In this document: piece by piece, positions 1-64,000 of the stretch
How the letters are laid out: each line of letters begins with the position of its first letter
How positions within the stretch are numbered: position 1 is the stretch's first letter
Assembly (NCBI RefSeq): GCF_018499875.1
Contig: NZ_JAHBAY010000004.1
Span: 496,001-560,000 of the forward strand
Length of the DNA stretch: 64,000 nucleotides
Reading direction: 5' to 3'
From: Kineosporia corallincola
Lineage (GTDB): Bacteria; Actinomycetota; Actinomycetes; Actinomycetales; Kineosporiaceae
Translations under genes and position numbers: made by a program
Notes under the pieces: generated by a model
Database searches by the model: none
The model's input: only the letters and a program-made list of their open reading frames with translations
What the model was told of the DNA's origin: nothing

Positions 1-1
1 G

Positions 2-589
2 AAGTACTACCTGTTCTTCCTGGTCGGCTGCTACTACGGCCCGCTGTTCAAGGCCCTGGCCGCGCGGATGACCCGGTCGGTGGGCCTGGCCCTGATCGCC
101 GGCTGGCTGCTGGTCGCCGTCGTGGCCCAGGTCAGCGGTGCGGCGGGCTGGCCGGTCGTGGGGCTGGCGGTGCAGATCCTCGGGCTGGTCGCGGGTCTCG
201 GCCTGGCGCTGCTGCTCCAGGACGTGAAGTTGTTGTCCCACCTGGGTTCCAACACCATGCCGATCTACCTGGCCCACACCCCGCTGCTGGTGCTGATGGC
301 CGTGGTGCTGCACCCGATCGCGGATTCCGGTGCGGTGCAGGGCATCAAGTGGCTGCTGCCGGCCCTGCTCACCGCCCCCGCGATCTGGCTCGCCCTGCTG
401 CTGCACGACACGCTGATGAAGACCCCGGCCCGGGTGCTCTACGAGCCGCCGGAGCAGACCTCCGACCTGATCTGGAACCTGGTGGCCGACCGGCGCAGCG
501 GCCTGTACAGCGAGCGGCTCGACCCGGCCTTCGTGCCCGGCCTGCACCAGCGCCCGCTCGACCGGCAGCTGGAGCGGCTGCTCCGGTAG
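2..589 (+). CDS. Acyltransferase 3 family membrane protein (C-terminal part)
   Basis: The reading frame is open from the window edge, so the N-terminus and the catalytic His region are missing. What remains is several hydrophobic helices and then a soluble tail of about 60 residues. The stretch SNTMPIYLAHTPLLVLM is typical of the last membrane helices of acyltransferase-3 (OafA/OatA/YcfT-like) proteins, which O-acylate sugars or cell-envelope polymers. The substrate cannot be told from this fragment. It converges on the next gene with only 21 bases between stops. Family is fairly clear; function is inferred. Confidence 0.75.
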   Translation, partial: KYYLFFLVGCYYGPLFKALAARMTRSVGLALIAGWLLVAVVAQVSGAAGWPVVGLAVQILGLVAGLGLALLLQDVKLLSHLGSNTMPIYLAHTPLLVLMAVVLHPIADSGAVQGIKWLLPALLTAPAIWLALLLHDTLMKTPARVLYEPPEQTSDLIWNLVADRRSGLYSERLDPAFVPGLHQRPLDRQLERLLR

Positions 590-610
590 GCCGGATCCGC
601 ACGGCGAGGC

Positions 611-1735
611 TCAGCCCAGGTCGAGCCGGAGCACCCGGTCGTCCCTGGCCGACGGTGTGCCCCGGCCGTCGGTGTTCGACGTCGTCACCCACAGATGATC
701 GCCGTCGGGCGTGGCCGCCACGTTGCGGATCCGGCCGAAGCGGTCGCGGAACAGGCTTTTCGCCGTCCCCACGCTCTTGCCCCGCAACGGGACCGCCCAC
801 AGCCGCTCGCCCCGCAGCGCACCCAGATAGGCCACGTCGCCCGCGATCGCCAGACCGCTGGGGGACGCGTTCCCGGTGTGCCACTGGATCTTCGGCGACA
901 CGTAGCCGGCGCGCTTCTCCTTGCCCTCGACCACCGGCCAGCCGTAGTTGCGACCGGGCAGGACGCGGTTGAGCTCGTCCCAGGTGTCCTGCCCGAACTC
1001 ACTGGCCCACGGGCGTCCCCTGGAGTCGAACGCGATGCCCTGGACGTTGCGGTGCCCCAGCGAGTACACCGGTGAGCCGGCGAACGGATTGTCCGCCGGG
1101 ACCGAGCCGTCCGGGTTGATGCGCAGGATCTTCCCGCCCAGGCTGGTGCGGTCCTGGGCGTGCGAGGGCACGGCGCCGTCACCGGTGCCGATCCACAGTT
1201 TGCCGTCCGGCCCGAAGGTGATCTCGCCACCATTGTGGTTGCCGGCCGAGGGAATTCCGGTCAGCACCGCCTTCGCCTTGGTCAGCGAGGTGCCGTCGTA
1301 GCGCGTCCGGACCACCCGGTTGTCGCCCTTGGTGCTGGTCAGATAGGCGTAGAGGACGACGGGGTGCGCCTTCGTGGGCCTGGCGCCGGGCTTGAGAGCC
1401 AGCCCCAGCAGCCCGCCCTCGCCGTTCGCGTCCACCCCGGACAGGGTGCCCACGGTCGTCGTCCTGCCCTTGCCGGTGACCCGCACGATCGTGCCCGGCC
1501 GCTGCGACACCAGCGCCGACCCGTCCGCCAGAAAGGTGACGCCCCACGGCACGTCGAGCCCGGTCGCCAGCGTCTTGCCCAGCGTGGCCCTCGGAACCGC
1601 GACCGCCATGGACGACGTGGGCCCGGCCTCCCGCACCCCCGCTCCGTTGCCGTCACCCCCGGTCGTCGCGCCGGCCCCGGCGGCCAGGGTGGTGACGAGC
1701 AGGGCCCCGGCAGTGATCGCGCGTGAGAACTTCAC
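611..1735 (-). CDS. Secreted PQQ-dependent sugar dehydrogenase-like beta-propeller (GSDH family)
   Basis: 374 residues. It begins with a signal peptide (MKFSRAITAGALLVTTLAAGA) and then a glucose/sorbosone dehydrogenase propeller from about residue 50. Family motifs visible are DVPWGVTFLADGSALVSQR (blade 1), SAGNHNGGEITF with the active-site-type His, GHRNVQGIAF and SEFGQDTWDELN. Such proteins are exported and oxidise sugars with PQQ, although many actinobacterial members have no proven cofactor or substrate. No lipobox Cys is seen, so it is probably released or wall-associated. It is a single gene, with 70 bases between its start and the next gene's stop. Confidence 0.85.
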   Translation of the reverse strand: MKFSRAITAGALLVTTLAAGAGATTGGDGNGAGVREAGPTSSMAVAVPRATLGKTLATGLDVPWGVTFLADGSALVSQRPGTIVRVTGKGRTTTVGTLSGVDANGEGGLLGLALKPGARPTKAHPVVLYAYLTSTKGDNRVVRTRYDGTSLTKAKAVLTGIPSAGNHNGGEITFGPDGKLWIGTGDGAVPSHAQDRTSLGGKILRINPDGSVPADNPFAGSPVYSLGHRNVQGIAFDSRGRPWASEFGQDTWDELNRVLPGRNYGWPVVEGKEKRAGYVSPKIQWHTGNASPSGLAIAGDVAYLGALRGERLWAVPLRGKSVGTAKSLFRDRFGRIRNVAATPDGDHLWVTTSNTDGRGTPSARDDRVLRLDLG

Positions 1736-1805
1736 CCGCCCGATCCTGCCCGCCCCCGCCCACCGGCGCAGCCGGTCGGGCTCCGGACGGCCTAACGGCG
1801 CGGTG

Positions 1806-2504
1806 CTATCCCGCGAGCGCCTCGTCGAACCGGCGCAGGGCCAGCTCGACCAGGGCCGGGTGCGGGGCCAGCGGGGCGGCCACCCGGTCGGCCCCGGACT
1901 GGTCCAGCTTGCTCACGAAATGGCCCGGGGCGAGCAGGTATCCGGCGATCGACACGGACACGCCGGGACGGCCCGCGCGCAGGGCGGCGACCGCGTCGGC
2001 CACGGACGGGACGCCGGAGGCGGCGTAGGCGGGCACCACCACGGCACTGTCCCGGGCGGCGGACAGGGCCTGGGCCACGTGGCCGACGGCGACGGCGGCG
2101 GCCGGGTCGCTCGATCCGGCGGCGGCCAGCACGATCGCGTCGCCGTCCTGGGCGCCGGCCTCGGTCAGCCGGTCGTTCAGCACCCGCACCAGCAGCGGGT
2201 CGGGGCCGAGCGGCCCGGCCGCCCGGGCCAGGCCGGGCGCGGAGGCGACGGCCCGGCCGATGTCGGTCTTCACGTGGAAACCGGTGGAGAGCAGGAGCGG
2301 CACCACGACCATCGGCACACCCTCGTCACGCAGCCGCCCGACCACGTCACCGACATCCGGTTCCTGCACGTCCACATGGGCGGCCTCGACGCGGAGCCCG
2401 GGCCGGGCACGCTCCAGGTCGCCACGGAACCGCTCGATCACCTCCTGCCCGGCTCTCGACCGGGTGCCGTGCGAGCAGGCGATGAGAACGGGTGTCGCGG
2501 ACAT
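1806..2504 (-). CDS. Sirohydrochlorin chelatase-like protein (CbiX/SirB family)
   Basis: 232 residues. The N-terminal motif LIACSHGTRSRAGQ holds the His used for metal insertion in CbiX/SirB chelatases. The second half (from about residue 115) repeats the fold with AAAGSSDPAA, giving the two-domain layout common in actinobacteria. These enzymes insert Co2+ or Fe2+ into sirohydrochlorin for cobalamin or siroheme. No other tetrapyrrole genes are nearby, so the metal is undecided. The start is the ATG before SATPVLIACSHG; the frame stays open upstream, but that part lies over the divergent sigma gene and is not protein-like. Confidence 0.8.
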   Translation of the reverse strand: MSATPVLIACSHGTRSRAGQEVIERFRGDLERARPGLRVEAAHVDVQEPDVGDVVGRLRDEGVPMVVVPLLLSTGFHVKTDIGRAVASAPGLARAAGPLGPDPLLVRVLNDRLTEAGAQDGDAIVLAAAGSSDPAAAVAVGHVAQALSAARDSAVVVPAYAASGVPSVADAVAALRAGRPGVSVSIAGYLLAPGHFVSKLDQSGADRVAAPLAPHPALVELALRRFDEALAG

Positions 2505-2548
2505 GAGGCGGGAGTCTGGCACGGCCCGGAGAAAAGTGTGACAACAGA

Positions 2549-2575
2549 GGAAACCTCCGGGGCGGCGGAGGCGTC
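2549..2575 (+). promoter_or_regulatory. Predicted ECF-type promoter of the first sigma module
   Basis: GGAAAC (2549-2554), 15 bases, then GGCGTC (2570-2575), a layout typical of ECF sigma promoters. Expected transcription start is near 2582, about 40 bases before the sigma gene. The paralogous module has the same two hexamers at 4863-4890, which suggests that each sigma factor, or each other's product, drives these promoters. Inference from sequence only. Confidence 0.55.
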
Positions 2576-2621
2576 CTGGAAGGCGTCCCACGTTCATCAG
2601 TCTTTCTGGGGGGTCAATGTG

Positions 2622-3260
2622 ATGGCCTTGATATCGGCAGTGCGCTCCTGGCGCCTGCTGTCCGAGCCGGCGCCGCCGGCCGGACGCTATGACGTCGTGA
2701 CCGAGTCCGGCGCGCGGTCCCGCGCGCTGGACGACGAGGCCACCGACGTCGCCTTCCGCCGTTTCGTCGCGGCCCGCTGGGGGGCCCTGCACCGGTACGC
2801 GGTGATCCTCACCGGTGATCACCAGCTCGCCGAGGACGTGGTGCAGGCCGCGCTGGAGAAGTGCTGGCGGCGGTGGGACCGGATTCTCAACGACTCGCCG
2901 GAGAGCTACGTGCGCGCCGCCGTGGCCAACACCGCCGCGTCGCGCCGCCGCCGTCGCACGGTGCCGGAGATCTCGCTGGACAGCCTGCTGGTGGCGCCCG
3001 CCGCACCGGGCGACCACGCCGAGACGCACGCCCTGCGGTCCGGGCTGTGGGCCGCGCTGTACGACCTGCCGCCCCGGCAGCGCACCGTGGTGGTGCTGCG
3101 GCTGTGGGAGGACCGCTCGGTGGAGGAGACCGCGCAGGTGCTCGGCATCTCCACCGGCGCGGTGAAGTCGCAGCTGTCCAAGGCCCTCGGGCACTTACGG
3201 AAACACCCGCAGGTCAACGACATCCTGGATTCCAGCGGATGGGAGGAGGGCTCCCGATGA
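2622..3260 (+). CDS. SigE-family ECF RNA polymerase sigma factor (module copy A)
   Basis: 212 residues. Region 2 lies at about 43-115 (FRRFVAARWGALHRYAVILTG, then AEDVVQAALEKCWRRWDRI). Region 4 lies at about 145-205 (LPPRQRTVVVLRLWEDRS, then the helix-turn-helix ETAQVLGISTGAVKSQLSKA). This is the Streptomyces-type SigE subfamily of group 4 sigma factors. The start is the ATG preceded by GGGGGG at 2608-2613; a GTG directly before it (2619) is an alternative. The stop overlaps the start of the next gene (ATGA), so the two are translationally coupled. It is closely similar to the sigma factor at 4945-5583. Confidence 0.9.
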   Translation: MALISAVRSWRLLSEPAPPAGRYDVVTESGARSRALDDEATDVAFRRFVAARWGALHRYAVILTGDHQLAEDVVQAALEKCWRRWDRILNDSPESYVRAAVANTAASRRRRRTVPEISLDSLLVAPAAPGDHAETHALRSGLWAALYDLPPRQRTVVVLRLWEDRSVEETAQVLGISTGAVKSQLSKALGHLRKHPQVNDILDSSGWEEGSR

Positions 3261-4819
3261 GCACCCGACACGACCGGATGGTCACCGAACTGCGCGCCAC
3301 GCTCGACGACGTCGACCGGGCCCTGACCGAACGCCCCGCCCCCACCCCGCCGTGGGAGCAGATCCAGCACTTCGTGAAGACCTCCCGGGCCCGGCGCCGG
3401 CGCCGGATCGCCGCGGTGATCGGGGCGGTCGCGATGGCCGTGGTCGCGGTGGTCGCCGTGCAGAACCTGTTCTCCCCGTGGCAGGACGAGGGCCAGAACC
3501 AGCCGGTGCCGGCCACCCCGCCGTCGTTCGAGAAGTGGGACCACCCGCGGGGTTCCCTGGCGGACGACGAGAAGTGGCTCGGCGAGCTGCGTTCCTACAC
3601 CGCCGACCACGTGCGCGACGACGACGGCGACCAGATCCCCGACCAGGTCGACGAGCCGGCCACAGACATCCGGGTGCTCTACGCCTCGGACGTCGGCGAC
3701 TTCCGGATCGCCGTGGTGATGGGCGACTGGCCCACGCTGGACGGCCAGAACCTGTCCGAGCTGTTCGGCCCGCGCGGTTCGGCCGTGCAGGACCTGACCC
3801 AGGGCCGGGTGGGCGTGGCCTCGCAGATGGCGGTGGGCGGCGACACCTTCTGGAACGAGTTCGACGAGACCACCGCGATGCGCGGCTCCGACCCGGACGT
3901 GGACAGCGGCCGGCGTCCCTCGGCCTATCTGCTGTCCGGCGAGGCCCGGGAGGCGGTGCTCCAGCAGCCGCCGACGATCGGCGCCGACGGCACGGTCACC
4001 CAGAACCCCCGCCGGCTGAAGTACACGGACGGCGTGGCCGAGGTGACCGTGGACGAGCCCGGGCACTTCGCTGTGGTGCTGCCCGGTCTGGAGGACCGGG
4101 GGCAGGACAGCTACAAGGACTTCGTGCCGCGCGAGTCGAAGGAACAGGTGCGGGCGGGCGCGGTCGGCGGAAACCCGCTGCGGGGTGGCGAGGTGCTGTC
4201 GGACGACGAGCTGAACTTCATGGCCGAGGCGAGCTGGCTGGCCGCCCGGCAGACGCTGTCCACGGGAAACTGGCAGCTGCTGGCCTCGGAGGCGGGCAGC
4301 ACCGACGACGGCCGGTCCGTGGTGGGCCGGCTGACCCTGCCCTCCGGCGCCCGGGTGCTGGCCGCCGGGCACCTGTTCACCGTGACCGGGTTCGACCAGG
4401 ACGACTCCAGCATGACCGCGGCCCTGCTCGACACCGCCGTCCTGCTGCCTCAGGGATCGGACGACGACCTGTCCGTCGCCTGGCGCACGGAGGCCGACGA
4501 CACCACGTCGACGAAGCCACGCACCGCGGCCATGGGCCCCGCGGGAACCACGTCGGTGCAATGGACGACGAACAGCGGCCAGTCGCTGACCTCGGCCGCT
4601 GTCGACACCCTGGCCGTGGTCGAGCGCACCGACGTCACCCGGGCCCGGTTCCTCGACGCGAGTGGCGCCGAGCTGGGCACCGCGACGGTACGGGAGCCGG
4701 AGGCGGCCCGCTACTGGCTGGCGTCCGACAGCGAGGAGGGCAACGACTCCCGCGACACCAACACCACGTACTCGGCCTGGATGCTGCCGGAGGTGAGGAA
4801 GGGACTGGCCGGCTACTGA
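3257..4819 (+). CDS. Single-pass membrane protein partnered with the ECF sigma factor (copy A)
   Basis: 520 residues. A cytosolic N-terminus of about 45 residues ends in a basic stretch ([10 protein letters not shown]), followed by one membrane helix (about 47-68) and an extracytoplasmic domain of about 450 residues. It contains DDDGDQIPDQVDE, which resembles a calcium-binding thrombospondin type-3 or dockerin loop, and it ends in LPEVRKGLAGY. I recognise no enzyme family. Overlap with the sigma gene and the topology fit a role in sensing or in anti-sigma control, but there is no zinc anti-sigma motif (HxxxCxxC). It is paralogous to 5580-7127. Confidence 0.75.
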   Translation: MSTRHDRMVTELRATLDDVDRALTERPAPTPPWEQIQHFVKTSRARRRRRIAAVIGAVAMAVVAVVAVQNLFSPWQDEGQNQPVPATPPSFEKWDHPRGSLADDEKWLGELRSYTADHVRDDDGDQIPDQVDEPATDIRVLYASDVGDFRIAVVMGDWPTLDGQNLSELFGPRGSAVQDLTQGRVGVASQMAVGGDTFWNEFDETTAMRGSDPDVDSGRRPSAYLLSGEAREAVLQQPPTIGADGTVTQNPRRLKYTDGVAEVTVDEPGHFAVVLPGLEDRGQDSYKDFVPRESKEQVRAGAVGGNPLRGGEVLSDDELNFMAEASWLAARQTLSTGNWQLLASEAGSTDDGRSVVGRLTLPSGARVLAAGHLFTVTGFDQDDSSMTAALLDTAVLLPQGSDDDLSVAWRTEADDTTSTKPRTAAMGPAGTTSVQWTTNSGQSLTSAAVDTLAVVERTDVTRARFLDASGAELGTATVREPEAARYWLASDSEEGNDSRDTNTTYSAWMLPEVRKGLAGY

Positions 4820-4862
4820 ACAGGGCCGGAGCCGGGGGCGGGTGAAAAAGGCACGAACCGGT

Positions 4863-4890
4863 GGAAACCTGTGAGGCCGCTGTCGGCGTC
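4863..4890 (+). promoter_or_regulatory. Predicted ECF-type promoter of the second sigma module
   Basis: GGAAAC (4863-4868), 16 bases, GGCGTC (4885-4890), about 50 bases before the second sigma gene. It has the same hexamers as the promoter at 2549-2575, and both sites read GGAAACCT at the -35. Inferred to be used by one or both of these sigma factors. Confidence 0.55.
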
Positions 4891-4944
4891 TTCAGAAGTG
4901 TTCTGTCCACGTCCTGACCACACCTGCCCCCGGAGACCCCCGTG

Positions 4945-5583
4945 ATGGCACTGCTCCCGGCGGTGCGCGCCATGCGCCTGCTGATCGAACCCGTACCGCC
5001 CGGACATCACGACCTGATCGTCGAGAGTGGGGTGCGTTCACGGGAACTCGACGACGACTCGGCGGAGGTCAGCTTCCGCCGGTTCGTCGCCGCCCGCTGG
5101 AACGCGTTGCAGCGGTATGCGTTCGTGCTCACCGGTGACCACCAGTTCGCCGAGGACGTGGTGCAGGTGGCGCTGGAGAAGTGCTGGCGGCGGTGGGACC
5201 GGATCCGCGCCGACTCGCCGGAGGCGTACGTGCGCGCGGCCGTGGCCAACACGGCCGCCTCCCGGCGCCGCCGCACCCTGACCGAGACCTCGCTCGACGA
5301 CATCCTGGTGCAGCCGGTTGCCCAGCACGACCACGCCGAGGCACACGCCCTGCGCTCGGGACTGTGGTCGGCGCTCTTCGACCTGCCGCCCCGGCAGCGC
5401 ACGATCATCGCCCTGCGGCTGTGGGAGGACCGGTCGGTGGAGGAGACCGCCCGCGTGCTCGGCATCACCCAGGGCGCGGTGAAGTCCCAGCTCTCCAAGG
5501 GCCTGGCCCAGTTACGCAGGCATCCGCAGGTGCGGGACGTGCTGGCGGGTACCGGCATCGGCCGGACGGAGGCGGCCCGATGA
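4945..5583 (+). CDS. SigE-family ECF RNA polymerase sigma factor (module copy B)
   Basis: 212 residues from the ATG; a GTG immediately before it (4942) is equally possible, as in copy A. Region 2 (FRRFVAARWNALQRYAFVL, AEDVVQVALEKCWRRWDRI) and region 4 (LPPRQRTIIALRLWEDRS, ETARVLGITQGAVKSQLSKG) are intact. It is nearly collinear with the sigma factor at 2622, differing mainly at the N-terminus, the linker and the last 15 residues. It overlaps the following membrane-protein gene by ATGA. Likely the product of a tandem duplication with later divergence. Confidence 0.9.
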   Translation: MALLPAVRAMRLLIEPVPPGHHDLIVESGVRSRELDDDSAEVSFRRFVAARWNALQRYAFVLTGDHQFAEDVVQVALEKCWRRWDRIRADSPEAYVRAAVANTAASRRRRTLTETSLDDILVQPVAQHDHAEAHALRSGLWSALFDLPPRQRTIIALRLWEDRSVEETARVLGITQGAVKSQLSKGLAQLRRHPQVRDVLAGTGIGRTEAAR

Positions 5584-7127
5584 GCCCCCGGCACGACCGC
5601 GGACCCGAGAGCGATCTGTCCGGCCCGCTGGGCATGCTGCTCGCGGACGTCGACCGGGCGGTCGCGCAGAACCAGGCGACGTCGCCGCCCTGGGAGCAGT
5701 TGCAGGCCTTCATCAAGACCTCCCGGGCCCGCCGCAGGCGGCGTCTGGTGCTGGTGCTGGCCTCGGTGGTGCTGCTGGTGGCGGGGCTGGTCACGGTGCA
5801 GGAACGGGTGTTCGGGCCGGGCCGGGCCGAACCCACGCCGTCCACCGACCGCCCGGTCGGGATGGACGGCGTGCGAGGCAACCTGGCGGACGACGAGGCG
5901 TGGGTCACGGGGCTCCGGCAGTACGTCACGGGCCACGACGTGCTCGCCGCCGCGCTGGAGGGTTCCACCTACGAGCCGGGGGCGCCGGCCGCCGACCCGG
6001 CCACGGACGTGAAGGTGGAGTACACCTCGCGGCTCGGCGGCTGGCTGGTCGCCGAGGTGAGCGGGGTGTGGCCGGCGAAGCCCGGAACGCCCTACCGGGT
6101 GGCACTTTACGGACCGGCCGGGTCGTCGCCGCAGGAGCTGGCGACGGGTGCGTTCAGCCCCCGGGAGAAGAAGCGGTCGGTGCGGCCGACCAGGTACACC
6201 CAGGACAACGTGCTGCCGGGGCTGCGCAACGACGCGTGGATCGGGCTGGACGCGGCGATCTACCTGATCAGTGACGACCCGGTGGACATGGTGCTCCAGG
6301 AACCCCCGACGATCGCCGCGGACGGCACGGTGACCCAGCACTCCCGCCGGGTCGAGGGCCGCGACGGCGTGTACGAGGTGGGCATCGACCAGCCCGGGAC
6401 CTACGCGCTGGTGAGCGGGAAGAGCCAGGGCGGTTACCAGGACTTCGTCTCCGAGGTGGCGCAGGTGGTGCCGGACCAGGTGGCCCCGGCCCCGGCCCGC
6501 GGTGGCGACGCGCTGCCGTACAGCCGGCTGGAAGACATCGCCGCGAGCACCTGGAAGGCGGCGCGACAGCCGTACTCCAGCGGCACCTGGCAGTTGCTGG
6601 CAGCCGAGCCGGGCACGGCGACCAAGACCCAGGACCGGGCCCTGGCAGGGGTTCTCACGTTGCCCGGCGGTGCCCGGGTGCTGGCCGCGGGGCATGTCTC
6701 GGCGCCCTACGGGAGCAGCGAGGGCGGCCCGCACGCGAAACTCGACACCGCGCGGATTCTTCCTTCGGGTGGGGACGACGAACTGTCCGTGGCCTGGCGC
6801 TATCACCGGGACCCGGCCGGTGGCGGCGTCAGCGACGAGCTGAGTGGCACGGCGGCGCTGGGCCCGGCGGGCACGGTGACGGTGGAGTGGGACGGCGACG
6901 GCGGGACGTCGACGTCGGCGGCCGCGAACACGCTGGCCCGGACCGACCGGACCGACGTCTCGCGGGTGCGCTTCCTCGACACCTCCGGTGTGGAGCTGGG
7001 TAGCGCGACGGTGCTGGAGCCGGACGCGTCGCGGTGGTCCATCGACGACGAGGAGGCAGGCGGCCGGTTCGCCAGTTCCCCGGGATGGCTGCTGCCGGAG
7101 GTGCGGGAAGGGCTGGCCGGGTACTGA
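5580..7127 (+). CDS. Single-pass membrane protein partnered with the ECF sigma factor (copy B)
   Basis: 515 residues with the same architecture as the product of 3257-4819: cytosolic N-terminus with [20 protein letters not shown], one membrane helix at about 54-75, a large outer domain and the C-terminal signature [11 protein letters not shown]. Shared internal blocks include [16 protein letters not shown] and [14 protein letters not shown]. The acidic calcium-loop-like motif of copy A is absent. Function unknown; probably the sensory or regulatory partner of the sigma factor it overlaps. ilvD follows after only 22 bases but seems to have its own -10 element. Confidence 0.75.
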
Positions 7128-7135
7128 TTCTGTCG

Positions 7136-7141
7136 TAGAGT
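7136..7141 (+). promoter_or_regulatory. Candidate -10 element for leaderless ilvD
   Basis: TAGAGT ends 8 bases before the ilvD GTG at 7150, and no Shine-Dalgarno sequence lies in the 22-base gap. This spacing fits transcription starting at or next to the GTG. No clear -35. Confidence 0.4.
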
Positions 7142-7149
7142 CACGGCTC

Positions 7150-8850
7150 GTGACGCAGAGCGAGAACGACCTCAAGCCGCGTAGCCGGCAGGTGACCGAC
7201 GGGATCGAGGCGACCGCCTCGCGCGGCATGCTGCGCGCGGTCGGGATGGGAGACGAGGACTGGTCGAAACCCCAGATCGGGGTGGCCAGTTCGTGGAACG
7301 AGATCACCCCGTGCAATCTCAGTCTGGACCGGCTGGCCCAGGCGGTGAAGGACGGGGTGCACGCGGGCGGCGGCTACCCGCTGGAGTTCGGCACGATCAG
7401 CGTCAGTGACGGCATCTCGATGGGCCACGAGGGTATGCACTTCTCGCTGGTCTCCCGTGAGGTGATCGCCGACAGCGTGGAGACCGTCATGCAGGCCGAG
7501 AGGCTCGACGGCAGTGTGCTGCTCGCGGGCTGCGACAAGTCGCTGCCAGGCATGCTGATGGCTGCCGCCCGCCTCGACCTGGCCTCGGTGTTTCTCTACG
7601 CCGGGTCGATCCTGCCCGGGAAAGCGACCTTCACCGACGGCACCGAGAAGGACGTCACCCTGATCGACGCCTTCGAGGGAGTCGGCGCCTGCGCCCGGGG
7701 GCTGATGAGCCGCGAGGACCTGGACATCCTGGAACGCGCCATCTGCCCGGGCGAGGGGGCCTGCGGCGGGATGTACACGGCCAACACGATGGCCAGTGCC
7801 GCCGAGGCGCTGGGCATGTCGCTGCCCGGCTCGGCCGCGCCACCGGCCACCGACCGGCGCCGCGACGGCTTCGCCCGGCGCTCCGGCCAGGCCGTGGTGG
7901 AGCTGCTGCGCCGTGGCATCACCGCCCGCGACGTGCTGACCAGGGAGGCGTTCGAGAACGCGATCGCCGTCGTCATGGCGTTCGGCGGGTCCACCAACGC
8001 CGTCCTGCATCTGCTCGCCATCGCGCACGAGGCCGAGGTGCCGCTCACGCTGGACGATTTCAGCCGGGTGGGGGCGCGGGTGCCGCACCTGGCCGACGTC
8101 AAACCGTTCGGCCGCTACGTGATGTTCGACGTGGACCGGGTCGGCGGCGTGCCGGTGGTGATGAAGGCCCTGCTGGACGCCGGGCTGATGCACGGCGACG
8201 TGCTCACCGTGACCGGCTCGACGATGGCCGAGAACCTGGCCGGCATCAATCCTCCCGACCTGGACGGCAAGGTGGTGCGGGCGCTGTCCGAGCCGATCCA
8301 CCGCACCGGCGGCATCACCGTGCTGCACGGCTCGCTGGCCCCCGAGGGGGCGGTGGTCAAGAGTGCCGGGTTCGACGACGACGTGTTCGAGGGCACCGCG
8401 CGGGTGTTCGAGCGGGAGCGGGCGGCGCTGGACGCACTGGAGAACGGCACGATCACGGCCGGCGACGTGGTGGTGATCCGGCACGAGGGGCCCAAGGGCG
8501 GGCCGGGCATGCGCGAGATGCTCGCCATCACCGGCGCGATCAAGGGTGCCGGGCTGGGCAAGCAGGTACTGCTGCTGACCGACGGCCGGTTCTCCGGCGG
8601 CACCACCGGCCTGTGTGTGGGCCACGTGACCCCGGAGGCGGTGGACCGCGGCCCGATCGCCGCGGTGCGTGACGGCGACCGGATCCGGCTGGACGTCGCC
8701 CACGGCACGCTCGATCTGCTGGTCGGCGCGGACGAGCTGGCGGTGCGGATGCGCGACTGGCAGCCGCTGCCGCACCGGTTCACCCGCGGGGTGCTGGCCA
8801 AATACGCCAAACTGGTCGGATCCGCCTCCGGCGGCGCGGTTCTCGGCTGA
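7150..8850 (+). CDS. ilvD: Dihydroxy-acid dehydratase
   Basis: 566 residues, the family's usual length. It dehydrates 2,3-dihydroxy-isovalerate and -methylvalerate to the 2-keto acids in valine, isoleucine and leucine synthesis. Iron-sulfur cysteines are seen at about 55 (ITPCNLSL), 128 ([11 protein letters not shown]) and 205 ([13 protein letters not shown]). The C-terminal substrate motif [13 protein letters not shown] is present. The start is the GTG of [12 protein letters not shown]; there is no ribosome site, so it may be leaderless. The other pathway enzymes lie at 14.9-23.1 kb and 32.4-34.5 kb. Confidence 0.95.
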
Positions 8851-8966
8851 GAGCGGTGCCGGTTCCCGGGCGGGGCCGCGCGATTCACTCAACCAGCCCC
8901 GTCCGCGCGCCGATGGAGAGCCGGGCCCGCTGACCGCCGGTGGGCCGCTGGACGGCGGGTGGACAC

Positions 8967-11579
8967 ATGCTGATTGCGCTGATCGCGACCGTACTGGCCT
9001 TCGCCGGGGTCGCGACCGCGAACTTCGTGGTGGCCGCGCGGCAGCCGCAGCTGCGCCGCGGATCGGTGATCTCCGGGGTGGGATGCCTGGCCTGGGGCGG
9101 TATCTCGGTGGCCGCCCTGCTCGGGGTGCCGGACCCCTGGTTCTGGGCGGTCGGGCGTCCCCTCGTTCTGGTGATCTTCATGCTGGCCAGCGGTGGCGTG
9201 GGCCGGCTGGGCTCGGCCCGGGAGACCTGGGACAGCCTGGTCGAGGGCCTGATGATGATGGCGGGCCTGGCCGGTTTCGTCTGGATCGTGCTGCACGGGC
9301 AGACCTGGCTGACGGTGCGCCCGGAGACCGGCTGGACGCTGGCCTGGCTGGTGCCGATGGTCCTGCTGTGCAGCTACGCCGCCGGTCTCGCGGTGCGGGC
9401 GCGGGGCGACCAGCGCCGGATGGCCCTGCTGGCGGTGCTGGCCGGCGGCCTCTCGCTGACCGGTGACGTGACCGCTCTGGCCCTGCGCAACGACGCCGGG
9501 ATCGTGTTCTGGGCGGCCGCGTCGATGGTGCTGGTGCGTAGCGCTGTGTGGGACACCCGCAGCACCTACCGCAATCCGGTGCTGGAGACCCGGCCGCGCC
9601 GGCTGGGCTGGTGGCAGCTGCCGATCCCGTTCGCCGCGGCGCTCACCGTGTTCCCCGGCGCCCGCAGCGACGTGGTGGCCGCGGTGATGCTGGCGATCAT
9701 CTCGGTGGCGGTGTTCATCAACATCATCGGGCAGTCCGGGCAGAGCGAACGGCTCTGGGACGACCTGAGCGCCCGCAGCGAGCTGTACGAGGAACTGCTG
9801 GAGGACACCCAGGACGTGATCCTTCAGGTTGACGACTTCGGCGTGATCGAGTTCGCCAACCCGGCCTCGAACCGGGTGCTGGCCATGCGACCCGAGCAGC
9901 TGGTGGGCACCACCCTGCTGGACTACCTGCATCCCGACGACCAGAAGATGGCCCCGACGGTGGGCGGCGCCCCGCAGTGGCGGCGCGGCGAGCACCGGGT
10001 GGAGACCCGCTTCCTGCCCAGCCTGCCGGGCCAGCCGCCGGAACCGGCCAAGGCCGAGGGGATGACGCCCCGCCAGGCCGCGATGGCCGGCATCCCCGAC
10101 ATCAGCTCCGGCCTGGTCGGCAACATGTGGGCCGCGCAGGAGACCCGCTGGCGGGTGATCGAGTGGGGGATCACCCCGCGCGAGGACGGCGGCGCGGTGC
10201 TGGTCGGGCGCGACGTGTCCGACCGGGTGCGGATGCAGGGCGAACTGGTGGACGCGGCCCAGACCGACGCCCTGACCGGCCTTCTCAACCGCACCGCGTT
10301 CCTGGAGGCGGTCAACGCCCGGCTGGCCGAGGGCCAGCCGGTGGCGATGATGTTCATCGACCTCGACAACTTCAAGGAGGTCAACGACACGATGGGCCAC
10401 GCCGAGGGGGACCGGCTGCTGTACCGGGCGGCCGAGTGCCTGCGGCAGGCGGCCGGCGACGGCGACGCGGTGGCCCGGCTGGGCGGCGACGAGTTCGCGG
10501 TGATGCCGCTCAACGCCGACCCGGACGCCGCTCACGCCGCGGCCGAGGCCGTGGTCACGGCGTTCAACGGGTTCGACGAGACCGCCTACGGCCGGCCCTC
10601 GGTGTCGGCCAGCCTGGGCCTGGTGATCGCCGACCCCCAGGTCACCCGCACCGCGCGGGAGGTGCTGCGCGACGCCGACCTGGCGATGTACCGGGCCAAG
10701 CAGCGCGGCGGCGCCGGGGTGGTGGACTTCGAGCCGTGGATGGTGGAGCGGGTGATGGAGCACCACCGCCTGCGCGGCGACCTGGAGACCGCGGTGCGCG
10801 ACGAGAGCCTGACCATCTACCTCCAGCCGGTCGTCGACCTGCACACCCGGCAGTGGGAGGGGTTCGAGGCGCTGGTGCGCTGGCCGGTCGGGGCCGAGAC
10901 CTGGTCCCCGGCCCAGTTCCTGCCGGTGGCCGAGGAGAGCGGCCTGATCGTGCCGATGGGTGCCTGGGTGCTGCGCGAGTCGCTGCGCCAGCTGGCCGGA
11001 TGGCGCGACGAGCAGATGGGCATGGCGGTGAACGTGTCGGCACAGCAGCTGGTCGGCACCGACTTCTTCGACATCACCATGGAGGCGCTCCAGGAGAGCG
11101 GCATCGCCCCGGGCCGGCTCACCCTGGAGATCACCGAGCAGGCCGCCATCCAGGACCTCGGCCGCACCGCCTCCCGCCTCGACCTGCTGCGCTCCGAGGG
11201 CGTCCACGTGGCCATCGACGACTTCGGCACCGGGTTCTCCTCGTTGCAGTACCTGTCCCGGCTGCCGGTCGACATCCTCAAGATCGACCGCAAGTTCGTC
11301 TGGGGTCTGGGGCAGCAGGCCGAGGACGACGTGCTGGTGCGCTCGATGCTCGGCCTGGCCGCGGAACTCGGCCTGGAGGTGATCGCCGAGGGTGTGGAGA
11401 CCCGACGGCAGGCGGAGCTGCTGCTGGAGTACGGCTGCCGTCTGGCGCAGGGCTTCCTGTTCTCCCCGCCGCGCCCGATCGAGGAACTGCGGGTGAGCGA
11501 CCCGTTCGTCAGCCCGGCCCCGGCGATGCCGCGGATCCCGTTCCCCCGGCGAGCGGTGGACGACCGGGTGCCCAGCTGA
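8967..11579 (+). CDS. Membrane GGDEF-EAL cyclic-di-GMP protein with PAS domain (first of an adjacent pair)
   Basis: 870 residues. About eight N-terminal membrane helices (1-250) are followed by a PAS domain (from about 272, LYEELLEDTQDVILQVDDFG), a GGDEF domain (signature at about 506, RLGGDEFAV) and an EAL domain (signature at about 634, FEALVRW). EAL catalytic motifs NVSAQQL, ITEQAA, IDDFGTGFSSL, KIDRKF and AEGVET are intact, and so is GGDEF, so synthase and phosphodiesterase activity are both possible. No RxxD inhibitory site lies upstream of GGDEF. The start is the ATG at 8967; a GTG at 8940 is an alternative. A second such gene follows 200 bases later. Confidence 0.9.
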   Translation: MLIALIATVLAFAGVATANFVVAARQPQLRRGSVISGVGCLAWGGISVAALLGVPDPWFWAVGRPLVLVIFMLASGGVGRLGSARETWDSLVEGLMMMAGLAGFVWIVLHGQTWLTVRPETGWTLAWLVPMVLLCSYAAGLAVRARGDQRRMALLAVLAGGLSLTGDVTALALRNDAGIVFWAAASMVLVRSAVWDTRSTYRNPVLETRPRRLGWWQLPIPFAAALTVFPGARSDVVAAVMLAIISVAVFINIIGQSGQSERLWDDLSARSELYEELLEDTQDVILQVDDFGVIEFANPASNRVLAMRPEQLVGTTLLDYLHPDDQKMAPTVGGAPQWRRGEHRVETRFLPSLPGQPPEPAKAEGMTPRQAAMAGIPDISSGLVGNMWAAQETRWRVIEWGITPREDGGAVLVGRDVSDRVRMQGELVDAAQTDALTGLLNRTAFLEAVNARLAEGQPVAMMFIDLDNFKEVNDTMGHAEGDRLLYRAAECLRQAAGDGDAVARLGGDEFAVMPLNADPDAAHAAAEAVVTAFNGFDETAYGRPSVSASLGLVIADPQVTRTAREVLRDADLAMYRAKQRGGAGVVDFEPWMVERVMEHHRLRGDLETAVRDESLTIYLQPVVDLHTRQWEGFEALVRWPVGAETWSPAQFLPVAEESGLIVPMGAWVLRESLRQLAGWRDEQMGMAVNVSAQQLVGTDFFDITMEALQESGIAPGRLTLEITEQAAIQDLGRTASRLDLLRSEGVHVAIDDFGTGFSSLQYLSRLPVDILKIDRKFVWGLGQQAEDDVLVRSMLGLAAELGLEVIAEGVETRRQAELLLEYGCRLAQGFLFSPPRPIEELRVSDPFVSPAPAMPRIPFPRRAVDDRVPS

Positions 11580-11779
11580 CCGGTCGGGTGCCGGTTCGGT
11601 GCGCCCCACCCGCACAACCTGTGGACGTCGGGGAGGTGTCCTTCCCGGGTGGGTGGGGTCTGCCCCGGCCCACGCCCGGCGCCGCGCTCACCCTGCACCA
11701 CCGTGCGGTCACAATCCGTTGAGACTTCACGCGTCCGATCTCTTGGTGCGGGTCGGCCGCGTGGCTGCCGGTTACTGTC

Positions 11780-14632
11780 GTGACCGTGGTGCAGGCGATG
11801 CTGATGGCTGCCGCGGCAGCCCTGGCCGGGGTGGCCTGGGCCCGCGCGATCGTGCGTACCCGCCGCCTGCTCACCCCCACCGCCGCGGCGGCCGGCCTGT
11901 GCTGGGCACTGGGATCGGTACCGGCCCGGCTGCTCGACCCGTCCAGCTCGCTGCCGGCCGGCCAGATCGCCGACTTCCTGATGGTCGTGGCCGCCGCCGG
12001 GCTGCTCACCGCGCACGCCGCGATGGGCGACCGGATCGTGCCGGTGCGCCGCCCCGGCATCGGGGTGGCCGAGGCCGTGGTGCTCGCGCTCGCCGCCGCC
12101 ACCGTGGCCTGGGTGGTCGTCGGCGCCCCACTGCACCTGCCCGCCAGCACCGCCTTCGCCCTGCTCCCGGCCGTGCTCGACCTGGTCTCGCTGCTGGTCG
12201 TGCTGCGCCTGCCCACCCGCACCCCGGCCGAGCCGGCCGGATACGCCGGGCCGGAGGGCAACAGCGCGCCCGGCCGGTCCTGGGGTCTGCTGGTCACGGC
12301 GCTCACCGCCGTCCTGCTGTCCGACCTGCTGCGCGGCACCCGGGTGGCGGGCGCCCAGCTGCCCAGCCGCCCCGAGGTCTCCGACGCCGTGCTGGCGCCG
12401 GTGGCCTGCGCGGCCGGGCTCCTGCTCGCCCTGTACAGCCTGCGCCTGACCCGCAACCAGCCACCCACCGAGCGCTCCGACGCCGAGCCCGCCGACGACG
12501 TGCGTCACCTGCCCCGCCGTCGCGGCCGCCTGGTGCCCTACGGGGTGGCGCTGGCCGCCCCGGTCGCGGTCGGCGCCCAGGCCACGGTGACCGGCACCGG
12601 CCCGATCCCGCTCTTCGGCCTCGGCTGCCTGGCCGCGGCGTTCGTGGTCTGGCAGACCCTTCTGCTGCTGGAGCAGGACGAGCTGCTGCGCCGCCAGGTG
12701 GAGGCCCGCAAGCGCCTGGCCCTGCTCGTCGAGAACACGAGTGACCTGCTGCTGCGGCTCGACACCAACGGCCGCATCCTCGCGGTCAACGCCGCCGCCA
12801 CCCGGCTGCTGCACCGCCCGCCCTCCTCGATCGCCCAGCGCCCGTTCGAGGAGCTGGCCCGGCCCGACGACCAGCGCCGGGTGCGGGAGGCCGTGCTGGA
12901 GGTGACCCGCGGGCACCGCGACGCCGCCGAGATCGAGCTGCTCCTGGCCCCGCCCGCGGCCGGCACCGCCCAGCTGCGGCTGCGCGGCGTGGACGGCGGC
13001 GCGGTGGCCAACCTCAACGACGTCACCGACTCGGTCGAGCTGCGCCAGCGCCTGGAACGCCTGGCCCGCTTCGACCAGATGACCGGCCTGGCCAACCGGG
13101 CCCACCTGCTCGACGAGGTGGGCACCTGGCTGCTGCTCGCCCGCCCGGCGCCGGGCGACGACACCGACGAGGACAGCGGAATCGCCGTGCTGTACGCCGA
13201 TCTGGACGGGTTCAAGGCCGTCAACGACCGGTTCGGGCACGCCGCCGGCGACCGCGTGCTGGTCGACGTGGCCGCCCGGCTCGACGCGGTGGCCGGAGCG
13301 GTGGACGCCCGCCGGGTGATCGTCTCCCGGGTCGGCGGCGACGAGTTCATCCTGGCGATGGAGGGCGTCGGCCGGGCCGCCGCCACCACGGCCGCCCAGC
13401 GCCTGGTCGAGGCGATCGCCCCGCCGTTCCGGGTGGGCGGCCGCACCGTCCAGCTCGGCGTCAGCGTGGGTGTGGCCTACACCGACCCCACCGACGGCGA
13501 CCCGCGGATCCGGCCGGAGCGCGAGGGCCCGGCCGCCCTCGGCGACCACCCGGCCGGCAGCCGCAGCTCGGCCGCCACCCTGGTGCACCGCGCCGACCTG
13601 GCGATGTACGCGGCCAAGTCGGACGGCCGGGCCCGGCACGAGAGCTGGCGGCCGGAGCTGGAGGAACAGGTGCGCCGCCGGGTCGACCTGGCGATCGGCC
13701 TGCGTGACGCCCTGGAGCGTGGGCACCTGGCCGTGGCCTACCAGCCGATCGTGCGGCTGGCCGACGGGCACGTGCAGGGCGTCGAGGCGCTGCTGCGGCT
13801 GCCTCCCGACCAGGCCGGGTTCGAGCGGGACGGCGTGGTCAGCCCGGCCGAGCTGGTCGAGATCGCCGAGGACACCGGCGCGATCACCGAGCTGGGGGAG
13901 TGGGTGCTGCGCCAGGCGGTCACCCAGGCGGCCGGCTGGGCCCGGCGCGGCCACCAGATCTCGGTCAGCGTCAACATGTCCGTGGCCCAGCTGGTCTCGC
14001 CGGCTTTCGTCGAGCTGGTCACCGGCATGCTCGACGCCACCGGCCTGCCGCCGTCCCGGCTGGTGCTGGAGCTCACCGAGAGCCAGCTGGTCGAGCACTC
14101 CGGCCCGGCCCCCGACGCCCTCCAGGCCCTGCGCGACGCCGGGATCCGGCTGGCCATCGACGACTTCGGCACCGGTTACTCGTCGCTGTCCTACCTGCGC
14201 CGGATGCCGGTCAGCCTGGTCAAGATCGACCGCTCGCTGCTGGCCGGGCTGGGCACCGACCCGCGCGCCGCGGCGCTGCTGTCCGCCGTGGTGTCGATGG
14301 CCCGGGGCCTGGACCTGTCGGTGGTCGCGGAGGGGATGGAGGACCTCGCCACCGCCCGGGCGCTGCGCGACCTCGGGGTGCAGGCGGGGCAGGGTTTCGC
14401 GTTCTCCCGGGCGCTGCCGGCCGCCGAGATCCGCAGACTGCTGGCGGGCGGTCCGCTCGACATCGAAGAACCCGCCGGCGAACCTGGCGGCGAACTCGGG
14501 GACGACGGGGAGCCCGCGCCCGCACCCGGCCGGGTTCCGGAAAACGCCGACGGCCCACCGGTGCTCGATCTGCCCGATTCGGCACCGTCCGGCAGCCTGC
14601 CCGAGGAGCGGTCGGGCCGTCTCAGTAAGTGA
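11780..14632 (+). CDS. Membrane GGDEF-EAL cyclic-di-GMP protein with PAS-like domain (second of the pair)
   Basis: 950 residues. Seven or eight membrane helices come first, then a PAS-like domain (about 315-410, LLVENTSDLLLRLDTNGRIL), GGDEF (about 519, RVGGDEFIL) and EAL (about 669, VEALLRLP). EAL motifs NMSVAQL, LTESQLVE, IDDFGTGYSSL, KIDRSLL and AEGMED are kept. The C-terminal tail of about 55 residues is Pro/Glu-rich. The domain order matches the upstream gene but the sequence is well diverged, so the duplication is old. In-frame GTGs at 11780, 11786 and 11789 follow TACTGT (11773-11778); start at 11786 would be leaderless. Confidence 0.88.
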   Translation: MTVVQAMLMAAAAALAGVAWARAIVRTRRLLTPTAAAAGLCWALGSVPARLLDPSSSLPAGQIADFLMVVAAAGLLTAHAAMGDRIVPVRRPGIGVAEAVVLALAAATVAWVVVGAPLHLPASTAFALLPAVLDLVSLLVVLRLPTRTPAEPAGYAGPEGNSAPGRSWGLLVTALTAVLLSDLLRGTRVAGAQLPSRPEVSDAVLAPVACAAGLLLALYSLRLTRNQPPTERSDAEPADDVRHLPRRRGRLVPYGVALAAPVAVGAQATVTGTGPIPLFGLGCLAAAFVVWQTLLLLEQDELLRRQVEARKRLALLVENTSDLLLRLDTNGRILAVNAAATRLLHRPPSSIAQRPFEELARPDDQRRVREAVLEVTRGHRDAAEIELLLAPPAAGTAQLRLRGVDGGAVANLNDVTDSVELRQRLERLARFDQMTGLANRAHLLDEVGTWLLLARPAPGDDTDEDSGIAVLYADLDGFKAVNDRFGHAAGDRVLVDVAARLDAVAGAVDARRVIVSRVGGDEFILAMEGVGRAAATTAAQRLVEAIAPPFRVGGRTVQLGVSVGVAYTDPTDGDPRIRPEREGPAALGDHPAGSRSSAATLVHRADLAMYAAKSDGRARHESWRPELEEQVRRRVDLAIGLRDALERGHLAVAYQPIVRLADGHVQGVEALLRLPPDQAGFERDGVVSPAELVEIAEDTGAITELGEWVLRQAVTQAAGWARRGHQISVSVNMSVAQLVSPAFVELVTGMLDATGLPPSRLVLELTESQLVEHSGPAPDALQALRDAGIRLAIDDFGTGYSSLSYLRRMPVSLVKIDRSLLAGLGTDPRAAALLSAVVSMARGLDLSVVAEGMEDLATARALRDLGVQAGQGFAFSRALPAAEIRRLLAGGPLDIEEPAGEPGGELGDDGEPAPAPGRVPENADGPPVLDLPDSAPSGSLPEERSGRLSK

Positions 14633-14649
14633 GACCTGCCGGGTCCCGA

Positions 14650-14678
14650 TTGACATCCCCGCAATCCGGGGGCAACGT
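14650..14678 (+). promoter_or_regulatory. Promoter of the ilvB leader transcript
   Basis: A perfect TTGACA -35 (14650-14655), a 17-base spacer and a weak -10 CAACGT (14673-14678). Expected transcription start near 14685 coincides with the GTG of the leader peptide, so the leader would be translated from a leaderless mRNA. The preceding GGDEF-EAL gene ends 18 bases upstream. Confidence 0.6.
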
Positions 14679-14684
14679 GTGAGC

Positions 14685-14723
14685 GTGCGTAAGACTCTCG
14701 TACTTGGACGGCGCGCCCGCTGA
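14685..14723 (+). CDS. ilvB leader peptide
   Basis: Twelve codons encode MRKTLVLGRRAR and a stop. A GTG two codons upstream (14679, giving MSVRKTLVLGRRAR) is an alternative start, with GGGGG at 14668-14672. From memory, actinobacterial ilvB leader peptides described in the literature have the form MR...LVLGKR. The branched-chain run uses CTC, GTA and CTT; GTA and CTT are rare in this genome's style, which would favour stalling. The last codons lie inside the 5' arm of the attenuator hairpin. Confidence 0.75.
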   Translation: MRKTLVLGRRAR

Positions 14724-14781
14724 GGTCATGGTGACCCGCGAGCGCGCGACCCCTTGTGCCCATTGGGACGAGGGGTTTTTT
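14711..14781 (+). terminator. ilvB attenuator: pause hairpin and intrinsic terminator
   Basis: Hairpin 1 pairs 14711-14720 with 14738-14747 (nine pairs, one mismatch) around an inner GGTCA-TGG-TGACC stem. Directly next to it is a terminator stem (14750-14761 with 14765-14775, one bulged G) followed by TTTTTT (14776-14781). Read-through to ilvB should rise when ribosomes stall on the Leu-Val-Leu codons just upstream of hairpin 1. A possible antiterminator is GGTC (14724-14727) with GACC (14748-14751). Structure is read by eye. Confidence 0.75.
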
Positions 14782-14869
14782 CGTCCCTGCCGACAGTTGC
14801 GCGCATCTCAGCTGCCGGCATCGACGGTCCGATGCACAGCAGTGATCCGACGAGCGAAGGAACCCCCTG

Positions 14870-16687
14870 ATGCCCGGCCAGTCCCACACCGAACCCTCCG
14901 GCGCAGCCCGCGCCGCCACCACCGGCCCGCAGGTCTCCGGTGAGCCGATGACCGGGGCGCAGAGCCTCGTCCGCTCGCTCGAGTCCGTCGGTGTAGAAAC
15001 GGTTTTCGGGATCCCGGGCGGAGCGATCCTTCCGCTCTACGACCCCCTGATGGACTCCACCAGGATCCGTCACATCCTGGCCCGCCACGAGCAGGGCGCC
15101 GGGCACGCGGCCGAGGGCTACGCCCAGGCCACCGGCCGGGTCGGGGTCTGCATGGCGACGTCCGGCCCGGGCGCGACCAACCTGGTCACCGCCATCGCCG
15201 ACGCCTACATGGACTCGATCCCGATGGTCGCGATCACCGGCCAGGTGAGCAGCAAGATGATCGGCACGGACGCCTTCCAGGAGGCGGACATCGTCGGCAT
15301 CACCCTGCCGATCACCAAGCACAACATGCTGGTCACCGACGCCGCGGAGATCCCGCGCGCGGTGGCCGAGGCGTTCCACATCGCGAGTACCGGCCGTCCG
15401 GGCCCGGTTCTGGTCGACGTGCCCAAGGACGTGCTCCAGGCGAGCACCACGTTCTCCTGGCCGCCGAAGCTCGACCTGCCCGGCTACCGCGCCGTCACCC
15501 GGCCGCACAACAAGCAGATCCGGGAGGCCGCCCGGCTGCTCACCTCCTCGTCGCGTCCCGTGCTCTACGTCGGTGGCGGTGTGCTGAAGGCGCACGCCAG
15601 CGAGGAGCTGCGGCGGCTCACCGAGGCGACCGGCGCCCCCGTCGTCACCACCCTGATGGCGCTGGGCGCGCTGCCCGACTCGCACCAGCAGAACCTGGGC
15701 ATGCCGGGCATGCACGGCACCGTGGCCGCGGTCACCGCGCTCCAGAAGGCCGACCTGATCGTCAGTCTCGGTGCCCGGTTCGACGACCGGGTCACCGGCA
15801 ACCTGGACTCCTTCGCACCGCACGCCAAGGTGGTGCACGCCGACATCGACCCGGCCGAGATCGGCAAGAACCGGCTCGCCGACGTGCCGATCGTGGGTGA
15901 CGCCAAAGAGGTCATCGCCGAGCTGTGCCTGGCCGTCGAGGCGGAGCACAAGGCCGGCCGCAGCGCCGACCTGACCGCCTGGTGGCAGCAGCTGGACGGC
16001 TGGCGCCAGGCCTTCCCGCTCGGCCACGCCCCGGCCCCGGAGGGCGAGGTCTCGCCGCAGGACGTGATCGCCCGGATCGGCGCGATCTCCGGCCCGGACT
16101 CGATCTACGTCGCCGGTGTCGGCCAGCACCAGATGTGGGCGTCGCAGTTCATCAAGTACGAGAACCCGCACACCTGGATCAATTCCGGCGGTGCGGGCAC
16201 GATGGGCTTCGCGGTGCCGGCCGCGATGGGCGCGAAGACCGGCCGTCCCGACACCGTGGTCTGGGCGATCGACGGCGACGGCTGCTTCCAGATGACCAAT
16301 CAGGAACTGGCCACCTGCGTGATCAACCAGATCCCGATCAAGGTCGCCGTCATCAACAACTCCAGCCTGGGCATGGTCCGGCAGTGGCAGAACCTGTTCT
16401 ACGACGGCCGCTACTCCAACACCGACCTGCACACCTCGGTCGGCAGCCGGATCCCCGACTTCGTCAAGCTGGCGGAGGCCTACGGCTGCGTCGGGCTGCG
16501 CTGCGAGACGCCCGAAGACGTGGACGCCACGATCAAGAAGGCGATGGAGATCAACGACGTCCCCGTCGTCATCGACTTCGTCGTGCACCGTGACGCGATG
16601 GTCTGGCCGATGGTCCCGGCCGGCGTCAGCAACGACGCCATCCAGATCGCGCGTGACACCCGCCCGGATTTCGACAGCGAAGACTGA
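14870..16687 (+). CDS. ilvB: Acetolactate synthase large subunit
   Basis: 605 residues. This thiamine-diphosphate enzyme joins two pyruvates, or pyruvate with 2-oxobutyrate, in the first common step of valine/leucine and isoleucine synthesis. Visible are the N-terminal ThDP domain with catalytic Glu ([21 protein letters not shown]), the FAD-binding middle domain and the ThDP/Mg motif [19 protein letters not shown], then [12 protein letters not shown]. Start ATG with GAAGGAA upstream. It leads the ilvB-ilvN-ilvC row and sits behind the leader-peptide attenuator at 14685-14781. Confidence 0.96.
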
Positions 16688-16698
16688 GGACGATCGAC

Positions 16699-17214
16699 GT
16701 GACGCACAAGCACACCCTTTCCGTCCTGGTCGAGGACCGGCCCGGCGTCCTGACCCGGGTCGCCGGCCTGTTCGCCCGGCGGGGCTTCAACATCCACTCA
16801 CTGGCGGTCGGCCCGACCGAGCATCCCGGGGTGTCCCGGATGACCGTCGTGGTGGACGTCGACGAGCTGCCGCTGGAGCAGGTCACCAAGCAGCTCAACA
16901 AGCTGATCAACGTGATCAAGATCGTCGAGCTGGAGCCGGGCGCCTCGGTCCAGCGCGAGATGCTCCTGGTCAAGGTGCGGGCCGACGCCACCACGCGCAG
17001 CCACGTGCTGGAGACCGTGGAGCTGTTCCGCGGCCACGTGGTCGACGTGGCGCCGGACGCCGTCACCATCGAGGCGACCGGCAGCCCGGACAAGCTGGCG
17101 GCCCTGCTCAAGGTGCTGGAGCCGTTCGGCATCCGCGAGTTGTCGCAGTCCGGCCTGATCGGCATCGGCCGCGGCAACCGCTCGATCACCGACCGGGCGC
17201 TGCGCAGCGCCTGA
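16699..17214 (+). CDS. ilvN: Acetolactate synthase small (regulatory) subunit
   Basis: 171 residues. An ACT domain occupies residues 1-80 (HTLSVLVEDRPGVLTRVAGLFARRGFNIHSL), followed by the conserved C-terminal domain (EMLLVKVRAD, then FGIRELSQSGLIGIGRG). It binds valine and makes the IlvB catalytic subunit feedback-sensitive. It begins with GTG 11 bases after the ilvB stop, so the pair is co-transcribed under the same attenuator. Confidence 0.96.
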   Translation: MTHKHTLSVLVEDRPGVLTRVAGLFARRGFNIHSLAVGPTEHPGVSRMTVVVDVDELPLEQVTKQLNKLINVIKIVELEPGASVQREMLLVKVRADATTRSHVLETVELFRGHVVDVAPDAVTIEATGSPDKLAALLKVLEPFGIRELSQSGLIGIGRGNRSITDRALRSA

Positions 17215-17229
17215 GGCGACGGCCTCTAA

Positions 17230-18309
<1,080 letters not shown>

Positions 18310-18315
18310 CCCGTC

Positions 18316-18356
18316 GACGAGGGTGCGGCCCCCGCCGAAGGGGCCGCGCTCTCGTC
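18316..18356. terminator. Bidirectional hairpin between ilvC and the VOC gene
   Basis: GACGAG (18316-18321) pairs with CTCGTC (18351-18356) and GCGGCCCC (18325-18332) with GGGGCCGC (18340-18347). It overlaps the stop of the convergent gene. No strong T-run on either strand. Confidence 0.6.
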
Positions 18357-18738
18357 AGGGCCGGGGCGCGTACAGGTCGATGTGGGTGCCGTCCGGGTCC
18401 TGCACGGTCGCGAACCGCTGGCCCCACGGCGCGTCCATCGGCTCGCGGAAGCCGAAGCCGTCGTCGTCCAGCCAGGCGTACAGCTCGTCCACCCCAGCCG
18501 CCGAGTCGCAGCGCACGCCGAGCGTGATGCCGGTGCGCGGGGCATCCTGGTCCACGTCCCAGCCCAGCCGTTTCACGGCCTCCTCGGTGTCCAGGGTGAG
18601 GCTCATCCCGTCGAGGCGCGCCACCATGTGGCCGGAGGCCTGGTCCCCCTCGAACGTGCACCCCAGACGCCGGTAGAAGGCGATCGACTTGGCCAGGTCG
18701 GCCACCACCACACCGACGGCGTCCATCCGGAATCCCAT
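18355..18738 (-). CDS. VOC-family (glyoxalase/bleomycin-resistance-like) protein
   Basis: 127 residues. A single VOC domain made of paired beta-alpha-beta-beta-beta units: MDAVGVVVADLAKSIAFYRRLG at the start and FATVQDPDGTHIDLYAP at the end, where the Glu/Asp and His metal positions of the family usually fall. Members include isomerases, dioxygenases and drug-binding proteins; substrate not predictable. It sits opposite to ilvC and leuB, so no functional link is implied. The ATG at 18738 is chosen because the conserved fold starts four residues later. Confidence 0.75.
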   Translation of the reverse strand: MGFRMDAVGVVVADLAKSIAFYRRLGCTFEGDQASGHMVARLDGMSLTLDTEEAVKRLGWDVDQDAPRTGITLGVRCDSAAGVDELYAWLDDDGFGFREPMDAPWGQRFATVQDPDGTHIDLYAPRP

Positions 18739-18862
18739 GGCGGCCAGCCTATTCGGGTACCTGCCGGCAGCCAGGCGAAACGCGCTGACGGGCCCCGCCC
18801 AGATCGTCCACATGCTGAGATAGAGCGCCCGGTATCCGGACGCAAGGAGTAGGATCCCGACC

Positions 18863-19927
18863 ATGAGCACCCCGACCGCACCCACGTCCGTCCGGCTGGC
18901 CGTCATTCCTGGCGACGGCATCGGCCCGGAGGTGGTCGCCGAGGGCCTGAAGGTCCTGAACGCCGCGGTCGGCACCGAGGTGTCCTTCGAGACCACCGAG
19001 TACGAGCTCGGTGCTCGCCTGTGGCACAAGACAGGCGAGACGTTGCCCGACGCCGCGCTGGCCGAGATCCGGCAGCACGACGCCATCCTGCTCGGCGCGA
19101 TCGGTGACCCCGGTGTGCCGAGTGGCGTTCTGGAGCGGGGCCTCCTGCTGCGTCTGCGGTTCGAGCTGGACCACTACGTGAACCTGCGGCCGGCGCGGTT
19201 GTACCCGGGCGTCACCTCGCCCCTGGCCCCGCACGTCCTCGAGAACGGCCTCGACTTCGTCGTGGTCCGCGAGGGCACCGAGGGCCCCTACGTCGGCAAC
19301 GGCGGCGCGGTGCGCACGGGTACGCCGCACGAGATCGCGACCGAGGTCAGCATCAACACGGCGTTCGGCATCGAGCGGGTGGTGCGGGACGCGTTCCGTC
19401 GCGCCGCCGGCCGCCCGCGCAAGCACCTCACCCTGGTGCACAAGCACAACGTGCTCACCCACGCCGGTCACCTCTGGCGCCGCACGGTGGAACAGGTCAA
19501 CGCCGAGTTCCCCGAGGTCACCACCGACTACCTGCACGTCGACGCGGCCACCATCTTCATGGTGCAGAACCCGGGCCGGTTCGACGTGATCGTCACCGAC
19601 AACCTCTTCGGCGACATCATCACCGACATCGCCGGCGCGATCGCCGGCGGCATCGGCCTGGCCGCGTCGGGCAACATCAACCCCGACCGCAGCGCCGCGC
19701 CGAGCATGTTCGAGCCGGTCCACGGCTCCGCTCCCGACATCGCCGGCCAGGGCAAGGCCGACCCCACCGCCACCGTGCTGTCCGTGGCGATGCTGCTGGA
19801 GCACCTCGGGCTGGAGAAGGCCGCCCAGAAGATCGAGCAGGCCGTGGCCGAAGACCTCACCTCACGTGGTGAGCGAGTACGCACCACGTCGGAGATCGGC
19901 GAGGCCATCGCCTCGCGTCTCGCCTGA
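18863..19927 (+). CDS. leuB: 3-isopropylmalate dehydrogenase
   Basis: 354 residues. NAD-dependent oxidative decarboxylase of leucine synthesis; it also acts on 3-methylmalate in the citramalate route. Seen are [11 protein letters not shown], the Arg-rich substrate loop ([13 protein letters not shown]), VREGTEGPY, the Lys motif [12 protein letters not shown], the Asp metal motif [15 protein letters not shown] and the NAD site [20 protein letters not shown]. Start ATG with CAAGGAG upstream. It stands apart from leuCD, which is usual in actinobacteria. Confidence 0.95.
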
Positions 19928-19961
19928 CCAGGGGTGCCTGTCTAGCGCAACGAGCCGAGGC

Positions 19962-19990
19962 GGCCGGTCGGGGGAACACCCCGGCCGGCC
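19962..19990 (+). terminator. Hairpin after leuB
   Basis: A 12-base-pair stem (19962-19973 with 19979-19990, one G-T pair) and a 5-base loop, 35 bases after the leuB stop. There is no T-run, as is common for high-GC actinobacterial terminators. The rest of the 177-base gap before ilvE shows no gene. Confidence 0.6.
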
Positions 19991-20104
19991 GTCAGCCGTA
20001 TCCCCACCCGGAACGGCCCAGGTCAGGCGAGCTCTCCGCTGCTACCGTCGTCAACAGATTCTTTCCGGTCACCGGACCAGACCGGAATGCGAGGGAGTAC
20101 CGCG

Positions 20105-21262
20105 ATGAACGCCAGAATTCTCGGCACCACCGAGACGCTCGACACCAGTGATGTCGTCGATCCGTCCGAGACCACCAGCCGTCCGCTGACCTTCAGCGTC
20201 ACGCCGAACCCGGCACCGGCCACCCCGGAGCGCCGGGCCCAGATCCACGCCCAGCCCGGCTTCGGCAAGTTCTTCACCGATCACATGGTGTCGATCGACT
20301 GGACGCAGGGCGAGGGCTGGCACGACGCCGGCCTGATCCCCTACGGCCCGATCCAGCTCGACCCGGCCGCGGCCGTTCTGCACTACGCACAGGAGATCTT
20401 CGAAGGGCTCAAGGCCTACCGGCACGCCGACGGCTCGGTCTGGGCGTTCCGCCCGGAGGCGAACGCGGCCCGGCTGGCGAGGTCCGCCCGGCGGCTGGCG
20501 CTGCCCGAGCTCTCCGAGGAGGACTTCCTGGCGAGCATCGACCTGCTGGTGAAGACCGACCAGGCCTGGGTGCCCGACCACGCCAGCGGTGAGAGCAGCC
20601 TCTACCTGCGGCCGTTCATGTACGCGTCGGAGACCTTCCTCGGCGTCCGGCCCAGCAAGACGGTGCGTTACCTGCTCATCGCCTCGCCGGTCGGCCCGTA
20701 CTTCTCCGGCGGGGTCAAGCCGGTCAGCATCTGGCTGAGCAGCACCTACACCCGCGCCGCCGCCGGTGGCACGGGTGCGGCCAAGTGCGGCGGCAACTAC
20801 GCGGCCGGCCTGGCCGCGCAGCTGGAGGCCGAGGCCCACGGCTGCGAGCAGGTCTGCTTCCTCGACGCGGCGGAACACCGCTGGGTGGAGGAGCTCGGCG
20901 GCATGAACATCTACTTCGTCAAGCGCGACGGCACACTGGTCACGCCCACCGTCTCCGGCACCATCCTGGAGGGCATCACCCGCTCCTCCATCCTCACCCT
21001 GGCCGGCGAGATGGGGCTGAAGGTCGAGGAACGCCAGATCAGCATCGACGAGTGGCGTGACGGCGTGGCCTCCGGCGAGATCAGTGAGGTGTTCGCCTGC
21101 GGCACCGCGGCCGTCATCACCCCGCTGGGCAAACTCGCCTGGGAGGGTGGCGAACTCGAGATCCCGTCCGGCGAGGTCGCGATGAAGATCCGGCAGTCGC
21201 TACTCGACGTGCAGTACGGCCGGGCAGAAGACACCCACGGCTGGATGCGCAAACTGGCCTAG
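20105..21262 (+). CDS. ilvE: Branched-chain amino acid aminotransferase
   Basis: 385 residues, PLP fold type IV. Last step of valine, leucine and isoleucine synthesis, with glutamate as donor. Motifs: the arginine region [30 protein letters not shown] around the catalytic Lys, [25 protein letters not shown] and [10 protein letters not shown] near the C-terminus. Start ATG with GAGGGA at about 20092. Monocistronic: a hairpin precedes it after leuB and a 21-pair hairpin follows. Confidence 0.95.
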
Positions 21263-21270
21263 AACGGCCC

Positions 21271-21319
21271 GAATTGAGGACGACGACGAGCTCGCACGGC
21301 TCGTCGTCGTCCTCAATTC
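21271..21319 (+). terminator. Perfect 21-base-pair hairpin after ilvE
   Basis: Positions 21271-21291 and 21299-21319 are exact reverse complements with a 7-base loop. The stem contains GAGGACGACGA, which recurs in hairpins at 26097, 31352 and (single arm) 37143. It separates ilvE from the cimA leader transcript. T-run weak (TTCTGTTG). Confidence 0.75.
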
Positions 21320-21345
21320 TGTTGTGTGGCAGAATGACCGGCAGC

Positions 21346-21402
21346 ATGTTCATCAACCGCGTCATTATTCACAGGCGCGTCGGCACCGCCCAGGGCCAGT
21401 AA
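21346..21402 (+). CDS. Putative cimA leader peptide
   Basis: An 18-codon frame, MFINRVIIHRRVGTAQGQ, starting with ATG and ending with TAA. It contains the run GTC-ATT-ATT (Val-Ile-Ile); ATT is a rare isoleucine codon in such GC-rich DNA, and CimA begins the threonine-independent isoleucine route. The pattern of three branched-chain residues, one residue, then Arg-Arg matches the ilvB leader (LVL-G-RR against VII-H-RR). A weak -10 (CAGAAT, 21330-21335) would put the mRNA start about four bases before the ATG. Translation is predicted, not shown. Confidence 0.6.
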   Translation: MFINRVIIHRRVGTAQGQ

Positions 21403-21457
21403 GAGCCCGGCACCGTCGACGCGCAGACCTTCCGCACCCATGCGGGGGGTCTTTTTT
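21375..21457 (+). terminator. cimA attenuator: pause hairpin and intrinsic terminator
   Basis: GCGCGTCG (21375-21382) pairs with CGACGCGC (21417-21424), with an inner GGGC/GCCC stem. Directly adjoining is a 12-pair terminator stem (21425-21436 with 21441-21452, two T-G pairs, loop CCCA) followed by TTTTTT (21452-21457). The 5' arm of the first stem lies in the leader codons right after Val-Ile-Ile. cimA starts 41 bases after the T-run. Confidence 0.75.
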
Positions 21458-21497
21458 CATGCGTGGACCAGCACCCACCGACCAAAGGCGAGCAACG

Positions 21498-23108
21498 ATG
21501 GAGAGCACCGGCCTCAGCACAGGCTCGGGCGGCACCTTCCAGGTGTACGACACCACCTTGCGCGACGGCGCCCAGCAGGAGGGACTGAGCCTCTCGGTCC
21601 AGGACAAGCTGCTGATCGCCGGGCACCTGGACGATCTGGGGGTGGGCTTCGTCGAAGGTGGCTGGCCGGGCGCGATTCCGAAGGACACCGAGTTCTTCCG
21701 CCGGGCGGCGGAAGAACTCACCCTGAAGAACGCCGTGCTCACCGCCTTCGGCGCCACGCGCAAGGCCGGTGTCGCGGTGCACGACGACCCGCAGGTGAAG
21801 GCGCTGATCGACTCGCTCGCCCCGGCCGTGACGCTGGTGGCCAAGAGCGACATCCGGCACGTGGAGCGGGCTCTGCGCACCACGCCGCAGGAGAACCTGG
21901 CGATGATCACCGAGACCGTGCGCCACCTGCGCGATCACGGCCGCCGGGTGTTCGTCGACGCCGAGCACTTCTTCGACGGCTACCGCTTCGACCGGGCCTA
22001 CGCCCTGGAGGTGGTGCGGGCCGCCGCCGAGGCCGGCGCCGAGGCGGTCGTGCTGTGCGACACCAACGGCGGCATGCTGCCGAACCAGGTGGCCGACGTG
22101 GTGCGTGACGTGCGCCAGGGATCGGGCGCCGACCTGGGCATCCACTGCCACAACGACACCGGCTGCGCGGTCGCGAACTCGCTGGCCGCCGTCGACGCCG
22201 GCGTGATCCAGGTGCAGGGCACCCTGAACGGCTACGGCGAGCGCACCGGGAACGCCGACCTGATCACGGTCGTCGCCGACCTGGAGCTGAAACTCGGGCG
22301 AAAGGTGCTGCCGGACGGCCGCATCCACGACATCACCCGGATCGCCCGGGCCGTCGACGAGATCGCCAACGTCGCGCCGTACAACCGTCAGCCCTACGTC
22401 GGGGCCAGCGCGTTCGCGCACAAGGCCGGGCTGCACGCCAGCGCGATCAAGGTGGACCCGGACCTCTACCAGCACATCGACCCGGCGGGCGTCGGCAACG
22501 ACATGCGCATGCTGGTGTCCGACATGGCCGGCCGGGCCTCGATCGAGCTCAAGGGCCGGGAGCTGGGTTTCGACCTGTCCAGCGACCGCGACCTGCTCGG
22601 CCGGGTGACCGGGCGGGTGAAGCAGCTGGAGGCCGACGGGTACACCTTCGAGGCCGCCGACGCGTCGTTCTCGCTGCTGCTGCACGAGGAGGTGCACGGC
22701 ACTCGCCCGGTGTACTGCGACGTGGAGAGCTGGCGGGTGATCACCGAGTTCCACGGCGGCGCCGCGGTCTGCGAGGCCACCGTGAAACTGACCGCCGGGG
22801 GCGTGCGTACGGTGGCGACGGCCGAGGGCAACGGCCCGGTCAGCGCTCTCGACCACACCCTGCGCCAGGCGCTGCTGCCGGTCTACCCCGAGCTGGAGCG
22901 GATGAAGCTCACCGACTTCAAGGTGCGCATCCTCGACGGCGCGTCGGCCACCGACGCCGTCACCCGGGTGCTGGTGGAGACCACGGGCAACGGGGCGGTC
23001 TGGCAGACCGTGGGCGTCGGCCCGAACATGGTCGAGGCCAGCTGGCAGGCCCTGCTGGAGAGTTTCGTCTACGGTCTGCACTTCTCGGGTGTGCCGTCAC
23101 GACTCTGA
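21498..23108 (+). CDS. cimA: (R)-citramalate synthase
   Basis: 536 residues. It condenses acetyl-CoA with pyruvate to citramalate, which LeuCD and LeuB carry on to 2-oxobutyrate for isoleucine. The TIM barrel starts with VYDTTLRDGAQQEGLSLS. The CimA-type motif EGGWPGAIPKDTEFF differs from LeuA. HCHNDTGCAVANSLAA carries the metal-binding His pair, and the LeuA-type allosteric domain fills about 400-530. ATG start behind AAAGGCGAG. Homocitrate or 2-isopropylmalate synthase activity is less likely on these motifs. Confidence 0.9.
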   Translation: MESTGLSTGSGGTFQVYDTTLRDGAQQEGLSLSVQDKLLIAGHLDDLGVGFVEGGWPGAIPKDTEFFRRAAEELTLKNAVLTAFGATRKAGVAVHDDPQVKALIDSLAPAVTLVAKSDIRHVERALRTTPQENLAMITETVRHLRDHGRRVFVDAEHFFDGYRFDRAYALEVVRAAAEAGAEAVVLCDTNGGMLPNQVADVVRDVRQGSGADLGIHCHNDTGCAVANSLAAVDAGVIQVQGTLNGYGERTGNADLITVVADLELKLGRKVLPDGRIHDITRIARAVDEIANVAPYNRQPYVGASAFAHKAGLHASAIKVDPDLYQHIDPAGVGNDMRMLVSDMAGRASIELKGRELGFDLSSDRDLLGRVTGRVKQLEADGYTFEAADASFSLLLHEEVHGTRPVYCDVESWRVITEFHGGAAVCEATVKLTAGGVRTVATAEGNGPVSALDHTLRQALLPVYPELERMKLTDFKVRILDGASATDAVTRVLVETTGNGAVWQTVGVGPNMVEASWQALLESFVYGLHFSGVPSRL

Positions 23109-23114
23109 AATGAT

Positions 23115-23151
23115 GGACGGCGCGGGGCTTTTGACAAGCCACGCGCCGTCC
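23115..23151. terminator. Bidirectional hairpin between cimA and a convergent gene
   Basis: GGACGGCGCG (23115-23124) pairs with CGCGCCGTCC (23142-23151); inside, GGCTT (23126-23130) pairs with AAGCC (23136-23140). The upstream AAATGATGGACG resembles AAATGGTGGACG at 26092. Confidence 0.75.
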
Positions 23152-23167
23152 GTCGTTCGATGGTTCT

Positions 23168-24235
23168 TCAGAGGCCGGAGTTGACCTTCTTGCGCAGGGG
23201 GATGATCCGGTAGCTCGCGTTCTGCGGGTCCTCCACGCCGAAGCGGGCGTTCACGGCCCACAGCGTGTGGTTCACGATCGTGGCGGTCGAGGGCACGTCC
23301 AGGTCGGGTGAGCTGAGCGCCGTGCGCCAGGACGCCCGCCAGCCGCGCCAGTTGTGGTGCAGCTTCAGCACGGCCACCTGGTTCTGGCCGGAGCCCCGCA
23401 CCACGTAGACGGTGTGTCCCTTGCGCTCCAGCCCGTCGCCGCCGGTGATGCCCGGTCCGCCCTTCACCGGGATGGACGTGGCCGTGCCGGTGTGCGGGTC
23501 GACCCGCCACAGGCCGCCGGCCGTGCTGTGGTTCAGCAGCAGCGCGCCGTCCCACAGGGTGTCGATGCCGTTGGCCCGGTTGCCGTCGCCGTCGGTGGGC
23601 CAGGCACCCTTGAGCGGGATGAAGTTGAACCAGTCGGCGTAGTGGCCGGTGTCGCGGTTCAGGGCGATCCGGGTGAGCCGGTCCACACGGGAGTCGGTGA
23701 CCCACACGGCGTTCGGCTCGATCGTCAGGTCGTTGAGGAACTGCGCGCCGGGCACCTCGATCCGGTGCCGCACCTTGCCCGAGCAGGCGTCGATCGCCAG
23801 CACGACACCGGTGGCGCCGTCCTGCGCGGCGGCCCACAGCAGGTTGGAGCGCTTGTCCCACTCCAGGCCCCGCACCGAACGGCCGGCCACCCCGGCCGTC
23901 AGCCGCCGGCCGTCCCCGGTGACCAGGCTGCCGGTCCAGATCTGCCCGTCGGCCAGCGACCCGGCGAAGAACGTGCGCTTCGGGCCGGAGGTGACACCCT
24001 CGGGCCGGAACCCGTCGGGCAGGCCGACCGGCTGGAACACCTTGCTGCCGGCGGCCTTCAGCGTGCCGCCCGGCTTCTCCGGCGACGGGCTCACCGGGGA
24101 GACCGTCCGGGTCGCGGCGGACGACTCCCCGGCGAGAACGGGGGACACGAGCGAAGCTGCGATCAGGGTGCCGATCGCCGCCGCGCCGGTGGCGACGCGA
24201 GCACGCCCGCGAACCGTGAACCTTCTCGTCATCAT
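23168..24235 (-). CDS. Secreted beta-propeller protein (SMP-30/YncE-like)
   Basis: 355 residues. Twin Met and basic residues begin a signal peptide (about 1-37, ATGAAAIGTLIAASLVSPVLA). The mature part has repeated blade-like stretches such as VRGLEWDKRSNLLWAAAQDG, LNDLTIEPNAVWVTDSRVD and LLLNHSTAGGLWRVDPHTG. This resembles the SMP-30/gluconolactonase superfamily and related secreted propellers; no catalytic metal set can be assigned with confidence. Probably extracellular with unknown ligand. It converges on cimA. Confidence 0.7.
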   Translation of the reverse strand: MMTRRFTVRGRARVATGAAAIGTLIAASLVSPVLAGESSAATRTVSPVSPSPEKPGGTLKAAGSKVFQPVGLPDGFRPEGVTSGPKRTFFAGSLADGQIWTGSLVTGDGRRLTAGVAGRSVRGLEWDKRSNLLWAAAQDGATGVVLAIDACSGKVRHRIEVPGAQFLNDLTIEPNAVWVTDSRVDRLTRIALNRDTGHYADWFNFIPLKGAWPTDGDGNRANGIDTLWDGALLLNHSTAGGLWRVDPHTGTATSIPVKGGPGITGGDGLERKGHTVYVVRGSGQNQVAVLKLHHNWRGWRASWRTALSSPDLDVPSTATIVNHTLWAVNARFGVEDPQNASYRIIPLRKKVNSGL

Positions 24236-24292
24236 GTCAAATAGCCTCGGCGACAAGACATCACGGCGGAATCGGGGACACGCCCCGTATTC

Positions 24293-24316
24293 GGCCCACC
24301 CGTTTTCGGGCGGGCC
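24293..24316 (-). terminator. Hairpin downstream of the glycosylase-like gene
   Basis: 24293-24302 pairs with 24307-24316 (ten pairs, one G-T) around a TTTT tetraloop. It lies 30 bases past the stop of the minus-strand gene at 24346. No T-run follows. Confidence 0.5.
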
Positions 24317-24345
24317 TGGGCCGTTACACCCCGAACGGGGGAAAG

Positions 24346-25281
24346 TTACGAAACGTCTGTCCCGGCAGCGCTCATCAGGCTCTCCAGCACCTCGATCAGA
24401 CGGCCCCGCAGCACCTGTGACCGGGCCGCGAACTCCCGCTGCCGGGCCACGTACTCGGCCTTGCCCTCGGCGGTCTCGATCGGCACGGCGGGCTCGCCGT
24501 ACGAGGTCAGGTCGTACGGCGAGGCCTGCATGTCGAGCAGCCGGATGTCGAGAGCCAGCTCGAAGCAGTCCAGAGCCAGGTCGCCGGGCACCGCCGGGCC
24601 GAGCTTGGACGCCCACTTGTGCCCGTCCATCGAGGCGTGCAGGCAACCCGGCTGGTCCATCTCGACCTGGGACTCCCGGCTCGGCCGCACCCGGTTCAGG
24701 TCCACGGCGGCCGGGGTGAAGAACCGGTAGGCGTCGAAGTGGCTGCACCGGATCGGGTGCGCCTGGACCACCGCGTCGGTGCCGGCCTGGCCCAGCCGCA
24801 ACGGCAGGGTGTGCCGGTGCTCGTCCTGCCGGTAGACCATGGCCCACTCGTGCAGGCCGAAGCAGCCGGTGAAGGTGGGCCGCGAGGCGATGGCGGTGAG
24901 CAGGCGGTGGATGAACCGCACCGAGTCGCCCCGGTCCCGCAGGAACGCGGCCGCGTCGAGACCGACGGTGCCGTCCGGATTCGTCGTGTACCAGCGCCAC
25001 TTCTCGTGCGGCATGCCCGGCACCGGCTCCAGCCGCACGCCCACACCCGGGTGCCAGCGCCGCAGTACCGAGGGCCGGGTGTTGTAGTACTCGTAGAGGA
25101 AGTCCTCGATCGCGTGACGCTGCCCCGACGCCTTGCGGGCGCGATGACCCGCGGTCATGCCATCGGCCCGGGCCTCGTGCTCGCGGGCCAGCGTCGTCCA
25201 CCGTTCCGCCCGCAGAAGGGTGCCGTCGATCGTCGTCTCACCCGCATACGTCACGCCGTCCAGTATGTCCCCACAGGTCAT
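24346..25281 (-). CDS. Conserved actinobacterial protein, of the type often annotated 3-methyladenine DNA glycosylase
   Basis: 311 residues with no signal or membrane segment. Distinct stretches are GQRHAIEDFLYEYYNTRPSV, LRRWHPGVGVRLE, GCFGLHEWAMVYR, PIRCSHFDAYRFFTPAA and MDGHKWASKLGPAVPGDLALDC. I recall this family from Streptomyces genomes under the name 3-methyladenine DNA glycosylase, but I see no helix-hairpin-helix or AlkA/Tag signature, so the name may be only inherited. The ATG at 25281 is chosen; upstream in-frame starts would overlap the divergent gene at 25298. Confidence 0.55.
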   Translation of the reverse strand: MTCGDILDGVTYAGETTIDGTLLRAERWTTLAREHEARADGMTAGHRARKASGQRHAIEDFLYEYYNTRPSVLRRWHPGVGVRLEPVPGMPHEKWRWYTTNPDGTVGLDAAAFLRDRGDSVRFIHRLLTAIASRPTFTGCFGLHEWAMVYRQDEHRHTLPLRLGQAGTDAVVQAHPIRCSHFDAYRFFTPAAVDLNRVRPSRESQVEMDQPGCLHASMDGHKWASKLGPAVPGDLALDCFELALDIRLLDMQASPYDLTSYGEPAVPIETAEGKAEYVARQREFAARSQVLRGRLIEVLESLMSAAGTDVS

Positions 25282-25283
25282 GG

Positions 25284-25289
25284 CATAAA
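25284..25289 (+). promoter_or_regulatory. Candidate -10 for a leaderless FAH-family transcript
   Basis: CATAAA ends 8 bases before the GTG at 25298, and no Shine-Dalgarno sequence is present. It fits a leaderless mRNA from the divergent 16-base intergenic gap. Confidence 0.45.
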
Positions 25290-25297
25290 GTCGGGTC

Positions 25298-26092
25298 GTG
25301 CTCATCGCGAGATTCACCACCGGCGAAGACCCTCGGTACGCGATCGTGGAGGGCGGGCAGGGCTCAGGTTTCCTGCACGTCATCAGCGGCGATCCGCTCT
25401 ACCAGACAGTCCAGATGACCGGTGAGAAGGTCAGGTTCGACGACGCGGTGCGGCTGCTCGCCCCGGTCATCCCGCGGAGCAAGGTGGTGGCGGTCGGCAA
25501 GAACTACGCCGACCACGTGGCCGAGATGGCCAGCACCCCCGGTGAGGCCCCGCCGGCCGAGCCCCTGCTGTTCTTCAAGCCGAACACCTCGGTGATCGGC
25601 CCGGGCGACCCGATCGTGCTGCCCCGGCAGTCCTCGAACGTGCACTACGAGGGCGAACTGGCCATCGTCATCGGCAAGCTCTGCAAGGAGGTGCCGGTCG
25701 AGCGGGTGAAAGACGTCGTGCTCGGCTACACGATCGCGAACGACGTCACCGCCCGCGACCTCCAGAAGTCCGACGGCCAGTGGGCCCGGGCCAAGGGTTT
25801 CGACACGTTCTGCCCGATCGGTCCCTACCTGGTGCTCGACACCGACCCCACCGACCTGCGCATCACCACGCGGGTCAACGGCGACACCAAGCAGGACGGC
25901 CGTACCGCCCAGCTGATCCACAAGATCCCGGAGATCGTGGCCTACGTGTCGGCCGCGTTCACGCTGCTGCCCGGCGACGTCATCCTCACCGGCACCCCGG
26001 CCGGCGTCGGCCCGATCGTGGCCGGTGACCGGGTCGAGGTGGAGATCGAGGGCATGGGCGTGCTGAGCAACCCGGTCGTCGCGCGCGACTGA
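25298..26092 (+). CDS. Fumarylacetoacetate hydrolase (FAH) family protein
   Basis: 264 residues. A short N-terminal domain (1-55) precedes the FAH barrel: [15 protein letters not shown], then the metal ligands in [12 protein letters not shown] (Glu-x-Glu) and the Asp of [11 protein letters not shown], and [15 protein letters not shown]. Family members cleave or decarboxylate acylpyruvates, 2-keto-diacids and similar compounds with Mg2+. In many actinobacteria this gene lies near leuCD and gltX, and here leuCD is 6 kb away. The exact substrate is not predictable. Confidence 0.85.
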
Positions 26093-26141
26093 AATGGTGG
26101 ACGACGATGAGCTTCAGACGGGCTCATCGTCGTCCACGATT
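26093..26141. terminator. Bidirectional hairpin between the FAH and GGDEF-EAL genes
   Basis: 26097-26112 and 26122-26137 are exact reverse complements with a 9-base loop. With one G-G mismatch the stem extends through AAAT/ATTT. The arm reads GTGGACGACGATGAGC, closely like the ilvE hairpin. A and T tracts on both sides suit termination in both directions. Confidence 0.8.
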
Positions 26142-26157
26142 TTGGGTCGTACCTGGT

Positions 26158-28779
26158 TCAGCGGGCCTCGGCCAGATGCCCTTCGCGGGCCGCCAGCCAG
26201 TCGGTGAACACCGCCAGGGGCATCGGGGCGGCCAGGTAGAAGCCCTGCATGTTGGTGCAGCCCAGGCGTTCCAGCTCGGCCCAGGTGGCAGCGTCTTCCA
26301 CACCCTCGGCCACCACCGTCAGGTCGAGGTTGGTGCCGAGATCGACGATGGAGCGCACGATCGCGGCGTCACTGGCCTCGGCGAGCATGTTCATCACGAA
26401 GCTCTTGTCGATCTTCACCTCCTGCACCGGAAGCTGGCGCAGGTAGGACAGTGACGAGTAGCCGGTGCCGAAATCGTCGATGGACAGGCCCACTCCGAGG
26501 TCGTGCAGCCGGTCCAGCACGATGCGGGTGCGGGCCGGGTCGCGGATCACCGAGCTCTCGGTGATCTCCAGGGTCAGCGCCCGGGCCGGCACGCCGTGCC
26601 GGGTGAGCAGCTGCTGCACGCTGGCGATCAGGTTCTCGTTGAGATTGCTGCGGGCCGAGAGGTTCACGCTGACCGTGAGCCGGTGCCCGGCCCGCCGCCA
26701 GCGACCGCAGGCGGCCACGGCCTGTTCCAGCACCGCGTCGGTGAGCTGGGGGATCAGGCCGTTGCGCTCGGCCAGCGGGATGAACGTGTCGGGGAACAGC
26801 AGGCCGTGCCGCGGGTGCCGCCAGCGCACCAGGGCCTCCACCCCGAGCACCTGCCCGGTGTGCAGGCTGGCCTGGGGCTGCACGTAGACCTCCAGCTGAC
26901 CGGCCGAGATGCCCTGCCGCAGTTCGGCGGTCAGCGCCAGCCGCTCCGGGGTCTCGTTCGCGTCGAGCCCCTTCTCGTACACGTGCAGACCGGAGCCGGA
27001 GTTCTTGGCGTAGTACATCGCCGCGTCGGCGCGTTTGAGCAGGGTGTGCCCGTCCGAGCCGTGCAGCGGGGCGACCGCGATGCCGATCGACACCCCGACC
27101 TCGACGTCGACACCCTGGATGCTGACCGGCTTCTCCAGGCCGCAGCGCAGCTGCCCGGCGATGTCCTGGGCCACGGTGACCGTGTCGGAACCCGGCAGCA
27201 GCACGGTGAACTCGTCGCCACCGGTGCGGGCCAGCACCCCGCGCCCGCCCAGCGACGCGTGCAGGCGCTGGCCCACCTCCTGGAGCAGCCGGTCGCCGAG
27301 CGGCAGCCCGAAGGTGTCGTTGACCTGCTTGAAGTTGACCAGGTCGAGGTTCATCACGGTGAGGCCGGGGGAGCGGTCGGTGCGCATGTCGCCGAGCGCC
27401 ACCACCATCTCCTGCTGGAGCAGGTTGCGGTTGGGCAGGCCGGTGAGCTTGTCGTGCAGGGCGTCGTGCCGCAGCCGGTCGACCAGCTGGCCGTTCTGGA
27501 GGGCCATGCTGGCGTGGTTGGCCACGGTCATCAGCAGCTGCACGTCGTCGGTGTCGAACGAGCGCACGTCGCTGATCCGGTCACCGACCAGGATGGTGCC
27601 GACGATGCCCGCCTCGCCGCGCAGCGGCACCAGCACGGCGTCGCGCAGGTCGCGGTCGGTCAGCAGGGCACGATGGGTGCGGTCGCCGCGCGGGATCAGC
27701 AGCGGACCGCCACTGGTGACCACCCCGGCCCAGCTCGGGTCGTTGGCCGCGGTCTCGCTCAGCCGCACCCGGCGCAGCTTGCCCGCCGCGCCCCGGCTGT
27801 CGATCAGCAGGGGCTGATGGCCGGCCTCGGACGAGACGAAGACGATCTCGGCGTAGTCGGCGCGCAGCACCTCGCGGGCGTGCTGGAGCACCCCGGCCAG
27901 GATCTCGTTCACCTCGGGCGTGCTGCTCACCGCGTGGCTGAACCGGTAGAGCCGTTCCAGGCTGAGGTGGCGCTCGGAGAGCGAGCAGTAGCTGCGATAA
28001 GCCATGAGCAGCAGCACCATCGAGACGGCGAGCGGCACCGCGGCCCGGCGGTCGGCCTCCAGGGCGTGCACCGCGACCAGGGCGATGCAGGTGACCAAGG
28101 CCGAGGTGGCGGCGCCGCGCCCGGCCTCGAGCAGGAAGTCGCGGCGCTTGGTCTCGCCGTCGACCACGGCGATGACCACGGTGACGGCGAGGGCCGACAA
28201 CAGCCCACCGCAGACCGTCGCGATCAGGGCGGCGGCCCAGGCCTGCGGGTCGATCGGCAGGCCGGAGCCGCGGATCAGGTTGAACAGCAGCAGGGCCAGC
28301 ACCGACTCGGCGAACAGCATGGAGCCGTTGAAGAACACCTTGACCGGGCCCTGCCGCCGCCACACCACCAGGGCCAGCAGCACACCGATCAGCCGGCCGG
28401 CGACGAAGTTGCCCGGGGTGGCGAAGAACAGGCCGAGCACCGTGGCGATCTCGTTCATCGAGATGGCGCGGACCTGCCGGTGCCCGTTGACCTGCACCAT
28501 CTGCACGACGATCTCGCAGGCCGCGGCCAGTGCCGCGACGGTGTACCAGTTCAGGCTCAGGGCCAGCTGGCCACGGGCCCCCAGCTGCTGGGTGGCCGGG
28601 ACCAGCCAGAGCACGCCGCCCAGGGCGACCAGCAGCAGGCTGACCCCGATGATGCGGAGGGAGACCTGTCGGCCGTTGGCCGGACGGGCCGGCGGCACGC
28701 GCCGGGCCTGGGCCCGGCCGGGGCCGGCCAGAAGAGAGAGCGGGGACAGCTCAGTGAGCCGGATGCCCGAGACCGCCAT
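26158..28779 (-). CDS. Membrane GGDEF-EAL cyclic-di-GMP protein with GAF domain
   Basis: 873 residues. About seven N-terminal helices (35-260) are followed by a GAF domain (about 300-450, LERLYRFSHAVSSTPEVNEI onwards), GGDEF (about 520, RTGGDEFTVLL) and EAL (about 648, VEALVRWRHP). The EAL set NLSARSN, LEITESSV, IDDFGTGYSSLSYL, KIDKSFV and AEGVED is intact. Third composite cyclic-di-GMP protein in the window; unlike the pair at 9-14.6 kb it uses GAF instead of PAS and stands alone. ATG start behind AGGGGGTG. Confidence 0.9.
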   Translation of the reverse strand: MAVSGIRLTELSPLSLLAGPGRAQARRVPPARPANGRQVSLRIIGVSLLLVALGGVLWLVPATQQLGARGQLALSLNWYTVAALAAACEIVVQMVQVNGHRQVRAISMNEIATVLGLFFATPGNFVAGRLIGVLLALVVWRRQGPVKVFFNGSMLFAESVLALLLFNLIRGSGLPIDPQAWAAALIATVCGGLLSALAVTVVIAVVDGETKRRDFLLEAGRGAATSALVTCIALVAVHALEADRRAAVPLAVSMVLLLMAYRSYCSLSERHLSLERLYRFSHAVSSTPEVNEILAGVLQHAREVLRADYAEIVFVSSEAGHQPLLIDSRGAAGKLRRVRLSETAANDPSWAGVVTSGGPLLIPRGDRTHRALLTDRDLRDAVLVPLRGEAGIVGTILVGDRISDVRSFDTDDVQLLMTVANHASMALQNGQLVDRLRHDALHDKLTGLPNRNLLQQEMVVALGDMRTDRSPGLTVMNLDLVNFKQVNDTFGLPLGDRLLQEVGQRLHASLGGRGVLARTGGDEFTVLLPGSDTVTVAQDIAGQLRCGLEKPVSIQGVDVEVGVSIGIAVAPLHGSDGHTLLKRADAAMYYAKNSGSGLHVYEKGLDANETPERLALTAELRQGISAGQLEVYVQPQASLHTGQVLGVEALVRWRHPRHGLLFPDTFIPLAERNGLIPQLTDAVLEQAVAACGRWRRAGHRLTVSVNLSARSNLNENLIASVQQLLTRHGVPARALTLEITESSVIRDPARTRIVLDRLHDLGVGLSIDDFGTGYSSLSYLRQLPVQEVKIDKSFVMNMLAEASDAAIVRSIVDLGTNLDLTVVAEGVEDAATWAELERLGCTNMQGFYLAAPMPLAVFTDWLAAREGHLAEAR

Positions 28780-29520
28780 TCGTCACCCCCTGCAACCGTG
28801 GGCGCGGGGGCATGCCGGACCGCGCGGCGGCGTGCCCGAGCCGGGCCCGATGCCCGGGGCGCGCTTCGTCGGGACGTCGCCAGGTGGAGCGCCGGACCCG
28901 AAAACTAGTGCTTGAACTGTGAACATCCCCGTCCCCCGGTGATCACGCCCGCTGAGCTGGAGCGTAGCCGAATCGCCGAAGCGCCAAGAGCGGAAGTCCG
29001 GACGAACCTGTGTCCGACACCTTACCCATAGTCATATTGCCCTCTGAAGATGTCGTGCACATTCCGTGGCGCTCTGGACTCGCCACGTAGCCGCATCGTG
29101 CGGAGATCCAATCCGCTGGATGACGCAAAGTAATGGAAAGTTGTGAGGCTGGGGGTGACCTACGTCCCGTTCGAGAGGGTGCACGGGCGGGATGAGGTAA
29201 CTCACGCGATGCCAGTGATGCTGATGGGGCAAGTGAGGCGGTTACGAGTTGGTCTCGATCTGCGGGACTGGTTCCGGGGGTGGGTTGGGGCGGGTGGCGC
29301 GGGGGTAACGAGTTGGTTTCGAAGCAGGCTCGGCGGGGGTGCTGCCGGGTTCGGGCGGCGGTGTCCCCGGCGGATCTCGCGGTCTCCGGCGGGTGCCGCG
29401 CGGGTGGATTCCGATGCGGCGATGTGGCTTGTGTCGCATCGGGGCGGCGTGGGTGCGGCGCGGCCCGCCCTGTGTGCCGGGTGGGTGGGTGATCCGTGTC
29501 GCATCACTGCGTTCGTGAGG

Positions 29521-29613
29521 GCGTGGGCTGGTTCGTGGGCACGGCGTGGTCGTGTGGGCGTGGGCTGGTTCGTGGGCGTGGCCTGATCGTGTGGGCACGG
29601 CGTGGTCGTGTGG
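29521..29613. repeat. 37-base tandem repeat, two copies plus a partial one
   Basis: Units at 29521-29557 and 29558-29594 both begin GCGTGGGCTGGTTCGTGGGC and end in TCGTGTGG. The partial unit at 29595-29613 repeats GCACGGCGTGGTCGTGTGG of unit 1. G/T-rich on the plus strand and non-coding as far as I can see. Confidence 0.75.
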
Positions 29614-29901
29614 GCGTGCCCGGTCACGTCGGTGGGCGTACGGCGGGCGGTCGCACTGTGGGCGGGAGGGGCGCGAATGTCGACGACGTCGAGGGGTGGC
29701 GGCGAGGGAGCGGCCGTGTGGGGGAGATGCCCTGGGGAGGCGGGGATGGTGCGGCTCGGCCCGGCTTCCGTGCACGAGGGGCGCGGCGGCCTGGGCATCT
29801 CGGCGTGGCGGACGGTGATGGGGGCATCTTCCCTTGTCTCGCAGAGGTTTCGGATGAGTCTGTGCGGGATGGAAGGGCGGGCCCGAGCTCATGGAGTTTT
29901 T

Positions 29902-29932
29902 TGACACCGCCCAGGCGCTCAGGGCGGTGTCA
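29902..29932. repeat. Perfect inverted repeat preceded by a T-run
   Basis: TGACACCGCCC (29902-29912) pairs with GGGCGGTGTCA (29922-29932) around 9 bases. TTTTTT lies before it on the plus strand, which is the wrong side for an intrinsic terminator in either direction. Could be an operator or the end of an untracked RNA. Confidence 0.6.
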
Positions 29933-30365
29933 CAACGCAGACGGCACCCCCTGCTCCTTCCGGCTGGTCTCGCGCCGATGGAAACCAGCCGGGCACCGTG
30001 GAATTCAGGCCGTGGCCGCCACGATCTTCGCGCCGGCCGATTCCAGGGCGGGAGGGCCGAGGCCGGGGTGTCGACCTGTTCCGGGGCGGGCACGGGCGAA
30101 GGGGGGCGGCCAGGCCGAGGCTGAGTTCCCGCCGCGACGCAGCGACACGAGGGACGTCGCGACCAGGTCCCGCACCAGCTCCTGTGGCCGCGATCAGGCC
30201 CCCCGAAGGGCTGGGCGGGGGCTCCGGGGCAAGGGTTCGGCGCGGCGTTCCGGGGATCTGATTTGGGGCTTCGGGCCCGGCCCGCTAATGTTCTCGGTGG
30301 GTGCTCGCCCAACGGACAGATTCTCTCCTCCGGGAGATCATCTGGCCATCGGGTGAGTACCCCCA

Positions 30366-30437
30366 TGGGGTATGGTGTAATTGGCAGCACGACTGATTCT
30401 GGTTCAGTTAGTCTAGGTTCGAGTCCTGGTACCCCAG
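30366..30437 (+). tRNA. tRNA-Gln (anticodon CTG)
   Basis: Complete cloverleaf. Acceptor TGGGGTA/TACCCCA with discriminator G, D-stem GTGT/GCAC, anticodon stem ACTGA/TCAGT with loop TTCTGGT (anticodon at 30399-30401), and T-arm CTAGG-TTCGAGT-CCTGG. CCA is not encoded. A short GGTGGC/GCCACC hairpin at 30457-30473 follows. Confidence 0.95.
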
Positions 30438-30553
30438 CTTGGTGGGATCGTCAGAAGGTGGCTTCAGGCCACCAACAAGGCAATCTGACCAAATCGGTGA
30501 GAGCCGAGCAGTTGGCTGGCATCGAAATCGCTGACCTGGTCAGCAGGCAACAA

Positions 30554-30626
30554 GGCCCCGTTGTGTAGTGGCCTAGCACGTCGCCCTCTCAAGGCGGTAG
30601 CGCGGGTTCGAATCCCGTCGGGGCTA
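30554..30626 (+). tRNA. tRNA-Glu (anticodon CTC)
   Basis: Complete cloverleaf. Acceptor GGCCCCG/CGGGGCT (first pair G-T) with discriminator A, D-stem GTGT/GCAC, anticodon stem TCGCC/GGCGG with loop CTCTCAA (anticodon at 30588-30590... loop start 30586), and T-loop TTCGAAT. It lies 116 bases after tRNA-Gln, probably in one transcript, as often seen for Gln-Glu tRNA pairs in actinobacteria. Confidence 0.95.
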
Positions 30627-30633
30627 CACGAGG

Positions 30634-30669
30634 AGACGGCCCTCGACCTCATCCGGTCGGGGGCCGTCT
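30634..30669 (+). terminator. Terminator of the tRNA transcript
   Basis: A stem of about 15 pairs (30634-30648 with 30655-30669, one T-G pair) with loop TCATCC, starting 8 bases after tRNA-Glu and followed by TTC. Confidence 0.8.
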
Positions 30670-30766
30670 TCATGTCCGGTAATCTCTCGCCGACCTGCGA
30701 CGACATCTGGCGCCCAGCACTGTGCGCCACCGCGGGAGCAACACCAGAACGATGGAGGGAAGGCTC

Positions 30767-31216
30767 ATGACGGCCCAGATCGGCCAACTGGTTCGGGACT
30801 TGCTGACGGGTGACCTGAACTCGTACCCGGAGCAGACCAAGGCCCTGGACGAGCCAGGCTGGAACGCCTTCGGCGAGATCGTGGGCGCGGCCTTCTACAC
30901 GGCCGTCGGTCGTCGCCTGGCCGGCCAGCAGGCCGATGTCGCGGCGTTCGTCTCGGCCGCCGCCGCTCCCTACGCGCAGTCCCCGGTCGCGATCGACGAG
31001 TCCGCCGCCCAGGCTCTGGTGCGCTCGGTGCTCGGCGACGACGCCACGGTGGGTCAGGTGCTCGAGCAGCTCGACGAGCCCGACCTGGCCCGGATCGAGC
31101 TGGTGCTGCTGCGCCGCCTGATCGAAGACGGCAACGGCGACATCACGGTCGACGCGCTGGTCTCCTCCGCCCAGGACGAGGCGGCCGAGTTCAGCGGCGA
31201 GGCCGGGGTCTCCTGA
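30767..31216 (+). CDS. Hypothetical acidic helical protein
   Basis: 149 residues, soluble, mostly alpha-helical by composition, Ala/Asp/Glu-rich with no Cys. It begins MTAQIGQLVRDLLTGDLN and contains GQVLEQLDEPDLARIELVLLRRLIED. GGAGGGA lies 7 bases before the ATG. Third-position GC and a strong terminator at 31235 support a real gene. I recognise no family. It lies between the tRNA pair and ndgR. Confidence 0.7.
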   Translation: MTAQIGQLVRDLLTGDLNSYPEQTKALDEPGWNAFGEIVGAAFYTAVGRRLAGQQADVAAFVSAAAAPYAQSPVAIDESAAQALVRSVLGDDATVGQVLEQLDEPDLARIELVLLRRLIEDGNGDITVDALVSSAQDEAAEFSGEAGVS

Positions 31217-31234
31217 CCCGGGCACGAACCACAC

Positions 31235-31277
31235 GGTGAGCCCGTCACCCCTCCGGGGGTGGCGGGCTCACCGATTT
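31235..31277 (+). terminator. Strong terminator of the hypothetical gene
   Basis: A 17-pair stem (31235-31251 with 31256-31272, loop TCCG region) followed by GATTTTG, 19 bases after the stop at 31216. Confidence 0.85.
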
Positions 31278-31351
31278 TGTCGCCGGCCACCGCTTCTGGC
31301 GCCCGGCGGTCGGCCTCAGTGGTCGGCGTCGGCAGTCGGGCCGACAACGCA

Positions 31352-31428
31352 TGGACGACGAGGGCGGGCCGGGTCCGGCGCCGTTCCCACGGAACCCGGC
31401 GGTGCCGGCCCGGGCTCCTCGTCGTCCA
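31352..31428. terminator. Long compound hairpin between the hypothetical gene and ndgR
   Basis: TGGACGACGAGG (31352-31363) pairs with CCTCGTCGTCCA (31417-31428). The interior contains further pairing (GGGCCGG/CCGGCCC and GTTCC-CAC-GGAAC). It lies 128 bases past the ndgR stop, at a convergent gene junction. Same TGGACGACGA core as the hairpins at 21271 and 26097. Confidence 0.65.
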
Positions 31429-31555
31429 CAGTTATCGTTGCGCCAAACGGGTTCTCGTGACCGGGCGACGTTCACCGCCCGCGGCGGTGCACCACGCGGG
31501 CAGGGCGGATGGGGCCCGAATGCCTTGCCCGCCGCAGGAAACTGACCGGGCGACG

Positions 31556-32281
31556 TCAGGCCTGGACCTGCCCGCGACGCAACACCTCGGTGAGACGCCC
31601 GGCCGCGGCGACCACCGCGGTGGCGTGCTGACGGCCCGGCTGACGGGTGAAACGCTCGATCGGGCCGGAGATCGACACCGACGCCACCACCCGGCCGGAC
31701 GGCCCACGCACCGGCGCCGACACCGAGGCGACCCCCGGCTCGCGCTCGGCGATGCTCTGCGCCCAGCCCCGGCGACGCACCGCCGACAGCGTGCTGGCGG
31801 TGAACTTGGCCCCGTTCAGCCCGCGGTGCAGGCGATCCGGCTCCTCCCAGGCGAGCAGCGTCTGCGCGGCGGAACCGGCGAGCATCGACAGCGCGGAACC
31901 GACCGGGATGGAATCGCGCAGCCCCACCGGCCTTTCGGCGGCGGCCACACAGATGCGCTGATCACCCTGCCGACGGAACAGCTGCGCGCTCTCGCCGGTG
32001 TGGTCGCGCAGCGCCGTGAGAACCGGCCCGGCGGCGGCCAGAAGCCGGTCTTCCCCGGCGGCGGCGGCCAGTTCGGCCAGCCGCGGCCCGAGCACGAAAC
32101 GGCCCTGTAGGTCACGCCCGACGAGCCGGTGGTGCTCCAGGGCGACCGCCAGGCGGTGCGCCGTGGGCCGGGCCAGCCCGGTCGCGGTCACCAGCTGGGC
32201 CAGCGTGGCAGGGCCCGCCTCCAGCGCGTCGAGCAGCACGGCTGCCTTGTCCAGGACGCCGACTCCGCTACTCTTGTCCAT
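31556..32281 (-). CDS. ndgR: IclR-family regulator NdgR
   Basis: 241 residues. Winged helix-turn-helix at 8-65 ([40 protein letters not shown]) and an IclR effector domain from about 80 ([56 protein letters not shown]). From its opening [14 protein letters not shown] and its divergent position to leuCD I recognise Streptomyces NdgR (AreB/LtbR type), a regulator of leucine and other amino acid genes. It likely binds the 135-base divergent region, where a perfect palindrome sits at 32294-32314. Confidence 0.92.
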
Positions 32282-32293
32282 GTACCGATACTG

Positions 32294-32314
32294 GCGTCTC
32301 ACGAAGCGAGACGC
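32294..32314. promoter_or_regulatory. Candidate NdgR operator
   Basis: A perfect inverted repeat, GCGTCTC-ACGAAGC-GAGACGC, 13 bases from the ndgR start and about 100 bases from leuC. It is the most symmetric site in the divergent gap and is well placed for autoregulation and for leuC control. Binding is inferred. Confidence 0.55.
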
Positions 32315-32337
32315 AAGTCTGACGCCGGAATCGCAGG

Positions 32338-32362
32338 CCCGGGCACCGCGACGGTGCCCGGG
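32338..32362 (+). promoter_or_regulatory. Hairpin in the leuC upstream region
   Basis: CCCGGGCACC (32338-32347) and GGTGCCCGGG (32353-32362) are exact complements around GCGAC. No T-run and no branched-chain leader peptide nearby, so not a classical attenuator. It may shape the leuC mRNA 5' end. Confidence 0.5.
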
Positions 32363-32416
32363 GGAAACAGCCGAACGGGTTCGGAAGCACCCGATCCCGA
32401 ATGGAGGATGATCAAC

Positions 32417-33877
32417 GTGGGCCGCACTCTGGCGGAGAAGGTCTGGGAAGCGCACGTCGTGCGCGCCGGTTCGAACGGTGAGCCCGACCTGCTCTACATC
32501 GATCTCCACCTGCTGCACGAGGTCACCAGCCCGCAGGCGTTCGACGGGCTGCGGATGGCCGGGCGCGGCCTGCGCCGCACCGACCTCACCATCGCCACCG
32601 AGGATCACAACACCCCGACCCTCAACATCGACCAGCCGATCGCCGACCCGGTCAGCCGCACCCAGATCGAGACGCTGCGCCGCAACTGCGCCGAGTTCGG
32701 TGTGCGGCTGCACCCGCTGGGTGACCTGGACCAGGGCATCGTGCACGTGGTCGGCCCGCAGCTCGGGCTGACCCAGCCGGGTATGACCGTGGTCTGCGGA
32801 GATTCGCACACCTCCACGCACGGCGCCTTCGGGGCCCTGGCCTTCGGCATCGGCACCAGCGAGGTGGAGCACGTGATGGCCACCCAGACGCTGTCGCTGA
32901 AGCCGTTCCGCACCATGGCGATCAACGTGGACGGCGATCTGCCCGCCGGAACCAGCGCCAAGGACATCATTCTCGCCGTGATCGCGAAGATCGGTACCGG
33001 CGGTGGCCAGGGCTACGTGCTGGAGTACCGCGGCTCGGCCATCCGGGCGCTGTCGATGGAAGCCCGCATGACGATCTGCAACATGTCGATCGAGGCGGGT
33101 GCCCGGGCCGGCATGATCGCCCCGGACGACACCACGTTCGACTACGTGAAGGGCCGCCGGCACGCGCCGGAGGGCGAGGACTGGGACGCCGCCGTCGAGT
33201 ACTGGCGCACGCTGCACACCGACGACGACGCGACCTTCGACGCCGAGGTGCACCTCTCCGCACCCGACCTGGAACCGTTCGTCACCTGGGGCACGAATCC
33301 CGGTCAGGGCTCGCCGCTCTCGGCCGTCGTGCCGGACCCGGCCCAGATCGAGGACGCCGACGCCCGGCAGGCCGCCGAGCGCGCCCTCACCTACATGGAC
33401 CTGAAGGCCGGCACCCCGCTGCGCGAGATCGCCGTCGACACGGTGTTCATCGGCTCGTGCACGAACGGCCGGATCGAGGACCTACGTACGGCGGCAGCTG
33501 TCGTTCAGGGGCGGCAGAAGGCGGATTCGGTGCGGGTTCTGGTCGTGCCCGGCTCCGCCCGGGTGCGGCTCCAGGCCGAGTCCGAGGGGCTGGACAAGGT
33601 GTTCACCGACTTCGGCGCCGAGTGGCGGCAGGCCGGCTGCTCGATGTGCCTGGGCATGAACCCGGACCAGCTGGCGCCGGGCGAGCGCAGTGCCTCCACC
33701 TCGAACCGCAACTTCGAAGGACGGCAGGGAAAGGGCGGTCGCACGCACCTGGTCTCGCCGGCCGTGGCCGCCGCGACCGCCGTGCGCGGCACCCTGTCCT
33801 CGCCGGCCGACCTGGCGCCGTCCGGTGCGCCGGGACTCGAGGTCGCCTCCCAGGAAGGCGCTTCCGTCACTCGCTGA
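32417..33877 (+). CDS. leuC: 3-isopropylmalate dehydratase large subunit
   Basis: 486 residues. Aconitase-family enzyme with a 4Fe-4S cluster; it isomerises 2- to 3-isopropylmalate and also citramalate to methylmalate. Cluster cysteines are in [12 protein letters not shown] and [14 protein letters not shown], and [22 protein letters not shown] is present. The GTG at 32417 ([14 protein letters not shown]) is chosen over the ATG at 32408 because GGAGG at 32403-32407 is correctly spaced only for the GTG and because Streptomyces LeuC begins [10 protein letters not shown]. leuD follows after 67 bases. Confidence 0.95.
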
Positions 33878-33944
33878 GCCCGCTCACAGCGTCGGCAGTT
33901 CCCGCCACCCACTCAAGTCTTCACAGCCAAAGGACCGCTCAATC

Positions 33945-34541
33945 ATGGAGAAGTTCAGCACTCACACCGGTATCGGTGTCCCGCTGCGCCGCTCGAACGT
34001 GGACACCGACCAGATCATCCCGGCGGTGTACCTCAAGCGGGTGACCCGCACCGGATTCGAGGACGGCCTGTTCTCCGCCTGGCGCCAGGACCCCGAGTTC
34101 ATCCTGAACCAGGATGCATACAAGGCCGGTTCGGTTCTGGTGGCCGGTCCCGACTTCGGCACCGGATCCAGCCGGGAGCACGCCGTCTGGGCCCTCAACG
34201 ACTACGGCTTCCGGGCGGTCTTCAGCTCCCGGTTCGCCGACATCTTCCGGGGGAACTCGGGAAAGGCCGGCCTGCTCACCGGCATCGTCGAGCAGGCGGA
34301 CATCGAGAAGCTGTGGGCGGCACTGGAAAGCCGCCCGGGCACCGAGGTGACCGTGGATCTGGTGGCCCGCAAGGCGGTCTGCGGTGACCTGACGGTCGAC
34401 TTCGACGTCGACGACTACACCCGCTGGCGCCTGCTGGAGGGCCTGGACGACATCGGCCTGACCCTCCGGCACGTCGATGACGTGACTGCTTTCGAGTCGA
34501 ATCGGCCACACTTCCTGCCGCGCACCCTGCCGGCCCGCTGA
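33945..34541 (+). CDS. leuD: 3-isopropylmalate dehydratase small subunit
   Basis: 198 residues. Swivel domain of isopropylmalate isomerase, partner of LeuC. Motifs: [20 protein letters not shown], the substrate-binding [17 protein letters not shown] and [24 protein letters not shown]. Start ATG with AAAGGA at 33929-33934. Transcribed with leuC and presumably under the same NdgR control. 268 bases separate it from the HU gene. Confidence 0.95.
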
Positions 34542-34809
34542 CTGCCCTCCGGGCATCCGGTGACTGCCAACCGGAATCGCAATTCATAACCGGAATTCCT
34601 TCTGGGATAAAGGATTTCGGTTGACTCGGCGGCTTCCGCACAGCCTCTTCACCGAGGTGGGCGGGGGCCGCCGAGGGCGTTTGCCGGGGCGGTTTTGCCT
34701 TGAGACACAACGACAAAACCTCACTCTGTATTGGATTTATAGGCCGGATTGCGTTTACCTTCGTCTTCAACATCGGGCGTCCGCTCGATCCCGTGTACCG
34801 GAGGATGAA
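34542..34809 (+). promoter_or_regulatory. leuD-HU intergenic region with a direct repeat
   Basis: AACCGGAAT occurs at 34569-34577 and 34588-34596, 19 bases apart (near two helix turns), the second followed by TCC. Downstream is a locally AT-rich segment (34720-34770, with ATTTATAGG) that may carry the HU promoter. No gene found. Confidence 0.45.
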
Positions 34810-35553
34810 GTGAACAAGGCAGATATCGTCGAGATTCTCCAGGAGCGCCTGGGCGGCCGTCAGGCCGCGGCCGACGCGCTGGACGCCGTCATCGACACCA
34901 TCACCCGCGCCGTCGTCCGCGGCGAGAAGGTGACGATCAGCGGCTTCGGTTCGTTCGAGAAGGCCGTCCGCAACGCGCGTACCGGCCGTAACCCGCGCAC
35001 CGGCGAGAAGGTCCGCATCAAGAAGACCTCGGTCCCGCGCTTCCGCGCCGGCACGTCCTTCAAGGCGTACGTCGCCGAGCCGCGCACCCTGCCGAAGCCG
35101 GTCGCCGGTTCCACCCGCGCCGCCACCACGCGTGGCGTGGCCGCCGCCGCCAAGGCCGCCACCACGACCCGCAAGACGGCCGCCACCAAGGCCACCGCCA
35201 CGAAGACGACGGCCGCGAAGAAGACCGCCACGAAGGCCACTCCGGCCAAGACCACGGCGACCCGGACCGCGGCGGCGAAGAAGACCACCGCCACCAAGGC
35301 CACCCCGGCGAAGACCACCGCGGCCGCGAAGAAGACCGCGACCAAGGCTCCCGCCGCGCGCAAGACCACCGCCACGAAGGCCACCCCGGCGAAGACCACG
35401 GCGGCGAAGACCACCGCGGCCAAGACCACCACGGCCCGCAAGACCGCCGCCAAGAAGACGGCGACCACCGCCAGCCGCACGGCCACCAAGGCCACCCCGG
35501 CGCCGACCGCCGCGAAGCGCACCACCACGCGTCGTCGCAGCACCAGCGCCTGA
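34810..35553 (+). CDS. HU-family nucleoid protein with histone H1-like tail
   Basis: 247 residues. Residues 1-95 are a normal HU domain (MNKADIVEILQERLGGRQ, ISGFGSFEKAVRNARTGRNPRTGEKV, VPRFRAGTSFKAYV). Residues 100-247 are an Ala/Lys/Thr tail built from KTTA, KKTATKA and ATKATPAKTT units, like mycobacterial HupB and Streptomyces HupS. The tail is known to compact DNA and to be modified on lysines. GTG start after GGAGGATGAA. No other gene shares the transcript; a strong hairpin follows. Confidence 0.95.
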   Translation: MNKADIVEILQERLGGRQAAADALDAVIDTITRAVVRGEKVTISGFGSFEKAVRNARTGRNPRTGEKVRIKKTSVPRFRAGTSFKAYVAEPRTLPKPVAGSTRAATTRGVAAAAKAATTTRKTAATKATATKTTAAKKTATKATPAKTTATRTAAAKKTTATKATPAKTTAAAKKTATKAPAARKTTATKATPAKTTAAKTTAAKTTTARKTAAKKTATTASRTATKATPAPTAAKRTTTRRRSTSA

Positions 35554-35580
35554 TCTCGGCTGAGCAGCACCACCCCTCCA

Positions 35581-35629
35581 CACGTGGTGGGCGACCCGGC
35601 AACTACCCGGGACGCCCACCACGTGGCCG
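35581..35629 (+). terminator. Terminator of the HU gene
   Basis: CACGTGGTGGGCG (35581-35593) and CGCCCACCACGTG (35613-35625) are exact complements. The 19-base centre has a further CCGG/CCGG pairing, and GCCGTTTT follows. Confidence 0.85.
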
Positions 35630-35760
35630 TTTTGGCGCCGTCCGGGCCCGTTCCGGCGCCCGGCGTTCAAGCATCCGGCCACCTGCGCCGATGAGCAGCA
35701 GGTGAGGTCTTGGCGGGGCTGGAATTGGTGCCTGGCCGGTCGTGGTCCACGATGTGTTCC

Positions 35761-37080
35761 ATGAACGACGTACTCACCGTGCACGGCGGCACCCCGCTGG
35801 TCGGCAGCATCCAGGTGCGAGGTGCCAAGAACCTGGTTTCCAAGGCCATGGTGGCCGCGCTTCTCGGTGACGAACCGAGCGTGCTGCGTAACGTTCCGGA
35901 GATCCGTGACGTCGGCGTCGTCAGCGGTCTGCTGGAGCTGCACGGCGTTCAGGTCGAGCAGGTTCCCGGCCCGGAGGGCGAACTCCGGCTGGATCCCAGC
36001 AATGTCATTCAGGCGCATGTCGCCGACATCGACGCGCACGCCGGTTCCAGCCGAATCCCCATTCTTTTCTGTGGTCCTCTGCTTCACCGTCTGGGCGAGG
36101 CATTCATTCCCGATCTCGGCGGCTGCCGGATCGGCGACCGCCCGATCAATTACCACCTCGACGTGCTGAGGCAATTCGGCGCGGTCGTCGACAAGCAGCC
36201 GAACGGAATTGCGCTGCGCGCCCCGCGCCGGCTCCAGGGCACCAAGGTCAAGCTGGCCTACCCGAGCGTCGGTGCCACCGAGCAGGTTCTGCTGACCAGC
36301 GTTCTGGCCGAGGGCGTCACCGAACTCACCAACGCCGCCATCGAGCCCGAGATCATGGACCTGATCGCGGTGCTCCAGAAGATGGGCGCCATCATCAGCG
36401 TCGACACCGACCGGGCCATCCGGATCGAAGGCGTCGACCGGCTCGGCGGTTTCACCCACCGGGCCATGCCCGACCGGATGGAGGCCGCGAGCTGGGCCAG
36501 CGCCGCGCTGGCCACCAAGGGCGACATCACCGTGCTGGGCGCGCGCCAGCAGGAGATGATGACCTACCTGAACGTGTTCCGTAAGGTCGGAGGCGTTCTC
36601 GACATCGGTGACGACGGCATCCGGTTCAGCCACCCGGGCGGTGCGCTGAACTCGCTGGTACTCGAGACCGACGTGCACCCGGGCTTCGGCACCGACTGGC
36701 AGCAGCCGCTGGTGGTCGCGCTGACCCAGGCCAGTGGCCTGTCCATCGTGCACGAGACGGTCTACGAGAACCGGCTCGGCTTCACCCACGCGCTCAGCGA
36801 GATGGGCGCCCAGATCCAGCTCTACCGGGAGTGCCTGGGTGGCCGGCCGTGCCGCTTCGGCCAGCGCAACTTCCAGCACTCGGCGGTCATCTCCGGTCCG
36901 GCCAAGCTGCACGGCGCCGACATCACGGTGCCCGACCTGCGCGGCGGGTTCAGCCACCTGATCGCGGCGCTGGCGGCCGAGGGCACCTCGCGGGTGCGCG
37001 GGATCGGCCTGATCGACCGTGGTTACGAGCACTTCCAGCAGAAGCTCCAGATGCTCGGCGCGAACTACGAGCGCAGCTGA
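35761..37080 (+). CDS. murA: UDP-N-acetylglucosamine 1-carboxyvinyltransferase
   Basis: 439 residues from ATG 35761; an ATG three codons upstream (35752) is possible. It transfers enolpyruvate from PEP to UDP-GlcNAc, the first committed step of peptidoglycan synthesis, in the cytosol. VHGGTPLVGSIQVRGAKNLVSKAMVAALL is the EPT start. The fosfomycin-target Cys is at about 122 in IPDLGGCRIGDRPINYHLD. RMEAASWASAALATKGDI and ITVPDLRGGFSHLIAAL are also typical. Expected fosfomycin-sensitive because Cys is kept. Confidence 0.95.
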   Translation: MNDVLTVHGGTPLVGSIQVRGAKNLVSKAMVAALLGDEPSVLRNVPEIRDVGVVSGLLELHGVQVEQVPGPEGELRLDPSNVIQAHVADIDAHAGSSRIPILFCGPLLHRLGEAFIPDLGGCRIGDRPINYHLDVLRQFGAVVDKQPNGIALRAPRRLQGTKVKLAYPSVGATEQVLLTSVLAEGVTELTNAAIEPEIMDLIAVLQKMGAIISVDTDRAIRIEGVDRLGGFTHRAMPDRMEAASWASAALATKGDITVLGARQQEMMTYLNVFRKVGGVLDIGDDGIRFSHPGGALNSLVLETDVHPGFGTDWQQPLVVALTQASGLSIVHETVYENRLGFTHALSEMGAQIQLYRECLGGRPCRFGQRNFQHSAVISGPAKLHGADITVPDLRGGFSHLIAALAAEGTSRVRGIGLIDRGYEHFQQKLQMLGANYERS

Positions 37081-37097
37081 GCGTTCCGCACACGGTG

Positions 37098-37135
37098 AAT
37101 CCCCGGTGGCCGCACGGCCGCCGGGGATTTCTTTT
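37098..37135 (+). terminator. Terminator of murA
   Basis: A stem of about 14 pairs (37098-37111 with 37116-37129, loop GCAC), followed by TTTCTTTTT. A single arm of the TGGACGACGAGG motif follows at 37142 without a partner. Confidence 0.88.
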
Positions 37136-37155
37136 TCAATGGTGGACGACGAGGG

Positions 37156-37371
37156 CTACGGCTGCGGGCGCGGCGCCGTGCCGATGGTTCCCAGCGCCAG
37201 GGCCACGATCTCGTCGCCCTCGCGGGTGGCGGTCAGCCGCTGGCCGGGCCGCAGGTGCCGCAGCCCGCTGTGTTCCAGGGCGCGGGCGGTGAAGGGCAGC
37301 ACGTCGCCGGAATCGGTGAGCACGGAACCCGACCCGGTGCCCGGGTCGTAGCGGTACACGGTGGCCTGCAC
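37156..37371 (-). CDS. Small cold-shock-domain-like protein
   Basis: 71 residues. ATVYRYDPGTGSGSVLTDSGDVLPFTARALEHSGLRHLRPGQRL follows the strand pattern of a cold-shock/OB fold, but the RNA-binding motifs RNP1 (KGFGFI type) and RNP2 (VFVH type) are not intact. It starts with GTG 4 bases after the upstream cofC stop, so the two are almost certainly co-transcribed. Role unknown; a nucleic-acid- or cofactor-handling partner is only a guess. Confidence 0.7.
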   Translation of the reverse strand: MQATVYRYDPGTGSGSVLTDSGDVLPFTARALEHSGLRHLRPGQRLTATREGDEIVALALGTIGTAPRPQP

Positions 37372-37375
37372 GCGA

Positions 37376-38155
37376 TCAGCCTAGGGCCAGGACGGCACGG
37401 GTGCGGGGGCCCAGCCCGAACTCGGTGGCCCGGGCCAGGTCTGCCGGGGTGTCCACGTCGCGGCGCAGGGTGGGCAGGTCGAGGTCGAGCCGCCGGGCGC
37501 CCGACGCGGCGTGCAGCCGGGCCGATTCCGGGCCGAACGACGGAACCATCGCGGCCGGGCCGGCGGCGGCCAGAAGTACGGTGCCGATGCCGTCCGCGTC
37601 CGGCACGAAGGCCATCCCCGGACGCTGTGACACCGCTGTCAGCGTCTCCCAGGCGGTCTGGAGCGCCTGGTCCAGTTCCGCCGGGCGCAGGGCCGGGAGG
37701 TCGCCCAGCAGGACCGCACACGGCCCCTCCAGCCCGGCCAGGCCGTCAGCGATCGCCGCGAGCAGCCCGGTGCCGGGCCGGGTCTCGGGCCGGACCACGG
37801 CGCCGGCCGCGGCGGCCGGGACGGCCAGGGCCGGGTCGGCGGTGACCACGACGACCTGCCCGACGAGCCGTGCGGCCAGCACCGCGTCCAGGCAGTCCAG
37901 GGCGATCGCGCTGGCCAGCCCGGTGTGCCCGGCCGGCCGGGATCCCGCGGACAGCCGCGATTTCGCCTGCGGGCCGCCCTTGAACGGCAGCACCACCGTC
38001 CAGCGGGCGTCCACCGCCCGGGCGTCCGTGGGCCGGATGTCTGTGCGCTGGGCGTCCGACGGCGGCTCCGGCTCGAAGCCGTGCCCGTGGCCGGAACCCG
38101 GCCGGGCACCGGGAGATACGCCGCGAGTGCCGGGGCCGGCGACGTCCTCGATCAT
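37376..38155 (-). CDS. cofC: Phosphoenolpyruvate / 2-phospholactate guanylyltransferase (F420 biosynthesis)
   Basis: 259 residues. A MobA-like nucleotidyltransferase core from about residue 50: WTVVLPFKGGPQAKSRLS (nucleotide-binding loop), CAVLLGDLPALRPAEL (metal-binding Asp) and the C-terminal DVDTPADLARA. It guanylates PEP (FbiD in mycobacteria) or 2-phospholactate for coenzyme F420. The first 48 residues are Gly/Pro/Arg-rich and look like a disordered extension or too early a start. No other F420 gene is in the window. Confidence 0.85.
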   Translation of the reverse strand: MIEDVAGPGTRGVSPGARPGSGHGHGFEPEPPSDAQRTDIRPTDARAVDARWTVVLPFKGGPQAKSRLSAGSRPAGHTGLASAIALDCLDAVLAARLVGQVVVVTADPALAVPAAAAGAVVRPETRPGTGLLAAIADGLAGLEGPCAVLLGDLPALRPAELDQALQTAWETLTAVSQRPGMAFVPDADGIGTVLLAAAGPAAMVPSFGPESARLHAASGARRLDLDLPTLRRDVDTPADLARATEFGLGPRTRAVLALG

Positions 38156-38288
38156 GGTGGTCGACTCCTGATGGTCGCTGGAGGGTGCTGACGGGCGGGG
38201 CTGGGCCGGTTGACGGCAAGATGGTCTGATGGCGTCGTGCCGTTGCTGCTGTTGCGCGGTGCTCTCGATACGGAAAGGTGGAACCCGG

Positions 38289-39053
38289 GTGAGGTGGCGG
38301 AGGATCGGGCCCGCGTACCGCTTTGCCGTGATCGTGCTCAAGCCGATCCTGCTGGTGCTGACGAAGACGAACTGGCGGGGCGCAGAAAATCTTCCGGCCA
38401 CCGGTGGCGTGGTCACGGTGGCCAACCACGTCTCCCAACTCGATCCGTTCACCTTCGCGCACTTCGTGTACGAGGCCGGGCGGCTGCCCCGCTTCATGGC
38501 CAAGGAGAGCGTGTTCCGGGTGCCCCTGCTCGGCCGGGTGGTGCGCGGCGCCCGGCAGATCCCCGTGCACCGTGGCACGGGTGACGCCGGAGCAGCCTAC
38601 TTCTCCGCGGTGCAGGCGGTCCGGGAAGGTGACTGCGTCTCGTTCTTCCCGGAGGGCACCCTCACCCGCGACCCGGACCTGTGGCCGATGCGGGGCCGGA
38701 CCGGCGCCGTGCGGGTGGCCCTGGAGACCGGGGCCCCGCTGATCCCGATCGCGCAGTGGGGAGCTCACGAGATCTACCCGCCGTACGGAAAACGCCTGCA
38801 CGTGTTTCCCCGGCACACCGTCACCGTGGTCGCCGGCCCGCCGGTCGATCTCGCCCGGTGGGCCGGGCGGCCGCTCACCGCCGCCCTGCTGGCCGAGGCC
38901 ACCGAGCAGGTGATGGACGAGCTGACCGCGATGCTCGCGCAGATCCGCGGCGAACCGGCGCCCGCGCGGCGTCACGACCCCAGAACCGGCGGGAAACCGC
39001 AGTACGGCAACCCGAACCCGAAGTCAGACAAGCGGAAGAGGTCAGAAGAATGA
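38289..39053 (+). CDS. 1-acyl-sn-glycerol-3-phosphate acyltransferase (PlsC-like)
   Basis: 254 residues from the GTG of [12 protein letters not shown], which matches where Streptomyces homologues start and has AAGGTGG upstream; an ATG at 38229 would add a Cys-rich, unlikely leader. Motifs: NHVSQLD (catalytic HxxxxD), [24 protein letters not shown] (FPEGT) and [10 protein letters not shown]. Makes phosphatidic acid at the membrane; a basic tail ends the protein. The stop overlaps the gpsA start (ATGA), so phospholipid synthesis genes are coupled. Confidence 0.88.
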
Positions 39054-40051
39054 GTCGCGTCGCGGTGATGGGCACCGGATCGTGGGGCACCACTTTCGCC
39101 ATGGTTCTCGCCGATGCCGGCGCCGAGGTGACGATGTGGGGCCGTCGCGCCGAGGTCTGCGCTGACATCGCCCTGCGCCACCAGAACCCGGACTACCTGC
39201 CGGGACTCGACCTGCCGGTGTCGATCACGGCGACCCCCGACCCGGCGGCCGCGCTGGAGCGCGCGGACATCGTCGTCCTCGCGGTTCCCTCGCAGACGCT
39301 GCGCACGAACCTGGCCGCGTGGAAGCCGCTGATCGGGCCGTCCGCGGTGACCGTGAGCCTGATGAAAGGCGTTGAGGACGGCACCCTGCGGCGGATGAGC
39401 GAGGTGATCGGCGAGGTGCTGGAGATCGGCCCCGAGCGCAACGTCGTGGTCTCCGGTCCCAACCTGGCCGCCGAGATCGCCGCCCGGCAGCCGACCGCCA
39501 CCGTCGTCGCCTGCACCGACCACGCCTCCGCCGAGCTGGTCGCCGCGGCCTGCTACGCGCCCTACTTCCGGCCCTACACCAACCACGACGTGATCGGCGT
39601 GGAACTGTCCGGAGCGGTGAAGAACGCGATCGCCCTGGCCGTGGGCATGGTCGAGGGGATGGGCCTGGGCGACAACTCGAAGGCCTCGATCATCACCCGT
39701 GGCCTGGCCGAGATCACCCGCCTGGGGGTGGCTCTCGGCGCCGAGCCGGCCACCTTCGCCGGCCTGGCCGGGATGGGCGACCTGGTGGCCACCTGCGCCT
39801 CGCCGTTGTCGCGCAACCGCTCGTTCGGCGTGCACCTGGGCCGGGGCATGAGCGTGGACGAGGTCATCGCCATCACCAACCGCACCGCGGAGGGTGTGAA
39901 GAGCGCGGGCCCGATCCTCGACCTGGCCCGCGCCCACGGCGTGGACATGCCGATCACCGAGGCCGTCACCGGCGTGGTGCGCGGCGAGCTGCCGCTCTCG
40001 GAACTGGCCCAGAGCCTGCTCTCCCGGCGCCGCAAGTCCGAGTTCGCCTGA
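39050..40051 (+). CDS. gpsA: NAD(P)H-dependent glycerol-3-phosphate dehydrogenase
   Basis: 333 residues. It reduces dihydroxyacetone phosphate to sn-glycerol 3-phosphate, the phospholipid backbone used by the acyltransferase encoded just upstream. Nucleotide-binding [17 protein letters not shown] at 4-20, [11 protein letters not shown], the catalytic Lys in [17 protein letters not shown], and [23 protein letters not shown] are all present. Overlaps plsC by 4 bases. Confidence 0.95.
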
Positions 40052-40054
40052 TCC

Positions 40055-41215
40055 TCAGTCCTTCTTCACCGCGGCGTCGAGGGCCTGCGACAGGTCGGCC
40101 CACAGGTCCTCGACGTCTTCGATGCCGGTGGACAGCCGGATGAGTGACTCCGGCACCAGGGGCGATTCGGCGCTCTGCCGGCGCCGTCGCTCCAGTGTCG
40201 ACTCCACCCCACCCAGGCTGGTGGCGTTCACCCACAGCCGGGCGGCGGCCCCGACCCGCTCCGCCTGCTCGGCGTCCCCGCGCAGCTCGAACGACAGCAT
40301 CGCGCCGAAACCCCGCATCTGCGAGCGGGCCAGCTCGTGACCGGGATCGCCGGGCAGGCCCGGGTACCGCACCCGGGAGACGGCCGGATGGGTGGTCAGG
40401 CGCCGGGCCAGCTCGGCCGCGTTGGCGCTCGCCCGCTCCACCCGCAGGGCCAGGGTGCGCACCCCGCGCAGCGCCAGCCAGGCCTCCATCGGTCCCGGGA
40501 TCGCGCCGTTCAGCGTGCGGTGCCCGTGCAACCGGCCGAAAAGCTCGTCGTCCTCACCGGTCTCGGTGACAACGATGCCGAGCAGGACGTCGGAGTGACC
40601 GCTCAGGTACTTCGTCGCGGAGTGCACCACCAGGTGCGCGCCGAGTGACAGGGGTTGCTGCAAAAGGGGAGTCGCGAAGGTGTTGTCGACCGCGGTCAGC
40701 ACGTCGCGTTCGCGCGCGGCGGCGAGGATCGCCCGCAGGTCCGCGACGTCCATGAGCGGATTCGTCGGGCTCTCCAGCACGATCAGGTCGGCACCGTCGA
40801 GCGCCGCCACCACGGCCGCGGTGTCGGCCACCGGCACCGCGCGCACGCCCAGCCGGCCGGTCCGGGCGAGTTCACCCGCCAGCTGGGCGGTTCCGGAGTA
40901 GGGCGCGTCGGGGATCACCACGGTGCCGCCCTGGGGCACCAGCCCGAGCACCGCCGAGATCGCCGCCATGCCGGAGGCGAACGCCAGCCCCCGGCCGCCC
41001 TCCAGGGTTCCGAGCGTCTCCTCCAGCGCGGTCCAGGTCGGGTTGGACCAGCGGCCGTAGCCCAGATCGCCCGGCTGGAGGGCGAAGTCGGAGGCGGTGT
41101 AGGTGGAGGTGAGCACCACCGGCACGTTCATCGGCTGGTTCGGGCCGGCCGGCGGCCGGCCCGCGGTGACCACGACCGTCGCCGGCGCCGGCCCGGTGTG
41201 CGAGGAGTCGCTCAT
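40055..41215 (-). CDS. Cystathionine gamma-lyase/synthase family PLP enzyme
   Basis: 386 residues. Cys/Met metabolism PLP family, fold type I. YGRWSNPTWTALEETLGTLEGG, the PLP phosphate-binding SGMAAISAVL, ESPTNPLMDVAD, and the PLP Lys in VVHSATKYLSGHSDVLLG are present. Gamma-lyase, gamma-synthase and homocysteine-forming members cannot be separated by eye. In other actinobacteria this locus, between gpsA and ddl, is usually named cystathionine gamma-lyase. ATG at 41215 preferred over the GTG two codons upstream. Confidence 0.85.
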   Translation of the reverse strand: MSDSSHTGPAPATVVVTAGRPPAGPNQPMNVPVVLTSTYTASDFALQPGDLGYGRWSNPTWTALEETLGTLEGGRGLAFASGMAAISAVLGLVPQGGTVVIPDAPYSGTAQLAGELARTGRLGVRAVPVADTAAVVAALDGADLIVLESPTNPLMDVADLRAILAAARERDVLTAVDNTFATPLLQQPLSLGAHLVVHSATKYLSGHSDVLLGIVVTETGEDDELFGRLHGHRTLNGAIPGPMEAWLALRGVRTLALRVERASANAAELARRLTTHPAVSRVRYPGLPGDPGHELARSQMRGFGAMLSFELRGDAEQAERVGAAARLWVNATSLGGVESTLERRRRQSAESPLVPESLIRLSTGIEDVEDLWADLSQALDAAVKKD

Positions 41216-41304
41216 ACGCACAGCGTAGTTGTCGCCCGGGAGGGTTCCCCGGTGCGGGACTCGGCGCGGATCGCAGGGCTCCGGGACCGGTACTCTCGCC
41301 GGTC

Positions 41305-42456
41305 ATGGACGCAATCCTGCCCGTGGGTGCCACGGATTCGGAAAACCCGGCCCCTCGCAAGCCGCGGGTGGCCGTGCTCTTCGGCGGGCGCTCGAGCGAG
41401 CACGCGGTCAGCTGTGCCACCGCCTCGTCGGTGCTGGGCGCCATCGACCGGGACGCCTACGAGGTGATCCCGATCGGGGTGACCCGCACCGGCCGCTGGG
41501 TGCTGGCCGCCGACGACCCGGACCGCTGGGCGATCACCGCCGGCGTGCTGCCCGAGGTGAAGGACGGCGACGGCCCCGGCGTCATCGCCCCCGTGCAGAC
41601 CACCGACTCGACGCTCCAGGTGCTGGAGCACGGCCAGGTGCCGCGCGAGCTGGGTCAGGTCGACGTGGTGTTCCCGCTGCTGCACGGCCCGTTCGGTGAG
41701 GACGGCACGTTGCAGGGCCTGCTCGAGCTGACCGACGTGCGCTACGTCGGCGCCGGGGTGCTGGCCTCCGCGGCGAGCATGGACAAGGCCGTGATGAAGG
41801 TCATGCTGAAGGGTTCCGGCCTGCCGATCGGCGAGTACCTGGTGGTGCGGCCCGGTCAGTGGCAGCACGACCCGGACGGCGTGCGCGACGACGTGGAGGA
41901 GCTCGGCTGGCCGGTGTTCGTGAAGCCGGCCCGGGCCGGTTCCAGCGTCGGCATCAGCAAGGTGGACGGCCCGGAGGGGCTCGACGCCGCGATCGCCGAG
42001 GCGTTGCAGCACGACCGCAAGCTGGTGATCGAGGCGTCGGTGGTCGGCCGGGAGATCGAGTGCGCGGTGCTCCAGTCGTCCGACGGGAGTGTCGCCACCA
42101 GTCTGCCCGGTGAGATCGAGTTCGTCGGGGGTCACGACTTCTACGACTTCGAGGCCAAGTACCTGGACGGCACCACCAAGCTGTCCTGCCCGGCCGATCT
42201 GCCCGCCGACGTGCTGGACCGGGTGCGCGAGCTGTCGGTGCGCACCTTCGAGGCGATGAACTGCGAGGGCCTGGCCCGCGTCGACTTCTTCGTGCTGGCC
42301 GACGGCAGCGTGGTGGTGAACGAGATCAACACGATGCCGGGCTTCACCAGCTCGTCGATGTACCCGCGGATGTGGGCCGCGACCGGCCTGGACTACCCGG
42401 AGCTGATCGACCGGCTGATCCGGACCGCTCTGGCCCGTCCCACCGGCCTGCGCTGA
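41305..42456 (+). CDS. ddl: D-alanine--D-alanine ligase
   Basis: 383 residues. ATP-grasp enzyme making the D-Ala-D-Ala end of peptidoglycan precursors. KPRVAVLFGGRSSEHAVSCATA starts the fold after about 25 extra residues; LLHGPFGEDGTLQGLLEL, VKPARAGSSVGISKV and VNEINTMPGFTSSSMYPRMW (metal ligands) follow. TACTCT (41291-41296) lies 8 bases before the ATG and there is no ribosome site, so the mRNA may be leaderless. Confidence 0.95.
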   Translation: MDAILPVGATDSENPAPRKPRVAVLFGGRSSEHAVSCATASSVLGAIDRDAYEVIPIGVTRTGRWVLAADDPDRWAITAGVLPEVKDGDGPGVIAPVQTTDSTLQVLEHGQVPRELGQVDVVFPLLHGPFGEDGTLQGLLELTDVRYVGAGVLASAASMDKAVMKVMLKGSGLPIGEYLVVRPGQWQHDPDGVRDDVEELGWPVFVKPARAGSSVGISKVDGPEGLDAAIAEALQHDRKLVIEASVVGREIECAVLQSSDGSVATSLPGEIEFVGGHDFYDFEAKYLDGTTKLSCPADLPADVLDRVRELSVRTFEAMNCEGLARVDFFVLADGSVVVNEINTMPGFTSSSMYPRMWAATGLDYPELIDRLIRTALARPTGLR

Positions 42457-42472
42457 CCGAATACCGCCCCAG

Positions 42473-42502
42473 GGGCCGGTTCCGGATGTCCGGGACCGGC
42501 CC
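42473..42502. terminator. Hairpin between ddl and the DUF3515 gene
   Basis: GGGCCGGT (42473-42480) pairs with ACCGGCCC (42495-42502), extended by TCC/GGG, at a convergent junction. No T-run. Confidence 0.65.
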
Positions 42503-42505
42503 TCG

Positions 42506-43078
42506 TCAGTTCGTGGCCGTGGTCGCGCTGCTGCCGGGAACGGTGTCGGTGACGTCGTAGCAACGGCGTTCGGTGGTGTCGAGCTCGGCCACCGCGTCGT
42601 TCAGGTCGGCCAGGGCGCCGGTGGCGGAGGAACGCTCCACCGAGCTCGGCACCCGCACCAGCACGGCCGGGTCACGGCCGTAGGTGAGAAAGTTGTAGCT
42701 GTCGTCGCTCTCGGTGAACACCCAGGAGACGTCGTCCACCTCGATGCACTCGTCGGTGGTCGGGCCGGTCGGGGTCGCCCCGCAGCTCAGCGAGATCGCC
42801 GGGTCGCCCCAGCGGGCGATGCCCCGGGGCTGCTCACCGGTGTCGCGGGCCAGCGACAGCACCGTCGCGGGCAGCCGGTCGAGCAGGTCGGTGCAGGCGG
42901 CGTCGGCGGCATCGGGACCGGGGGTGAGGGCAGCGGCCTCTTCGCCGTCCCCTGTTGCCGATCCCGAGCCGCAGGCCGCCAGCACCACGGCCGCCCCGAG
43001 AGCCACGGGCACAGCGATCAGGGCCCGGCGCCGAGGCCGGACCCTGATCTGCCCGATGTCACGCAGGACGCGGCGCAT
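42506..43078 (-). CDS. DUF3515 lipoprotein-like protein
   Basis: 190 residues. A basic N-terminus and hydrophobic segment end in a lipobox-like LAACGSGS (Cys about 36), pointing to a membrane-anchored exported lipoprotein. The outer part has ACTDLLDRLPATVLSLAR, RGIARWGDPAISLSCG and a C-terminal RRCYDV, the usual blocks of DUF3515. The family is actinobacterial and found next to thiL and an Lrp-like gene; function unknown. Confidence 0.85.
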   Translation of the reverse strand: MRRVLRDIGQIRVRPRRRALIAVPVALGAAVVLAACGSGSATGDGEEAAALTPGPDAADAACTDLLDRLPATVLSLARDTGEQPRGIARWGDPAISLSCGATPTGPTTDECIEVDDVSWVFTESDDSYNFLTYGRDPAVLVRVPSSVERSSATGALADLNDAVAELDTTERRCYDVTDTVPGSSATTATN

Positions 43079-43082
43079 CAGC

Positions 43083-43319
43083 TCACATCTTCACAACGGT
43101 GCAGGTGAGCGTGCGGGTAATGCCCTTCACGTCCTGGATCTTCGCGATCACACCCTGGCCGAGCTCGTCGACGGAGGGCGCCTCGATCCGGGCGATGACG
43201 TCATAGGGACCCGTGACGTCCTCGGCCAAGGTCACGCCAGGGATCTGAGCGATCTCCGTGACGATGGACGTCGAGCGCCCGACCTCGGTCTGGATCAAGA
43301 TGTAAGCCTGCACCACCAC
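43083..43319 (-). CDS. Stand-alone Lrp/AsnC effector-binding (RAM) domain protein
   Basis: 78 residues: VQAYILIQTEVGRS, PGVTLAEDVTGPYDVIARIEA and GITRTLTCTVV make one RAM domain with no DNA-binding helix-turn-helix. The start is the first of three GTGs, six bases behind AGGAG, in agreement with Streptomyces homologues; an ATG 66 bases upstream lacks conservation. Such single-domain proteins oligomerise and bind amino acids. It lies 4 bases before the DUF3515 gene. Confidence 0.88.
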   Translation of the reverse strand: MVVQAYILIQTEVGRSTSIVTEIAQIPGVTLAEDVTGPYDVIARIEAPSVDELGQGVIAKIQDVKGITRTLTCTVVKM

Positions 43320-43457
43320 GTGTTTCTCCTGTCCGAACTGCCTGAGGGTCTCCAGAGGCTCCACGGTGCGGGCCGACTCAGACATTGGGCGGTCACGCTA
43401 CCGTGTCGATCGACTGGCGCAGCAGAGGGTTCGCCGGATCGAGACTGAAGGTTGGGT

Positions 43458-44489
43458 ATGGATTTAGCGACGTCCGGGGGTGAACCGGAACGTTTCGGTC
43501 CGACGATCGGCACTCTGGGTGAGGACGCCCTCGTTTCCGGTGTCATCGATCGTTACCCTTCCGCGCCCTGGCTCACGGTCGGCCCGGGTGACGACGCAGC
43601 AGTTCTGGACCTGACCGGAAGCCTGGCCGGGCCGCTGATCGCCTGCACCGACACGATTGTCGAGGGTCAGGACTTTCTGCGGCACTGGTCGACAGCCCGT
43701 GACATCGGGATCAAGGTGGCGGCGCAGAACTTCGCGGATGTCGCGGCCATGGGTGGCAGGCCTCACACACTTCTCGTGAGTCTGACCACTCCCGCAGATG
43801 TCCCGGCGGGGTGGGCCAACTCGCTCGCGGACGGTCTGGCGGCCGAATGTTCCCGGGCCGGGGCGGTGGTGGCCGGGGGAGACGTGTCGTCGGGTGCGGA
43901 GATCGCCGTCACCGGCACCGCGCTGGGCACTCTCGCGGTTCCCCGCGCGGTGCTGCGGTCGGGGGCCCGGCCCGGCGACCTGATCGCGGTGACACCCGGC
44001 AGCGGACGCTCGGCGGCCGGCTGGGCACTGTTGCGGGCGGGGCTGCGGGACGTCGAGGACCCGGTGCTGGCCGCGCTCGTGCGCGAGCACCGCGCCCCGG
44101 TGCCGCCCTACCCGGCCGGGGTGGAGGCGGCGCTGGCCGGGGCGAGCGCGATGATCGACACCAGCGACGGCCTGGTGCGTGACGCACTGCGTGTGGCCAG
44201 GGCCTCCGGGGCGGTGCTCGACCTCGATCCGGACGCCCTGCGCCCCTCGGCCGACCTGTTGCGGGCGGCCTCGGTGCTCGGGTCGGCCGCGGGCTCCGAG
44301 CCGGAGCCCGACCCGCGGGACTGGGTGCTCACCGGTGGTGAGGACCACGCCCTGCTGGCCTGTTTCCCGCCCTCGGCCGTGGTGCCCGCGGCGTTCGGCG
44401 TGATCGGCCGGGTGCGGTCCGGGGAGCCGGGCGTGTGGCTGGGAGGACGCCCGTTCACCGGTGAGGGCGGCTGGCGGCACTGGAGCTGA
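43458..44489 (+). CDS. thiL: Thiamine-monophosphate kinase
   Basis: 343 residues. It phosphorylates thiamine phosphate to thiamine diphosphate, the cofactor needed by IlvB in this window. LTVGPGDDAAVLDL and ACTDTIVEGQDFL hold the metal/ATP Asp residues, with NFADVAAMGGRPHTLLVSL, VAGGDVSSGAEIAVTGTALG and MIDTSDGLVRDALRVA later. ATG at 43458; a TTG two codons earlier is an alternative. Divergent from the Lrp-like gene. Confidence 0.93.
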   Translation: MDLATSGGEPERFGPTIGTLGEDALVSGVIDRYPSAPWLTVGPGDDAAVLDLTGSLAGPLIACTDTIVEGQDFLRHWSTARDIGIKVAAQNFADVAAMGGRPHTLLVSLTTPADVPAGWANSLADGLAAECSRAGAVVAGGDVSSGAEIAVTGTALGTLAVPRAVLRSGARPGDLIAVTPGSGRSAAGWALLRAGLRDVEDPVLAALVREHRAPVPPYPAGVEAALAGASAMIDTSDGLVRDALRVARASGAVLDLDPDALRPSADLLRAASVLGSAAGSEPEPDPRDWVLTGGEDHALLACFPPSAVVPAAFGVIGRVRSGEPGVWLGGRPFTGEGGWRHWS

Positions 44490-44505
44490 CCGGCTTCTGG
44501 GCGAC

Positions 44506-44542
44506 CCGGGGTGGGTCCTGCGCGTACGCGGTCCCACCCCGG
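44506..44542 (+). terminator. Terminator of thiL
   Basis: CCGGGGTGGG (44506-44515) and CCCACCCCGG (44533-44542) are exact complements; the loop itself can fold (CGCG-TA-CGCG). It lies 17 bases after the stop. The flanking GGGCGACCC (44500) is mirrored by GGGTCGCCC at 44573. Confidence 0.7.
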
Positions 44543-44650
44543 CCGGCTCGCCTCCGAGGGATCCGGCTCTCGGGTCGCCCACCCCGGGCGGCCCGGCTCG
44601 CGGGATTCACTCGATCGGGTGAGCCGAACCCGTCTGCTGCCGGGGCAAAA

Positions 44651-44694
44651 CGACGACCGCCGGGCTCCCTGGTGGGAACGCCCGGCGGTCGTCG
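44651..44694 (-). terminator. Terminator of rpmB
   Basis: A perfect 15-pair stem (44651-44665 with 44680-44694), 10 bases downstream of the rpmB stop on the minus strand, followed there by TTTT. Confidence 0.88.
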
Positions 44695-44704
44695 GAGTGG
44701 GGAG

Positions 44705-44890
44705 TCAGCGGCTGACCTTGCCCGCCTTCAGGCAGGAGGTGCAGACGTTGATCCGCTGCGGCGTGCCGCCCACGGTGGTGCGGACGCGCTGGATGTTCGG
44801 GTTCCAGCGGCGCTTCGTCCGGCGGTGCGAGTGGGAGACGCTGAAGCCGAAGCCCGGTCCCTTCTTGCAGACGTCGCAGTTGGCGGCCAC
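44705..44890 (-). CDS. rpmB: 50S ribosomal protein L28 (zinc-ribbon form)
   Basis: 61 residues. [32 protein letters not shown] is the L28 signature. The CDVC and CTSC pairs (residues 5, 8 and about 51-54) make a zinc ribbon, the C-plus type. Bacteria with Zur often keep a second, Cys-free L28 elsewhere. GTG start with AGGAG upstream. It lies divergent to the fatty-acid-kinase-like gene with about 300 bases between them. Confidence 0.95.
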
Positions 44891-45186
44891 GGTGATCTCC
44901 TGGGGTCATTGAACTGAATGCTTCTTGCGGGCGGTCGTTCTCTGCATGCCCGGCGCTGGTCGGCAGCCGCAGGCAGCGATGGCCTACCACGCTCCCGAGC
45001 AGAGTAGCCGAACCCTGTCGCGCTTCCCAAACCGGCGCCGTGTCGGTCCGCGTTCGCCGGGTGACCAGGAAGGGCGGAAAGTGGCGTAGTCGGATGAACG
45101 GCGCATGAATGGCCGGTGGGCCGGGGCGGCGGATACTGTCCGGCGAATGGTGTCCGATCCGGTTCCGGTGGTGAGGGAGGGCTGAG
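44891..45186. other. rpmB-fakA divergent intergenic region
   Basis: About 296 bases without a gene. It should contain the rpmB promoter (AT-richer part at 44910-44950) and the promoter and GGAGGG ribosome site of the gene at 45187. No convincing hairpin or repeat seen. Confidence 0.5.
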
Positions 45187-47055
45187 GTGCTGAACGTTCT
45201 CGATCCTCCGGCCGCGCGGCGCTGGGCGCTGACCGCGCTGGGGGCGCTCGCCGACGCCCGCGAGGAGATCGACGCCCTCAACGTGTTCCCGGTGCCGGAC
45301 GGCGACACCGGCACCAACATGTACCTGACCCTGGAGGCCGCGGTCGCCGCGGCGCAGACCCTGCCCCCGCACGCGCCGGTGGCCGAGGTGGCCGACGCCT
45401 TCGCCCGGGGCGCGCTGCTGGGGGCCCGGGGCAACTCCGGCGTGATCGGCGCGCAGCTGCTGCGCGGCTGGGCCCAGGTGCTCGCCACGCACAGCGAACT
45501 CACCACCCGCACCGCCGTCGAGTGCTTCCGGCGGGCCGACGAGCAGGCCTGGAAGGCCGTGCACCTCCCGGTCGAGGGCACGATGCTGTCGGTCAGCCGG
45601 GCCGCGGCGCTGGCCGCGCGGGAGGCGGCGGGCCCGGACTGCGACGGTGACCTGGACACGGTGATCAGCGCCGCCGCCGAGGCGGCCCGGCTGGCCCTGG
45701 CCCGCACCCCGGTGCAGCTGCCGGCGCTGGCCGCGGCCGGTGTGGTGGACGCCGGTGGCCGCGGTCTGGTGGTTCTGCTCGACACCCTGGCCGAGGTGGT
45801 GCTGGCCGGCCGGCACCCGCACCGCCGGCACCGTCAGCACCGCCGTCGGCGTCCGGCCAATCTGCCCGCCCTCGACTTCGCGGCCTGCCTCGGCCCGGTG
45901 CCGGTGGCCCCGGCCACCCCGGCGATCGGGGTGCCGGTGCTGCGGCGGGGGGCCGGCGACCGGCACGGCCGCAGAACCGGGGGCCCGTCCGGGCCCGGCG
46001 CGCACGACCGGTCCCACCCGGCGACCGGCCCGGCGGCCACACCGCCCCTGTCACTCGGTCACTGCGCGCACGCCGAGGCACCGGAGCCAGGGCAGGACGA
46101 GGTGTTCGCCGTCCCCACGCGGCCCGGCCCGCAGCTGTACGAGGTGATGTTTCTGCTCGACACCGATCCGGAGCGCGGTGACGCCCTGGTGGACGAGCTG
46201 CGCACCGGGCTGGACCGGCTCGGCGACTCGCTGGTGATCGTGGGCGGACCGGACCTGTGGCAGGTCCATGTGCACGTGGAGGACGCCGGTGCGGCCGTGG
46301 AACGCGCGCTCGGGGCCGGGCACCCGCACCGGATCCGCATCACCCATCTCGGCCCGGGCGCTCCCGGCCCGGCCCCGGCGGAATCCCGCACCCGCACGAA
46401 CGGCCTGGTGGCCTGCGCCGCCGGGCCCGGTCTCGCCGCCCTGTTCGAGAGCACGGGGGCGACGGTGGTGGCCGGCGGCCCCGGGCGCCGTCCCTCGACC
46501 GCCGCGGTGCTCGCCGCGATCCGCCGCACCGGGGCGAGCGACGTGGCCGTGCTGCCGAACGACGCGGACACGCTCAGCGTCGCCCGCATCGCCGCCGCCT
46601 CGGCCCGCACCGAGGGCGTGCGGGTGACCGTGGTGCCGACCCGGGCCCAGGTGCAGGGACTGGCCGCCGCCGCGGTGCACGACCCGCACCGCCGGTTCGA
46701 CGACGACGTGGTGTCGATGTCGGCCGCGGCCGGCGGGGCCCGCGACGGCGCCGTCACCGTGGCCGCCCGGAATGGACTCACCAGCGCGGGGGAGTGCAGG
46801 ATCGGGGACGCGCTCGGGGTGGTCGACGGTGACTTCGCGGTGCTCGGCGACGACCTGACCGCCGTCGCCGTCGAGGTCCTGGACCGGTTGCTGGCCTCCG
46901 GCGGGGAGCTGGTCACCATCGTTGTCGGTGCCGGGGGGCATGATGCCCTTGCCCGCTCGGTGGCGGCGCACGCCCGCGGTCTCGGCCGGGGACTGGAGGT
47001 GAACGTCGTGGACGGCGGTCAGCCCCGGTACCCGCTCCTGATCGGGGTGGAGTGA
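45187..47055 (+). CDS. DAK2-domain fatty acid kinase-like protein (FakA/YloV family)
   Basis: 622 residues. The N-terminal DAK2 kinase domain has ALNVFPVPDGDTGTNMYLTLEAA (nucleotide/Mg loop) and GALLGARGNSGVIGAQLLRGW; the C-terminal FakA-specific half has ATVVAGGPGRRPSTAAVLAAI and VLPNDADTLSVARIAA. In Firmicutes FakA phosphorylates fatty acids held by FakB; whether this holds here is inference. Between domains (about 208-312) is a Pro/His/Arg-rich insert that makes the protein longer than the usual 550 residues. GTG start behind GGAGGG. Confidence 0.85.
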   Translation: MLNVLDPPAARRWALTALGALADAREEIDALNVFPVPDGDTGTNMYLTLEAAVAAAQTLPPHAPVAEVADAFARGALLGARGNSGVIGAQLLRGWAQVLATHSELTTRTAVECFRRADEQAWKAVHLPVEGTMLSVSRAAALAAREAAGPDCDGDLDTVISAAAEAARLALARTPVQLPALAAAGVVDAGGRGLVVLLDTLAEVVLAGRHPHRRHRQHRRRRPANLPALDFAACLGPVPVAPATPAIGVPVLRRGAGDRHGRRTGGPSGPGAHDRSHPATGPAATPPLSLGHCAHAEAPEPGQDEVFAVPTRPGPQLYEVMFLLDTDPERGDALVDELRTGLDRLGDSLVIVGGPDLWQVHVHVEDAGAAVERALGAGHPHRIRITHLGPGAPGPAPAESRTRTNGLVACAAGPGLAALFESTGATVVAGGPGRRPSTAAVLAAIRRTGASDVAVLPNDADTLSVARIAAASARTEGVRVTVVPTRAQVQGLAAAAVHDPHRRFDDDVVSMSAAAGGARDGAVTVAARNGLTSAGECRIGDALGVVDGDFAVLGDDLTAVAVEVLDRLLASGGELVTIVVGAGGHDALARSVAAHARGLGRGLEVNVVDGGQPRYPLLIGVE

Positions 47056-47085
47056 TCTCGAGGAACAGTCAGGGGTGAGCGCTCG

Positions 47086-49314
47086 GTGGCGACAGCGGGG
47101 CCGGACGAATCGATGCCGGAACGTCTCAGGGAGTCGCTGACCAAGGTGCTCGGCAGCCGCACCGCCAAGGTGCTGGAGCGCGAGCTCGGTCTGGAGACGG
47201 TCAACGACCTGCTGCGGCACTACCCGCGCCGCTACATGGAGCTGGGCGAGCTCACCCCGATCGACTCGCTGCCCGAGGACGTGCCGGTCAGCCTGGTCGC
47301 CGAGGTGCGCAAGGTCAGCGTGCGCGAGATGAAGACCCGGCGCAGCAAGATCATGACCGTCGAGGTCACCGACGGGCACGGCTCGCTCGACCTGACGTTC
47401 TTCAACAACGTGTTCAAGCCGCAGAAAGAGCTCACCGTCGGCCGGCGGGCGCTGTTCAGCGGCAAGGTGTCGCGCTACCAGAACCGCAAGCAGCTGGCCC
47501 AGCCGATGTACGAGCTGCTCGACGACGAGTCGCAGATGACCGAGGACGAGATCCAGCAGCGCCTGGTCATGCCGCTGCCGATCTACCCGGCCACCGGCAA
47601 GGTCGGTTCCACGCTCATCCGTAACTCGATCCGCCCGGTGCTCGACACGCTGCCGAAAGACCTGCCCGACCCGGTGCCGGACCGGGTCCGGGCGAAACTC
47701 GGCCTGATCGGCCTGAGCTCGGCACTGCGGCAGATCCACGCCCCCGGCGACCGGGCCCAGCTGGCGGCGGCGCAGCGGCGGCTGAAGTTCGAGGAGGCGT
47801 TCGTGCTCCAGACCCTGCTGGTCTGGCGCAAGGCCACCGACCGGCAGCAGCAGGCCACCCCGCGCGACCACGTGCCCGGCGGGTTTCTCGACGCCCTCGA
47901 CGAGCGGCTGCCGTTCGAGCTGACCGAGGGGCAGAAGAAGGTGGGCGACGAGATCGCCGCCGACCTGTCGCAGGAACACCCGATGCACCGGCTGCTCCAG
48001 GGCGAGGTCGGCTCGGGCAAGACGCTGGTGGCGCTGCGGGCGATGGCCCGGGTGGTCGACTCCGGCGGCCAGGCCGCGCTGCTGGCCCCCACCGAGGTGC
48101 TCGCCGTGCAGCACCACCGCTCGATCAGCGCGATGCTCGGCGACCTGGCCGCGGGCGGCATGCTCGGCGGCGACGACCGGGGCACCCGGGTCACGCTGCT
48201 CACCGGCTCGATGAACACGGCCACCCGGCGCAAGGCGCTGCTGGAGGTGGCCTCCGGCGACGCCGGCATCGTGGTCGGCACCCACGCCCTCATCCAGGAC
48301 ACCGTGCAGTTCTCCGACCTGGGCCTGGTGGTGGTCGACGAGCAGCACCGGTTCGGCGTGGAGCAGCGTGACGCGTTGCGGCAGAAGGGGAAGAACACCC
48401 CGCACCTGCTGGTGATGACCGCCACGCCGATCCCGCGCACGGTCGCCATGACGGTGTTCGGCGACCTGGAGACGTCGGTGCTCGACCAGCTCCCGGCCGG
48501 GCGCAGCGAGATCCAGACCCACGTGGTGCCGGTGCGCGACGAGCGCTGGCTCAGCCGTACCTGGCAGCGGGTGGCGGAGGAGTGCCGGGCCGGGCACCAG
48601 GCCTACGTGGTCTGCGCCCGGATCGGCGAGGACGAGTCCGAGGACGACGTCGACCCGGTGGACGACGACCGGCTCGAGCTGAAGCTCGGCGACGAGAAGC
48701 GCCCGGCCGCCGCCGCGATCGACGTGCTGGCGGCCCTGCGGGTCCAGCCGGAGCTGGACGGCCTGGTGATCGAGATGCTGCACGGCCGGATGCCCGCGGA
48801 CGAGCGGGAGGAGGTGATGCGCCGGTTCTCCGCCAACGAGGTGCACGTGCTGGTCGCCACCACGGTGATCGAGGTCGGTGTGGACGTGCCGAACGCCACC
48901 GCGATGGTGATCACCGATGCCGACCGGTTCGGGGTGTCGCAGCTGCACCAGCTGCGCGGCCGGGTCGGCCGGGGCGCGGCGGCGGGCGTCTGCCTGCTGC
49001 TCACCGAGGCCGGGCAGGGGCCCTCGCTGGACCGGTTGCGGGCGGTGGAGAGCACCCGCGACGGCTTCGAGCTGGCTCGCATCGACCTGGAGACCCGCCG
49101 TGAGGGAGACGTGCTGGGCTCGAAGCAGTCCGGCCTGAACTCCTCGCTGAAGCTGCTGCGGGTGCTGCGCGACGAGAAGGTCATCGTGGAGGCCCGGGCC
49201 GCGGCCACCGAGCTGCTCGACGAAGACGTGCGGCTGCGGGCCCATCCGCAGCTGGTGGCCGCACTGCGACCGTGGGTCGGTTCCGACCGCGCGGCCTTCC
49301 TGGATCGGGGTTAG
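47086..49314 (+). CDS. recG: ATP-dependent DNA helicase RecG
   Basis: 742 residues. Remodels stalled replication forks and Holliday junctions. The N-terminal wedge/OB domain (about 60-150) has LLRHYPRRYMEL and VEVTDGHGSLDLTFFN. The Walker A RLLQGEVGSGKTLVAL is at about 304-318, then VVDEQHRFGVEQR (DEQH), MTATPIPRTVAMTVFGD and the motif VI region QLHQLRGRVGRGAAAGVCLL. GTG start. It overlaps the following gene's region by a few bases, so recG and rsmD are one transcript. Confidence 0.95.
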   Translation: MATAGPDESMPERLRESLTKVLGSRTAKVLERELGLETVNDLLRHYPRRYMELGELTPIDSLPEDVPVSLVAEVRKVSVREMKTRRSKIMTVEVTDGHGSLDLTFFNNVFKPQKELTVGRRALFSGKVSRYQNRKQLAQPMYELLDDESQMTEDEIQQRLVMPLPIYPATGKVGSTLIRNSIRPVLDTLPKDLPDPVPDRVRAKLGLIGLSSALRQIHAPGDRAQLAAAQRRLKFEEAFVLQTLLVWRKATDRQQQATPRDHVPGGFLDALDERLPFELTEGQKKVGDEIAADLSQEHPMHRLLQGEVGSGKTLVALRAMARVVDSGGQAALLAPTEVLAVQHHRSISAMLGDLAAGGMLGGDDRGTRVTLLTGSMNTATRRKALLEVASGDAGIVVGTHALIQDTVQFSDLGLVVVDEQHRFGVEQRDALRQKGKNTPHLLVMTATPIPRTVAMTVFGDLETSVLDQLPAGRSEIQTHVVPVRDERWLSRTWQRVAEECRAGHQAYVVCARIGEDESEDDVDPVDDDRLELKLGDEKRPAAAAIDVLAALRVQPELDGLVIEMLHGRMPADEREEVMRRFSANEVHVLVATTVIEVGVDVPNATAMVITDADRFGVSQLHQLRGRVGRGAAAGVCLLLTEAGQGPSLDRLRAVESTRDGFELARIDLETRREGDVLGSKQSGLNSSLKLLRVLRDEKVIVEARAAATELLDEDVRLRAHPQLVAALRPWVGSDRAAFLDRG

Positions 49315-49316
49315 TG

Positions 49317-49892
49317 ATGAGCAGGATCGTGTCCGGCGTCGCCGGTGGCCGCCGGCTGGTGGTGCCCAGGGGCGGCGCCACCCGCCCCACCAGCGAACGC
49401 GTGCGGGAGGCCCTGTTCGGGTCGCTCGACGCTCGTGACCTGGTGCGGGGGGTGCCCGTGCTCGACCTGTTCTGCGGTTCCGGCGCCCTCGGCCTGGAGG
49501 CGATGAGCCGCGGGGCCACCCAGGGGGTGCTGGTGGACGCCGGAAAACCGGCTGTCGACGCCGCCCGCAAGAACGTGGCCACGCTCGGTCTCTCCGATGT
49601 CGCGGTGGTGCACTCGCCCGTGCAGAAGTACCTCGACGGCCGCCCGGCCCTGGCCGCCGGCCTGGTGTTCGCCGACCCGCCGTACCCGCTGGACGAGGAC
49701 GAGCTGGCGTCCCTGCTGGCGTCCCTGGCCGGCCGGGGCTGGCTGGCGCCCGACGCCACCGTGGTGGTGGAGCGCAGCCGCCGGTCGCCGGAACCGCGCT
49801 GGCCGGCCGGGCTGCACCGGGAGAAGGAACGCCGCTACGGCGAGACGACGATCTGGCAGGCGGTGTGGGACCCGGAGCCCTCGTCGTCCTGA
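49317..49892 (+). CDS. rsmD: 16S rRNA (guanine966-N2)-methyltransferase
   Basis: 191 residues. MSRIVSGVAGGRRLVVPRG and RPTSERVREALFGSLDAR form the RsmD N-terminus; VLDLFCGSGALGLEAMSRGA is the SAM-binding motif I and LVFADPPYPLDEDEL the N6/N2-methylase DPPY motif. It methylates G966 of 16S rRNA on the assembling 30S subunit. Starts ATG two bases after the recG TAG; a GTG at 49314 overlaps that stop. Confidence 0.93.
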   Translation: MSRIVSGVAGGRRLVVPRGGATRPTSERVREALFGSLDARDLVRGVPVLDLFCGSGALGLEAMSRGATQGVLVDAGKPAVDAARKNVATLGLSDVAVVHSPVQKYLDGRPALAAGLVFADPPYPLDEDELASLLASLAGRGWLAPDATVVVERSRRSPEPRWPAGLHREKERRYGETTIWQAVWDPEPSSS

Positions 49893-50036
49893 AGCTCTTG
49901 AGAGACCGTCGTGCTCTGCCGGGGGCTTTCGGGGGCACCGGCCAGGTGGCTGAGGGGTGGCCGGCGGGTGATCGAGGGGCGCCAAGGGGTGATCAAGGGC
50001 ACCGGGTGACCGGTGAGCGCACCGGGCCCTGCCCGG

Positions 50037-50042
50037 TAGCGT
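50037..50042 (+). promoter_or_regulatory. Candidate -10 for leaderless coaD
   Basis: TAGCGT ends 7 bases before the GTG at 50050 and there is no ribosome site in between. Fits a leaderless transcript. Confidence 0.4.
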
Positions 50043-50049
50043 CGTGCGG

Positions 50050-50571
50050 GTGACTCGTCGTTGCGTGTGCCCCGGCAGTTTCGACCCGGTGACCAACGGT
50101 CATCTCGACGTGATCCGGCGGGCGACCGTCCTGTTCGACGAGGTGATCGTGGCGGTGGCCGGCAACCCGTCGAAGAGGTCGATGTTCACCGTTCCCGAGC
50201 GGGTCGGGCTGATCAAGCAGAGCCTGACCGACCTGCCGCAGGTCACGGTGATGCCGGTGGACGGCGGCCTGCTGGTCGACTTCTGCCGCCGGGTGCAGGC
50301 CGTGGCGGTGGTCAAAGGGCTGCGCGGCGGCACCGATTTCGCCTACGAACTGCCGATGGCCCTGATGAACCGGCATCTGTCCGGGATCGAGACGGTATTC
50401 CTGTCCGGAGAGCCCAGATTCGAGCATGTTTCGAGTAGTTTGATCAAAGAGGTTGCGACGCATGGGGGCGACGTGTCCGGACTTGTCCCGGACCATGTCC
50501 TGGCGCGCCTCCTGGAACGAGTCGGGCGGGTTGGTCAGACTGAAAACGGTCAGCCCGATGCGTTAGGTTAA
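50050..50571 (+). CDS. coaD: Phosphopantetheine adenylyltransferase
   Basis: 173 residues. Fourth step of coenzyme A synthesis. CVCPGSFDPVTNGHLDVIRRA holds the TNGH nucleotidyltransferase motif; VVKGLRGGTDFAYELPMALMN and SSSLIKEVATHGGDVSGLVP are the CoaD signatures. GTG at 50050 is preferred to GTG 50044 because of the -10 spacing and family start. 158 bases follow rsmD, so an own promoter is likely. Confidence 0.95.
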   Translation: MTRRCVCPGSFDPVTNGHLDVIRRATVLFDEVIVAVAGNPSKRSMFTVPERVGLIKQSLTDLPQVTVMPVDGGLLVDFCRRVQAVAVVKGLRGGTDFAYELPMALMNRHLSGIETVFLSGEPRFEHVSSSLIKEVATHGGDVSGLVPDHVLARLLERVGRVGQTENGQPDALG

Positions 50572-50655
50572 AGCTCTCCGTGACTCTTGAGTTGCGCTGA
50601 GTGCCTTTTGCCGCTTCCCCACGCATCGGACCGAAAGCGTGGAGGGAGGTCTTCG

Positions 50656-51624
50656 GTGAGTCTTCGCCGAACCTTGGATGCAATGGGCGCAATGGTCGAG
50701 CGGGCGTCTTCGGTCCCGCTCTCGGCGTCCTGCATGGTGAACCGCGCCGAGATGCTGGCCCTGGTGGAACGCGCCCGGGCCGAGCTGCCGGTCGAGCTGG
50801 ACCAGGCGGCCGAGCTGCTGGTGGCGCACCAGGAGGTGATCTCCCGCGCCGAGTCCGAGGCGGAGGAGCTGCTGGCCCAGGCGCAGGCCGACGCCGAACA
50901 GATGATCACGGAGAGCGCGCTGGTGGCGAGTGCCGAGGCACGCTCGGAGCAGATCCTCGACGCGGCCCGGGCCGAGGCCGCCCGGTTGCTGCGCGAGTGC
51001 GATCTGTACTGCGACAACCGGCTGGGCGCGCTGGAGGAGACGCTCAACCGCAGTCTCGGGCAGGTGCGGCGCGGCCGGGACCGGCTGCGGGAGCGCAGTG
51101 AGCTGGACCATCTGGAGCCGCTGCCGGACGACGCCGACCCGCAGGGGTACGACGTGCAGGCCGAGCACGAGCAGGCGGTGGAGCGTCAGCGGGAGCGCGA
51201 CGCCTGGGCGCAGCAGCCGGCCGACACCGGCCAGGAGGCCTACGACCAGGAACTTGAGGACGACGCAGGGGCCGTCAGGGCTCTCCCCGCCGGTCCCGTG
51301 GACCCGGCCGGCTCCGGCCCGGAGGCCGCGGAGCACGACACTCAGGGCGATGCCCGGGGGGATCAGGACCGGCAGGGCGGTGATCCGGGGGCGGCCGATC
51401 CGGTGATCCACGACCCGGTGCGGCCGGAGGGCGCGCCACCGGGGCACGGGGGTGACGGGCTCACGCCCTCGCCGTCCACCCGTGGGCCCGCACGCCACCC
51501 CGACGAGCTGGAGTACGAGCGGATACCGGCGGGCGTCGGGAGCGGTCTGGCCACCGGGCCGGAGAAACGGGTGCTCGACCTGACCGCCGTGGAACGGGCC
51601 GCCGAGCGTTCCGGTTTGGGATAA
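50656..51624 (+). CDS. DivIVA-like coiled-coil protein
   Basis: 322 residues. Residues about 35-190 form a long Ala/Glu/Arg coiled coil (VERARAELPVELDQAAELLVAHQEV, QAQADAEQMITESALVASAEARSEQILDAARAEAARLL). The rest (200-322) is Gly/Pro/Asp-rich and probably disordered, ending in EKRVLDLTAVERAAE. This coaD-to-DUF177 locus in actinobacteria holds proteins annotated as DivIVA-like or cell division initiation proteins. Role in polar growth or septation is inferred. GTG start behind GGAGGGAGG. Confidence 0.8.
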   Translation: MSLRRTLDAMGAMVERASSVPLSASCMVNRAEMLALVERARAELPVELDQAAELLVAHQEVISRAESEAEELLAQAQADAEQMITESALVASAEARSEQILDAARAEAARLLRECDLYCDNRLGALEETLNRSLGQVRRGRDRLRERSELDHLEPLPDDADPQGYDVQAEHEQAVERQRERDAWAQQPADTGQEAYDQELEDDAGAVRALPAGPVDPAGSGPEAAEHDTQGDARGDQDRQGGDPGAADPVIHDPVRPEGAPPGHGGDGLTPSPSTRGPARHPDELEYERIPAGVGSGLATGPEKRVLDLTAVERAAERSGLG

Positions 51625-51644
51625 GCCCGCGACCTCGAGTAACC

Positions 51645-52295
51645 TTGCTCGCTGGTCTTAGTGTCCACCAGCCTGCTGGTCCGTGTGAGGAGTGCGCCAT
51701 CCGTCTGAACGCCCGATCGCCCTATGTTCTCGACACGAGAGAACTCGGCAGGCGGCCGGGCATGATGCGGAAGGTGCAGCGCACCGTGCCGGCGCCGGCT
51801 GAGCTGGGCACCGAAGTGATCGGCGTCCCCGAGGGCTCCGACGTCGAGCTGGATCTCCGGCTCGAGGCGGTGATGGAAGGCGTGCTGGTCAGCGGCAAGA
51901 TCTCGGCCGAGGCGGTGGGTGAGTGCATCCGTTGCCTCGACGAGGTTCGGCTGGATCTCGACGTTTCGATCTCTGAGCTCTTCAGTTACCCGGAGAACCG
52001 GGTGGCCGAGGACGAGGAGGAAGACCGTCAGGAACTCGTGGACGAGCTGATCGACCTCGAGTCGGCGATGCGTGACGCGATAGTGTCCGACCTGCCGTTC
52101 CAGCCGGTCTGCCGGGAGGACTGCCCGGGCCTGTGCTCCGAGTGCGGTGCGCACCTGGCAGACGACCCGGACCACAAGCACGAGGTGGCCGACCCCCGCT
52201 GGTCGGCACTTCAGGGCATCCTGACCGATGGGATGCCGAACCAAGCATCCGGTTCACCCGCAGTGGGTGCCCCGGACGATACGAAGGAGAGCTGA
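51645..52295 (+). CDS. DUF177 (YceD-family) protein upstream of rpmF
   Basis: 216 residues from the only usual in-frame start, TTG 51645. Conserved blocks: [61 protein letters not shown], and the Cys-rich [27 protein letters not shown]177/YceD proteins are co-transcribed with rpmF and affect 23S rRNA or ribosome assembly. The true start is doubtful: GAGGAG at 51687-51692 points to an ATC codon at 51699 (198 residues), which matches where Streptomyces homologues begin. Confidence 0.85.
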
Positions 52296-52299
52296 AGGC

Positions 52300-52503
52300 G
52301 TGGCCGTTCCGAAGCGGAAGATGTCCCGCAGCAACACGCGGTCCCGCCGGGCGCAGTGGAAGGCGACGCCGACGGCGCTCACCACCACGACGTCGGGTGG
52401 CACCACCACCTACTCCCGGCCGCACCAGGCGAAGGTCGTCACCGACTCCGCCGGCACCCCGCTGTACCTGGAGTACAAGGGTCGCAAGGTCAAGGACCTC
52501 TGA
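52300..52503 (+). CDS. rpmF: 50S ribosomal protein L32 (Cys-free form)
   Basis: 67 residues. [22 protein letters not shown] is the diagnostic L32 N-terminus. The C-terminal half ([33 protein letters not shown]) has none of the four zinc-binding Cys of the common form, so it is a C-minus L32. GTG start, 4 bases after the DUF177 stop, with AAGGAGAG at 52283-52291. Part of the DUF177-rpmF-rnc-mutM row. Confidence 0.95.
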
Positions 52504-52511
52504 GTCTGAGC

Positions 52512-53378
52512 ATGACGGCCGGGCATGCGTCTGACGAGGAGTCCATCTCCCTCTCAGGTCAGGAAGCCCACTTCGCTGTGACTACTGACCCAGACGACGC
52601 ATCGTCAGCCGGCCTGGATGCCGAGGCTCTCGCCAAGCACGCAAGGCTTGTCGAGGTCCTCGGTGTCCAGGTCAGTCATGGGCTGCTGTTCAAGGCGCTG
52701 ACCCACCGCTCGTACGCGTACGAGAACGGCGGGCTGCCGACGAACGAGCGGCTGGAGTTCCTGGGCGACTCCGTGCTGGGCCTGGTCGTCACCTCGGCCC
52801 TCTACCGCAGTCATCCCACGCTGCCCGAAGGGCAGCTGGCCAAGCTGCGGGCCGCCGTCGTCAACATGCGCGCGCTGGCCGGTGTCGGCCGCCGTCTCGG
52901 CCTGGGCGAGTACCTGATGCTCGGCCGGGGTGAGGAGGCCAGTGGTGGGCGCGACAAGTCGTCCATCCTCGCCGACACGGTCGAGGCCCTGATCGGCGCG
53001 GTCTACCTCGAGTCCGGCATGGACCTCGCGGGCGAGCTCGTGCACCGGCTGGTCGACCCGCTGCTGGAGACCAGCGCGGAACTCGGCGCCGGGCTGGACT
53101 GGAAGACCAGTCTTCAGGAACTCACCGCGGTGGAGGGCCTCGGGGTGCCGGAGTACTCGGTCACCGAGGAAGGCCCCGACCACGCCAAGATCTTCCACGC
53201 CGCGGCTCTGGTGCAGGGCATCAGCCGGGGCAACGGCAGCGGGCGCAGCAAGAAGGAGGCCGAGCAGGAGGCTGCGGCAGCCGCCTTCGGCCGTCTGACC
53301 GCCGACCGTGCCGCTCGCGCGGCGCAGGAGGAGAAGGCGGCCTCGGAAGACCCCGAGAACCCGTCCTCAGAGGACTGA
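52512..53378 (+). CDS. rnc: Ribonuclease III
   Basis: 288 residues. Processes rRNA precursors and double-stranded RNA. Residues 1-50 are a variable leader. The RNase III domain carries the signature [17 protein letters not shown] and the second acidic site [18 protein letters not shown]; the double-stranded RNA-binding domain (about 185-260) has [22 protein letters not shown] and [16 protein letters not shown]. It ends with an acidic tail. Starts 8 bases after rpmF. Confidence 0.95.
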
Positions 53379-53381
53379 TTC

Positions 53382-54359
53382 GTGCCTGAGCTGCCCGAGG
53401 TCGAGGTGGTGCGGCGTGGCCTGGCCCGCTGGGTGACCGGCACCACCATCGACGACGTCGAGGTGCTGCACCCGCGGCCGGTACGCCGCCACGAGGCCGG
53501 TATCGACGACTTCGTGAGCCGTCTGAGCGGCGTCACCGTGCTGGACGCGGTGCGCCGCGGCAAGTTTCTCTGGCTCACCCTCGACTCCGGTGAGGCGTTG
53601 CTCGCCCACCTCGGCATGAGCGGCCAGCTGCTGCTGGAGGCCCCGGACGCCCCGGACGAGAAGCATCTCCGGGTCCGGCTCGGGCTGACCGGCGGCAGCG
53701 GCCGGGAGCTGCGGTTCGTGGACCAGCGCATGTTCGGCGGGCTGGCCGTGGTGGGCATGGTGAAGACGCCCGACGGCGGGCCCGGCGGGCTGGGCGGGGT
53801 GCCCGACGACGAGGTGCCCACCGGACTGCCCGAGGAACCTGCCGGGGAGGGCCCGGTGCAGGGGGAGTACGGCGCCGGTGAGGCGCTGCTCCCGCAGCCC
53901 GTGGCGCACATCGCGCGGGACGCCCTGGACCCGGCGCTCGACACCGACCTGCTCGCGGCCCGGCTGAAGCGACGCGAGACCGGGCTCAAGCGAGCACTTC
54001 TCGACCAGACGCTGATCTCGGGCATCGGCAACATCTACGCCGACGAGGCGCTGTGGCGGGCCCGGCTGCACTACGACCGGCCCACCGACAAGCTGAACCG
54101 CCCCACGCTGAACCGGCTGCTGGCCGACGTGCAGAACGTGATGCGCGAGGCGCTGGCTCAGGGCGGCACCAGCTTCGACAGCCTGTACGTCGACGTGAAC
54201 GGCCAGAGCGGTTATTTCGAGCGGGGTCTCGACGCCTACGGGCGCGAGGGCGAGGCCTGCCACCGGTGCGGGACGCAGATCCGGCGCGAGAGCTTCATGA
54301 ACCGGTCTTCGTTCTTCTGTCCGAAGTGCCAGCCGAAGCCCCGCGCCGGGCGGTCCTGA
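53382..54359 (+). CDS. mutM: Formamidopyrimidine-DNA glycosylase
   Basis: 325 residues. Removes 8-oxoguanine and Fapy[14 protein letters not shown] has the catalytic Pro and Glu after Met removal; [11 protein letters not shown], the helix-two-turn-helix around [20 protein letters not shown] and the zinc finger [24 protein letters not shown] are complete. A Gly/Pro/Glu-rich insert at about 127-172 makes it longer than the usual 270-290 residues. Starts 3 bases after rnc, so it is co-transcribed. Confidence 0.95.
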
Positions 54360-54365
54360 GTCCGG

Positions 54366-55040
54366 TCAGTCGAGCCGGTAGCCGTAGCCGCGCAGCGTGA
54401 CCAGGCGGTCGGCGTGGCGGCCGAGTTTCACCCGCAGCCGGCGCACGTGCACGTCGATGGTGCGGTCGCCGGAGATGTAACCGGTGTGCCACACGGCGCG
54501 CATCAGCTCGTCGCGGCCGAGGGCCTGACCCCGGTGCCGCTCCAGGAAGGCGAGCAGGTCGAACTCGCGGCGGGTCAGCTCGACCGGGTCGCCGTCGAGT
54601 GCCAGGGTGCGGCGGGTGGTGTCGACGTCGAACGGCTCCGCCGGGTCGCGCGGGCTCTCGGCCGGAACCGGTGCGAGCGGCCGCTTTCCGGCCTCGTCGT
54701 CGAGCGGCGCCCAGCGCCGGCCGACGACTGCGCCGTTGGTACCGGCGGGCTTCGGGCCGCCCTGCCCGAGGCCGGCCGGCCGGCCCGGCTCACGCAGCTC
54801 GATCTCCACGCTGGTGATCACGTCGGGCGCCACCGCGTGCACCAGGTCTTCCACCGCGCGGGCGATGCCGCGCAGGTCGGGGCCGGGCTGATGCTGTGCC
54901 CGCGGACCCTGCCCGTCGCCCGTCACCTCTCGTGCGCCGCGTCGGGCGTCGGCCGGCGTGCCGGGCACGCTGAGCCGCACCACCAGCCCGGTCTGGGAGT
55001 GGTCGCCTCGATTGGCATCTGGCCCCGGTGAGGTCAACAT
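54366..55040 (-). CDS. OmpR/PhoB-type winged-helix protein without receiver domain
   Basis: 224 residues. The C-terminal 100 residues are a Trans_reg_C domain: RTLALDGDPVELTRREFDLLAFLERHRGQALGRDELMRAVW, then DRTIDVHVRRLRVKLG and LRGYGYRLD. The first 110 residues carry no Asp-phosphorylation receiver; they hold GIARAVEDLVHAVAPDVITSVEIELREPG, possibly a small sensor. The ATG at 55040 follows GGAG by 6 bases; an upstream start would add 28 Arg-rich residues. No histidine kinase is near. Target genes unknown; divergent from the sulfotransferase. Confidence 0.8.
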   Translation of the reverse strand: MLTSPGPDANRGDHSQTGLVVRLSVPGTPADARRGAREVTGDGQGPRAQHQPGPDLRGIARAVEDLVHAVAPDVITSVEIELREPGRPAGLGQGGPKPAGTNGAVVGRRWAPLDDEAGKRPLAPVPAESPRDPAEPFDVDTTRRTLALDGDPVELTRREFDLLAFLERHRGQALGRDELMRAVWHTGYISGDRTIDVHVRRLRVKLGRHADRLVTLRGYGYRLD

Positions 55041-55249
55041 TGAAAAGCTCCGGTCGCGTAGATCAGCAGGAACAGCCCCGCGGCGCACGGGCCGCGACGC
55101 TCGCGCGTCGTGACAGGGCGCCATTTACCCAGATCAGTTATGAAAAACAACTAGCCATGAGATCGAGTGAAGCACTCGTACGGCTCCACTTCAAGTAACT
55201 CTATCGGATTGGTCTAGAATTTCTCGCAATCCTGATCTCGGAGGCATCG
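55041..55249. promoter_or_regulatory. AT-rich divergent promoter region
   Basis: 209 bases, clearly AT-richer than the surroundings from 55135 on. It includes an inverted repeat CGAGTG-AAG-CACTCG (55164-55178) and TAGAAT (55215-55220), a likely -10 for the sulfotransferase gene about 30 bases before its ATG. The divergent winged-helix protein is a natural candidate to bind here. Confidence 0.5.
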
Positions 55250-56203
55250 ATGGCCCTGCCAGACTTCTTTCTGCTCGGCGCGCCGAAGGCCGGGACCACG
55301 GCGTTGCACGCGGCCCTGGCCCAGCATCCGCAGCTGTACCTGTCGGCGGTGAAGGAGCCGAAGTTCTACCTGTGCGACGGCGGGCCGCCCCGGCGCTCGG
55401 GGCAGCGCGGTCCCGGCGACGCGCACAGCGCGCGGGAGTGGGTGTGGCGGCGCGGTGAGTACGAGGCGCTGTTCGACGTGGCGCCCCCGGGCACGCTGAA
55501 GGGTGAGAGCACGCCGTTCTACCTCTACGACCGGCTGGCCCAGCGGCGCCTCCGCGCCGACGTGCCGCACGCGAAACTGCTGGTGGTGCTGAGGGATCCG
55601 ATCGACCGGGCGTACTCGAACTGGATGCACCTGTGGTCCGACGGGCTGGAGCCGATCGGTGACTTCGCCCGGGCCTGGGCCGCCGAGGACGAGCGGGTGG
55701 CGGCCGGCTGGGCGCCGTTCTGGCACTACCGCCGGCTCGGGCTGTACGGCGAGCAGCTGCGCGACCTGACCGAGCTGTTCGGCCGCGACCAGGTGCACGT
55801 ACTGCGCTACCGCGACCTGGTCGAGACGCCCGACACGGCGCTCGACAAGGTGTGCGCGTTCCTGGGGGTGGAGCCGGGGCGGGTGGAGCAGCCGGCCCGG
55901 GAGAACTCCCGCCCCTACGTCGAGCCGTCGCGCCGTACCGCGGTGCTGTCGCGGGTGGTGCGAGCCGGGGCGGCGGCCGGTGCCTACGCCCCGCCGCAGG
56001 TGTGGCGGCGTGCCGGGGAACCGCTGCTCAGGTTGTTGCAGAAGGGGGACGCGCGGCGCCCGGTGCTCGACCAGGCCGTGCGGATGCGTCTGGTCGAGGC
56101 CTACCGCGAAGACAACGCTCTGCTCAACGAGCTTGCCGGGCAGTCCTTCTCGGACTGGATGGGCACCACCTCGCGGGGGCAGTTCGCACCCAGCGAGAGC
56201 TGA
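55250..56203 (+). CDS. PAPS-dependent sulfotransferase
   Basis: 317 residues. PDFFLLGAPKAGTTALHAAL is the 5'-phosphosulfate loop; LLVVLRDPIDRAYSNWMHLW is the 3'-phosphate motif with its Arg and Ser; EPKFYL, ESTPFYLYD and RYRDLVETPD are also family blocks. It resembles bacterial and heparan-type sulfotransferases acting on carbohydrates or lipids; acceptor unknown. GGAGG lies before the ATG. No PAPS-synthesis or glycosyltransferase gene is next to it. Its AT-rich promoter and position hint at an accessory gene. Confidence 0.88.
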   Translation: MALPDFFLLGAPKAGTTALHAALAQHPQLYLSAVKEPKFYLCDGGPPRRSGQRGPGDAHSAREWVWRRGEYEALFDVAPPGTLKGESTPFYLYDRLAQRRLRADVPHAKLLVVLRDPIDRAYSNWMHLWSDGLEPIGDFARAWAAEDERVAAGWAPFWHYRRLGLYGEQLRDLTELFGRDQVHVLRYRDLVETPDTALDKVCAFLGVEPGRVEQPARENSRPYVEPSRRTAVLSRVVRAGAAAGAYAPPQVWRRAGEPLLRLLQKGDARRPVLDQAVRMRLVEAYREDNALLNELAGQSFSDWMGTTSRGQFAPSES

Positions 56204-56213
56204 ACCCGACGGT

Positions 56214-57296
56214 TCAGCCGGTGGCCCGGGGCCGGGTCAGCAGAATCAGCACGATCGCGACGGCCAGTCCCAGGGCGGTCTCGACCAGGCGGTCGGTGCT
56301 GGTGGCGAGCGGGTCGCTGCGCACGGCCAGATGCTGCATGAGCAGGGCGAGCGGGGTGATGCCGATGACGGCCACACCGTAGTTGCGCATCACGAACAGC
56401 TCGGCCCAGGCCTGGGCGAGCAGCGCGATGACGAGGGTGGGCACCACGCCCGGGTCGAACGAGAGGATGACCAGGCTGAGCACGACGCCGGCCGCCGTCC
56501 CCCAGATCCGGTGCATCGCCCGGGCCACCCGGTGCGTGCTGCTGGGGCCGGTGAGCGGGGCGACGGCGGAGACCATCGCCCAGTACGGGTGCGCGCCGCC
56601 GGCCGCGGCCGCGATCGTGCCGGCGATCACCGGGCCCGCCGCGTAGGCGATCAGGTCGCCGCGCACTCCCTGGGCGCCGAGCAGCTCGGCCCGTGACAGC
56701 CGCACCGCGTGCGGGTGCTTGTCGCGATGACGCCCGGCCGGGAACAGTTTTCCGGACTGGCCCACGAGCACCGCGAAGGCCGCGGCGGCGGCGCTGACGG
56801 CGAGCGCCACCGGCACCGTGCCCCACGACTGGTGGTGGGAGGCGCAGGCCCCGACGGCGAACACCGGGAACAGCGAGCCCGGCGGGGCCCACTGCGCCCA
56901 GCGGGAGAGCAGGTAGCCACCGACGCTGACCGCGGCGGTCGCGGCGATCGCCAGCCAGGTGCCGCCGATCGCCGCGACCACCACGCCCAGGGTGACGGTG
57001 CAGATCATCATCAGCCCGGCCTCGGTCTGCATGCGCAGCCGTGAGCCGTAGACCGAGTGCCGCGCGTACAGGCTGTTGAAGGCGCCGAAGCTGGCGAACA
57101 GCGCCAGGTCGCCCCGGCCCAGGGCGAGGACGACCGCGACCGGTGCTCCCACCGAGATGACCGCCCGCAGGGCGGCCCAGTGTGCGTGGTGATGCGGCCG
57201 TAGCTGGGTCAGTTCCCAGCTACGGACGATCGACCGGGTGGTGGAGAGCTCAACTGTCACCCCTCCATAGTGCACCCGGTGCCACGGATTCTGCAC
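56214..57296 (-). CDS. FUSC-family aromatic acid exporter-like membrane protein
   Basis: 360 residues with about ten membrane helices in two sets separated by a short basic cytosolic part (FPAGRHRDKHPHAVRLSRAELLG). ALFASFGAFNSLYARHSVYGSRLR in the first half and HPYWAMVSAVAPLTGPSSTHRVARAMHRIWGTAAGVV in the second are typical of FUSC/YccS/AaeB-like proteins; the large soluble part of full-length exporters is absent. The start is GTG 57296; a GTG at 57260 next to GGAGGGG is an alternative. It converges on the sulfotransferase. Confidence 0.8.
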   Translation of the reverse strand: MQNPWHRVHYGGVTVELSTTRSIVRSWELTQLRPHHHAHWAALRAVISVGAPVAVVLALGRGDLALFASFGAFNSLYARHSVYGSRLRMQTEAGLMMICTVTLGVVVAAIGGTWLAIAATAAVSVGGYLLSRWAQWAPPGSLFPVFAVGACASHHQSWGTVPVALAVSAAAAAFAVLVGQSGKLFPAGRHRDKHPHAVRLSRAELLGAQGVRGDLIAYAAGPVIAGTIAAAAGGAHPYWAMVSAVAPLTGPSSTHRVARAMHRIWGTAAGVVLSLVILSFDPGVVPTLVIALLAQAWAELFVMRNYGVAVIGITPLALLMQHLAVRSDPLATSTDRLVETALGLAVAIVLILLTRPRATG

Positions 57297-57317
57297 CCGG
57301 TGACATAAAGCGAGGGC

Positions 57318-58241
57318 TCACGTCGTCACCCATTCGGTGCGCAGGTCGTGCGAGCCGTCGGGCAGGGCCGCCTCGTAGTACAGCCGGCGGGACCCGTCCG
57401 GCAGATCGACCACGTCGAGGTAGCGCAGGGCGTGGTCGCCGTGCGGCGACTGCGCGACCGGGCGGTCGCCGACGGCGGTGAACGACGTCCCGGGGGCAGC
57501 TCCCTCGGCCACCCCGGTGCGCTCGTACCAGTTCTCCTCGGCCGAGGCCCGGCCGTCGTAGTACGCGACCAGACGATCGCCCCGCGGGACCACCGCCGTG
57601 ACCCGGGCGCCCCGGGCGTCCCAGGTCCCCGGGCGCCCGGCCATCGCCACTGGCCCGACCTCCCAGGTCAGGCCGTCCTGGCTGGTCGCGTAGCGGGTGC
57701 TCATCCGGTCCGTGGCGTCCGGGTCGTCCAGCGGGTGGCAGCACACCCACATCCGCCAGCCGTTCTCGTCACGCAGCACCACCGGGTCCTTGACCCCGGT
57801 CAGGTCGTCGCCGGGCAGCACCACCGTGCGCTTGCCGGTGGGCAGACCGGCCACCTCGTCCGCGTCCAGCGCCTCGATCCACCAGTGCTTGGAGTTCGGC
57901 GTGGAGCAGCTCAGGTACAGCCGCCACCCGCCGTCACCGGTGGGCAGCAGGGCCGGGCGCTCCAGCGACGCGGCACCGAAGATGTCCCGGTCGACCGAGG
58001 CCACGGTCTCGAAGTGCACCCCGTCCTGGCTGCGGGCGAGCGTGACCGCCACCCCGCGGCCGGCGTCCACCGGTCTCCTGACCCGGTAGGCCAGCCAGAA
58101 CGTGCCGTCCTGGAAACACACGCTGGGGGCGCCGGTCCAGAAGCCCGGGCCGGAACCCGGTGCCTGGACACAGACTTCGGAGAGTGCGTGGTCCGGAACG
58201 GTGATGCCGGACGTCTTCTGGTCCTGAGGGGCCATGGTCAT
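57318..58241 (-). CDS. Five-bladed beta-propeller glycosidase-like protein (GH43/GH32-like fold)
   Basis: 307 residues, no signal peptide. Repeated blade motifs: [104 protein letters not shown]. The pattern of DPVV and rxYxS/C fits glycoside hydrolase clan F/J folds, but catalytic acids cannot be assigned, so it may not be an active hydrolase. It lies 22 bases upstream of the FUSC gene on the same strand and may share its transcript. Confidence 0.65.
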
Positions 58242-58431
58242 GGTGGGGCTCTTCCTCCGAGCGGTTTCGCCCTGCGCGAGTGGGCCGGCCTTCCGAGAGG
58301 CGGCTTAGTGTGCCAGCACTTGCGCCGCGGTCGGGCCGGGCGAACCGGATGGAGATCGGGTGACGCGCGGGTAACCGGGTCGCGGCCCGGGTAGCCTGAG
58401 GCGTCCGCATCAGCCGAGGAGTCAGCCGCCC

Positions 58432-61400
58432 GTGCACCTGAAGACCCTGACCCTGCGCGGGTTCAAGTCCTTCGCCTCCGCCACCACGCTGCGGCTGGAG
58501 CCGGGTATCACCTGCGTGGTCGGCCCGAACGGCTCGGGCAAGTCCAACGTGGTCGACGCGCTCAGCTGGGTGATGGGTGAGCAGGGCGCCAAGAGCCTGC
58601 GCGGCGGCAAGATGGAAGACGTCATCTTCGCCGGCACCTCCGGCCGCCCCCCGCTGGGCCGCGCCGAGGTCGCGCTGACGATCGACAACTCCGACGGTGC
58701 GCTGCCGATCGACTACACCGAGGTGACGATCTCGCGCACGATGTTCCGCTCCGGTGGTTCGGAGTACGCGATCAACGGCTCCCCGTGCCGTCTCCTCGAC
58801 ATCCAGGAACTGCTGTCCGACTCCGGCATCGGCCGCGAGATGCACGTGATCGTCGGGCAGGGCCAGCTCGACCAGGTGCTCCAGGCCACCCCGGAGGAAC
58901 GGCGCGGGTTCATCGAGGAGGCCGCGGGCGTCCTCAAGCACCGCAAGCGCAAGGAGAAGGCGATCCGCAAGCTGGACGCCATGCAGGGCAACCTTCAGCG
59001 CCTGGCCGACCTGACCACCGAGATCCGGCGCCAGCTCAAGCCTCTCGGCCGGCAGGCGGAGGTGGCCCGCCGGGCGCAGGTGGTGCAGGCCGATCTGCGT
59101 GACGCCAAGGCCCGGCTGCTCGCCGACGACCTGGTCACGCTGACCGAGACGATCGCCGCCGAGCTGGCCGACGAGGCCGCGGTGCAGGAACGCCGCTCGC
59201 TGGTGGAGGGCGAGCTGGCCCGGGCCCGGGCCCGGCTCTCCGCCCTGGAACTGGCCGCGAGCGCAGCCTCGCCGCAGCTGTCGCAGGCCCAGAACACCTG
59301 GTACCAGCTCTCCTCGCTGCGCGAGCGCACCCGTGGCACGAACAGCCTGGCGGCCGACCGGCTGCGGCTGCTGTCGGAGTCCGAGCCGGAACGCGCCTCG
59401 GGGCGCGACCCGGACGACCTGGAGGCACAGGCTGCGCTGGTGCGCGAGCAGGAGGAACAGCTCCAGGGCGAGGTCGAGGGCGCCAGTGAGCTGATGCTGG
59501 CGGCCGAGGACCGGCGTCGTGAGGCCGAGCAGGCCGCCCGCGCCGAGGAGCAGCGCCTGGTCGAGCTGGCCCGGCGTGCCGCCGACCAGCGGGAGCAGCT
59601 GGCCCGGCTGGCGGGCCGGGTCGCGGCGCAGCGCAGCACGGTGGACGCCTCGGTGGACGCGGTCGAGCGGCTCGCCGGCACGATCGGGGACGCCGAGCGG
59701 CGGGCCTCCGAGGCGGCGGCGGAGGTCGAGGCGCTGGTCACCTCGGGTGAGGTGTCGCCGGCCTCGGCGCAGGACGAGGCACAGGCCGAGGCGCTGCGGG
59801 TGGAGGCCGAGCAGGTGGCCGACCGGATCGCCGCCGACGAAGCCACCCTGGAGGCGGCACAGGCGCAGCTCACCGGCCTGAACCGGGAGCTGGAGGCGCT
59901 GCGTCACACCGAACGTGAGGCGCACGGCGAGCGCAAGGAGTGGGCAGCCCGGCGCGACACGCTGGCGCTCGGGCTCCGGCGTAAAGACGGCGCCGGGGCC
60001 GTGCTCGCGGCCGGTGACCGGGTGCCCGGCCTGATCGGTTCGCTCGCGGCGGTGCTCGCGGTCGAGCCCGGCTTCGAGACCGCCGTCGCGGCGGCCCTGG
60101 GCCCGGCGGCCGGGGCGGTCGCCGTCCGGGACCTGACCGGTGCGCTCGCGGCGCTGGATCTTCTCGCGACCGAGGACGGCGGTCAGGCCGTGCTGGTCCC
60201 GGCGCAGGGCGGCGGTGCCCTCGCCGACGCCGACCCGGCCGGCTGGCCCGCGCTGCCGCCCGGTGCCCGCTGGGTGCGCACGCTGGTGCGGGAACCGGGG
60301 GAGCTGTCCCCGGCCGTAGACCGGCTGCTGCACCGGGTCGCGGTGGTCCCCGACCTGCGGGCGGCCGCCGAGCTGATCCGGTTGTGGCCGGAGCTGTCGG
60401 TGGTCACCACCTCCGGGGAACTGGTGTCGGCCGTCAGGGTGGTCGGTGGTTCCGCCTCGGCGCCCTCGCCGATCGAGACCCAGGCCGCCGTCGAGCAGGC
60501 CGGGGAGCGGGTGGCCGCGGCCGCGGAGAAGGCGGAGACGGCGGGGGCCGCGCTGGCCGGGGGCCGGGACCGGCAGCAGACGGTGCAGCAGCAGGTGCGC
60601 GATCTCCAGGACGCGGTCAAACGGGCGCAGGGCGACCTGCGCCGGGTCGAGGGCCGGATCACCGAGCTCGAGGGACGACGCGCGCAGGCCGAGGCGAAGC
60701 TGGCGGCCGAGCGCGGCCGGCTGGCCGGTACCGCGCGGGCCGCCGAGGCCGAGGTGGAGCGGCTACGCGCCCAGCACGAGAAGGCCGGGCAGAACGAGGC
60801 CGCCGCCCGCGAGGCGCTGTTCGAGCTGGAGGCCCGGCTGGAGGCGGCGCAGGAGTCGTTCGACGCGGCCGACGACGAGGAGCCCGACACCTCCGAGCGA
60901 GACCGGCTGACCGAGGCCGCGGCCCGGGCGCGCAGCGAGGAGACCGACGCCCGGCTGGCCCTGCGCACCGCGGAGGAGCGGGCCCGGGCGGTGGCCGGCC
61001 ACGCCGATCAGCTGATGCAGCGGGCCGCCGAGGAACGGGCCGCGCGGGCCCGGGCGGTGGCCCGGGAGGAGCGCCGGCAGCGGCAGATGCAGATCGCCCG
61101 CGCGGTGCTGGCCGGCGGTGAGTACATGCTGGTGCTGCTCGATGCGTCGCTGGCCGTGGCCGAGCAGGAGCGGCTGCGGCTGGAGGCCGAGCGCGACGCC
61201 CGCGACGCCGAGCTCCAGGCGATGCGCGAGACGGAGCAGCGGCTGGCCTCGGAGCAGGCCAGGCTGATCGACTCGGCACACCGCGACGAGGTGGTGCGCA
61301 CCGAGCAGCGGCTGCGGATCGACGCCCTGCGCCAGCGCAGCGTCGACGAACTGGGCATGGACCCGGACGTGCTGATCGACGAGTACGGCCCGCACCAGCT

Positions 61401-62313
61401 GGTGCCGCCGAGCCCGCCCGCCCCCGGCGACCCGGAACCGGCCAGGGCGCCGCAGCCGGTGCCGTTCGAGCGGGCGACGCAGGAGAAGCGACTGCGCAAG
61501 GCCGAGCGGGCGCTGAACCTGCTGGGCACGGTCAACCCGCTGGCACTGGAGGAGTTCGCGGCGCTGGAGGAGCGGCACACGTTCCTGAACAAGCAGCTGG
61601 ACGACCTGAAGGTGTCACGCCGGGATCTGCTCCAGATCATCGAGGACGTGGACCGGCGGGTGGAGGAGGTCTTCACCGAGGCGTTCAACGACACCGCGCG
61701 CGAGTTCGTCGGGGTGTTCCAGCGGCTGTTCCCCGGCGGCGAGGGCAAACTGATCCTCACCGATCCGTCGAACATGCTGACCACCGGGCTGGACGTGGAG
61801 GCGCGACCGCCGGGCAAGAAGGTCAAGCGCCTGTCGCTGCTGTCCGGCGGCGAGCGCTCGCTCACCGCCGTCGCTCTGCTGGTGTCCATCTTCAAGGCCC
61901 GGCCCAGCCCGTTCTACGTGATGGACGAGGTGGAGGCCGCCCTCGACGACACCAACCTGGGCCGGCTGATCCGGATCTTCGAGGAGCTGCGCGAGTCGTC
62001 GCAGCTGATCGTGATCACCCACCAGAAGCGCACGATGGAGGTCGCGGACGCGCTCTACGGCGTCACGATGCGCGGCGACGGGGTGACCACGGTGATCAGC
62101 CAGCGGCTGGCGGACGACGACGGCGAGTCCGGTCCGCGGCGTGGTGCCGGTGCCACTGCCGGTGCCGGGGGTGGTGCCGACGGTGACTCGGCGAAGGCGA
62201 GTGTTTCCGCGGAGGTGGCGCCTTCGGCGGATCGGGTGATCGACCTGGCCGCGGCGGAGGCGGCCGGGGAGACCGGGGAGTCCGGGGTGCCGGATGGGGA
62301 AGAGACGGTCTGA
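58432..62313 (+). CDS. smc: Chromosome segregation protein SMC
   Basis: 1293 residues. ATPase of the SMC-ScpAB condensin. Walker A GPNGSGKSNVVDALSWVMGE at about 31; two coiled-coil arms (170-500 and 680-1010, Ala/Glu/Arg-rich); hinge at about 525-665 (VPGLIGSLAAVLAVEPGFETAV); signature LSLLSGGERSLTAVALLVSIF at about 1135; Walker B FYVMDEVEAALDDTNLGRL. The last 75 residues are a Gly/Ala/Asp tail beyond the ATPase head. GTG start with GAGGAG at 58415. ftsY usually follows smc in actinobacteria. Confidence 0.96.
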   Translation: MHLKTLTLRGFKSFASATTLRLEPGITCVVGPNGSGKSNVVDALSWVMGEQGAKSLRGGKMEDVIFAGTSGRPPLGRAEVALTIDNSDGALPIDYTEVTISRTMFRSGGSEYAINGSPCRLLDIQELLSDSGIGREMHVIVGQGQLDQVLQATPEERRGFIEEAAGVLKHRKRKEKAIRKLDAMQGNLQRLADLTTEIRRQLKPLGRQAEVARRAQVVQADLRDAKARLLADDLVTLTETIAAELADEAAVQERRSLVEGELARARARLSALELAASAASPQLSQAQNTWYQLSSLRERTRGTNSLAADRLRLLSESEPERASGRDPDDLEAQAALVREQEEQLQGEVEGASELMLAAEDRRREAEQAARAEEQRLVELARRAADQREQLARLAGRVAAQRSTVDASVDAVERLAGTIGDAERRASEAAAEVEALVTSGEVSPASAQDEAQAEALRVEAEQVADRIAADEATLEAAQAQLTGLNRELEALRHTEREAHGERKEWAARRDTLALGLRRKDGAGAVLAAGDRVPGLIGSLAAVLAVEPGFETAVAAALGPAAGAVAVRDLTGALAALDLLATEDGGQAVLVPAQGGGALADADPAGWPALPPGARWVRTLVREPGELSPAVDRLLHRVAVVPDLRAAAELIRLWPELSVVTTSGELVSAVRVVGGSASAPSPIETQAAVEQAGERVAAAAEKAETAGAALAGGRDRQQTVQQQVRDLQDAVKRAQGDLRRVEGRITELEGRRAQAEAKLAAERGRLAGTARAAEAEVERLRAQHEKAGQNEAAAREALFELEARLEAAQESFDAADDEEPDTSERDRLTEAAARARSEETDARLALRTAEERARAVAGHADQLMQRAAEERAARARAVAREERRQRQMQIARAVLAGGEYMLVLLDASLAVAEQERLRLEAERDARDAELQAMRETEQRLASEQARLIDSAHRDEVVRTEQRLRIDALRQRSVDELGMDPDVLIDEYGPHQLVPPSPPAPGDPEPARAPQPVPFERATQEKRLRKAERALNLLGTVNPLALEEFAALEERHTFLNKQLDDLKVSRRDLLQIIEDVDRRVEEVFTEAFNDTAREFVGVFQRLFPGGEGKLILTDPSNMLTTGLDVEARPPGKKVKRLSLLSGGERSLTAVALLVSIFKARPSPFYVMDEVEAALDDTNLGRLIRIFEELRESSQLIVITHQKRTMEVADALYGVTMRGDGVTTVISQRLADDDGESGPRRGAGATAGAGGGADGDSAKASVSAEVAPSADRVIDLAAAEAAGETGESGVPDGEETV

Positions 62314-62353
62314 GGTTGCCATGATCCTCGGCTGAGGCGACCATGACATCGTG

Positions 62354-62386
62354 AAGGCTCCCTGATGCGTTCCGGGGGCCTTTTCG
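62354..62386 (+). terminator. Terminator of smc
   Basis: AAGGCTCCC (62354-62362) pairs with GGGGGCCTT (62374-62382, one T-G pair) and TTTT follows, 40 bases after the smc stop. Confidence 0.8.
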
Positions 62387-62718
62387 ATTGCCCCGGTAAA
62401 CCGCCAGGTTTCGCGCTCCGCCCTCAACGCCCGGCGCCCGGTGACAGTTCCCCTTGCGGGCTGGGACTTTTCCGGTAGTCGGCAATGTCGTTCCTGTGAC
62501 TGTTCCGTACGGGTGATCATCGAAGGGATGTCTGGGGCGCGCGTGCCTGACCAGCGCCGTCATTTGAAAGACGCTGTCCGGTGGTGGTTTTCGAGGACGA
62601 TTTGATAGTCATGGATTCGGTCGGGTGTCCAGCCCCTGGCGGCAAGAGTGACATGATCGAAACAATTGGCATGGCCGTTCCCATTGGGTCGAGGCGAAAT
62701 ACCTCGTAACGTAGACAT
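62387..62718 (+). promoter_or_regulatory. Intergenic region with the promoter of the last gene
   Basis: About 330 bases, AT-richer from 62560 on, with no convincing gene. TTGGGT (62684-62689), 17 bases, TAACGT (62707-62712) and a GTG exactly seven bases further make a clear leaderless promoter. The remaining part could hold an untracked small RNA; no strong hairpin seen. Confidence 0.6.
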
Positions 62719-64000
62719 GTGCTTGCCGCGATCGTGGGACTGCTGCTCATCCTGACCATTGCGATCGGATTTCTGTACCTGATCGCCGCACCTCAATTGC
62801 GCTCCGGTTCAAGGGTTCTCACTCCCGAAGGAAAACGGGCGGTGATGTCGACCGCCGCGGTGCCGGCCGCCGCCGGTCGCGGCACCCTGCGCGGCCTGAT
62901 CGCGTCGTGGCGTGCCTCCATCGCGACGGCCCAGTGGTTCCAGCGCATCTGGCACCCGATCAGCGAGGCGATGCACGGCGCCCTCGATCGTCTGGAGGAC
63001 AAGGAGGGTGCGGCCGCCCCCGGGCGTGCCGCGGCCCGGCCCACCGCCGTCGGCGCCGCCAACCTGACCGCGGCGATGGGGCGTTCCGCGCAGCCGAAGG
63101 GGCACACCCGTTCGGCCGCGTCCACCGGCGGCCGGGTGCACCCCGCGTCGGCCTGGCTCGGCAACACGGGCGAGATCCCGGTGCGCGACATCGCCCTGCC
63201 GGCCGACCCGGAGATCCCCGGCGACGGTGACCGCCCGTTCACCGAGGCCGAGGTCACCATGCCGATGCTCCCCGTCCCCGGCGCGGTGGCGGCCGGGGTG
63301 TCCACCCCGGCTGCTGCCTCCGGTGCAGCCGTCACGGCCGCGCCGCGGCAGGCCGGTGGCGCCCAGAGTGTGCGCCGGCCCTCCGCCCGGGTGGCTGGTG
63401 CGGAGGCGGATGCCGCTGGTCAGGGTGGCGAGGTCCAGAGCGGGGGAGTGCGACACACCAGCACCCCGGCCAAGCCCACCGCCAAGCCCAAGGGCCCGCG
63501 GCGCGACCGGTTCGACGTGGCGGCCATCATCGGCGGGCGTAACGCGGCTGCCCGGGCCAAGGCGGCCGAGGCGAAGGCCGCGGAGGCGAAGGCCGCCGAA
63601 GCCCGCAAGACCGGCGAGGCCGCGCCCACCCCCGAGCCCGCCGTGGCGCTCTCCGACGAGACCGTGATGATCGCCCCGGTGAAAGAACCGCCGGCCGGCA
63701 CTGCTGCGAAGCCCGCTTCTGTCGCGAAGCCCGCTTCCGTCGCGAAGCCCGCAACGGCCGGTGGGCCCACGACTGCCGACAGGGCCGAGGCTGCTGGCAA
63801 GGCCGAGGCTGCTGGCAGGCCCGCGAGTGCTGCCAAGCCCGCGACGTCGTCCACCACGACTGCCGCTTCGGCCACCACCACGGGTACGGGCTCAGCGGCG
63901 GCCAGGTCCGAGGCGGCGGCCAGGCCCGGCAGCCTCACGCAGAACGAGCCGTCGGCACACACCGACGCCGCCGACGAGACCGTCATGATCGCCCCGGTGA
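62719..64000 (+). CDS. Membrane-anchored Ala/Pro-rich protein with repeated DETVMIAPV motif (partial)
   Basis: 427 codons, open to the window edge. GTG start at the predicted transcription start. Residues 2-24 form one membrane helix (LAAIVGLLLILTIAIGFLYLIAA); 50-95 have a Trp-containing segment (SWRASIATAQWFQRIWHPISEA). The rest is Ala/Pro/Lys/Thr-rich and probably disordered, with EVTMPMLPV (about 175) and DETVMIAPV at about 313 and 419. It could be an FtsY with a very long N-terminal A domain, given its place after smc, or an unrelated envelope protein. The NG GTPase domain, which would decide, is not in the window. Confidence 0.7.
   Translation, partial: MLAAIVGLLLILTIAIGFLYLIAAPQLRSGSRVLTPEGKRAVMSTAAVPAAAGRGTLRGLIASWRASIATAQWFQRIWHPISEAMHGALDRLEDKEGAAAPGRAAARPTAVGAANLTAAMGRSAQPKGHTRSAASTGGRVHPASAWLGNTGEIPVRDIALPADPEIPGDGDRPFTEAEVTMPMLPVPGAVAAGVSTPAAASGAAVTAAPRQAGGAQSVRRPSARVAGAEADAAGQGGEVQSGGVRHTSTPAKPTAKPKGPRRDRFDVAAIIGGRNAAARAKAAEAKAAEAKAAEARKTGEAAPTPEPAVALSDETVMIAPVKEPPAGTAAKPASVAKPASVAKPATAGGPTTADRAEAAGKAEAAGRPASAAKPATSSTTTAASATTTGTGSAAARSEAAARPGSLTQNEPSAHTDAADETVMIAPV

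Follow-up and report, generated by a model that had tools for sequence, protein, structure and literature searches.

CimA starts a threonine-independent route to isoleucine, and the DNA directly ahead of cimA in Kineosporia corallincola raises the question of whether expression of this gene follows the supply of isoleucine. The locus was analyzed within a window of 64,000 nucleotides, the whole stretch of DNA under study, for which a transcription attenuator with an isoleucine-coding leader peptide had been proposed from the letters of the sequence (the original prediction). Comparison with relatives, with the class and with the phylum suggests that the element is very probably a ribosome-mediated transcription attenuator tying cimA expression to charged Ile-tRNA. 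Its conservation, covariation, codon choice and geometry are seen directly in the data presented below.

Organization of the cimA leader region

The components named in the original prediction were present in the window (Table 1). These included the 18-codon frame with its run GTC-ATT-ATT, the adjoining 12-pair terminator stem followed by TTTTTT, and a cimA gene starting just after the terminator. The first stem, given originally as eight pairs (21375–21382/21417–21424), is contained in a somewhat longer hairpin, P1, whose main stem in the fold of the window element has 10 pairs, including one G-U. Inside P1, the predicted fold displays an ACC/ACC internal loop followed by two short inner stems. 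The terminator hairpin, T, adjoins P1 without a spacer, and the cimA ATG lies 40 nt downstream of the U-run. The encoded protein scored 611 bits in the citramalate synthase family TIGR00977, whose cut-off is 450. Folding of the 169-nt stretch gave −66.7 kcal/mol (z = −3.24), a value equalled by 1 of 200 shuffles. Within the window leader, 5 nt separate the last Ile codon from P1, and the stop codon begins 25 nt into P1.

The stop codon of ilvE (21260–21262) lies upstream of the cimA leader, and the 21-bp perfect inverted repeat located 3' of ilvE is a probable ilvE terminator that would separate ilvE from the cimA promoter. Because this repeat stands between the end of ilvE and the candidate promoter, cimA in the window seems to have a transcript of its own; the gap from the candidate −10 element to the leader start codon is 10 nt. 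The cimA frame is open upstream across the whole leader region (21324–21498), forming a 594-codon ORF, and automatic annotation could therefore set the cimA start too far upstream.

Table 1. Positions in the window of the features discussed in the text.
Feature	Position	Strand	Basis
Leader peptide ORF MFINRVIIHRRVGTAQGQ*, 18 codons	21346–21402	+	Read from sequence
Control codons Val-Ile-Ile (GTC ATT ATT)	21361–21369	+	Sequence; conserved Ile runs in relatives
Hairpin P1, presumed switch hairpin	21375–21424 (arms 21375–21384/21415–21424)	+	Fold, covariation, R1 match
Predicted intrinsic terminator T	21425–21457 (arms 21425–21436/21441–21452; U-run 21452–21457)	+	Fold, covariation
cimA, citramalate synthase, presumed controlled gene	21498–23108	+	TIGR00977
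Candidate extended −10 element TGTG-G-CAGAAT of the cimA transcript	21325–21335	+	Sequence
21-bp perfect inverted repeat 3' of ilvE	21271–21319 (21271–21291 with 21299–21319)		Sequence
ilvB leader VRKTLVLGRRAR*, GTG start, Leu-Val-Leu control codons	14685–14723	+	Sequence
P1 and terminator of the putative ilvB attenuator (ilvB ATG at 14870)	14711–14781	+	R1 match

Conservation of the element upstream of cimA

The original prediction had set the conservation of leader frame, Ile codons and terminator in relatives as one part of its test, and this conservation was found at two levels of relatedness. Near relatives were represented by the best 80 of 585 confirmed named loci, among which CimA of the best named relative, K. 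mesophila, is 88% identical to that of the window, and by 30 further loci; together they provided 104 distinct upstream regions. The element was present in 99 of these regions, which, as near relatives, are not independent of each other. A script located 95 of the 99 elements, with the 5' arm of P1 reset by a motif rule in 4, and the remaining 4 were located by hand anchors. In four of the five regions without an element (L095 and L108–L110), the upstream frame runs straight into cimA, and its C-terminus appears ilvE-like by eye. The fifth region (L079) is broken off by a contig end.

To extend the comparison, we used a covariance model, R1, constructed from 40 cimA elements. None of these elements came from loci placed in the window's family; for this reason, the match of R1 to the window represents an independent test. 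R1 matched positions 21348–21462 with 50.1 bits (E = 2.2e-11 in the window), and the same match was the top one in the whole 8.2-Mb genome (E = 2.8e-9). A weak R1 match elsewhere in the window, at 62308–62391 (12.5 bits, E = 0.3), is probably due to chance.

An even draw of 118 genomes from the class contained 95 with a TIGR00977 match at E ≤ 1e-100, of which 93 exceeded the family cut-off. R1, whose training elements include some from the genomes scanned here (e.g., G013), located the element no more than 600 nt upstream of cimA in 68 of the 95. One more element (G072) turned up when the fetched locus itself was searched, and two genomes have the element ahead of part of cimA on a separate contig (L179, L204), bringing the class total to 71 of the 95 cimA genomes and 24 of 29 families. 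Among the 24 element-free genomes, families f34 (nine genomes) and f40 (eight) are represented in full; three of the seven f41 genomes and one of the two f46 genomes also belong here, as do f25, f38, and f47, each sampled by one genome. Neither R1 nor a second model, R2, trained on several of the genes described below, revealed an element in the cimA loci of these 24 genomes. In f40 and in the element-free f46 genome, cimA lies close behind an upstream reading frame.

At E ≤ 0.001, a scan of the phylum gave R1 matches in 37 of 149 genomes, 31 of the 37 lying outside the class. Twenty out-of-class loci were fetched from the 44 phylum matches: 13 stand before ilvB, three before cimA, and two before leuB-ilvE, while two were unclear. 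Each of the three out-of-class cimA leaders contains four consecutive Ile codons. In the more distant family f85 (L294, L300), an Ile-codon element precedes a leuB-like gene, which is followed by an aminotransferase-like frame that by eye appears ilvE-like.

Structure and covariation of the two hairpins

The alignment of 40 elements disclosed changes on both sides in 12 of 21 pairs, with 92.2% of the cells able to pair. The covariation score of 0.351 was reached by none of 500 shuffles, and structures slid along the alignment scored at most 0.077. A further alignment of 31 elements from several genes gave changes on both sides in 13 of 20 pairs. Among the 99 predicted folds of near-relative elements, P1 and T adjoin directly (0 nt) in 61, are 1 nt apart in 37 and are 2 nt apart in one. 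The predicted folds allow both hairpins to form together, with mean energies of −21.0 kcal/mol for P1, −16.6 kcal/mol for T and −39.3 kcal/mol for the two combined.

A conserved, structured RNA ahead of a biosynthetic gene could also be a metabolite riboswitch or a T-box. Against this, the only matches of Rfam at the gathering score in the window were two tRNAs, and the loop of P1 varies in length and sequence among relatives, which makes a sensor of this type scarcely credible at this locus. Rfam searches of 21250–21520 returned only weak matches, all under gathering scores.

Isoleucine codons ahead of P1

Runs of Ile codons were counted in any frame within 27 nt before P1. Of the 69 class elements, 64 could be parsed for their stems and five were left out; the window element, misplaced by the parser, was set by hand for the codon count. 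At least two consecutive Ile codons were found in 57 of the 64 parsed elements, compared with 0.3% of 10,727 control positions from the same regions. In the near-relative set, a run of at least two was present in 83 of 99 elements and a run of at least three in 28; the other 16 are without tandem Ile codons, and an Ile codon in one frame or another is present in every element of the set. Together with the presence of the element in 99 of 104 near-relative regions and 71 of 95 class genomes, these runs support the reading of the element as an Ile-codon attenuator, in agreement with the original prediction. Weighing against this reading are the 24 class genomes that have no element and the 16 near-relative elements without a tandem run.

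Codon choice in the leaders differs from that in the genes. The 135 leader Ile codons consist of 94 ATT, 41 ATC and no ATA, whereas the 447 Ile codons of cimA itself, counted over the 30 top-scoring genes of the sample, include 6 ATT, 439 ATC and 2 ATA. The remark in the original prediction that ATT is unusual in such coding DNA is thus borne out by these genes. Variation of the third base that is confined to C and T fits what would be expected of a coding sequence.

The same architecture before other genes

Forty-nine further R1 hits in the class had not first been placed at cimA, and 40 of them were fetched. The genes behind these hits were identified by tblastn, with NCBIfam supplying the names of the reference proteins; the best NCBIfam hits of the ammonia-lyase-like reference stayed under the cut-off (294 bits vs. 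378.75). The 40 fetched hits precede ilvB (20), a threonine ammonia-lyase-like (ilvA-like) gene (9), leuS (6), leuA (2), cimA pieces (2) and an unidentified gene (1). Hence R1, although derived from cimA alone, also detects elements of ilvB, leuS, leuA, and ilvA-like genes. R2 fits all 80 loci given to it, a result that is partly circular as some of these 80 loci were used in its training.

In these loci, the control codons stand right before P1, P1 adjoins T, and the stop codon lies at or in the region of the P1 5' arm; the codons themselves mostly change with the gene. In class and phylum loci combined, 41 of 42 ilvB leaders have a run of at least three branched-chain amino acid (BCAA) codons and none has Ile-Ile; Leu-Leu occurs in all 17 leuS leaders and in both leuA leaders. 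Ile-Ile is present in both leuB-ilvE leaders. The match between codon and gene is weaker for the ilvA-like leaders, most of which end in a run of the Met-x-Ile-Thr type, with Ile-Ile in one of nine. Such an exchange of codons on one RNA is what amino-acid-specific control would predict.

The window itself contains a putative ilvB attenuator of this kind (Table 1), matched by R1 at 14684–14788 with 21.2 bits (E = 0.0013 in the window and 0.164 genome-wide). In family f34, an element precedes the ilvA-like gene in all nine genomes (L184, L185, L193, L194, L196, L198, L199, L205, and L213), and searches with R1 and R2 found a cimA element in none of the nine. Two single loci were also observed. 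One (L287, G220:C11) has an element with a Val-Leu-Leu-Ile-Thr leader ahead of a prephenate dehydratase gene. In the other (L183/L260, G139:C6:196629–196724), a tandem-Ile leader element precedes a short ORF without an NCBIfam or Pfam match; the same genome has cimA and ilvB elements as well.

These data bear on a simpler explanation, in which the hairpins merely end the transcript of the upstream gene or act as a constitutive insulator, the leader ORF having arisen by chance. T is strong and, in the window, has ilvE as its near upstream neighbour, as this explanation would have it, but ilvE is followed by a separate inverted repeat, the Ile runs occur far more often than by chance, and the codons change with the downstream gene. 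We consider the explanation, which the conservation of the element also disfavours, highly improbable in its general form, and on the same three grounds a plain ilvE terminator was rejected.

Ribosome position and the proposed mechanism

Leader geometry was obtained from 63 class leaders, the window's own not among them. A GTGNCANNNT motif ends 6–8 nt before the assigned leader start in 42 of the 63 and is absent from 21, a shortfall that weighs against the attenuator reading. The location of this motif in the 42 suggests a transcript start that coincides with the leader start codon or lies very close to it; the cimA leader is probably leaderless in this sense.

For the geometry, a ribosome was assumed to protect 13 nt, counted from the start of the A-site codon. 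When modelled at the first Ile codon of the 63 leaders, it extends over a median of 1 nt (0–5) of the P1 5' arm, and at the stop codon over a median of 11 nt (9–29). The difference in coverage between the two positions is at least 6 nt in every one of the 63. The stop codon begins either 2–4 nt before P1 or 7–16 nt into it.

From these positions, we infer a scheme that comprises the transcript start, the stalling of the ribosome, the direction of its effect and the exclusion between P1 and T. Transcription would begin close to the leader start codon, and a ribosome would start on the short leader. When Ile-tRNA is ample, this ribosome would reach the stop codon and keep the P1 5' arm open; transcription would stop at T, and cimA would not be made. 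When Ile-tRNA is scarce, the ribosome would be held on the tandem Ile codons. Held at the first of them, it would end at the foot of P1 and P1 would fold; folded P1, located 0–1 nt from T, would hinder the closing of the T base, and RNA polymerase would pass T into cimA.

As the likeliest step of the switch, the role of P1 as an antiterminator opposing T has about an even chance of being correct. Based on the ribosome geometry and the 0–2 nt spacing between P1 and T, we read P1 as a presumed counterpart of the Corynebacterium glutamicum antiterminator H2, the base of which abuts and overlaps the terminator. Since no bases shared by P1 and T were seen in the cimA elements, their exclusion would need to be steric and could take place, for example, in the RNA exit channel. 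Several results stand against this step or leave the balance even. No pairing in competition with the T 5' arm was found, as described below, and codon changes in the S. coelicolor ilvB leader were reportedly ineffective (cited in PMC1262725). Were P1 alone to block termination, read-through would be expected of a leader that is not translated, whereas the C. glutamicum start-codon mutant shows low expression, opposite to that expectation.

The low expression of this mutant (PMC11857589, in the part covered here) would suit a variant of the leader-peptide attenuator in which P1 aids termination, as a pause hairpin or a brace stacked on T, and in which a ribosome stalled at the final Ile codon sits over the GCGCG foot of P1, thereby weakening termination. 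A ribosome at that codon would cover approximately 5 nt, corresponding to the nearly invariant foot of P1, and the two hairpins are each stable and fold together at the energies given above. However, stalling is likeliest at the first hungry codon, from where the ribosome hardly reaches P1, whereas at the stop codon it opens P1 in every case. As a stall at the first codon barely touches P1, the effect would have the wrong sign unless the last codon dominates, and we regard a terminating role of P1 as rather unlikely.

A classical trp-type attenuator, whose 2:3 antiterminator would share bases with T, is improbable, even though leader, control codons and terminator are all present and competing pairs have been proposed for Corynebacterium ilvB leaders (PMC10272879, in the part covered here). 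Duplex energies on the 5' side of T, set against simple letter shuffles, gave no sign in the cimA elements of an antiterminator that would pair with the 5' arm of T. The upstream RNA was less complementary to the T 5' arm than shuffled sequence (−7.0 vs. −7.9 kcal/mol), as was the P1 3' arm to the T 5' arm plus loop (−4.3 vs. −5.4 kcal/mol). No anti-antiterminator or third hairpin was found between the leader and the P1 arm (−7.2 vs. −8.1 kcal/mol for shuffles). When the P1 5' arm was shortened by its first 8 nt and the RNA was cut off within the T loop, less structure was predicted than for shuffled RNA (−6.6 vs. −8.6 kcal/mol), and the ten folds shown for this shortened RNA have no hairpin in common.

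Returning to P1 as the opponent of T, we tentatively propose, as a generalization that is plausible but falls somewhat short of probable, that a single re-codable architecture is used throughout Actinomycetota. It would place one leaderless leader and two abutting hairpins before cimA, ilvB, ilvA-like genes, leuA, leuS, and leuB-ilvE, and it would switch through the folding of a hairpin at the terminator base, without base-sharing antitermination.

Discussion and comparison with known systems

Leader-peptide attenuators responding to BCAAs are already known in actinobacteria for ilvB and leuS. Our search of the open-access literature found no described cimA leader. The breadth of the element, the change of its codons from gene to gene, and the apparent absence of a base-sharing antiterminator make it worth the attention of specialists. 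If the attenuator reading is true, many actinobacteria sense isoleucine apart from leucine and valine at cimA by means of an RNA of the ilvB/leuS type, and production of isoleucine or citramalate would gain an added control point. The element would also be a test case for attenuation in which no antiterminator shares bases with the terminator; this question was not settled for Streptomyces ilvB (PMC1262725), and work on C. glutamicum took it up only recently (PMC11857589), as far as the parts of these papers covered here go.

The following comparisons likewise draw on parts of the papers cited. In the C. glutamicum ilvBNC system, the leader begins one nt from the transcript start, a Val-to-Ala change abolishes the Val response, a change of the start codon cuts expression by 80%, and a third hairpin has been proposed (PMC11857589). 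The bases of its antiterminator and terminator hairpins adjoin each other with a 3-nt overlap (PMC11857589). The cimA element resembles this system in having a leader that is probably near the transcript start, BCAA codons and a hairpin whose base abuts the terminator. It differs in that its predicted hairpins lie 0–2 nt apart, as opposed to the 3-nt overlap, and in showing no sign of a third hairpin.

The ilvB-II motif of Corynebacterium contains a uORF and the stems P1 and P2, P2 being the terminator with its U-run; in the antiterminator as proposed, the right shoulder of P2 pairs with the P1 loop (PMC10272879). One Val-to-Glu change in the leader left regulation undisrupted (PMC10272879), which, like the S. 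coelicolor result given below, weighs against control by the leader codons. Compared by description, a uORF and two stems are common to ilvB-II and the cimA element, and ilvB-II is confined to ilvB. Predicted ilvB and leuS leaders of other actinobacteria are short ORFs with BCAA codons followed by terminators, and codon changes in the S. coelicolor ilvB leader were reportedly without effect on regulation (cited in PMC1262725). The ilvB ORFs in that paper are described as overlapping the terminator, and cimA is without mention in the part covered here.

The closest likeness is to the leaders of Streptomyces lividans, where ilvL before ilvBHC and leuL2 before leuS are short, carry BCAA codons and belong to a set in which several are leaderless (PMC8079986, Table 4). 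That table contains eight leaders, none for cimA. In our family f35, the leader before ilvB (L276) is exactly MRTRILVLGKRVG and the leader before leuS (L274) is exactly MRAVRLLLSEPR, identical to the S. lividans ilvL and leuL2 peptides, respectively (PMC8079986). Because of this letter-for-letter agreement, f35 is taken to be Streptomyces. Both loci fit R2, and the nine f35 genomes all have a cimA element, with leaders such as VLSFAMIIGSRRAGPQ. The S. lividans leaders differ from the cimA leader in their codons, Ile-Leu-Val-Leu or Leu-Leu-Leu, and in the genes that they precede (PMC8079986, Table 4). The architecture is shared, with codons before P1, P1 abutting T, and the stop codon at or in the P1 5' arm, and on these features of the RNA the cimA element is best filed as a putative member of the actinobacterial ilvL/leuL2 kind.
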